Part shown: in pieces, positions 1 through 25,191 of the stretch
How positions within the stretch are numbered: position 1 is the first letter of the stretch
Layout of the letters: each line of letters opens with the position of its first letter
IMG/VR virus record: IMGVR_UViG_3300024999_000365
Coordinates: 1-25,191 of that record
From: a virus
Length of the DNA: 25,191 nucleotides
Direction: 5' to 3' (one strand)
The notes under the pieces: generated by a model
What the model saw: the letters and a program-made list of their open reading frames with translations, nothing else
What the model was told of the DNA's origin: nothing
Database searches by the model: none
Position numbers and translations under genes: made by a program

Positions 1-104
1 TTAAGCTCTAAAAGTGAATCATAAGTTATGTTTTTATATGTACGATCTGCTTTCCCCTTGTCTGTCAAGTTAACGTGAAATTTACTGTATTTTTTCTTTG
101 CCAT
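1..104 (-). CDS. Partial phage protein, possibly DUF1064-type nuclease (N-terminus only)
   Basis: Only the first 34 codons are present; the gene leaves the window at its left edge with no stop. It starts at ATG 102-104 and a GGAG lies 14 bases upstream, so the SD spacing is long. The protein is basic at its start (MAKKKYSKFHVN) and then has the segment NITYDSLLEL. An aromatic-D-S-x-x-E segment near the N-terminus is typical of DUF1064 phage proteins, a PD-(D/E)XK-like resolvase/nuclease family, where this Glu begins the catalytic fold. That is family knowledge applied to a very short stretch, so the assignment is tentative. It lies downstream of the antirepressor, separated from it by a hairpin. 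Confidence 0.4.
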   Translation of the reverse strand, partial: MAKKKYSKFHVNLTDKGKADRTYKNITYDSLLEL

Positions 105-138
105 TTATTTTCTTTCATCTCCAATATCCTAATATCAA

Positions 139-172
139 AACAAAGACATCACACTAAAGCAATGTCTTTGTT
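139..172 (-). terminator. Terminator-like hairpin after the antirepressor gene
   Basis: An 11-bp perfect stem (AACAAAGACAT with ATGTCTTTGTT) has a 12-base loop. In minus-strand sense it is followed by a short T-rich tail (TTGATATT). It lies 52 bases after the antirepressor stop. The stem contains the GACAT/ATGTC core shared with other hairpins in this window. The tail is modest, so termination may be partial. Confidence 0.55.
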
Positions 173-223
173 ATTTAGTTTATTTATTAACTCATTAAAT
201 TTAATTCGTTTCTTAATAAACTA

Positions 224-1123
224 TTAACTCAACAACTTAATATCATCACTCACCACATAACCTTTTCTAAGTAAATATTTCCACAGCCACTCTAATCCCT
301 TACCTGTGACTTTAGAAGTAAATTCTGTAATAACTCCACCAAATCCATTACTATGTGTACTTGGTTTTAACTCAAAATACCCTGTATCAATATATCTTTG
401 ATAAGGAATATTCCATTCACCCTTACTGGATTGCAAAATTTCTTCATTTCTAAGAATCTCAAATAGCTTCTTTTCGCCAATTGTTTTATTACTTTTAACT
501 CTCTCATTAAATATCTTTGCAACTTTTCTAATTCCCATTAATGAATCTGTAATAGCAAATCTATCTGCCATTGCTACTTTTGGTGCTTGAATCTGTAATT
601 GTTCATCTTTTTCAGCAATTTGTTGATTTTTATATTCAACTAATTCACTTACTGCAACCATTCTGCCTTCCTGAGAATTAGCTTTGATAATACTTAAACA
701 TAATTTATCTTCTTTAGTGATTTCTAGTTCTTTCAACTCAAAATATTCATCAATCATTTGATCCTGAATATCATAAGCTAAATCATCTTCCATAATTCCA
801 ACTAATTTAAGATATCCTTTTCTACTAAATAAATAGATATTATTGGAGCGATTTAATGAATTTTGAGTAAATATTTCGTGGTGTAAAAATTCCACCTCGG
901 ATTCTGTTCCTTTTAAATCAATAATATCTATGTTTTCTCTAAATCTAGAAATATGGCGTTGAATTGTTCTGTTAAATTCTTTCACTTCAATTCCATGTAC
1001 ATTAGCAATTTCTTTAGCAAGCAAACATTTCTGATTATCACCAAATTCCCCAAATATATTATGTATTTCCACTCCATTAATAATTACTACTCCGTCAATT
1101 GTTAAATTATTATTATTTTCCAT
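224..1123 (-). CDS. Phage antirepressor, ORF6N plus KilAC (ANT) domains
   Basis: A 299-aa DNA-binding antirepressor, a class that inactivates a phage repressor or acts as a transcriptional switch. The N-terminal third matches the ORF6N pattern: LLAKEIANVHG, then a conserved HISRFRENIDII stretch, then YLFSRKGYLKL and a helix ending in DEYFE. A helical linker (about 160-185) leads to a C-terminal KilAC/ANT domain (MGIRKVAKIFN, KKLFEILRNEEIL, YQRYIDTGYFELK, TGKGLEWLWKYL). I chose ATG 1121-1123 rather than the in-frame ATG at 1142-1144. The earlier ATG has no SD, and the GAGAG between the two sits about 10 bases before the second. It follows the 67-aa gene by only about 20 bases and is probably co-transcribed with it. 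The domain assignment is confident; the repressor it counters is unknown. Confidence 0.9.
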   Translation of the reverse strand: MENNNNLTIDGVVIINGVEIHNIFGEFGDNQKCLLAKEIANVHGIEVKEFNRTIQRHISRFRENIDIIDLKGTESEVEFLHHEIFTQNSLNRSNNIYLFSRKGYLKLVGIMEDDLAYDIQDQMIDEYFELKELEITKEDKLCLSIIKANSQEGRMVAVSELVEYKNQQIAEKDEQLQIQAPKVAMADRFAITDSLMGIRKVAKIFNERVKSNKTIGEKKLFEILRNEEILQSSKGEWNIPYQRYIDTGYFELKPSTHSNGFGGVITEFTSKVTGKGLEWLWKYLLRKGYVVSDDIKLLS

Positions 1124-1145
1124 TATAAAATCACTCTCTTTCATT

Positions 1146-1349
1146 TTATATATTATTTTTAATATCTTTTTTCCCAGTTACCCATTCCACAAATACATCT
1201 GTTGTTTGATCCCAACCAAATTTACACCAAGACTTACGACTGATTGGATGTACTCCTATTTCTCTAGGACATATCCCTTTTGAAAAGTAGAAATTAATTT
1301 GATCAAAATTATAAATATAAGTTACTTTTTCTTTTATAGAATTATTCAT
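1146..1349 (-). CDS. Small phage protein, unknown function
   Basis: A 67-aa protein with an excellent SD (AAAGGAGGTG, 5 bases before ATG 1347-1349). It contains YNFDQINFYFSKGICP and a later KFGWDQTTDVFVEW. The pattern of an aromatic helix, KG, then a beta strand ending in an acidic residue and W resembles short phage proteins built around a single 'conserved strand plus helix' unit (DUF5659-like). I cannot assign it firmly. There are no membrane segments. It is the first gene downstream of the terminator at 1401-1430 and lies just upstream of the antirepressor, so the two probably form one transcription unit. It could be a regulator or accessory protein; the sequence alone does not say. Confidence 0.75.
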   Translation of the reverse strand: MNNSIKEKVTYIYNFDQINFYFSKGICPREIGVHPISRKSWCKFGWDQTTDVFVEWVTGKKDIKNNI

Positions 1350-1400
1350 TGTAACACCTCCTTTTTAATATAAATTTGCATCACAACTTTGTAACACATC

Positions 1401-1430
1401 AAAAAGACACCTCAATAAAGAGATGCCTTT
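1401..1430 (-). terminator. Intrinsic terminator after the small Cys protein
   Basis: On the minus strand, an 11-bp stem (AAAGGCATCTC with GAGGTGTCTTT, including two G-U pairs) has a six-base TTTATT loop and runs into five T. It begins 3 bases after the stop of the 1434-1679 gene. The wobble pairs only work in minus-strand RNA, which fits the direction of the genes. Confidence 0.8.
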
Positions 1431-1433
1431 TAA

Positions 1434-1679
1434 TCAATCACAAAATATTAAATTACTTATCACACATAATGCCGTATCCTCGCTTGTGCAACATAACATC
1501 CTTAAAATATAATCTTTATACTTCTGACACTCACCAAAATCATTACAATTCTTCTCACAATACTCACTGCTTCTTAATTTATTCTGTTTTATATTATTAC
1601 TACCATTACCATTATCTTTACCATTAATTCCATTGCTTTTATTGTCAGGATTGTTCTTGTTTTTCTTAGGACTTGCGAT
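1434..1679 (-). CDS. Small Asn/Lys-rich Cys protein with probable AUC start
   Basis: About 81 aa. The N-terminal half is hydrophilic and rich in Lys, Asn and Gly (ASPKKNKNN...); the C-terminal half carries a Cys cluster (CEKNCNDFGECQKYKDYI, then a CC pair and two more Cys) that could bind a metal. The stop is followed 3 bases later by a clear terminator, which supports a real gene. The only in-frame conventional start is GTG 1686-1688, which is itself part of the SD-like GTAGGTGA and has no SD of its own. ATC 1677-1679 lies 5 bases after that SD and would give the usual-looking N-terminus (M)ASPKK. I therefore propose initiation at AUC, with the GTG as the alternative. Function unknown. Confidence 0.5.
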   Translation of the reverse strand: MASPKKNKNNPDNKSNGINGKDNGNGSNNIKQNKLRSSEYCEKNCNDFGECQKYKDYILRMLCCTSEDTALCVISNLIFCD

Positions 1680-1688
1680 TTTAATCAC

Positions 1689-1892
1689 CTACTTTTTGAT
1701 TATTTTATTCTATAATTATAGTTTCACTCCCTTAATAATAAATCCACCCAAAAATTATTAGAGTTGTTATTTTATAAAATCCAAAATTTCCAAAACCCTT
1801 GCTACAAGCCACTTTCATGGTTCAATAAATAACATAAAATCAGTGATTTATTTGGAGCTGGGTTGTGGATGGAATATGGGGATAGGAATAGT
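1689..1892. other. Intergenic stretch with a weak promoter candidate and a 28-codon ORF
   Basis: About 200 bases between the nuclease-operon terminator and the small Cys gene. A TATAAT (minus strand, 1715-1720) lies about 36 bases before the proposed start of the Cys gene, but no good -35 accompanies it. A minus-strand ORF of 28 codons (1732-1818) starts MKVACSKGFGNF and has no SD. Bases 1855-1890 are unusually G-rich on the plus strand for this genome. I see no known element. Confidence 0.3.
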
Positions 1893-1946
1893 AAAAAATA
1901 AGGAGAAAAGAGAAGTTTTTATTTCTTCTGCTTCTCTCCTTATTTT
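1893..1946 (-). terminator. Intrinsic terminator of the nuclease operon
   Basis: On the minus strand, AATAAGGAG (1936-1944) pairs with CTCCTTATT (1897-1905) around a loop holding further partly paired GAAG/CTTC segments. The 3' arm runs directly into a T-run (TTATTTTTTAC). It begins about 30 bases after the stop of the downstream nuclease gene. The plus strand also has a short T tail, so it might act in both directions. Confidence 0.7.
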
Positions 1947-1975
1947 GATGTTAATAAAAACAATTATAGACTTAG

Positions 1976-3097
1976 CTATTGTTTATAATTGTTTAGTTCT
2001 TTATTTAATATTTCTTCTATATTGTCTATGTCCCAGTACCAAATCTCTAACAATTGAATATTATTTTCTTTTGCATACTCTCTTTTTCTTCTATCATGTT
2101 CTTGTTGATCTTTAAATGCTTGTTTGTTTTTATGAAATCCTTTTCTATATTCCATATGTTGAATTCCTTGAAACTCTATTAAAAGATTAAATTCTTTAAT
2201 ATAGAAATCATAAGAAAGATTTCCATTGTTAACTCCAACTAGTCCATGGTATTCTCTTTGTGCAATATAATCAATAAAATGTAATTCTAAATATCTTCTA
2301 ATATATTGTTCACCTTTTGACTCTGCACAAATAGGACACCGTTGGCCATTAATAAAATTGTTAGCGTTCATGGGAAATATTTCACCACAAGTTTTATGCG
2401 TAAAAGATAAAAGTGATTTATTATTTATATATTCTCCATCAACAGTATATTCATCATTTACCAAATCATATACTTCTTTTTGAACTATTTCAATAGTTTT
2501 TCTTTCAAGGCCGGAACATATAATACATTTATTGCCACTTAAAATATCATTAGGAATAACCATATATTCTTGATTACAAACATTATGTTTCATTTTTATC
2601 TTAGTTGAACTTCTAATGTATTCACCTAAAACTTCATATTCATCACCATATTTTTCATATATTTTCTGTTTGAATTCTTCTGTATTACTCTGCTTACTTT
2701 CATTACAATTTGGACATCTACATTTACCATGTGTAAAATTAGCAGGAGTTACCTCGTATTCATATTCACAAGTATTATGTTTCATTTTAATATACTCATG
2801 TATACCTGTATGTTCACCCAGTACGGTATATTCATTTGCAACTAAATCATAAATTTCTTTCTTAAATTGCTCTGTAGTTTTATTATATATTCTTTCTTTT
2901 ACTGGAGTACATTTATCACATTGTTTTTTATCGAAGTCTCTAAACATTCTAAAAGACGTAGAAAATGGTTCTCCACATTTACATATTAAATCTAAATCTT
3001 TTCTAATACCTAAATATTCTTTGCTTTTTAATTTACAACTAGATTCACTTTCAACTTCTATGTAATTTTTTACATCAATATATAATAATTTTCTCAT
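1976..3097 (-). CDS. Zinc-finger array plus Vsr/EDxHD-like endonuclease
   Basis: A 373-aa protein. Residues about 39-63 have a first CxC...CxxC pair. Three repeats of about 60 residues follow (about 74-131, 138-194, 201-257). Each begins EFKxxIY or a variant, continues EYxVxGEY, and has HNTC/HNVC/HKTC followed by CPNC, CIIC or CPIC, which fits one zinc site per repeat. The C-terminal 110 residues look like a Vsr-fold PD-(D/E)XK nuclease: YDFYI (296-300), IEFQGIQH (307-314) and EIWYWDID near 351. This layout is known from free-standing homing endonucleases of phages. The start ATG 3095-3097 overlaps the upstream stop by one base (TAATG), with GGAGG 8 bases before it, so translation is coupled to the upstream nuclease. 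It probably cuts DNA site-specifically; the target is unknown. Confidence 0.8.
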   Translation of the reverse strand: MRKLLYIDVKNYIEVESESSCKLKSKEYLGIRKDLDLICKCGEPFSTSFRMFRDFDKKQCDKCTPVKERIYNKTTEQFKKEIYDLVANEYTVLGEHTGIHEYIKMKHNTCEYEYEVTPANFTHGKCRCPNCNESKQSNTEEFKQKIYEKYGDEYEVLGEYIRSSTKIKMKHNVCNQEYMVIPNDILSGNKCIICSGLERKTIEIVQKEVYDLVNDEYTVDGEYINNKSLLSFTHKTCGEIFPMNANNFINGQRCPICAESKGEQYIRRYLELHFIDYIAQREYHGLVGVNNGNLSYDFYIKEFNLLIEFQGIQHMEYRKGFHKNKQAFKDQQEHDRRKREYAKENNIQLLEIWYWDIDNIEEILNKELNNYKQ

Positions 3098-4488
3098 TAT
3101 TTATTACCTCCTGTAGAGGACAATGATGTTATTTTGTTATTATCTTCTAAGTCTTTTTTAGAAATTCTCCTTAATTCTCCAAAATCATAATCAAATTGTC
3201 CTTGGGAGTTAATTATTTTTGAATTGTCAATGTCAAATTTTATCCATGAATGACCTGAATTAATATATTCTTTGGCATAAGTAATCATTTCTATTATTAT
3301 TTTATCAGAAGGAATATAATCATTTATCGATATAATTCTAATTAACATCCATCCTTTTAATCGGATAAATATTTCTCGTCTTTTTTCTTTATTATAAAAT
3401 TCGTCAATTGATATTTGATTTAATTTTATACTATTTGTATGACCTCCACCATCATACTCGATACAAATAAATTCTTTTGGAAATGCAATATCTAAACTAC
3501 AAGTCGAAATAGGGTAATTTAATTCTCCATTCAATAAATTACATAAATATTCTTGTTGTTTAGATGTTGGTGAAGTATTATTCAAATACATAGTTTTACG
3601 AGATTTTTCTATGATTTTTACATCTCTAAATGGATGACCACCTACATATTTTATCCACGTTTTATTGCGTTTATCTTTTACTTCATCATTTAATAAACTA
3701 CATGAAAATCCGTATCTATCTACACATGTGTTTTTTACTTTTTCTTTAATTTCTTCATTTTTGGATGGATTATCAAAACCATATTTTTCAATATTAGTAT
3801 TAATAATTTTATTCTTAATATCTTTATTCTGTATAGGATATAAAACATCATAATTATCCATCATAGTTTTTTTACTTTTATTTTGTACATCAATATTATT
3901 TAATGAACAAATTTCACCATATCGTTCAATATTAGTATCAATTTGTTTTTGTCTAACTTCGTCATTTTGAGAAACCCATTCAACACCATATTTCCTTAAA
4001 TTAGTTTTTATAACTTTTTCTTTCCACTCTTCTGTTTGAGCATAATTTTCTGCTCCATATTTATCTAAGCATGTATTTTTAATTTTATCTTTAATTTCTT
4101 CAGATTGAAAAGTATTTTCTACTCCGTATTTATCTAAACATGTATTTTTGCGTTTATTACTGACTTCATTTAACGAATTTGTACTTTCAACACCATATTT
4201 TAATAAATTACTTTCCTTAACTTTTAATGATTGACATTTCTTACAGCAATCTTTATGTATAATTGCTTTTTCATTCTGCTTGATATAATCCTGATATTTT
4301 TTATTTGTAGTATTTATAAAACAATAATCACAAAGTACATCTACATATATATCGCTATTACCTTTTGACACATCTTCCACTTTGACTTCAAATTCATCAT
4401 TATATTGCGTAAAAACATATCCTTTGTTAATATAGTATTTTTTGTTTCTTTTATTCCAGTTAATTAATACAGTTTTAGTAAGCACCAT
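3097..4488 (-). CDS. KYG-repeat DNA-binding array plus Vsr/EDxHD-like endonuclease
   Basis: A 463-aa protein. The N-terminus has a possible zinc site (CDYC at 53-56, DCCKKC at 80-85). Residues about 93-300 hold eight or nine degenerate 23-residue repeats with the consensus NTCLDKYGVEN...EEIKDKIK. Such KYG repeats occur as DNA-contacting arrays in phage and viral endonucleases. The nuclease domain follows: LDIAF (332-336), IEYDGGGH (343-350), then a basic helix and the strand GWMLIRI. The D...E-x-D-x-x-x-H layout matches EDxHD/Vsr-type homing nucleases of the I-Bth0305I kind. An SD (GGAGGTAA) lies 6 bases before ATG 4486-4488. It is the first gene of a two-gene operon with its own consensus promoter and structured leader. 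A protein of related architecture lies directly downstream. Confidence 0.8.
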   Translation of the reverse strand: MVLTKTVLINWNKRNKKYYINKGYVFTQYNDEFEVKVEDVSKGNSDIYVDVLCDYCFINTTNKKYQDYIKQNEKAIIHKDCCKKCQSLKVKESNLLKYGVESTNSLNEVSNKRKNTCLDKYGVENTFQSEEIKDKIKNTCLDKYGAENYAQTEEWKEKVIKTNLRKYGVEWVSQNDEVRQKQIDTNIERYGEICSLNNIDVQNKSKKTMMDNYDVLYPIQNKDIKNKIINTNIEKYGFDNPSKNEEIKEKVKNTCVDRYGFSCSLLNDEVKDKRNKTWIKYVGGHPFRDVKIIEKSRKTMYLNNTSPTSKQQEYLCNLLNGELNYPISTCSLDIAFPKEFICIEYDGGGHTNSIKLNQISIDEFYNKEKRREIFIRLKGWMLIRIISINDYIPSDKIIIEMITYAKEYINSGHSWIKFDIDNSKIINSQGQFDYDFGELRRISKKDLEDNNKITSLSSTGGNK

Positions 4489-4532
4489 TTTAATTACCTC
4501 CGTTGTAATATTATTTCCCGACCAATATATAA

Positions 4533-4607
4533 TAGGGAAGGTGGTATCGGAATTACCACTTTTCGAATAAGCATTAAGTTTCGAACCTCAATGATTACCT
4601 ATCCCTA
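4533..4607 (-). ncRNA. Structured 5' leader of the nuclease operon (three-way junction candidate)
   Basis: In minus-strand RNA, UAGGGA (4607-4602) pairs with UCCCUA (4538-4533) and encloses two hairpins. One is CAUUGAG/CUUAAUG (4593-4572), 7 bp with a G-U pair that is lost on the other strand. The other is GUGGUA/UACCAC (4559-4541). The predicted transcription start of the consensus promoter is at about 4605, so the helix would begin at the very 5' end of the mRNA. The SD at about 4500 lies outside the fold. I do not recognise the RNA class. Confidence 0.5.
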
Positions 4608-4611
4608 AATA

Positions 4612-4640
4612 ATTATATATTACTTATTGATTTTTGTCAA
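4612..4640 (-). promoter_or_regulatory. Perfect consensus sigma-70/sigma-A promoter for the nuclease operon
   Basis: On the minus strand, TTGACA (4640-4635), a 17-base spacer and TATAAT (4617-4612) match consensus at all 12 positions with ideal spacing. The TGA stop of the preceding small gene lies inside TTGACA. Initiation is expected near 4605, about 117 bases before the first nuclease ATG. A host vegetative promoter inside a late gene cluster suggests expression outside the lytic programme. Confidence 0.85.
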
Positions 4641-4828
4641 ACTAAAATAACTTCATCCAATGGAACAATAAACAGATTATCAATCTCAATTTCCTTACCA
4701 ATTAAATCGGAAGTAATTTTTGCTTGTTTATTAATTGGAATTTGGCAAATATCTTGATCAACTTTAATATATATAGTATCACAAGCATATTTACCAATAT
4801 GAATGTTAGTAACTTCATATTGATTCAT
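4637..4828 (-). CDS. Small protein downstream of the tail tube gene, unknown
   Basis: A 63-aa protein with a good SD (AAGGAGG, 10 bases before ATG 4826-4828). It is nearly all predicted beta strand (IHIGKYACDTIYIKV, then IGKEIEIDNLFIVPLDEVILV) with no membrane segment. It follows the tail tube gene by 21 bases, so it is probably the last gene of the virion transcript in this part. Its stop codon is embedded in the -35 box of the nuclease promoter. I do not recognise a family. The position allows a minor tail or assembly role, but that is inference only. Confidence 0.7.
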   Translation of the reverse strand: MNQYEVTNIHIGKYACDTIYIKVDQDICQIPINKQAKITSDLIGKEIEIDNLFIVPLDEVILV

Positions 4829-4849
4829 TTATGTTATACCTCCTTAATA

Positions 4850-5653
4850 TTAATAAGTATATTGAACCATTGTAACCATCTTATCATTGTCACTTTCGCG
4901 CAAAACGTCGATATTCATGTCGAAAGTTGACGGATCTCCGTCCGATTTAAAATCTAATTTAAAGTCGGCCTTGATTTTGGCCCGATTTATAACCATTTGG
5001 AAAGCTTCATCCTTCGAAGTTTCAGCATTTCGAATCACCGTGTCTCCAACAATGCGATAAGTTGAAGGAAACGCACTCGAAGTAATAGAATAAGTTGTTG
5101 CATTTACACCAGAATTATAAGAAAAATATGCAACAAGTTTCTTGTTAGCCCAAGCGACATTAGTTAAAACTTTACCAACCAATGCGCCTGCTGCAAGTGC
5201 AGTACCTCCATCATCGCTAAGTTCATAAACAAGAATATCTGCGGCGGCTTCAAGTGGAGTATAAGCTAATGTAATTGCTCCACCAGCAGTTGCAGTTAAA
5301 GGATACAAAGACCCTTGATTAATCATTTTAGTATTGTCATCTGGATCGGCAATCCAAACTGTAGATTGACGCATATAGATTGTGGCTGCTCCCGTAACTG
5401 TTGCGTTGCCTGAAAGTATTTCAAATGATTTAGGGGATAGTAAGGCATCGGAAATTGTCATAGCCGATTCACGGTCATAATCCCAGATTAATAGCTTGGG
5501 GTTCCCTTTTCCCCCTCTCGCAAATGATTGGCTTGCTTTATTATCAAGTGATGTGACTTTTAGAGTATCACAAAACAAAACTGGTTTACCTGTTACAGTA
5601 TCATAGAATGTAACATCCATTACCTCTTTTACCCCAAATTTGTTATTAGCCAT
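4850..5653 (-). CDS. Major tail (tube) protein
   Basis: A 267-aa virion protein. The N-terminal region has VMDVTFYD, PVLFCDTLKVTSLD, a Gly/Lys-rich turn and KLLIWDYDRESAMTISDALLSPKSFEIL. The C-terminal region ends TFDMNIDVLRESDNDKMV. These blocks resemble Firmicute phage tail tube/structural proteins, in which a beta-sandwich core carries a variable insertion. Here that insertion is an Ala/Gly/Thr-rich stretch at about 100-200. I start at ATG 5651-5653. The in-frame ATG at 5669-5671 overlaps AGGAGG, which is the SD for the later ATG (9-base spacing). It sits after the chaperone-like gene, as expected for a tube gene near its assembly chaperone. The structural role is likely; whether the tail is contractile cannot be judged here. 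Confidence 0.75.
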   Translation of the reverse strand: MANNKFGVKEVMDVTFYDTVTGKPVLFCDTLKVTSLDNKASQSFARGGKGNPKLLIWDYDRESAMTISDALLSPKSFEILSGNATVTGAATIYMRQSTVWIADPDDNTKMINQGSLYPLTATAGGAITLAYTPLEAAADILVYELSDDGGTALAAGALVGKVLTNVAWANKKLVAYFSYNSGVNATTYSITSSAFPSTYRIVGDTVIRNAETSKDEAFQMVINRAKIKADFKLDFKSDGDPSTFDMNIDVLRESDNDKMVTMVQYTY

Positions 5654-5692
5654 TATTAAATTCCTCCTCATTATTTATTTATTTGTATATAT

Positions 5693-5720
5693 AAAAAAGA
5701 CATCTCTTTTTGAGTGTCTT
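5693..5720 (-). terminator. Terminator-like hairpin before the tail tube gene
   Basis: On the minus strand, AAGACACTC pairs with GAGATGTCTT (one bulged A) around a loop of four or five A and runs into six T. It lies between the chaperone-like gene and the tube gene, with no promoter visible in the 40 bases before the tube start. It may therefore attenuate transcription or mark an RNA end, with read-through feeding the tube gene. Confidence 0.65.
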
Positions 5721-5753
5721 AATTATTTAAACTAATTGTTTTTTATTAAAAAA

Positions 5754-6503
5754 CTATTTTATTTTTCCCATCCAATGTTTTAAATCAATATCTTCTGACT
5801 TAGCTCCTGCCAACAAACTTCTAATATTTATATCGTATTCATCAAGCATTTTCATTCTATTAAACTGATTATTAAACCAATAAAAATTCATATCCCAAAC
5901 ATTAAAAGGGGTGATCCCATTTCCATTGGATGCTAAAATAGAAACCAAATCTGCTAAAGTTAATGACTCGCCATCTCCAGAACCCTTTGCTTTTGCAAGT
6001 AATGCTCTAGCTTTTTTTTGTTTTTCTAGAATTTCTCTTGCTTTTTCATTTGCAGGATTTTCATCGTTTTCACTTTTTTTTATTAAACAATTTTGATATT
6101 TAATAACTTCTATAATATCGTCATAATTATCTTTTGTAATAAAACTACACACTTCTTCATTTTCTGAATAAAAGAAAAATCCAATAGAATTAGCATACAT
6201 TTTTATTTCTTCTCTTATAAAACAACTCATGCTATTTAGAAATAAATACCTAAAATCTTCTTCTCTAGTACAAATAGCAAAAACCAAGTCAAATAAAGGT
6301 ATATTATCATCAGTAATTTGAAATGATTCTTTGCCTATGGTTAATATGCTTATGTATTGAAAGTATTTAGATTCTGTTAACTCTTCAATCTCACCCATTG
6401 TTAATGGTTTAATTAAAAAATCTCCTACTTTAACTCCTCTTCCCCTCATCAATTGTAATTCATCAACCACCACCTTAACCACATCCTTTGATAATCCATA
6501 CAC
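5754..6503 (-). CDS. Tail-assembly-chaperone-like protein
   Basis: A 249-aa protein placed just before the tail tube gene. The N-terminus carries ELQLMRGRGVKVGDFLIKPLTMGEI followed by KYFQYISILTI. The C-terminus carries WDMNFYWFNNQFNRM, DINIRSLLAGAKSED and KHWMGKI. The last block, aromatic 'FYxFxNQFxR' then 'LLAGAKS...W', recalls C-terminal regions of Firmicute phage tail-assembly chaperones and Gp15-like proteins. That is a resemblance, not a firm match. A charged Lys/Glu-rich linker lies at about 140-172. The start is uncertain. GTG 6501-6503 directly follows an in-frame TAG and lacks an SD. ATG 6447-6449 overlaps the stop of a 16-codon out-of-frame ORF. I see no clear programmed frameshift. 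Confidence 0.6.
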   Translation of the reverse strand: MYGLSKDVVKVVVDELQLMRGRGVKVGDFLIKPLTMGEIEELTESKYFQYISILTIGKESFQITDDNIPLFDLVFAICTREEDFRYLFLNSMSCFIREEIKMYANSIGFFFYSENEEVCSFITKDNYDDIIEVIKYQNCLIKKSENDENPANEKAREILEKQKKARALLAKAKGSGDGESLTLADLVSILASNGNGITPFNVWDMNFYWFNNQFNRMKMLDEYDINIRSLLAGAKSEDIDLKHWMGKIK

Positions 6504-6515
6504 CTACTAATCTAA

Positions 6516-6998
6516 TCAATTAAATTCCACAACATTATAAATCAAACGATATCCCTGAAATTTTTCATTAGCAGCAATCCAATTTGACCTTTCGAATATT
6601 AACTTACCAATGCCAACAATTCTTTGTTCATTGAATAACTTATCAATTTCGCCCATTATGCCATAAGGTCTAAGTTTCCCTTCAGCAATAGGCCATAAAC
6701 TAATATGTGAAATTACATTTATTAGTATTTTAGATGTTTTAAATTTTATATTTGTTTTACCTAAATTAAAATCATCTAAAACAACTGTGATAAAACTTTT
6801 TGCATCGTCAGTTACTAATGGAGTTATTGGAATGGGATATAGTCTGTCAAAAAGTAGAGATGTTGTATTCTCAATATTTGCTTCTAATAAAGGTGTAGAT
6901 GTATCATAATAAATTAACTTACATAAATTTTGACTACTCATCATAGTCATTAAAATTGCCATAATATCGCTGTCTAATGTCTCAAATCTACCACTAAT
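6516..6998 (-). CDS. Probable tail terminator / head-tail joining protein (AUU start proposed)
   Basis: A protein of about 160 aa between the connector genes and the chaperone-like gene, where siphophage and myophage clusters usually encode the tail terminator. It reads SGRFETLDSDIMAIL..., has a central YPIPITPLVTDD and FITVVLDDF, and ends QGYRLIYNVVEFN. The alternation of strands with one long helix suits a tail-terminator fold, but I infer the role from position. The strong SD GGAGGTGA (7002-7009) is followed, 5 bases on, by ATT 6996-6998, giving (M)SGRFETL. The upstream in-frame GTGs (7011-7013, 7005-7007) overlap or precede that SD. AUU is therefore my preferred start; GTG 7013 would add 5 residues. 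Confidence 0.6.
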   Translation of the reverse strand: MSGRFETLDSDIMAILMTMMSSQNLCKLIYYDTSTPLLEANIENTTSLLFDRLYPIPITPLVTDDAKSFITVVLDDFNLGKTNIKFKTSKILINVISHISLWPIAEGKLRPYGIMGEIDKLFNEQRIVGIGKLIFERSNWIAANEKFQGYRLIYNVVEFN

Positions 6999-7016
6999 AA
7001 TAATCACCTCCACACT

Positions 7017-8237
7017 CTACCATAAACTCTCAACCTTCAATCTAACAAAACCACTACAATTCACACCACTAACATGAAGTCTCACATATCCAATACTTGT
7101 ACCAGCTTTAATACTACAATTATTACCACTATAAGTAATAGTTACTAAATTTGTACTAGAGACAGCATCATCTGCTAATACCAACCAACTAGTAGCAATA
7201 TCACTCGTCACAATCCCACTATCCATGAATTGTGCAATGGCAGTTATTGTTTGACCAACTTTTAAAATTCCAGATGGAACAATATTAACTGTATAATTAT
7301 GAAATTCCACTGTACTAACTGAAATACTAATGGAATCATTTACACCTTGATATGTTGCTGTAATTGTACAATTTCCTTCTGAATTAATTGCAGTTACTAA
7401 ACCACTAGAATTAACTATACATACTAATTCATCAGATGAACTATAGGTAATTACAGGAGATAAAACTTCAACATTATTATCAGTTACAGAAACATTTAAT
7501 TGCAATGTTTCACCTTGCGTAACACTTGCTGAAATTCCATTCAAGATGTCAATTCCATAACTATGCGTAGGTACTACTTGTTCAACTTCGCTATACTTCA
7601 TCTTGAAAATTAGTAATCCAGGAATGCTAATGTCGTTACCAACACTAGAAATCACATAATTGTATAAACCTAATTTATAAATATCATTTACTTTAATTTG
7701 TCTAGAAATTTCAGTATTTGGCAATGTTAGAGGAACCATATTATCGACTGTTGTAATTGTTGTAGATTCATCTGTATTGATTGAGATATTACCAACAATA
7801 CAAGGGATGGAAATTGGATCAATTAAAATTGAATTTTCATCGTAAAAGAGAAGTGTGTTGTTTGATTGTTGAATTGTACAATCATGTATAAAATCAATTG
7901 TATTTGTACTGACCACAATCCAATCTTTATCATTGTATTTAACTAAATCACCAACATTAGCAATAAAAAATGTATCTTTAAATACAATTCTTTTAAAATC
8001 ATCTAAAGATACTTTCTCATTTGCATTAGTAATACTTTTAAATTGAAGAAAATGTACGGGGATTGTAGTATATATTAAATCATTATTATGTTTGTACTGA
8101 ATTTCTTTATAACTAACATTACTATCAAAACTGTCTAAAAAACTATCTTTAATAGAATTAATATATTCATCACGCATACTCAGTCCATCATTAGATAATC
8201 TTTTTTTATAAGTATTAACTAAATCACTAAATGCCAA
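7017..8237 (-). CDS. Head-closure-like protein with C-terminal Ig-like (BIG2) domain
   Basis: A protein of about 406 aa. The first 180 residues (AFSDLVNTYKKRLS..., then VGDLVKYNDKDWIVVSTNTID) look like a head-closure/connector protein: short helices, then a beta-barrel with a 'wet paper clip'-style strand. From about residue 230 there is a bacterial Ig-like group 2 domain with the signature ILNGISASVTQGETLQLNVSV...YSSSDELVCIVNSSGLVTAINSEG. A second beta-rich segment follows. Ig-like domains on phage virions often bind surface glycans or decorate the particle. TTG 8235-8237 is preferred because GGTGG lies 6 bases before it and gives (M)AFSDL. The TTG at 8241-8243 overlaps the previous gene's stop. 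Confidence 0.65.
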   Translation of the reverse strand: MAFSDLVNTYKKRLSNDGLSMRDEYINSIKDSFLDSFDSNVSYKEIQYKHNNDLIYTTIPVHFLQFKSITNANEKVSLDDFKRIVFKDTFFIANVGDLVKYNDKDWIVVSTNTIDFIHDCTIQQSNNTLLFYDENSILIDPISIPCIVGNISINTDESTTITTVDNMVPLTLPNTEISRQIKVNDIYKLGLYNYVISSVGNDISIPGLLIFKMKYSEVEQVVPTHSYGIDILNGISASVTQGETLQLNVSVTDNNVEVLSPVITYSSSDELVCIVNSSGLVTAINSEGNCTITATYQGVNDSISISVSTVEFHNYTVNIVPSGILKVGQTITAIAQFMDSGIVTSDIATSWLVLADDAVSSTNLVTITYSGNNCSIKAGTSIGYVRLHVSGVNCSGFVRLKVESLW

Positions 8238-8239
8238 AA

Positions 8240-8887
8240 TCAACCACCAGCCGATCCTGTTAAATTGTTAGGATCTTTATGGTAAGAATACATAATCATG
8301 TCTTGTATTAAACTATTTTTAGCATTATTTACTGTTTCTCTATTTTCTTTTATATGATTGGCTTGACTATGTACTTGATAATCTTTACCATACACTATTT
8401 GATTTAAATGCTTATTTTTCTGTAATTGAAATTCAAGATAAGGAATAGTCATTCCCCTAGAAACAAAAGTTATTTCTTGCATAGACAAACTATCTATAAA
8501 TTCGCCAACTTTATAATTTCCAATATAAATGTCGCTATTTAATATAGGAGTGGGGGAGATAGTTATTTTATTTAATACAGAATCATATGTATAGTTTTCT
8601 GTCTCTGTATTATCAACTGAAATATAAAAATTACCATTAATATAAGGAGTGATAGTCAACATGAAAACTCCAGATAATCCATCAGCAACAAAAACTTCAC
8701 TTTGTTGTTGAGTTAGAGTATAATTATTTAAATCTGAGTATAAATAATCTCCACATATTCCAATTGATCTATAAAGATATTTTGACAGTTCTATAGTAAG
8801 ATTATCAACTGTATAATTATTAATAAATCTTGAATCATCAATAGTTAATAAGAATTGTTCAAATGGAGAATCAAAACTTGTAGACAT
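8240..8887 (-). CDS. Head-tail connector-type virion protein
   Basis: A 215-aa protein with SD AAAGGAGTGA, 7 bases before ATG 8885-8887. The N-terminal helix (FEQFLLTIDDSRFI...LSKYLYRSIGICGDYL) and the C-terminal helical part (MQEITFVSRGMTIPYLEFQLQKNKHLNQIVYGKDY...) flank a beta insertion of about 85 residues (FMLTITPYINGNFYISVDN...). The helical frame with a beta insert, followed at once by a head-closure-like gene, fits an adaptor bound beneath the portal. This is a positional and fold-level inference; I recognise no specific family. The stop TGA (8240-8242) precedes the next proposed start by two bases, so translation is probably coupled. Confidence 0.55.
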   Translation of the reverse strand: MSTSFDSPFEQFLLTIDDSRFINNYTVDNLTIELSKYLYRSIGICGDYLYSDLNNYTLTQQQSEVFVADGLSGVFMLTITPYINGNFYISVDNTETENYTYDSVLNKITISPTPILNSDIYIGNYKVGEFIDSLSMQEITFVSRGMTIPYLEFQLQKNKHLNQIVYGKDYQVHSQANHIKENRETVNNAKNSLIQDMIMYSYHKDPNNLTGSAGG

Positions 8888-8934
8888 TTTTCTATCACTC
8901 CTTTCTATCCTTTATTATTTTATATTTCATTTAT

Positions 8935-9648
8935 TTAATTGATATACTTGTTGGCAAATTCTTGAATATTAATACCAAATGCGTTATTGATAATTTCCCA
9001 TTTATTTTTATCCATAAATTTAGGATTACCTTTTGATACATTGGATACAATCAACGATAATGCTGATTCTTGCATTGCGTCAGATAATGATTTAATTTTT
9101 TCAACAATTTTTTGAGCATCTAATTCAATAATATTTTCAAGCTCTTCTTTTGAAATATCATATTTATTATAACTTTCTTTTAAATACAAAGCTTCCACAA
9201 CATCATTATCATTAAGTATTCTAATTTCAAGTTTTTCAAAATATTCACGATATTTAGATGCCAAACTTTCAACATCTTCAAAACGAGCATGTTGAATATG
9301 ACCAAAATGATTAAATCTGATTGGTTTGTTACTATGTGTAGTAAAAGTACCTCCTGCGTGCATCATATTCATCAATAAAACTCTTTTTGCATGATCAATA
9401 GATACATATGCCTGAAATCCTTTATCCTTTTCTTGTTTTTGAGGTATATTTATTTGTTTTTCATATTCTTTAACTTCTGTTGTTTTTATTTGAGAAGTTA
9501 AAAATTGTTCCATCATAAGAGTGAGATTATTAATTTTATTTTCAAGATCTTGATTTTTTAACATTAATTCTGATTCTTTTGAATCTGGAGTAATAATTAC
9601 AGTTTGATTGCTTGCTGTTGTTTCTGGAATATTATTTTGCTTTGCCAT
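8935..9648 (-). CDS. Coiled-coil virion or assembly protein, unknown
   Basis: A 237-aa hydrophilic protein. After a disordered Thr/Ser/Asn-rich start, residues about 25-60 form a coiled coil (ELMLKNQDLENKINNLTLMMEQ). A compact segment (YVSIDHAKRVLLMNMMHAGGTF, then HSNKPIRFNHFGHIQHARFEDVESL) and a mostly helical C-terminus follow. It lies between the major capsid gene and the connector genes, which suggests a minor structural or head-completion role. The SD (AAAGGAG) is 16 bases from ATG 9646-9648, longer than usual, and an in-frame TAA at 9652-9654 rules out an upstream extension. A strong hairpin precedes the gene, which may lower its expression relative to capsid. Confidence 0.6.
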   Translation of the reverse strand: MAKQNNIPETTASNQTVIITPDSKESELMLKNQDLENKINNLTLMMEQFLTSQIKTTEVKEYEKQINIPQKQEKDKGFQAYVSIDHAKRVLLMNMMHAGGTFTTHSNKPIRFNHFGHIQHARFEDVESLASKYREYFEKLEIRILNDNDVVEALYLKESYNKYDISKEELENIIELDAQKIVEKIKSLSDAMQESALSLIVSNVSKGNPKFMDKNKWEIINNAFGINIQEFANKYIN

Positions 9649-9702
9649 ATTTTACTTGTTGATTCTCCTTTGAGTAATATTTTTAGAAACATTAGAACTG
9701 GG

Positions 9703-9730
9703 AAGACACCTGTATTTTTACAGATGTCTT
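9703..9730 (-). terminator. Strong hairpin after the capsid gene (attenuator or processing site)
   Basis: On the minus strand, AAGACATCTGTA pairs with TACAGGTGTCTT: 12 bp with one wobble that pairs only in minus-strand RNA, loop AAAA or AAAAA. The 3' side continues TCTTCCCAG, so there is no proper T-run. It may protect the capsid mRNA end or attenuate transcription rather than terminate fully. Confidence 0.55.
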
Positions 9731-9767
9731 TTAAATATACTTATAACTTTTTATAAAAACTACAAAT

Positions 9768-10874
9768 TTAAGATACTTTGACTATCCCATAATAACTTTG
9801 TGCTGCCAATTTGATTTCCCATTTTTCAGTTAGCGTATATGACATAGTATCATCTGCGTTTTCAAATTCACGGCTTGAACGTATTGTTGTACGTCCCTCC
9901 ATCCCAAGTTTACATATTTTATCAACAGCAGAACTAACTATAATTACATAGTCATTATCAATTGCAAAATCGTAAGCAGAATTTGGCTTAATACTCTGAT
10001 CTAGTTTTATTGTTGGAATTCCAAAAGGAGATTGAATATATCCAACATCAGTAAATTCTCTCCCTAACTCTAATTTCATGTAATCTGAAGTTGGCAAAAT
10101 TTTATTTAATGCAACTTTTGTACCAATAGTTACCGCAGGAGAACCATTAGCAGCAGATACTCTTTCAGCTAATTTAATATATGTATCTTGTGCAAAAGTG
10201 GCTTCTTTAAAGTTAGTTCCAATAGTGGAATATCCGCCATAAACAATGTCAATAACCTCTTGTTGTTGTTTTGTACGGAAAGATTTAACCACTTGATTAA
10301 TTAACCAACCCCAATCATAACTTCCAGCAGCTACACGATAAATATCAATTTTTACTCCTGCTTTCTTGACTTTTGGAGTAAGAGTTACATCTTCTTCCCA
10401 CAATGTTTGGAAGTGTACACTTCTTACACCATTTGCAACTGTAGATACAGACAGCAAATGATTTGAAGGGATATGGAACGTAAGTGAGTCTCCATCTGCC
10501 ATAGATTTTACTTCACAAAAATTCAATGCTTGCTCGATTTCAGTCTTCGCATTAATTTTATTTAATGTTTCTTCCAAAACAGAGAAATACGCACGTTCAA
10601 AATTCTGGAAAGTAAAAGCTTCGATAATTGGAAAACGCTCTTTATCTAATCCAGAAATCTCATACGCCTCATCAGCCATCATATTACCAAACATAATATT
10701 CTTATCTTTTAATGGGATCACATAACCACTTACATCTTTGGTGTTTGCAAAAGTAGCATATCGAAGATTTCTACCTCCCATGTTCTCTTTTTCGTAAAGA
10801 TGATGCTTATACAATTCAACTCCTAATTCAACTGCGGCAACTTGTTTCTTAGAAAATCTAGCAATTCTATTCAT
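9768..10874 (-). CDS. Major capsid protein
   Basis: A 368-aa protein placed after the protease-scaffold gene and a probable decoration gene. Features of HK97-fold capsid proteins of Firmicute phages are visible. These include an N-terminal helix (ARFSKKQVAAVELGVELYKHHLYE), a mid-region with alternating strands (FCEVKSMADGDSLTFHIPSN), a long spine-like helix segment (SYDWGWLINQVVKSFRTKQQQEVIDIVYGGY), and a C-terminal beta section with GTKVALNKILPTSDYMKLELGREF and SPFGIPTIKLDQ. The last segments match the A-domain blocks seen in many capsid and encapsulated-phage proteins. SD AAAGGA lies about 13 bases before ATG 10872-10874. An AT-only tandem repeat sits just upstream in the leader. Gene order and sequence character make this the major capsid gene. 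Confidence 0.8.
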   Translation of the reverse strand: MNRIARFSKKQVAAVELGVELYKHHLYEKENMGGRNLRYATFANTKDVSGYVIPLKDKNIMFGNMMADEAYEISGLDKERFPIIEAFTFQNFERAYFSVLEETLNKINAKTEIEQALNFCEVKSMADGDSLTFHIPSNHLLSVSTVANGVRSVHFQTLWEEDVTLTPKVKKAGVKIDIYRVAAGSYDWGWLINQVVKSFRTKQQQEVIDIVYGGYSTIGTNFKEATFAQDTYIKLAERVSAANGSPAVTIGTKVALNKILPTSDYMKLELGREFTDVGYIQSPFGIPTIKLDQSIKPNSAYDFAIDNDYVIIVSSAVDKICKLGMEGRTTIRSSREFENADDTMSYTLTEKWEIKLAAQSYYGIVKVS

Positions 10875-10894
10875 AATTATTTATCATTCCTTTC

Positions 10895-10936
10895 ATTATT
10901 ATATTATTAATTATTATATTATTAATTATTTTATTA
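10895..10936. repeat. 15-bp AT-only tandem repeat before the capsid gene
   Basis: The unit ATTATTATATTATTA occurs twice exactly (10895-10909, 10910-10924) and then a degenerate partial copy ends at about 10936. On the minus strand each unit contains TATAAT. No -35 element stands at 16-18 bases from either copy, so this is either a replication-slippage repeat or an unstructured leader that helps capsid translation. Confidence 0.6.
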
Positions 10937-11455
10937 AACACCTTTAACTACACGGATAATAGTTGCATCTACCATAGTTTTCCCTGTAAAGATATTGCAA
11001 GTTGCTGTACCAGTTTCTTCTACTTCAAAAGCAACTCTAGTATTACCCGTTAAATCTGCGGCAGCAGCATATTGAAATGTTCCATTGGCAGGAATTACAT
11101 ATTGTCCAACTACAGGAGATCCACTGATTCCAGCAGTATTAACTTTAAATCTCATACCAGTTCTGAGACGATATGCTCTCACAGGGCGAGTAGCAACATA
11201 AGTAAAGCTTGCTTTGTTATGAAGAGGAACCCTCATTCCATTAGCATCAACATATACTTCTGCACCAACAACCATTACTACTTCATCAGTTGTTACTGCA
11301 GCAGGAACCGCAATAAGATACAAATCCCTCTCCCCACTTACCAAACCAGTTAATTTCCCCAGATAACCATCATCAAGGGGTAGCGTAGCATTTTGTACAC
11401 TCAACACATCTGCATCAAAAGATGCCTCATTCATAAATTCACATATATTAGCCAT
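10934..11455 (-). CDS. Probable capsid decoration/stabilisation protein
   Basis: A 173-aa protein immediately upstream of the capsid gene in the transcript, the usual position of a decoration or head-stabilising protein. The sequence is Ala/Val/Gly/Thr-rich and almost entirely beta: LTGLVSGERDLYLIAVP, EVVMVVGAEVYVDANGMRVPL, PVRAYRLRTGMRFKVNTAG, ISGSPVVGQYVIPANGTF. The motif 'RAYRLRxGMxFxV' followed by 'VGQYV' recurs in phage structural proteins of this position. It has higher GC than its neighbours, as often seen for abundant virion proteins. SD AAAGGA, 10 bases before ATG 11453-11455. The role is inferred from position and composition. Confidence 0.6.
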   Translation of the reverse strand: MANICEFMNEASFDADVLSVQNATLPLDDGYLGKLTGLVSGERDLYLIAVPAAVTTDEVVMVVGAEVYVDANGMRVPLHNKASFTYVATRPVRAYRLRTGMRFKVNTAGISGSPVVGQYVIPANGTFQYAAAADLTGNTRVAFEVEETGTATCNIFTGKTMVDATIIRVVKGV

Positions 11456-11483
11456 TATTAATCAATCCTTTCTTTAATAAAAA

Positions 11484-12353
11484 TTATTTTTGTGGTGCAT
11501 ATTCTTTAATATAAGAAACCCAATGTTCATCATTGGTTTTTTCTTCTTCTGTGGTAGCAGGAGGCAAACCTAAACGTGAATATGTAGTTATATCCTTTCC
11601 TTTAACCTCTGATTCATATTTATCACACACAAAAGCTTTAACTTCTTTCTCAAAATCTTCAACAGAAGAGAATGTTTCAAGTTTAGCAAAAAGTTCTGTT
11701 CTTTCATCTTCATTAATTTTCTTAGAATATTTTGCAAGAATCACTTCTGCTTCAGTTTCTTTTTTCTCTTTTGCATATTTAGTAATATCAGATTTCAAAG
11801 TTTCTACCTCGGTTTCTTTAGATGTAAATCTTTCTTTAATTTCATCTAACTCTTGACCCATTTTAAGAATGGATTCCTCTTTAAGAGACATTTTTTCTGT
11901 TAATTCATTCAACTCTGTTTGTTTTAAAGTAAATTCCTCTTCCATTTTTGCCTTATCACAGGCCATTGATTCTTCAGTTTTTGACTTTTCCAAGGCATAT
12001 TCTTCTTCTATTTTAGCTTTTTCTGAAGCCATTTTATCTATGACAGAAGATACCATTTGTTGAATCATATCTGTCTCCGGCATTTCGGCTTCATCACCAT
12101 CTACAATCCATACTTGAGTAGACCTAGCCATTTTATACCCTGCAAAATCAAGTTTGAATGTATTATCTTCAACTGTATAAGGAATAGCTTTATGCATACT
12201 CATTTTATAATCATAGATAAAAACATATTTGTCAGACCAATCAGAAATCCAACAATCTAATCCAGCACTTTTACATTGATCTTCAAAAATTCCTTCAATT
12301 TGATTTGATGTCATGCCATTTAATAATGCAAATTCTGTTTTATTAAATTTCAT
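11484..12353 (-). CDS. Internal in-frame start: free scaffold protein (nested gene)
   Basis: ATG 12351-12353 (Met228 of the fusion) is preceded by AAGGAGGAGG ending about 11 bases upstream, one of the strongest SD matches in the window although it lies inside a gene. Translation from it would give a 289-aa protein holding the whole coiled-coil scaffold and none of the protease domain. In-frame nested scaffold genes inside protease genes are established in other phages (lambda C/Nu3). The acidic Glu codons around the SD can explain some of its purine richness, so this is strong but not certain. Confidence 0.6.
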   Translation of the reverse strand: MKFNKTEFALLNGMTSNQIEGIFEDQCKSAGLDCWISDWSDKYVFIYDYKMSMHKAIPYTVEDNTFKLDFAGYKMARSTQVWIVDGDEAEMPETDMIQQMVSSVIDKMASEKAKIEEEYALEKSKTEESMACDKAKMEEEFTLKQTELNELTEKMSLKEESILKMGQELDEIKERFTSKETEVETLKSDITKYAKEKKETEAEVILAKYSKKINEDERTELFAKLETFSSVEDFEKEVKAFVCDKYESEVKGKDITTYSRLGLPPATTEEEKTNDEHWVSYIKEYAPQK

Positions 12354-13034
12354 ACTGTTATTTTCCTCCTCCTTCTTTTCTTCATTTGGATCGTTATTTA
12401 TTGAAAACTCTGTAACCCCTATATCATTAGGAGGGAGAGTTAATTCAAACTCATTAGATTTATCTTTAGAAAAAGATTCTATTGTTTGAGATACAAATGA
12501 AGCATATTTTTCTCTGGTATTATTTAATACTTCAAGATGAGCATTTTGCATCCCTTCATGATATTTATCCCCAAGAATAGTAATACATTGGTATATCCAT
12601 TCTTTAAATCGAAATTTTCCATCAGGTAATTTTTCTTTGTCAAGGACTTCAATTTCTATACTAATTTTTTTATTTCCACTTTTAAGAATATTTTCTGCTT
12701 CATCACTTAAATATTCCTTTTGAATTATCCCTTTAGCTACGGCGTAATTATTATCTTTATAAGTTTCATATGAATATTCGCAATCAGCAAAACTAAGTAA
12801 ACCACCAAGAGGATATTCTTTTGGATCATGTTCATCAAAATCAGAATTTTTAAAATATCCACAAATCGGAGTATATCCTATTGTTCCTTTATTATTTTCA
12901 TAATCTTCCTCTTCGAGAACACTTCCATTATAATTCTCTCCGATTAATCCAAAATAAAATTTACAAGTAATAAATCTCGGATCATCTTCAATAATAGAAA
13001 ATTTATCACAATTGAATTTAATTATTTCACTCAC
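11484..13034 (-). CDS. Fused prohead protease-like / scaffold protein
   Basis: A 516-aa two-part protein. Residues 1-180 resemble the protease-like domain found at this position in Firmicute phages: FYFGLIGENYNGSVLEEEDY, TIGYTPICGYFKNSDFDEHDP, then WIYQCITILGDKYHEGMQNAHLEVL. An acidic linker follows (about 200-227). The C-terminal part starts at Met228 and contains a long highly charged coiled coil (about 335-430, repeated K/E heptads such as KAKIEEEYALEKSKTEES), typical of a scaffold. The protease would mature the prohead and the scaffold would template it. I do not see an unambiguous catalytic triad. The start is GTG 13032-13034 with GGGGGTG 5 bases before it; the overlapping ATG reads ATGTGA and cannot be used. 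Confidence 0.7.
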   Translation of the reverse strand: MSEIIKFNCDKFSIIEDDPRFITCKFYFGLIGENYNGSVLEEEDYENNKGTIGYTPICGYFKNSDFDEHDPKEYPLGGLLSFADCEYSYETYKDNNYAVAKGIIQKEYLSDEAENILKSGNKKISIEIEVLDKEKLPDGKFRFKEWIYQCITILGDKYHEGMQNAHLEVLNNTREKYASFVSQTIESFSKDKSNEFELTLPPNDIGVTEFSINNDPNEEKKEEENNSMKFNKTEFALLNGMTSNQIEGIFEDQCKSAGLDCWISDWSDKYVFIYDYKMSMHKAIPYTVEDNTFKLDFAGYKMARSTQVWIVDGDEAEMPETDMIQQMVSSVIDKMASEKAKIEEEYALEKSKTEESMACDKAKMEEEFTLKQTELNELTEKMSLKEESILKMGQELDEIKERFTSKETEVETLKSDITKYAKEKKETEAEVILAKYSKKINEDERTELFAKLETFSSVEDFEKEVKAFVCDKYESEVKGKDITTYSRLGLPPATTEEEKTNDEHWVSYIKEYAPQK

Positions 13035-13086
13035 ATATTCACCCCCTCTCCTAATAAATTCTTATTTATTGTCTAAATTAGGAATA

Positions 13087-13530
13087 TTAAGTCCCAATAG
13101 CCACCCAAGAAATTGAAGCAAATGTAGATGTCGCAGCTATAGGTGTTACATCTGCCACACCAGTTGGTTTCCACGACTTAATTCTTATCGAACCACTGGC
13201 AGGAGCCCCTGCCTGATCCCCAACCGTACATGTACTATACATATGAGTCAACGATGGATCTCCAACCATAGATACCACTACCGCTACAACAGTAGTTAAT
13301 CCAGTTACAACATCAACACTTGCTGCTCCAATTGTAGCTACTCCACGAGCTACCTTATATCCTGCTGCTACACCTTGAGTTAATAAATTGATTTGAGCTG
13401 CTGTTTTAGTTACTCCGTCTAAAATATTTAACTCTGTGCCTGTTGCCGTAATTGCTACACCATCTGCCAATTTTAAACTATCAATTTTTAATTCTGTTAC
13501 ACTATCACCATTATAATAATTTGAAGCCAT
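13087..13530 (-). CDS. Head-fibre/decoration-like virion protein
   Basis: A 147-aa protein with SD AGGAGG, 8 bases before ATG 13528-13530. It starts with a short segment ELKIDSLKLADG, then the phage repeat-like motif ATGTELNILDGVTKTAAQINLL. The 'xTELNxLDGVTxTxAEIN' unit is common in phage fibre and capsid-decorating proteins, where it forms trimeric beta structures. The rest is Ala/Val/Thr-rich beta (VARGVATIGAASVDVVTG, then a C-terminal SWVAIGT). It lies between the portal region and the protease-scaffold gene. It is smaller than a host-binding tail fibre, so head attachment is more likely. Function is inferred from the motif. Confidence 0.65.
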   Translation of the reverse strand: MASNYYNGDSVTELKIDSLKLADGVAITATGTELNILDGVTKTAAQINLLTQGVAAGYKVARGVATIGAASVDVVTGLTTVVAVVVSMVGDPSLTHMYSTCTVGDQAGAPASGSIRIKSWKPTGVADVTPIAATSTFASISWVAIGT

Positions 13531-13590
13531 TATTAATTCCTCCTCTTATTTTTATTTTTTATTAAAAACTATTACTATTATTTAATAGTC

Positions 13591-13806
13591 TTAACCATAA
13601 TTTTTTGGAATTTTCGTCCATTCTAATAAACATTCAGACAATCGATTATTAATTAAAAACAACCAGCAAAGGTTTTCGTCATTTTCGTCAGTCTTTTTGC
13701 TAATATAGATAATTCCTTTATCACATAAGAAATCTTTTAAATTTGGATCACAACAAGAAAACAAATCTTCCTTAGCAAAGATTTTTTCTGCATTTTTTAC
13801 AAACAT
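13591..13806 (-). CDS. Small protein downstream of portal, unknown
   Basis: A 71-aa protein beginning 24 bases after the portal gene. AAGAGAG lies 12 bases before ATG 13804-13806. Contents: an amphipathic start (MFVKNAEKIFAKEDLFSCC), DFLCDKGIIYISKK, an acidic turn, CWLFLINNRLSECLLEW. Four Cys are spread through it, two of them adjacent, without a classical zinc spacing. It lies inside the head operon and is presumably co-transcribed, but I recognise no family and assign no role. The 60 bases after it include an AT-only weak hairpin (ACTATT/AATAGT) followed by a T-run, which might attenuate transcription. Confidence 0.65.
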   Translation of the reverse strand: MFVKNAEKIFAKEDLFSCCDPNLKDFLCDKGIIYISKKTDENDENLCWLFLINNRLSECLLEWTKIPKNYG

Positions 13807-13830
13807 GTGTTATATCAACTCTCTTTTAAG

Positions 13831-15423
13831 TTAGTCTACAACTTTATTTTCATTGCTATCATTATCTCTAGTAATTTCATTTGAATCAGAAATTCCTTTA
13901 CCTAAATCTTCAGCAGTTGGTCTGCCACCTTTATTATCTTTACTACTCAGAGTATGACTACTCATCAATGGTTTAATTTTATCTCTTAAGCCAAAAATAT
14001 CCATCATTCCATTCAAGCCATTTATCTCAAATGGCTCATAATCCATCGAGGCCATCCATTTTATATAGTGACTGTCATCATATTGAATTGCTTTTGTAAG
14101 CTCTTCTCTTGTATCTTTTATGCTAAATTTGTCTCCAAAAAGACGTATCCCAAATTTATATTTACCTGTTTTTTGAGCTAACTGAGAATTTAAAAATCTC
14201 TCAAAAATAGGATATAAATGAGAAACGAACGCAACATCTGTCTCAAGACTAGCTTTTATAGCTGATGCACTTTTTGCATCACTAGAACCCATTATATTAG
14301 CATTTACTCCAGCATTTTCCCAAAACTTAGAGTTTGTTTGACTTCCTAATATATTAATAAATTGATTATCTGCCACCTTAAGCTCTGATGCTTCTAAAGG
14401 ACTTCCGAATGCAACCGCACCATAAGGGAGTGAAGACTGGGCAATAGCTATCCAATTTGCTATTAATTTTTGGTCAATAGTCATTTTTCCGTCCTTGTCT
14501 ACAGGAGACTTCATATATATTAATTTCCACGTATCAAGAAGAGTTTTAGTTTTTAATAGTTTTTTATACTCTTGAACATCTAAAGCATCTTTAAATAATG
14601 ACCTAAGTGGATTTAGTCTAGCAGCTTTTGTATCATCAAATAAAAATACCGCACTTTTCTCTGGAGGCATTTGTTTATAATATTGAATTCCTTTATTTGT
14701 CTGGTAATCAATATAAAAATCATCAAACCAATTTAAAAATTCAGGAGCATAATCAGCTAATGCTTGAGGTGCTTTTAAAAAGAATGACATATTAAAAGAA
14801 TACGTATATCCTAAACTAGTTCTACCATCTATCACACACCATTGAGGTGGCATTTCTTGTAAATCTATAAAGTCTGCCGATTCACGAACATAATAATATT
14901 TTCCACCTTCTCTAATTACTCCCAACATTACATTTTGAAATTGCTCCTTAACTCTAAATTTTCTTAACCAAGTTAAGGCTTTATTATAAGACTTTTTGAA
15001 TGAAATTAAATCTTTTTTATCTGTTGGGATTGGAGTAATAGGATATACATAATAATTAAATGTTAAGAGGGTACTAAAATGATAAATAGTTCTTTCATAT
15101 TGCATCACTACGCCTTCAAGATATTGAGATAAACTACTTAATTGCTGTTCAAACTGCTGAGGATATACCAACCAATTTTCGATATCTTTTGAAGAAGGTT
15201 TATAGGGAGCAATATTTATATCTTTCATTAAATTATTAGCATATTGAGGAGTATAATAAGGATTATCACGTATTTGTTGCAATGAAGAATATAAGGTATT
15301 AGCATAATCACGCATGAATTGTTCTGGTGACATTTCAGGAGATGGAGTGGTCGTAATTATAGGTTGAGGAGAAGAATTTGATGATGGAAGAGATATATTT
15401 TGTCTTTGTTTTTTTCTTGCCAA
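13831..15423 (-). CDS. Portal protein
   Basis: A protein of about 530 aa directly downstream of the large terminase, the standard portal position and size. It has a Pro/Ser/Thr-rich N-terminus, then FMRDYANTLYSSLQQIRDNPYY. A core follows with MLGVIREGGKYYYVRES, LQEMPPQWCVIDGRTSLGYT (the portal 'PxxWcxidg' strand) and LNPLRSLFKDALDVQEYKKLLKTKTLLDTWK, a portal stem/wing helix pattern. Near the end comes IMGSSDAKSASAIKASLETDVAFVSHLYPIFERFLN, the helix that lines the channel. GTG 15433-15435 is part of the SD GAGGTGA; TTG 15421-15423 lies 8 bases after it and gives (M)ARKKQRQ, so I use the TTG. The portal forms the dodecameric DNA gate. Confidence 0.8.
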   Translation of the reverse strand: MARKKQRQNISLPSSNSSPQPIITTTPSPEMSPEQFMRDYANTLYSSLQQIRDNPYYTPQYANNLMKDINIAPYKPSSKDIENWLVYPQQFEQQLSSLSQYLEGVVMQYERTIYHFSTLLTFNYYVYPITPIPTDKKDLISFKKSYNKALTWLRKFRVKEQFQNVMLGVIREGGKYYYVRESADFIDLQEMPPQWCVIDGRTSLGYTYSFNMSFFLKAPQALADYAPEFLNWFDDFYIDYQTNKGIQYYKQMPPEKSAVFLFDDTKAARLNPLRSLFKDALDVQEYKKLLKTKTLLDTWKLIYMKSPVDKDGKMTIDQKLIANWIAIAQSSLPYGAVAFGSPLEASELKVADNQFINILGSQTNSKFWENAGVNANIMGSSDAKSASAIKASLETDVAFVSHLYPIFERFLNSQLAQKTGKYKFGIRLFGDKFSIKDTREELTKAIQYDDSHYIKWMASMDYEPFEINGLNGMMDIFGLRDKIKPLMSSHTLSSKDNKGGRPTAEDLGKGISDSNEITRDNDSNENKVVD

Positions 15424-15493
15424 ATTTATTTTCACCTCATTTCTGTGGGAGTATAGAGTTGGTTATTATTATATTTTATGTTACAATTATTTT

Positions 15494-17362
15494 TTAATTA
15501 TCGAAGTCCTTCCAAGGGGTTGATGTTGGAGGTATGAAACAATCTTCGTAATTATTGTTGTCTGATTCTTTCATTAAATCTTTTTCTAAAATTGAAGCGT
15601 AGAAGTTGGAATATGAGATCGCAGAATATCTATCCTTTCGTTGTCCAGACATTTCTTTTAATTTAATATATCCTGTACTTTGATTGATTTCTGACTCCAA
15701 CAAGACCATTTCATTAACCAAAGCATCTGTATGAGCAAAAGGAGCTTCTAGTTTAGCAACCATTTCAGGAGACAATTTAGATAGGTTTTCAATTTTAGAA
15801 ATGAAATCATATGAGTCATTTTTATTTACTAACAATTTAATTTTATTTCTCTTGATATTATCTCTTAACGATACTGCTATTTCAGAATTGAATTCTGAGG
15901 TTGCAGATATTGTATAAATCTTTTGATCTGCATTTGGCACTAAGCACCTTTCCTGCATTTTTTCTTCATTCATACTATTTAAAGCAGGATATTCAATTCC
16001 TCTATCTTTATCATATAGTCTTTTACATAGATTATCATAAACTCCAATTCCATTTCCTTGTCTATCAATTACTATAAAATCACAATCTAAATCATCAAAT
16101 AATTGTCTAATTCTTATTGCTTGTAATTCGGTATGAGCACCTACCATAGTTTCCATATAGGGTATAATTCTTTCATAACCTTTAAAATTATTTCCATCTC
16201 TTTTAGACACCATTGGAAGTAATTGCATCAACATAAATACTGAAGCATCGTTTTGTTTAGTCCCAATTGCAGCTAAATCACAACTTAATATTCTGACTTC
16301 TCCTTTTTCTTTTGGAGAATATTTAAATTTTTTATCTTTTATGGTTTCATAAAATGGTTTTGGATATATAGGTTTATATATCTTTCTTATTTGAGTCAAT
16401 TCATCTGTTTTAAAAAAAGCTTTTTCGCTCTCTCCAAAAAATAAACAGTCCATTTCCATTGTCCAACTAACAATATCCATATCTTCTTCTGCTAGTTCAT
16501 CAAGCAATTGATCTTTATTAGTTAAATTTTCTTTAATTGCAAATTGATACGGAAGTCCACAAATAAAATATTTTTTACCCCTTAACATTGCATTTAAAAA
16601 TACTTTATATCTATCAAAAGACCAATTAAATTTATACCAACAAGACGATAAAAATATTTCCTGATTTCGTTCTAGATATTCTTGCTTGTTTTTGTATTCT
16701 GGCTTCTCTAAAAAACCTGGTTGTCTAGAAGCAGCTAAAAACCTTCTTAAAACTCCTCTATAAATTACAGGGTCAATCATCCGAAATTCGTCCAAGATCA
16801 AAATATTTGCGCGGGCTGATCTGGCTCCTTGTGTGGCTGCTGTAACTTTAATCCATGAACCATTTACGAACTCAACATTTGGGTCATCTGTATTCATTGA
16901 TGTTCTAATGGAACCTTTAATTTCTCGTCTTAGCATACCTGTTTTAGATTTAGCTATTAATTCAGGAATTTTTTCAGTTACAATCTTCATTGCCTGAGAT
17001 TTTTGCCCAGCAGCCACAACTATTTTTGTCTCAGGCCATAGAATGCATTTTATTACACAATATAAAGCTGTCAAATAGGTTTTGCCCAATCCTCTGCTAG
17101 CGAGAAACATTGTGTAATTATAATGAACCATACAATATAGTAATATTTTTTGAAAAGTTTTCAAAGATAGTCCTAAATACTCTTCTGCAAAAATATCTGG
17201 GCGAGAACGATAAAAAGAAGCCCAGTCTCCAACACCATTCATTAGCTTTTCTGACCTAGTTAGTTTTTGATCTCCTTTATTATAATTTCTTGTTTTATCA
17301 AAAACACCAACTGTATTTGTTGCTTTATTTCTTTTTACTTCGAAGTTTTTATATCCAGCGAT
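15494..17362 (-). CDS. terL: Large terminase subunit (ATPase-nuclease), AUC start proposed
   Basis: The DNA packaging motor. From the first ATG (17240-17242) the protein would be 582 aa; the reading frame is open for 40 more codons upstream. ATC 17360-17362 lies 6 bases after TTAGGTGA and gives (M)AGYKNFEVKRN..., a basic N-terminus usual for this family. The ATG has only a weak AGG 12 bases upstream. In 622-residue numbering, Walker A SRGLGKT is at about 89-95, and Walker B is ILILDEF. The RNase H-like nuclease acids are in LSCDLAAIG, FIVIDRQG and AHTDALV. The WASFYRSRPDIFAEEYLG block upstream of the ATPase is also typical. It follows the zinc-finger gene by 19 bases. Confidence 0.9.
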   Translation of the reverse strand: MAGYKNFEVKRNKATNTVGVFDKTRNYNKGDQKLTRSEKLMNGVGDWASFYRSRPDIFAEEYLGLSLKTFQKILLYCMVHYNYTMFLASRGLGKTYLTALYCVIKCILWPETKIVVAAGQKSQAMKIVTEKIPELIAKSKTGMLRREIKGSIRTSMNTDDPNVEFVNGSWIKVTAATQGARSARANILILDEFRMIDPVIYRGVLRRFLAASRQPGFLEKPEYKNKQEYLERNQEIFLSSCWYKFNWSFDRYKVFLNAMLRGKKYFICGLPYQFAIKENLTNKDQLLDELAEEDMDIVSWTMEMDCLFFGESEKAFFKTDELTQIRKIYKPIYPKPFYETIKDKKFKYSPKEKGEVRILSCDLAAIGTKQNDASVFMLMQLLPMVSKRDGNNFKGYERIIPYMETMVGAHTELQAIRIRQLFDDLDCDFIVIDRQGNGIGVYDNLCKRLYDKDRGIEYPALNSMNEEKMQERCLVPNADQKIYTISATSEFNSEIAVSLRDNIKRNKIKLLVNKNDSYDFISKIENLSKLSPEMVAKLEAPFAHTDALVNEMVLLESEINQSTGYIKLKEMSGQRKDRYSAISYSNFYASILEKDLMKESDNNNYEDCFIPPTSTPWKDFDN

Positions 17363-17381
17363 TATATATCACCTAATTTCT

Positions 17382-18374
17382 CTACTCCTCATCTTCATTT
17401 TGTATACTATCAAAATCAATAGTATACTCTTTTAAAGAATCCTCGTATTTGTCTACTGTTTCATTATTTAAATTCATCATTTTTGCTAAATGACCAACCA
17501 TGTAAACATCAATATATTTTTTCATTTCATCATCCAATGTTTCATGGACTGGTTTTTCATTTTCCCATTTTTTTATTAATGTACCAAAAGTAACTTGATC
17601 GTTTGCTTCTGCTCCTGTTGCCTGAACTGGTTTCATATTTGCATCATTCATAAGTTTACTTCTTGTTTCAATTAATTTATTAATTTCCCCTTTAGTATCT
17701 TTGCCTTCTTGTCTTATTTTTTCAATGTCAAGATTAATAAAAGAAATATCTTTCATGATCATTTCCATGCCATAATCTGGACACTCAAAACTTGACTTAA
17801 TCTTAAATATTTCTTCTACAAGGAAATCATATTCCCAATTTTCTCTATTTTTCCCCCAATATTTTACTGTTTCTTCTGGAATTCCATCATAATCATATAA
17901 TTCTTGATTTTTTGACATATCAGTATTCATATTTATACTTGTTGTTTCCATATTGTCTTTAATATAATTAAAATCACTATCTTTATATCTAAAAGTATCC
18001 ATTTTTTCATTACTCTTATTTGTTGAAGAGAGTTTGCTTTTATAATATCCAAGAACCCGATCAGCTTTTTTCCCTTTAGTTAGTAAACTTTCTATATGTG
18101 ATTGTGTTTGCTTTAAAGCTTCCGCACTAAACCTAATATCTAAATCTTGACAAGTTAATTGTAAAGCAACTTCTAAAATATTATGTATTGAGAAATAATC
18201 CTCATAAATTTGATTACAGCATTCACGGCATATGCTCATAAAACCATTTTTGTCAAGCATAGGATTCGTTGCTTCATAAAAATTAGTTTGAGACTTATGT
18301 TTCATACATACCCTACAATATATTTCTCCAACATTTTCTTTAGGTTCTCTTATTGTTTTAGTCGTCCTTGGAAT
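17382..18374 (-). CDS. Zinc-finger protein in the small-terminase position (AUU start)
   Basis: A protein of about 330 aa directly upstream of the large terminase. A four-Cys zinc module opens it: CRVC (20-23) and CREC (49-52), with TNFYEATNPMLDKNG between them, a pattern common in phage zinc-ribbon proteins. The rest is mostly helical and ends in an acidic tail. The first in-frame ATG (18303-18305) comes after the first CxxC and would destroy the zinc site. Upstream there is no ATG, GTG, TTG or CTG before the in-frame TGA. GAGGTGA (18381-18387) is followed, 6 bases on, by ATT 18372-18374, giving (M)PRTTKTI. The small-terminase role is inferred from position. The alternative is a frameshift from the short upstream ORF. 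Confidence 0.65.
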   Translation of the reverse strand: MPRTTKTIREPKENVGEIYCRVCMKHKSQTNFYEATNPMLDKNGFMSICRECCNQIYEDYFSIHNILEVALQLTCQDLDIRFSAEALKQTQSHIESLLTKGKKADRVLGYYKSKLSSTNKSNEKMDTFRYKDSDFNYIKDNMETTSINMNTDMSKNQELYDYDGIPEETVKYWGKNRENWEYDFLVEEIFKIKSSFECPDYGMEMIMKDISFINLDIEKIRQEGKDTKGEINKLIETRSKLMNDANMKPVQATGAEANDQVTFGTLIKKWENEKPVHETLDDEMKKYIDVYMVGHLAKMMNLNNETVDKYEDSLKEYTIDFDSIQNEDEE

Positions 18375-18427
18375 GCGAATTCACCTCTTTTGTTACCAAC
18401 ATCTTCTAATTCCTTCTTTCCGTACAT
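18350..18427 (-). CDS. Short upstream ORF overlapping the zinc-finger gene start
   Basis: 25 codons (MYGKKELEDVGNKRGEF...) from ATG 18425-18427, with GGAG 8 bases before it. The stop lies 22 bases inside the downstream zinc-finger gene, in another frame. The SD falls inside the GTACGGAGAA arm of the pseudoknot candidate, so folding could hide it. It may be a coupling leader for the AUU-start gene, or the remains of a longer N-terminus. Confidence 0.35.
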   Translation of the reverse strand: MYGKKELEDVGNKRGEFAFQGRLKQ

Positions 18428-18433
18428 TTTTAT

Positions 18434-18510
18434 TTCTCCGTACTAACCACATAAAAATAAATAGAAGAGAGGGTACGGAGAATAGGAGCAACCCTAAACT
18501 ACCTCTCTTC
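18434..18510 (-). promoter_or_regulatory. Terminator hairpin with H-type pseudoknot potential before the terminase genes
   Basis: On the minus strand, GAAGAGAGG (18510-18502) pairs with CCTCTCTTC (18472-18464), followed by TATTTATTTTT: a terminator. The ten bases just before the 3' arm, TTCTCCGTAC (18482-18473), are perfectly complementary to GTACGGAGAA (18443-18434) downstream. The two stems interleave, with 19- and 20-base connecting loops and no gap between helices, which is a feasible pseudoknot. A second GTACGG (18419-18424) could compete. Confidence 0.55.
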
Positions 18511-18532
18511 CAATGAACAAATTATGCTCACA

Positions 18533-18559
18533 TAAAAACATCGCCAATTAAGACGATGT
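18533..18559 (-). terminator. Terminator after the GIY-YIG pseudogene
   Basis: On the minus strand, a 6-bp stem ACATCG/CGATGT with a 10-base loop runs into TTTTTATG. It lies 24 bases after the stop of the frameshifted gene and just before the larger hairpin at 18464-18510. Confidence 0.6.
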
Positions 18560-18582
18560 ATAATCTAAACATAATTCAAACT

Positions 18583-18920
18583 CTAAAAATTTTTCATTCT
18601 CTTATAAATCCTAACCTTGCCACTATCATCATCCAACTCAATCCAATTACTTTGAATCACATTATTGCTATTAATCCATTCAGCAATTTCATTTGAACAA
18701 TTAAACCACTCTCCTGAATGTCTAATCCTTAATAAATCCCATTGAGTATGTAGTGCTTTTTCCAAACTAACATTACCCAAAACATAGCCAAGCAAAGCTA
18801 ATTTCCACTTACTCCAGTAGATAAACTTTTTTTTCTTTTCTCAATATTTTTAGTAAAACCAATTTTAATAGAATTATCATTTATATTAAGGAAGAAGTAT
18901 ACAAAACCTGAATCATTCAA
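18583..18920 (-). pseudogene. Frameshifted GIY-YIG (T5orf172/Mug113-like) nuclease
   Basis: Two adjacent reading frames together give one recognisable domain. Frame one starts at TTG 18918-18920, 8 bases after AAGGA. It reads MNDSGFVYFF...NSIKIGFTKNIEKRKKSLSTGVSGN and stops at TAG 18798-18800. The second frame continues LALLGYVLGNVSLEKALHTQW...RIRHSGEWF and ends at 18583. Blocks 'VYF', 'KIGFTKN', 'EKRxxxLSTG', 'LLG', 'EKALH' and 'GEWF' are the conserved order of T5orf172/GIY-YIG domains. Loss of one T in GGAAATTTAGC would explain the break exactly. An intact protein would be about 112 aa. Real decay is most likely; a sequencing error at a short T-run is possible. A terminator follows the gene. 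Confidence 0.65.
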
Positions 18921-18959
18921 ATTATCAATCCTTATACATTATTATATTTTATTTTGCAA

Positions 18960-18994
18960 ACAACAAAGAGTATATACATCTTTGCATATACTCT
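18960..18994 (-). terminator. Terminator after the Cys-rich protein
   Basis: On the minus strand, AGAGTATAT pairs with ATATACTCT (9 bp, 10-base loop) and is followed by TTGTTGTTTGC. It is 57 bases after the stop of the 254-aa gene. The rest of 18921-19051 is AT-rich with no other feature. Confidence 0.6.
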
Positions 18995-19051
18995 CGACTT
19001 GACTACAAAATATTAATTTAAAACTTAGATTTTAATTTATTATTTTACTAA

Positions 19052-19816
19052 CTAATCCTCTAAAAATTCATACATGTTATACTTAGCACTTTCTATTCCC
19101 AATTCCTTGCATTTAAAAGCTAATTTTACAACGCTTTCAATAACACAATCAGGACAACCATTAAAAACATGCTCTAAGCACTCATTGATAAATTCTTTCA
19201 TATAGTCTTCTGAACATTCTTCACAATAGCAATCTAATTCTTTAACTTCTTGTTCTGCTTGACAGATAGGGCATTCACATTGTTCTTCCAATTCATTATC
19301 CTCACATTCATATTCATCATCATGATTACCTCTACCACAATGCTCATCACAACCAACGCAATTAGCACATTCAGGACTTACATCATATTGACTGTCATAT
19401 CCTTCCATCGTATTACCATTCTCACAATCCTCATCCACCAATTCACAAAATACTACTTTAGTATCTTTACCTCCTAAAAATTCCCTAACATCTCCAAAAG
19501 ACATGTCTGTAAATACAAAATAATCTAGATTATCACCTTCGCTATATTTATATGTTTCATCTTGATCCCATTTTGCATACTCACAAAAGAAATCAATATC
19601 TCCATCTTTGTAAAAAGACATTGAAACATAATATTCATCAATTTCTGAAGATAATTCGACTGAATTTGCTTCAACTCCATATTCATTTCCTAAATAATCA
19701 TAAATATAGTGAGCCAATTCAAATCCACAGATAAATGTAAAATCTCTATCAGATTCAATATGAGAGTCAATAATATTTTCAACTTGAGATAAAGTATATT
19801 TTTGCTTATTAATCAT
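19052..19816 (-). CDS. Acidic, Cys-rich protein of unknown function
   Basis: A 254-aa protein; AGGA lies 9 bases before ATG 19814-19816. Residues 1-110 form an alpha/beta domain (FTFICGFELAHYIYDYLGNEYGV, DEYYVSMSFYKDGDIDFFCEYA, YFVFTDMSFGDVREFL). The middle is strikingly acidic and Cys-rich: CANCVGCDEHC, CECPIC and CYCEEC within about 65 residues. The end is helical with GCPDCVIESVVKLAFKCKELG. The Cys pairs could bind two or three zinc ions or an Fe-S cluster. It is co-oriented with the next upstream gene (28-base gap), and that gene also carries a CxCPQC-type motif, so the two may work together. I do not recognise a family. Confidence 0.7.
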   Translation of the reverse strand: MINKQKYTLSQVENIIDSHIESDRDFTFICGFELAHYIYDYLGNEYGVEANSVELSSEIDEYYVSMSFYKDGDIDFFCEYAKWDQDETYKYSEGDNLDYFVFTDMSFGDVREFLGGKDTKVVFCELVDEDCENGNTMEGYDSQYDVSPECANCVGCDEHCGRGNHDDEYECEDNELEEQCECPICQAEQEVKELDCYCEECSEDYMKEFINECLEHVFNGCPDCVIESVVKLAFKCKELGIESAKYNMYEFLED

Positions 19817-19844
19817 TTTGTGATTTCCTGCCTTTATTTTTATT

Positions 19845-20330
19845 TTATTCTTCTTCGATTACATCAAACTGACTCATAAAATTATCTAATTGTACATCCA
19901 ACTGAGCAGAAACCTTAATCATACTATTTCCAAGTTGACTATATATTTCAGTAGATGTTTCTAAACCAGTCTTTGTTTTTATAGCGTCTATATAATTAGT
20001 TAATAAATCCTTTGCTTCATAATCATCCATTTCTCTAATAGTATAAATTATATCTAACAATTCTTGACATTGAGGACAATCACATTCTTCATTAGACTCA
20101 TATTCGGAATCATTAGAATTATATTTATTAATATTAGTGACATTACTAGGTTTAGTAGGATTACTATTTTCAGGACTTCCATTCATTTTAGGAAGAGGAG
20201 GCATGATGTATAGAGATTCATCCAAAGAGACTTTATCATATGTTTCTTTATCTACAAATTTATTATTTATCATAAATTCTGATTTACCATCTGTAATAAT
20301 TTCCTTAAACATTATCTTCTCAAATGCCAT
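19845..20330 (-). CDS. Hypothetical protein with CDCPQC motif
   Basis: A 161-aa protein; GAGG lies 8 bases before ATG 20328-20330. A short folded N-terminus (IMFKEIITDGKSEFMINNKFVDKE) is followed by a low-complexity Asn/Pro/Ser linker (about 50-75) and an acidic stretch with CDCPQC. The C-terminal 70 residues are helical (LLDIIYTIREMDDYEAKDLL, then KVSAQLDVQLDNFMSQFD). The adjacent downstream gene has the similar CECPIC motif. It lies between the metallophosphoesterase and that Cys-rich protein and is probably in one transcript with both. No function can be assigned. Confidence 0.7.
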   Translation of the reverse strand: MAFEKIMFKEIITDGKSEFMINNKFVDKETYDKVSLDESLYIMPPLPKMNGSPENSNPTKPSNVTNINKYNSNDSEYESNEECDCPQCQELLDIIYTIREMDDYEAKDLLTNYIDAIKTKTGLETSTEIYSQLGNSMIKVSAQLDVQLDNFMSQFDVIEEE

Positions 20331-20371
20331 TTAAGTATCCTCATATTCTTTCTAATTATTTTATATTTTAT

Positions 20372-21583
20372 TTAAACCACACAATCATAAGCACACAAAA
20401 ATCCTTGCTCACCAATGATAGTTATAGTTTGACTTGCTTCACCAACATATCTGTGATTAGTTGAATATTCATCGAAATTAACGAAAACTCCACCCGTAAT
20501 AACCTTACATTTATCCACAGTAATTATCTCAAATCTGTGTCTGTGACCTAAGAAAATGAATTTAGGTTTCTTGTCTAATAATGATAAAAATCTACTAGGA
20601 GCATTTTTAGGCACATCATTATCGCCATGACTCAAGCAACAATAATGACCTTTAACATAAAATTCAGCAATTGTATTATCTAATATAGACTTCTCAAACT
20701 TAATATTCTTTAAATTTGCAGTTCTCAATTCCATAAATTCTAATACAAAATTCTCATATCTATCTTTGTTTTCTGCCTTATCCTTAAATTCATTATTCCG
20801 ACTGTGATTTCCGGTTACAAAATGCACAATAATTTCTTCAAAATGATTACTCAATTTCTCAATAAATTTAGACATATATTCAGAAAATCTTTTAGTTTGT
20901 TCAACAATGCCATATTGATTATTCCTTACTATGGTTTCATGAATAATTCCTGATAGGGCATCCCCTGAGAAGCATAAATGGCACTTATTAATCTTTTCTT
21001 TCTTTTTAATATCCAATATTTGCAAAGTGTAATTAGCTAATCTTTTAAGGAAAACATCTTCATTGTATTTCTCAAATTCATTATCTACAGTTAAACCAAA
21101 ATGGGTATCGCTAATCTGAACTACCATCTCATTATCTTCACCGTATGTATGTTTTGGTTCAATAAATTCTAAATGTTTTAAATCTTTAATTGACTCCTTA
21201 ATTAAATCATTTAAAGATTCTTTACGGGCAAGGTATCTTATGTCTTTATTTATAGATGTTCTTAAATCTTGAAGTTTTACTCTTTCCTTCTTGAGATTTA
21301 TTTCTTTCAAATTAAGGTCAGAAATTTGCCCACCATCATTTTTAATTTCTACAGATTCTTTATAATTAGTAGTAGATGGAGCAGGAATGATTAATTCTCT
21401 ATCACAATCACCAATAATAATATCTCTTGCTTTTAATGTTCCATTTGCTTTGCGATATTTCTTAAATTTACTCCTCAATGCCTCTCCACTGGTATAATTA
21501 AATTCCAATGCCAACGAATCCCATGATCTATTCAGAGTTTTATTATATTTTTTGTAACAAATTTCTATTAACTTACTATCCAA
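20372..21583 (-). CDS. Metallophosphoesterase (calcineurin-like) with N-terminal HTH-like segment
   Basis: A 403-aa protein. Residues about 12-45 look like a helix-turn-helix (NRSWDSLALEFNYTSGEALRSKFKKYR). A charged helical linker leads to a two-metal phosphoesterase domain with every signature in order: SDTHFG (158-163), SGDALSG (206-212), TGNHSR (257-262), LSHGD (317-321) and LGHRHR (345-350). These are the metal and catalytic ligands of the Mre11/SbcD and calcineurin superfamily. A nuclease or phosphodiesterase acting on phage DNA or nucleotides is likely; the putative DNA-binding start favours DNA. TTG 21581-21583 is the start, with GAGG 6 bases upstream. No SbcC-type ATPase is in the window. 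Confidence 0.85.
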   Translation of the reverse strand: MDSKLIEICYKKYNKTLNRSWDSLALEFNYTSGEALRSKFKKYRKANGTLKARDIIIGDCDRELIIPAPSTTNYKESVEIKNDGGQISDLNLKEINLKKERVKLQDLRTSINKDIRYLARKESLNDLIKESIKDLKHLEFIEPKHTYGEDNEMVVQISDTHFGLTVDNEFEKYNEDVFLKRLANYTLQILDIKKKEKINKCHLCFSGDALSGIIHETIVRNNQYGIVEQTKRFSEYMSKFIEKLSNHFEEIIVHFVTGNHSRNNEFKDKAENKDRYENFVLEFMELRTANLKNIKFEKSILDNTIAEFYVKGHYCCLSHGDNDVPKNAPSRFLSLLDKKPKFIFLGHRHRFEIITVDKCKVITGGVFVNFDEYSTNHRYVGEASQTITIIGEQGFLCAYDCVV

Positions 21584-21618
21584 TTTATACCTCGTTACAA
21601 TTTATTTTCATCTTCAAT

Positions 21619-21642
21619 AATCACAAATCGACCAATGTGATT
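21619..21642. terminator. Small hairpin between the zinc-ribbon gene and the phosphoesterase
   Basis: AATCACA and TGTGATT form a 7-bp stem with a 10-base loop. The T-rich flank (TTTATATT) is on the plus strand, whereas genes run on the minus strand, so termination in the useful direction is doubtful. It starts two bases after the stop of the 47-aa gene. Confidence 0.3.
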
Positions 21643-21643
21643 T

Positions 21644-21787
21644 TTATATTACCGTAAAGTAACCACAATCCTGACAATACAATATTGTTTTTCCACAATA
21701 AAATTTTAAATAAAACCTATTCTTACCACAAGTAAGACTTGGGCAAGTTGTATCTGCGTTTTCTATATCATAAACTAATTCATACAT
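21644..21787 (-). CDS. 47-aa zinc-ribbon protein
   Basis: A short gene with a textbook SD (AAGGAGG, 6 bases before ATG 21785-21787) and an uninterrupted frame of 47 codons. The sequence begins MYELVYDIENADTTC and carries C15-x4-C20 and C38-x2-C41 (YCQDCGYFTV), with an extra C31 between them. This is the layout of a small zinc ribbon, as in transcription- or translation-associated phage mini-proteins. It lies immediately downstream of the candidate large non-coding RNA and upstream of the metallophosphoesterase. It may bind nucleic acid, conceivably the neighbouring RNA; that last point is speculation from position. Confidence 0.75.
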   Translation of the reverse strand: MYELVYDIENADTTCPSLTCGKNRFYLKFYCGKTILYCQDCGYFTVI

Positions 21788-21835
21788 TGATAATCCTCCT
21801 TAGGGTAATACAATAACGTCACTCATACATAATAA

Positions 21836-22870
21836 AATGAGAAGCCTACAATCGTGTTGCGAGCTTCAATAAATTAAAATACATATAGTGTAGGACTCTA
21901 AAAATAGTACGCCATCGAACAGTCTGGAAACCAATCCCTTCAATTGCGTCATATACAAAACTCATCCTACCTTAGTTTTTAACAATTCTCTCGTACTCAT
22001 CTGAGCAAATTATCATGACAAATGTAATAAATACACTTGCAATCCTCATGCTTTTCAGCAAGGGTAATTATATTCATCCATTTAAGGACTAATGATATTC
22101 CTAATTCCAATTAAAATACAGTTTTCTTGGATTGTTAATGCCGTTTTTATCTGAGATATCACGGCAAAACTCATTTAGTATAATATACTCATTTTTTAAA
22201 TGGATACTCTATGAAGTCAGTTTATGAAACTACTCCCAATTTAGATAATAAGGGAGACGGTTATTTACTCCCCTTATTGAAATGATAGATGGGTTTAGTC
22301 TTTACAACATCATTACCATCCTATAGTTCTTCAATGTATCCATATCTTTTTGTTAGAGTCATCACGACTCAATTCAATTTGTTGTGGTTGGACTTATGTT
22401 TTTCAACTGCCCTACCACCCATTAATTTGTTATTATGAAGGAATTAGTAGCTTGAGCAGATAATATTTTACAATATAAATCTTACATAATCCCTTCATAA
22501 TACAAGCAAAAAATGCATCTAAAAACCTCATACTCTTTATCAGAGCAATGCCTGTCTTTCAAGGTCTTACTAACTTATGCACATGATTTTAGGGAAGGTT
22601 CGCAATTGCACTAGCGTTGACCTAATTTTATCAAACCCTAAAACAAGTTTTTATTGTTGCTGTTTGGCTTATGCAATTTCCAAAAAAATCATCACCACAA
22701 CAATTTATAGAGGGAAGTTTAAATTTTCTATCATAAGCATGTAAATTTATGATATCAGACCACAATAGTAGGGCGGTGTATCCTACTCTTTCGAGTGCGT
22801 CAGGAACCATTTCTGACATTATTGTGATTAGTTAAGGTAATTACCAATGAATCGCCAAATTCACCATATC
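21836..22870 (-). ncRNA. Candidate large ornate structured non-coding RNA (about 1 kb)
   Basis: A stretch of about 1 kb with no SD-preceded gene but many helices in minus-strand RNA. Examples: CACAAUA/UAUUGUG (22820-22826 with 22761-22767), enclosing a hairpin with ACUC-GAAA-GAGU (22785-22796); GCUUAUG/CAUAAGC (22732-22738 with 22667-22673); nested CAAAC/GUUUG and AACAA/UUGUU (22632-22666); a 16-bp helix 22487-22502 with 22431-22446 whose one G-U pair exists only on this strand; GAGUC/GACUC (22356-22370); AAUAAGGG-GAG/CUCCCUUAUU (22247-22278); UGCCGU/ACGGCA (22139-22166); UGCU-GAAA-AGCA (22049-22060); and a closing GAAGC/GCUUC hairpin with a T-rich tail (21841-21867). Size, phage context and the GNRA loops recall the GOLLD and ROOL giant RNAs, but I cannot assign a family. 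The ends are approximate. Confidence 0.65.
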
Positions 22871-23045
22871 TGTAAGAGAAGATATTTTAACCAACAGTTT
22901 CATCATGCAATTTAAACATCTCCTTTTCTAAAGATATCACTTTTTATCTTACTCTGTAATAACTATTGAATATTAAGTATTATTAATTAATAGTACACAC
23001 AATTATAGTATTTACAAATTAGATTAAAACCTTTAATTGTAGAAC
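22871..23045. promoter_or_regulatory. AT-rich stretch upstream of the structured RNA; -10 candidate
   Basis: TATAAT on the minus strand (23002-23007) just after the 56-aa gene could start the large RNA near 22995, but the -35 region is poor. A GGAG at about 22920 precedes only very short ORFs (10 and 21 codons). Nothing else is visible. Confidence 0.3.
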
Positions 23046-23216
23046 TTATTCAGCGTCTTCTCCATCTAAAGACAAATATTGCTCGCAACCATTGATTGTA
23101 ATATCTAAAATTCCTGGTTTCTTTTCTGTACCTTCTAGTTTATACAGTTTTGTAGACCACTCACATACACTAGCTTTCACACAAGATTCACAGAATTGAT
23201 TATTTAAGTTTGCCAT
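23046..23216 (-). CDS. 56-aa Cys-containing small protein
   Basis: A complete short frame from ATG 23214-23216 to TAA 23046-23048. AAGGTGG lies 12 bases upstream. The sequence has C9-x2-C12-x5-C18 (FCESCVKASVC) near the N-terminus, a Lys-rich middle and one further Cys (NGCEQYL) before an acidic tail (DGEDAE). The Cys spacing suggests one metal site. It follows the HU gene and precedes the structured RNA region, reading in the same direction. Function is unknown. It resembles the many small phage zinc proteins that modulate host enzymes, but nothing specific supports that here. Confidence 0.65.
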   Translation of the reverse strand: MANLNNQFCESCVKASVCEWSTKLYKLEGTEKKPGILDITINGCEQYLSLDGEDAE

Positions 23217-23293
23217 TGTTGATATATTCCACCTTTTAAATTTTATTTATTTTAATATAATAGGGAGATTTCACTCCATATTCTAATCAAAAG

Positions 23294-23338
23294 GCATAAT
23301 TATTGCCACTAACGTATCTGCTCAAATTAGGCAGTACG
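23294..23338 (-). terminator. Hairpins after the HU gene, possible terminator
   Basis: On the minus strand, CGTACTGC pairs with GCAGATACG (8 bp, one bulged A; 23338-23313). A short GGCA/TGCC hairpin (23308-23294) follows, running into TTTTGATT. The second stem is weak, so termination is uncertain. Confidence 0.4.
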
Positions 23339-23355
23339 GAATGTTATACTTTTAA

Positions 23356-23634
23356 TTACTGAACAACTTTATCTTTGAGCGACTTATAGATAGTCGTCTT
23401 AATTGCATTCTTTGCTGGAATTTGAATTACTTCTCCATTTTGTGGGTTGCGCCCAGTGCGTGAACTGCGTTCTACAATTTTCATTCCAAAATGAGAACTA
23501 ACTTTAACTTCTTCTTTATTTTCAACGCAATCTTCTAATACTTTTAGAAATGCCATTAGTTGTTTTTCACTATCTTTTTTTGTACCTTCTGTGATTTGAG
23601 CCATACGTGCGATAATTTCTTTTGTGTTTGCCAT
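23356..23634 (-). CDS. HU-family DNA-binding protein
   Basis: A 92-aa histone-like protein that bends and compacts DNA. The N-terminal helices (IIARMAQITEGTKKDSEKQLMAFLKVLEDCV) and VKVSSHFGMKIVERSSRTGRN lead into the family signature RTGRNPQNGEVIQIPA on the DNA-binding arm (about 57-72), followed by a C-terminal helix. The conserved Arg-Asn-Pro of the arm tip, which intercalates in DNA, is present. Length is normal for HU. SD AAAGGGG lies 11 bases before ATG 23632-23634. Phage-coded HU (as SPO1 TF1) assists replication or late transcription. A GTAC-TTT-GTAC inverted repeat lies about 40 bases upstream of the start. Confidence 0.92.
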   Translation of the reverse strand: MANTKEIIARMAQITEGTKKDSEKQLMAFLKVLEDCVENKEEVKVSSHFGMKIVERSSRTGRNPQNGEVIQIPAKNAIKTTIYKSLKDKVVQ

Positions 23635-23801
23635 TTTTATTATATCCCCTTTATTTCTATAATAGTATCTGCGTACTTTGTACCAGACCTGTGTTTTTTG
23701 TTTTTGTTTTATTTTATAATTGATATTTTACTATTATCTAATTTACGCTAACCAAACTTCATTGCAAGAATTTTCCCTCCTTGAATTAATATTTAAATAA
23801 A
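23635..23801. other. Gene-free leader region upstream of HU
   Basis: Very AT-rich, with a long run of A/C on the minus strand (23695-23720). GTACTTTGTAC (23673-23683) is a perfect 4-bp inverted repeat around three bases and could be an operator. An AAGGAGG (about 23777-23783) is followed by no ORF longer than four codons, so it is an orphan SD. I find no convincing promoter, though transcription of HU presumably starts here. Confidence 0.3.
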
Positions 23802-23821
23802 GAGGTGATAGATAGACACTC
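23802..23821 (-). terminator. Weak terminator candidate after PhoH
   Basis: On the minus strand, GAGTG pairs with CACCTC (one bulged C) and the 3' arm continues into TTTATTT. A larger hairpin (ACTCC...GGAGT with inner CAGA/TCTG) lies between it and the PhoH stop. Its sequence resembles the GAGGTGTC terminators elsewhere in the window. Confidence 0.4.
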
Positions 23822-23867
23822 TATACCTTGACTCCGTACAGAAAGACAGTCTGAGGGAGTATGATTA

Positions 23868-25151
23868 TTAATCTAATAAATCTGCTAATTGTGCTGTTTT
23901 TGATCTCTCTGTAGTACAAAGTTCAATACAACCAAATAATTCATTACCTTTTAAACCATTTATCATTTTCTTTAATCCAGAATTTCTTTCAAATAAAGAA
24001 TCATCAACTTGTTTAAAATCCCCATTAATCCATAATGCAGAACCTTCTGCAAGTCTACCAAGAAGCAATTGTATATGTTGTTTAGTAAGGTTTTCACCTT
24101 CTGTAACATATACTAAACTACGTTTTAAATCTCTTCCTCTAATAGTTGCTAATTGTTGAAGTTCAATTATTCCTTCATCAATCAATTTAATCAAACCATC
24201 AATTCCTCCAACATGATCTGCTAAAGGCATTACATATGGTAACATTTTCTCAAATTCAGAACCTTTAAGATAGCCTATACTTTTTGTATTAGAAACCTCA
24301 TACATATTTCTAACAAATACTATTTTATCAAAAACACCCTGTTTTACCATAGAAATAGCATTGGTAGCCATAATCAGGTCTTTACCTGAACCATATTTAC
24401 CGAAAATGGCCTTGCAAGTAATTAATTTATTTTGAAATAAATCTAAAGCTAATTCTTGTTGTATATTACGTGGCTTAATTTTACCAGTAAAAGAAAAAGA
24501 ATCTGGTTGTTTTTCAAACTTCTCGTATTTAGGTTTTTTACTTTTATAAGAGAATGGAATTTTTGGTGTAATAGTAGTATCAACTAAATCAAAAAACTCA
24601 GTTCCATTCCATCTTTGCTTATCAACAATTTCACAATCTTCATTTTTTATAATTAGATATTCATTAGTTAATAAATCAAAACAATTAGATGGATTTTCAT
24701 AGAATGAAGCTAGTTCATCATCTGATAATATTACTTCCCTATATCCTTTATAAGATTTATCCTCCATAGTTTTAAATTCAAAAAGCTCACAAGGAATATT
24801 ATATGCTTCCGCTTTTATCCATAGATTAAAATCATCCGTCATAAAAATATATTCATTATCATCTATGTATGTTTCATAAGCAAAACCCAAAATAAAATTA
24901 TCATTTTTGTGATCTAAGAATCTATTCTCTAATTTAAATTTATAATTTTTTACTATTGTAACTCTTTTGTCTTGCATTGCTTTTTTGATATCTCTAAGAG
25001 CTTTTCTGGCTTGATAACCAACAGTTTCGCTCTTCTTTAACCCATCTAACTCCTCAATTGTTATTATAGGTATTTTAACATGAAGATAGTTATTTAGATC
25101 GAAGTTATGATTCAGCATTATATTTGTTTCTACAAATACTTTACTGGGCAA
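23868..25151 (-). CDS. PIN-PhoH family protein (PhoH2-like)
   Basis: A 427-aa protein. Residues 1-130 form a PIN-type RNase domain: VFVETNIMLN, IITIEELDGLKK and the late acidic FMTDDFNLW. A linker (about 140-220) leads to the PhoH ATPase. Walker A is GKYGSGKD (251-258), which has Asp where Thr or Ser normally follows the Lys. The Walker B region is VYVTEGENLTKQH (348-360), with TEGEN in place of DEAQN. Sensor block NGDFKQVD (376-383). PhoH2 proteins couple RNA unwinding and cleavage; phoH is widespread in phages, its role there unresolved. TTG 25149-25151 is the only start possible, because an in-frame TGA lies 9 bases upstream; GAGGG lies 10 bases before it. The motif changes raise doubt about ATP hydrolysis. 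Confidence 0.85.
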   Translation of the reverse strand: MPSKVFVETNIMLNHNFDLNNYLHVKIPIITIEELDGLKKSETVGYQARKALRDIKKAMQDKRVTIVKNYKFKLENRFLDHKNDNFILGFAYETYIDDNEYIFMTDDFNLWIKAEAYNIPCELFEFKTMEDKSYKGYREVILSDDELASFYENPSNCFDLLTNEYLIIKNEDCEIVDKQRWNGTEFFDLVDTTITPKIPFSYKSKKPKYEKFEKQPDSFSFTGKIKPRNIQQELALDLFQNKLITCKAIFGKYGSGKDLIMATNAISMVKQGVFDKIVFVRNMYEVSNTKSIGYLKGSEFEKMLPYVMPLADHVGGIDGLIKLIDEGIIELQQLATIRGRDLKRSLVYVTEGENLTKQHIQLLLGRLAEGSALWINGDFKQVDDSLFERNSGLKKMINGLKGNELFGCIELCTTERSKTAQLADLLD

Positions 25152-25191
25152 TAAGAATCATCCCTCTACTAATTATTTTACTATGTATTAT

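What the first reader, a model, noticed from the sequence alone, without database searches (positions are those of the whole stretch)
18300..18390. AUU start required to keep a zinc finger intact
The zinc module CRVC...CREC of the gene before terL is split by its first AUG, which is the codon directly after the first CxxC. Between the in-frame TGA and that AUG there is no AUG, GUG, UUG or CUG. GAGGTGA followed after 6 bases by ATT gives (M)PRTTKTI, so AUU is the best candidate. AUU starts are rare in bacteria (infC is the classic case) and are screened by IF3.
Basis: partly seen in the sequence, partly recalled or inferred. Interest (0 to 1): 0.72.

Follow-up and report, generated by a model that had tools for sequence, protein, structure and literature searches.

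The report
AUU start codon of phage packaging gene
A phage DNA-packaging gene almost certainly begins at the very rare start codon AUU, and the next gene (the DNA-packaging motor, at AUC) and a virion gene further along (at AUU) in the same phage do likewise, so these phages repeatedly use start codons that gene finders do not recognise.

Summary
On the minus strand, GAGGTGA (18387-18381), six bases and ATT (18374-18372) precede a frame with no AUG, GUG, UUG or CUG between its upstream stop and an AUG at 18305, just after the first CxxC. Relatives support the interpretation. The gene is a homologue of SPbeta yonG, directly before terL. Its closest relative (62% identical) and most others carry ATG at exactly this codon. 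Cys20 and Cys23, lost if translation began at 18305, are invariant in 23 homologues. AUU or AUA also stands there in a second, independent clade, where an in-frame GUG inside the Shine-Dalgarno sequence leaves some doubt. In the same window terL must start at AUC (17362-17360; relatives have ATG there, the next ATG is 40 codons downstream), and a virion gene starts at AUU (6998-6996), conserved as AUU/AUA in four lineages. Across about 1.05 Mb of related contigs, ORFs with a strong Shine-Dalgarno sequence but no canonical start have an Ile codon at the start position in 18 of 25 cases (9.4% expected). The same screen found only infC (AUU) in two Bacillales chromosome stretches. No protein was sequenced; the mechanism follows infC and S. 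aureus precedents.

The parts
17382..18374 (-). yonG-like gene from AUU to stop; (M)PRTTKTIREPKENVGEIYCRVC..., 330 aa, zinc-finger-like N terminus, upstream of terL
   Evidence: tblastn to SPBc2 yonG; PHROG 3314 E 5.9e-34; alignment of 23 homologues
18372..18374 (-). AUU start codon
   Evidence: ATG at the aligned codon in the closest relative and most others; only start candidate in frame with a Shine-Dalgarno sequence at normal spacing
18381..18387 (-). Shine-Dalgarno sequence GAGGTGA, 9 nt from GAGG to AUU; contains the in-frame TGA (18383-18381)
   Evidence: sequence; 7-nt match, aligned spacing 9
18303..18305 (-). first AUG of the frame; internal Met codon, not the start
   Evidence: lies after invariant Cys20 and Cys23
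15494..17362 (-). terL (large terminase) from AUC; the mechanical ATG start at 17242 is 40 codons too far downstream
   Evidence: homologues L009, L010/L020, L021 start ATG at the aligned codon, MAGYKNF vs IAGYKNF
17360..17362 (-). AUC start codon of terL
   Evidence: no ATG/GTG/TTG between the in-frame TGA (17371-17369) and 17242; aligned to ATG
17368..17374 (-). Shine-Dalgarno sequence AGGTGAT of terL, same register as yonG (AGG-TGA-6 nt-start)
   Evidence: sequence
6516..6998 (-). virion structural gene (PHROG 6123, head and packaging) from AUU; ORF list gives GTG at 7013
   Evidence: orthologues have ATA/ATT at the aligned codon in four lineages; PHROG
6996..6998 (-). AUU start codon of the virion gene, after GGAGGTGATTATT
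18350..18424 (-). overlapping short ORF MYGKKELEDVGNKRGEFAFQGRLKQ; not conserved
18383..18577 (-). leader that in relative G001 belongs to an HNH-type endonuclease gene; homology ends inside the AAAAGAGGT at the Shine-Dalgarno sequence
   Evidence: blastn 74% over 209 columns

Best explanation
The yonG-like gene is translated from AUU at 18374-18372. The host 30S subunit is held by seven contiguous base pairs between GAGGUGA and the 3' end of 16S rRNA, at the usual spacing, and initiator tRNA decodes AUU despite the third-position mismatch, giving fMet-PRTTKTI... with the whole zinc module. Shown: the sequence, the absence of any other start, ATG in relatives at the same codon, and the invariance of the upstream cysteines. 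Inferred: that AUU lowers output (to about a tenth of AUG, as measured for S. aureus AUU/AUA starts), that IF3 screens it, and that it serves as a fixed low setting for a packaging protein needed in few copies. The same explanation covers AUC of terL (probably helped by coupling, since yonG stops 19 bases upstream) and AUU of the virion gene.
For: Homologue ATG at the aligned codon; two independent changes from canonical to AUU/AUA on the tree; invariant Cys20/Cys23/Cys49; Shine-Dalgarno match and spacing like those of normal genes of these phages; identical architecture GGAGGTG-TCTAACT-ATT for infC in two Bacillales, returned by the same screen; Ile codons at the start position in 18 of 25 sites against 9.4%, p about 1e-13, and in 10 of 14 when no GTG/TTG/ATG lies near, against 10 of 100 out of frame; terL AUC and virion-gene AUU in the same window; S. 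aureus cvfC1 AUU, ccpN AUA, infC AUA with extended Shine-Dalgarno sequences, about 10% of AUG (PMC13009471); Borrelia PncA AUU start confirmed by structure (PMC13398362).
Against: No peptide, ribosome-profiling or reporter data. The host is unknown. Only one sequence version (window and L008) has AUU with no alternative; in the second clade an in-frame GUG 9 nt upstream, inside the Shine-Dalgarno sequence, could in principle serve. ACG and AUA are further near-cognates in the frame, though without a Shine-Dalgarno sequence. The recent loss or gain of an endonuclease at this spot means that the leader may not be at equilibrium.
Confidence: 0.87

Rival explanations
1. Translation starts at AUG 18305, giving a 307-aa protein without the first CxxC.
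For: It is the first AUG, with a weak AGGG five bases upstream; gene finders would choose it.
Against: Cys20 and Cys23 are invariant in 23 homologues and precede it; the frame upstream back to PR is conserved; relatives start upstream at ATG.
Confidence: 0.05
2. A frameshift joins the MYGKKEL ORF, which has its own Shine-Dalgarno sequence, to the zinc-finger frame.
For: The ORF overlaps the start, and CTAAAAC could allow a weak -1 slip; one distant homologue (L055) begins MANKKGAGRPS, resembling NKRGEFAFQGR.
Against: The ORF is absent from relatives; in G001 the same leader starts an endonuclease in another frame; the residues PR..KT lie in the AUU frame and are conserved.
Confidence: 0.04
3. 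The gene lost its start in a recent rearrangement (endonuclease deletion at a 9-nt repeat) and is decaying.
For: Leader homology to G001 ends inside AAAAGAGGT, shared by the endonuclease start and the Shine-Dalgarno sequence.
Against: Open frame of 330 codons; identical in a second contig that differs elsewhere; the Shine-Dalgarno sequence sits at normal spacing; the same kind of start occurs in terL and a virion gene, which cannot all be decaying in a phage.
Confidence: 0.05
4. In the relatives of the second clade (not in the window) the start is the GUG inside the Shine-Dalgarno sequence and AUU/AUA is an ordinary Ile codon.
For: GTG is in frame exactly 9 nt upstream in all of them; ATT/ATA exchange is synonymous.
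Against: That GTG has no Shine-Dalgarno sequence of its own, whereas ATT does; it is out of frame in the window; the codons between vary non-synonymously.
Confidence: 0.2

Closest known systems
infC (IF3) AUU/AUA start
   Same: AUU after an extended Shine-Dalgarno sequence at aligned spacing 9; returned by the same screen
   Different: infC encodes IF3 itself and is autoregulated; the phage genes encode packaging and virion proteins
S. aureus cvfC1 (AUU) and ccpN (AUA) (PMC13009471)
   Same: conserved AUU/AUA, extended Shine-Dalgarno sequence, Firmicutes; cvfC1 is also a putative zinc-finger protein
   Different: single chromosomal genes, shown by Ribo-Ret and reporters; here phage genes, several per genome, sequence evidence only
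Borrelia burgdorferi pncA/bbe22 AUU start (PMC13398362)
   Same: AUU start upstream of a wrongly annotated downstream start, needed for the fold
   Different: plasmid-borne metabolic gene, experimentally supported
SPbeta YonG and its SPbeta-like homologues
   Same: homologous protein and gene order yonG-terL-portal
   Different: SPbeta and most relatives use ATG (or GTG) at this gene
SPBc2 youA (ATT) and yomF (CTG) as annotated in NC_001884
   Same: non-canonical start after a strong Shine-Dalgarno sequence in an SPbeta-group phage
   Different: other genes; youA is not homologous to the window's virion gene

Membership tests
Non-canonical AUU/AUA start with extended Shine-Dalgarno sequence | No canonical start that keeps the conserved N terminus | tested here: met
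   codon list between TGA and ATG; invariant Cys before the ATG
Non-canonical AUU/AUA start with extended Shine-Dalgarno sequence | Shine-Dalgarno match of 7 nt or more at normal spacing | tested here: met
   GAGGTGA, aligned spacing 9
Non-canonical AUU/AUA start with extended Shine-Dalgarno sequence | Homologues carry a start codon at the same position | tested here: met
   ATG in L009 and others, ATT/ATA in the second clade
Non-canonical AUU/AUA start with extended Shine-Dalgarno sequence | Initiation at the codon shown by peptide, profiling or reporter | not testable with these tools
   no experimental data
Non-canonical AUU/AUA start with extended Shine-Dalgarno sequence | Reduced output and IF3 sensitivity | not testable with these tools
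   inferred from PMC13009471 and PMC5472188
YonG family (PHROG 3314) | Sequence homology over most of the length and position before terL | tested here: met
   E 5.9e-34 over residues 13-319; tblastn; terL downstream
Small terminase | Known TerS fold or function | tested here: inconclusive
   no PDB match by profile or fold; model pLDDT 74, pTM 0.39; position only

The most novel reading that the evidence does not exclude
SPbeta-like phages of low-GC Firmicutes use AUU, AUA and AUC starts systematically (about 2% of genes), including the large terminase and a virion gene in which AUU/AUA is conserved over deep divergence, as a built-in low translation setting paired with strong Shine-Dalgarno sequences.
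Probability: 0.55. Interest if true: 0.75.

Novelty: new variant of a known kind. Interest (0 to 1): 0.64.

Why it matters
Known AUU/AUA starts in bacteria are isolated cases (infC, pcnB, cvfC1, ccpN). Three Ile-codon starts in 25 kb of one phage, two of them in adjacent packaging genes and one conserved as AUU/AUA across lineages, suggest that phages use weak starts as a regular way to set protein levels. It also means that standard gene finders truncate terL and structural proteins in such phages, which affects marker-gene phylogeny and virion proteomics.

Tried and rejected
My first idea, a single-base deletion joining GRLK to KTIREP, was dropped because relatives keep the AUU frame (PRxxKT) without it. 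No special initiator tRNA: no tRNA in the window and only Thr, Cys and Ala tRNAs in the relatives scanned. No unusual RNA structure at the start (z 0.58). The AlphaFold model gave no usable fold match. Restriction to this lineage could not be shown: 18 per 1,017 genes against 1 per 185 in phages G, K and Sundance is not significant (Fisher p 0.34), and Clostridioides phages show AUA as well. A purely homology-anchored survey was sparse; the clean cases with no canonical codon nearby are yonG, terL, the virion gene, one G005 AUA gene and one ACG gene of a Clostridioides phage; infC is the chromosomal one. Literature searches found no report of AUU starts in SPbeta-like phages; from memory, an internal AUU start in phage T4 gene 26 has been reported, but I could not retrieve that paper.

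Full report
Observation. On the minus strand, GAGGTGA (18387-18381) is followed by ATTCGC and ATT (18374-18372), and the frame then reads (I)PRTTKTIREPKENVGEIYCRVCMKHK.... The in-frame stop is the TGA of GAGGTGA itself. Between it and the ATG at 18305 the codons include ATT twice, ACG and ATA twice, but no ATG, GTG, TTG or CTG. The ATG is the codon after the first CxxC.

What the gene is. It is a homologue of SPbeta YonG, the gene directly upstream of the terminase (yonF) in SPbeta-like phages of Bacillus, Staphylococcus, Mammaliicoccus and Clostridioides, PHROG 3314. The window is a 25-kb virus record. A near-identical contig from another sample (G003; 72 mismatches over 20.4 kb) has the same start region.

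Where relatives start. Among viral-contig homologues the codon aligned with the window's ATT is ATG in the closest relative (L009/G004, 62%) and in most others, typically GGAG(A/T)TGATGCCAG-ATG-CCA-AGA. In a second clade the aligned codon is ATT or ATA after AAAGAGGTGAGACCT, in yonG homologues and also in more divergent proteins that share this leader. A tree puts the window and that clade apart, so AUU/AUA arose at least twice. In the second clade a GTG inside the Shine-Dalgarno sequence is in frame, so an alternative remains there; in the window that GTG is out of frame and the frame is closed by the TGA.

Why the AUG at 18305 is not the start. Cys20, Cys23 and Cys49 are invariant in 23 homologues. 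Starting at 18305 would delete the first two. The PR..KT motif after the AUU is conserved too.

Why a frameshift is unlikely. The MYGKKEL ORF is not conserved. In G001 (227 kb) the same leader, 74% identical, runs into an endonuclease gene that starts ATG TTA ATT ACA AAA GAG GTA, and the yonG homologue follows 1.2 kb later. The window lacks that endonuclease; the homology ends inside AAAAGAGGT, which occurs both at the endonuclease start and at the yonG Shine-Dalgarno sequence, as expected for loss or gain of the endonuclease at a short direct repeat (inference).

More starts of the same kind in the window. terL is open from 17368 to 15494 but its first ATG is at 17242. Homologues (59-61% identical) start ATG at the codon aligned with ATC 17362-17360: MAGYKNFEVNRNK against IAGYKNFEVKRNK. 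The architecture is the same as for yonG: AGG, an in-frame TGA, six bases, start codon. Its start lies 19 bases after the yonG stop, so coupling may help. The virion gene at 6516-6998 (PHROG 6123) has ATT after GGAGGTGATTATT; orthologues at about 30% identity start at ATA (G005, G006) and ATT (L139-L141), never ATG. In L139-L141 there is no canonical codon upstream in the frame at all.

Phage-wide survey. In six related contigs (about 1.05 Mb; 1,017 ORFs with a canonical start and Shine-Dalgarno sequence), ORFs that have a Shine-Dalgarno match of at least 7 nt near their 5' end but no canonical start in register were collected. The codon at aligned spacing 8-9 is ATA (9), ATT (8) or ATC (1) in 18 of 25, against a background of 9.4% (p about 8e-14). 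Triplets at out-of-frame offsets of the same sites are Ile-type in 10 of 100. When sites with a canonical codon close by are excluded, 10 of 14 remain. The 18 include two yonG and two virion-gene orthologues, so they are not all independent, and not every ORF is a proven gene. The count is also conservative in that terL itself escaped the screen. Functions include HNH, NUMOD4 and LAGLIDADG endonucleases, an integrase and a radical SAM protein; for the integrase and one small protein a homologue has ATG at the aligned codon.

Controls. The same screen on 246 kb of two Bacillales chromosomes, chosen because they hold infC, gave infC (GGAGGTGTCTAACT-ATT and GGAGGTGGCTAACT-ATT) and one non-Ile hit. 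Parts of phages G, K and Sundance gave one ATA per 185 genes; Clostridioides SPbeta-like phages gave four ATA of six. The SPBc2 record annotates youA with ATT and yomF with CTG. The rate in this group is not significantly above the controls, so restriction to the group is not shown.

Mechanism. The most likely mechanism is ordinary 30S initiation with fMet-tRNA at AUU (or AUC), made possible by a strong Shine-Dalgarno sequence. In S. aureus the conserved AUU of cvfC1 and the AUA of ccpN and infC work like this, and the tested non-canonical starts give about 10% of the AUG level (PMC13009471). IF3 represses non-canonical starts (PMC5472188). That the weak start sets a low level of packaging proteins is an inference. 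No phage initiator tRNA was found that could explain it.

Verdict. The AUU start is very likely real. Alone it would be one more member of a known, rare kind. Together with AUC for terL, a conserved AUU/AUA virion gene, and the survey, it points to recurrent use of Ile-codon starts in these phages, which is testable with SPbeta in B. subtilis.

Noticed in passing
window 15494-17368 (minus): terL has no ATG/GTG/TTG in its conserved first 40 codons; homologues have ATG at the codon that is ATC here (17362-17360).
   Followed up: yes
window 6516-7013 (minus): Virion gene with AUU start (6998-6996) where orthologues have ATA or ATT at the same codon.
   Followed up: yes
G001 20151-21325 (L080); window 18383-18577: An HNH-type endonuclease gene sits between the shared leader and the yonG homologue in G001 and is absent from the window; junction at the 9-nt repeat AAAAGAGGT.
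   Followed up: partly
G001 116962-117771 (minus), G005 338517-339029 (minus), G007 10335-11108 (minus): AUA or AUU start candidates for a radical SAM protein, a NUMOD4/HNH endonuclease and an HNH endonuclease, each after a strong Shine-Dalgarno sequence.
   Followed up: partly
L145 (Clostridioides phage CP067347) 19704-21293 (minus): ACG at the start position after GAAAGGAG where a 91%-identical homologue in CP067352 has ATG.
   Followed up: no
SPBc2 NC_001884 45295 and 26974 (L114): The deposited record annotates youA with an ATT start and yomF with a CTG start, both after strong Shine-Dalgarno sequences.
   Followed up: partly
L059-L062, L065, L067: Divergent proteins, with a different zinc module, share the leader and first codons GAGGTGA(G/T)ACCTAT(T/A)CCTAGAGTTGG with the yonG homologues, as if the 5' end had been exchanged as a unit.
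   Followed up: no
window 1976-4488 (minus): Two adjacent genes whose translations look like endonuclease-type proteins with repeated motifs; judged by eye only.
   Followed up: no

What the first reader, a model, noticed from the sequence alone, without database searches (positions are those of the whole stretch)
21836..22870. Possible undescribed large ornate RNA of about 1 kb in a phage genome
Seen: no SD-led gene for 1 kb, yet at least ten helices of 4-16 bp can be drawn. The 16-bp helix (22431-22446 with 22487-22502) contains a C/A mismatch on the plus strand but a G-U pair on the minus strand. Two GAAA tetraloops (22785-22796, 22049-22060) exist only on the minus strand. A domain-closing helix (22761-22767/22820-22826) surrounds a GNRA hairpin. 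CTCCC at 22232-22236 and at 22268 onward compete for the same GGGAG. Known: GOLLD and ROOL are large structured RNAs found in phages and prophages of Firmicutes, often induced in lytic growth. Inference: this is a member, a distant relative or a new class.
Basis: partly seen in the sequence, partly recalled or inferred. Interest (0 to 1): 0.88.

Follow-up and report, generated by a model that had tools for sequence, protein, structure and literature searches.

The report
Array of small structured phage RNAs
The 1-kb gene-free stretch is real structured RNA, but relatives show it is a row of about ten separately exchangeable small RNAs, one already known and most undescribed, sitting beside phage tRNAs at the front of the late-gene operon of phages related to Bacillus phage SPbeta.

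Summary
One part is a known Rfam family: skipping-rope RNA (RF02924) at 22760-22827. No other Rfam family reached gathering score; GOLLD, ROOL, OLE and HEARO gave nothing even at E 10. About 40 related phage contigs carry this stretch at one locus (YonO-like RNA polymerase / PhoH / HU gene / island / zinc-ribbon ORF / exonuclease / terminase). It breaks into about ten conserved blocks. These are gained and lost independently, sometimes reordered, split by whole protein genes, and packed 3-16 nt from tRNA genes. So it is an RNA array, not one 1-kb RNA. The commonest block (22139-22179) is a new single-copy H-type pseudoknot in 27 of 31 complete islands, with 23 different compensating second stems. 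The window is an SPbeta relative; SPbeta has a 1.7-kb unannotated gap at the same place, where a YonO-dependent late-operon start upstream of an "unannotated non-coding RNA" was mapped by others. Best reading: the island is the head of the late transcript, cut into several small RNAs. Their action is unknown; decoy or antitoxin-mimic roles are speculation. New variant of a known kind.

The parts
22927..22985 (-). Block A: conserved ~60-nt element at the head of the island (AGAGUAAGAUAAAAAGUG core)
   Evidence: nhmmer, 8-9 distinct copies; structure unresolved by RNAalifold
22756..22878 (-). Block SR: skipping-rope RNA (Rfam core 22760-22827) with conserved upstream hairpin
   Evidence: RF02924 38.6 bits, gathering 36.7; relatives L005, L024, L037 score 69-71 bits; covarying pairs and loop-loop GGU/ACC to GGC/GCC change
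22514..22717 (-). Block B: ~205-nt structured element, 89-97% identical between contigs, with sharp boundaries
   Evidence: stops in all three frames in all 11 homologues
22431..22502 (-).
   Evidence: related hairpin with altered inner part in L062, L069, L002, L012
22351..22440 (-). Block C
   Evidence: nhmmer, 6-9 distinct copies
22251..22322 (-). Block D1
   Evidence: 4-5 copies
22208..22248 (-). Block D2: hairpin GGAAG[U/A/G]AGUUU-AAACUG[A/U/C]CUUC
   Evidence: 13 distinct copies; one pair in three compensated states; lies downstream of E in L012, L016, L026, L049
22139..22179 (-). Block E: single-copy H-type pseudoknot ACUAAAUGAGUUUUGCCGUGAUAUCUCAGAUAAAAACGGCA
   Evidence: 32 distinct sequences, 23 different P2 helices; 90% of cells paired vs 28-47% when slid; one copy per genome
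21980..22094 (-). Block F (contains the GCUGAAAAGC hairpin)
   Evidence: always directly before G
21888..21980 (-). Block G: tRNA-sized element closed by GUAGGAU/AUCCUAC; abuts tRNA-Asn in relatives
   Evidence: 11-13 distinct copies; 3-11 nt before tRNA-Asn in L008, L030, L037, L042
21791..21873 (-). Block G2: strong hairpin at the 3' end of the island
   Evidence: 4 copies
21644..21787 (-). 47-aa zinc-ribbon-like ORF with strong SD, closing the island in most relatives
23356..23634 (-). HU-like DNA-binding protein (YonN position), upstream flank
   Evidence: phrog_379 E 6.4e-22; synteny with SPBc2
23868..25151 (-). PhoH-like protein, upstream flank; YonO-like RNA polymerase lies just upstream of it in relatives
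20372..21583 (-). Exonuclease (YonJ position), downstream flank
   Evidence: phrog_284 E 1.6e-59; synteny
15494..17242 (-). Terminase large subunit, 50% identical to SPbeta YonF; a downstream late gene

Best explanation
The stretch is an RNA island: a row of about ten small structured non-coding RNA units (skipping-rope, a new pseudoknot and several undescribed elements) on the minus strand, in the slot where relatives also keep tRNA genes. By synteny with SPbeta it is the 5' leader of the late operon, made by a YonO-type phage RNA polymerase during lytic growth. It is then probably cut, like a tRNA precursor, into several stable RNAs that act on their own. Shown here: conserved and covarying structure, strand, modularity, tRNA adjacency, synteny. 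Shown by others for SPbeta: a YonO-dependent start upstream of a non-coding RNA and the late genes. Inferred: that the window is transcribed the same way, that the transcript is cut into units, and that the units act in trans.
For: Rfam skipping-rope in the island and in relatives. Independent presence or absence, reordering, and whole ORFs between blocks. Blocks E and G end 3-16 nt before tRNA-Asn, -Ser or -Phe; skipping-rope ends 7 nt before tRNA-Arg in phage BSP14; drum RNA sits between tRNA-Asn and tRNA-Tyr in phage phi127. Pseudoknot E. YonO homologue upstream in 15 contigs. SPbeta gap at the same place with DUF3800-VIII RNA; in Goe14 depositors annotated skipping-rope plus DUF3800-VIII there. 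YonO-dependent start upstream of yonK and an unannotated ncRNA, confirmed by primer extension (PMC5467207). Pieces of the SPbeta island recur singly in Herelleviridae, some inside tRNA clusters upstream of the portal gene.
Against: No transcript data exist for these uncultured phages. Some neighbours (D1-D2, F-G, G-G2) mostly travel together where both occur and may be single RNAs. GOLLD can carry tRNAs inside its linker (PMC12286853), so tRNA adjacency alone does not disprove a longer RNA. The window contig ends inside phoH, so its YonO gene is inferred. My Rfam scan did not reproduce the skipping-rope call in Goe14.
Confidence: 0.68

Rival explanations
1. One large ornate RNA of about 1.2 kb (GOLLD- or ROOL-like in function), with a fixed core and variable peripheral domains into which genes and tRNAs have been inserted in some phages.
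For: Block order is mostly conserved; F-G and D1-D2 are contiguous; GOLLD linkers can hold tRNAs (PMC12286853); phage K has long ncRNAs next to tRNAs (PMC9241854).
Against: No GOLLD/ROOL/OLE/HEARO match at E 10; 500-aa ORFs and HNH genes between blocks; D2 changes sides of E; many islands keep only E or only G.
Confidence: 0.17
2. The island is a cis-acting leader of the late transcript: the nascent RNA binds the YonO-type polymerase or shields the 5' end, as put RNA does for host polymerase in phage HK022 (own knowledge), and the blocks are not released.
For: Position directly after the mapped late start in SPbeta (PMC5467207) and upstream of late genes everywhere; E is nearly universal and single copy.
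Against: Distance from E to the first ORF varies from about 170 to 1200 nt; tRNAs lie in the same row; related units occur in Herelleviridae, whose late genes are not known to use YonO.
Confidence: 0.2
3. Some units are counter-defence RNAs: pseudoknot E would mimic a type III antitoxin (ToxI/CptI) and neutralise a host ribonuclease toxin, as the pseudo-ToxI of phage PhiTE does.
For: E is an H-type pseudoknot of ~40 nt with short L1 and A-rich L3, as described for CptI and, in part, ToxI (PMC4627078, PMC5086642); phage precedent (PMC3475682); rapid turnover of the other units.
Against: Single copy, no tandem repeats, no toxin gene seen (control uninformative); E itself is conserved rather than fast-changing; the motif is absent from 85,000 species genomes apart from two matches without P2.
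Confidence: 0.1

Closest known systems
skipping-rope RNA (Rfam RF02924)
   Same: 22760-22827 matches above the curated threshold; same stems, and the loop-loop contact is kept
   Different: Only one of about ten units; the rest of the island is unrelated to it
Unannotated ncRNA region yonN-yonK of phage SPbeta (and Goe14 with skipping-rope + DUF3800-VIII)
   Same: Same slot between the HU and exonuclease genes, same strand, head of the YonO-transcribed late operon, packed with structured RNA
   Different: Apart from skipping-rope the units are different RNA families; no sequence match to the window blocks
GOLLD and ROOL large ornate RNAs
   Same: Phage-borne, near tRNA genes, structured, probably lytic
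   Different: No Rfam match at E 10; modular array rather than one conserved giant RNA
Phage tRNA/ncRNA clusters (Herelleviridae such as BSP14; drum RNA in phi127; phage K lnc001/lnc002)
   Same: Small structured RNAs interleaved with tRNAs, often just upstream of portal or head genes
   Different: The window island has no tRNA and holds undescribed families
Type III antitoxins ToxI / CptI; preQ1-I riboswitch
   Same: Block E shares the H-type pseudoknot layout with A-rich third loop
   Different: No tandem repeats or toxin gene; no Rfam match; not directly before a gene

Membership tests
skipping-rope RNA RF02924 | Score above Rfam gathering threshold over the full model | tested here: met
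   38.6 vs 36.7 bits, model 1-80 of 80, E 4.5e-7
skipping-rope RNA RF02924 | Covarying stems and loop-loop pseudoknot | tested here: met
   Alignment of 4 homologues: compensatory pairs in P1 and the 3' hairpin; GGU/ACC vs GGC/GCC in the loops; few sequences
GOLLD / ROOL / OLE / HEARO | Match to the Rfam covariance model | tested here: not met
   No match at E <= 10 on 21600-23300, both strands
GOLLD / ROOL / OLE / HEARO | One contiguous conserved architecture of >500 nt | tested here: not met
   Blocks present independently, reordered, and interrupted by ORFs and tRNAs
Phage tRNA/ncRNA array | Distinct RNA units interleaved with tRNA genes at short spacing | tested here: met
   3-16 nt from E/G to tRNA in relatives; 7 nt from skipping-rope to tRNA in BSP14; the window itself has no tRNA
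Phage tRNA/ncRNA array | Co-transcription and processing into stable RNAs | not testable with these tools
   Late start upstream of the ncRNA known only for SPbeta (PMC5467207)
Type III antitoxin | H-type pseudoknot | tested here: met
Type III antitoxin | Tandem repeats next to a ToxN-family toxin gene | tested here: not met
   One copy per genome; no ToxN match in 16 phage records, though the control was silent
preQ1-I riboswitch RF00522 | Rfam match and position just before a start codon | tested here: not met
   No match at E 10; 170-1200 nt to the next ORF

The most novel reading that the evidence does not exclude
SPbeta-like phages and Herelleviridae share exchangeable cassettes of small RNA effectors placed at or near the front of their late genes; most are undescribed families, and at least the near-universal pseudoknot E is an RNA that binds a protein of the host or the phage polymerase, so the island works as an RNA counterpart of a phage anti-defence or takeover locus.
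Probability: 0.2. Interest if true: 0.85.

Novelty: new variant of a known kind. Interest (0 to 1): 0.62.

Why it matters
It turns a vague 'ornate RNA' into a defined locus: a modular RNA array at the head of the late operon, shared by a large group of uncultured phages and, with other contents, by the model phage SPbeta. It adds about seven or more RNA families absent from Rfam, one with a strongly covarying single-copy pseudoknot. It also puts skipping-rope, drum and DUF3800-VIII RNAs, all of unknown function, into one genomic setting. The SPbeta version lies in the standard lab strain Bacillus subtilis 168, so expression, processing and need can be tested at once.

Tried and rejected
blastn of the stretch against 50,697 named phages: no match. 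Protein-coding reading: stops in all frames, no SD, indels not in threes. GOLLD/ROOL/OLE/HEARO: no match. A conserved AT-rich stretch at 23211-23251 looked like a late promoter but is a common SD leader also found before HU genes. Sigma-70 promoter scan: fewer hits than shuffles. Type III antitoxin: fold fits, but no repeats and no toxin. Two bacterial-genome hits of the E pattern (L095, L096) and the L078 hit lack P2 pairing and were discarded. Block A: RNAalifold found no supported structure. My first promoter alignment script timed out. The Rfam source paper for skipping-rope (PMC5737381) is not held. The mapped SPbeta start (position 2225998 of B. subtilis 168) could not be placed on SPBc2 coordinates here.

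Full report
What the stretch is. The window is a 25-kb viral contig with its genes on the minus strand. Between an HU-like gene plus a 56-aa ORF (23046-23216) and a 47-aa zinc-ribbon-like ORF (21644-21787) lies 1.2 kb with no supported gene. Minus-strand folding is stronger than shuffles (-272.9 vs -248.3 +/- 9.6 kcal/mol), while the plus strand is weaker than shuffles (-223.1). Rfam recognises one part, skipping-rope RNA, at 22760-22827. This is exactly the 'domain-closing helix around a GNRA hairpin' of the finding.

Relatives. The exonuclease and PhoH genes led to about 40 related contigs, and DNA patterns for three blocks and later for a fourth led to more. Matches to the window stretch come in short blocks at variable spacing. 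Profiles define blocks A, SR, B, C, D1, D2, E, F, G and G2. They fall at one locus: PhoH, HU, island, zinc-ribbon ORF, exonuclease. Some blocks are far more conserved than the flanking proteins: block B is 94% identical in DNA in L016, whose exonuclease is 51% identical in protein.

One RNA or many. Of 31 islands with both flanks, E is in 27, G in 11, D2 in 8, B in 7 and the others in 2-6. Blocks occur with and without their window neighbours. D2 lies after E in four contigs. Whole ORFs (HNH-type genes of about 227 aa and ORFs up to about 500 aa) lie between blocks in 16 intervals. tRNA genes stand 3-16 nt after E or G in eight contigs. The same packing holds for known families elsewhere: skipping-rope ends 7 nt before tRNA-Arg in Bacillus phage BSP14, and drum RNA lies between tRNA-Asn and tRNA-Tyr in Mammaliicoccus phage phi127. 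I conclude that this is an array of units. D1-D2 and F-G may be single RNAs, because they mostly stay together where both occur.

The pseudoknot E. The consensus is ACUAAAURGGUUU-P2-AUAACCUA-GAUAAAA-P2'. Among 32 distinct sequences P1 occurs as UAGG/CCUA, UGGG/CCCA, UGAG/CUCA and UAAG/CUUA. P2 takes 23 different sequences, with mean longest helix 6.2 bp against 4.4 (maximum 5.0) in 2000 permutations. With the naive alignment 90% of cells pair, against 28-47% when slid. It occurs once per genome in contigs of up to 230 kb. A scan of 85,000 species genomes gave two pattern matches, neither with P2. No Rfam family matches it. D2 and skipping-rope also show compensatory changes.

Where it sits in the phage programme. 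The terminase is 50% identical to YonF of SPbeta. SPBc2 has the order yonO, yonN (HU), an unannotated 1.68-kb gap, yonK, yonJ (exonuclease), and on to yonF. Relatives of the window have a YonO-like RNA polymerase upstream of PhoH in 15 contigs, 50% or 22-26% identical. Forrest et al. [quoted passage not shown] The SPbeta gap holds a DUF3800-VIII RNA. In Goe14 the depositors annotated skipping-rope and DUF3800-VIII in it; my scan reproduced only the second. Segments of the SPbeta gap recur singly in Herelleviridae upstream of the portal gene, in BSP14 and SBSphiJ1 among tRNAs. So the island is a position filled with changing RNA families, and in SPbeta it heads the late transcript.

How it probably works. 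Most likely the phage polymerase makes the island as the first part of the late transcript and host tRNA-processing enzymes free the units. The transcription step is known only for SPbeta, and the processing is inferred from spacing. What the units do is unknown. A cis role in late transcription and a trans role as protein-binding or decoy RNAs both remain open; E resembles type III antitoxins in fold only (PMC4627078, PMC5086642, PMC3475682).

Known or new. Phage RNA clusters beside tRNAs are known (GOLLD, ROOL, phage K ncRNAs: PMC12286853, PMC9241854). New here, as far as Rfam and the papers held can tell, are the families other than skipping-rope, the modular turnover at one locus, and its link to the YonO late operon.

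Noticed in passing
L002, L005, L012, L037, L067 and others, between the ~227-aa HNH ORF and block E (e.g. L005:4267-4765): A further conserved non-coding element of about 450 nt follows the HNH-like gene; its ends are complementary over about 20 nt (CTAACCAGAAGCAAAGC ... GCTTGCTTTTCTGGTTAG). No Rfam match; absent from the window. Possibly a mobile HNH-associated RNA.
   Followed up: partly
L097:7614-9294 (SPBc2 yonN-yonK gap): SPbeta itself has 1.68 kb of unannotated, strongly folded sequence (-491 vs -443 +/- 5 for shuffles) with one Rfam hit (DUF3800-VIII); pieces occur separately in other Bacillus phages.
   Followed up: partly
L100:10524-10918 (Mammaliicoccus phage phi127): drum RNA (RF02958) sits inside a tRNA-Asn / tRNA-Tyr / tRNA-Pro cluster; the drum RNA and the tRNA-Tyr are not annotated in the record.
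   Followed up: no
L042 and L109 (contig IMGVR_UViG_3300001868_000037); L046 and L110: Two copies of the PhoH-HU-G-zinc ribbon-exonuclease stretch lie in one short contig, with divergent proteins: either a chimeric assembly or a duplicated island.
   Followed up: no
window 1976-4488: Two adjacent ORFs (373 and 463 aa) with repeated Cys-rich or 'KYGVEN' motifs look like homing-endonuclease-type genes inserted among tail genes (reading of the translation only).
   Followed up: no
window 7017-8243: Structural ORF with a stretch that reads like a bacterial Ig-like (Big_2) domain (reading of the translation only).
   Followed up: no
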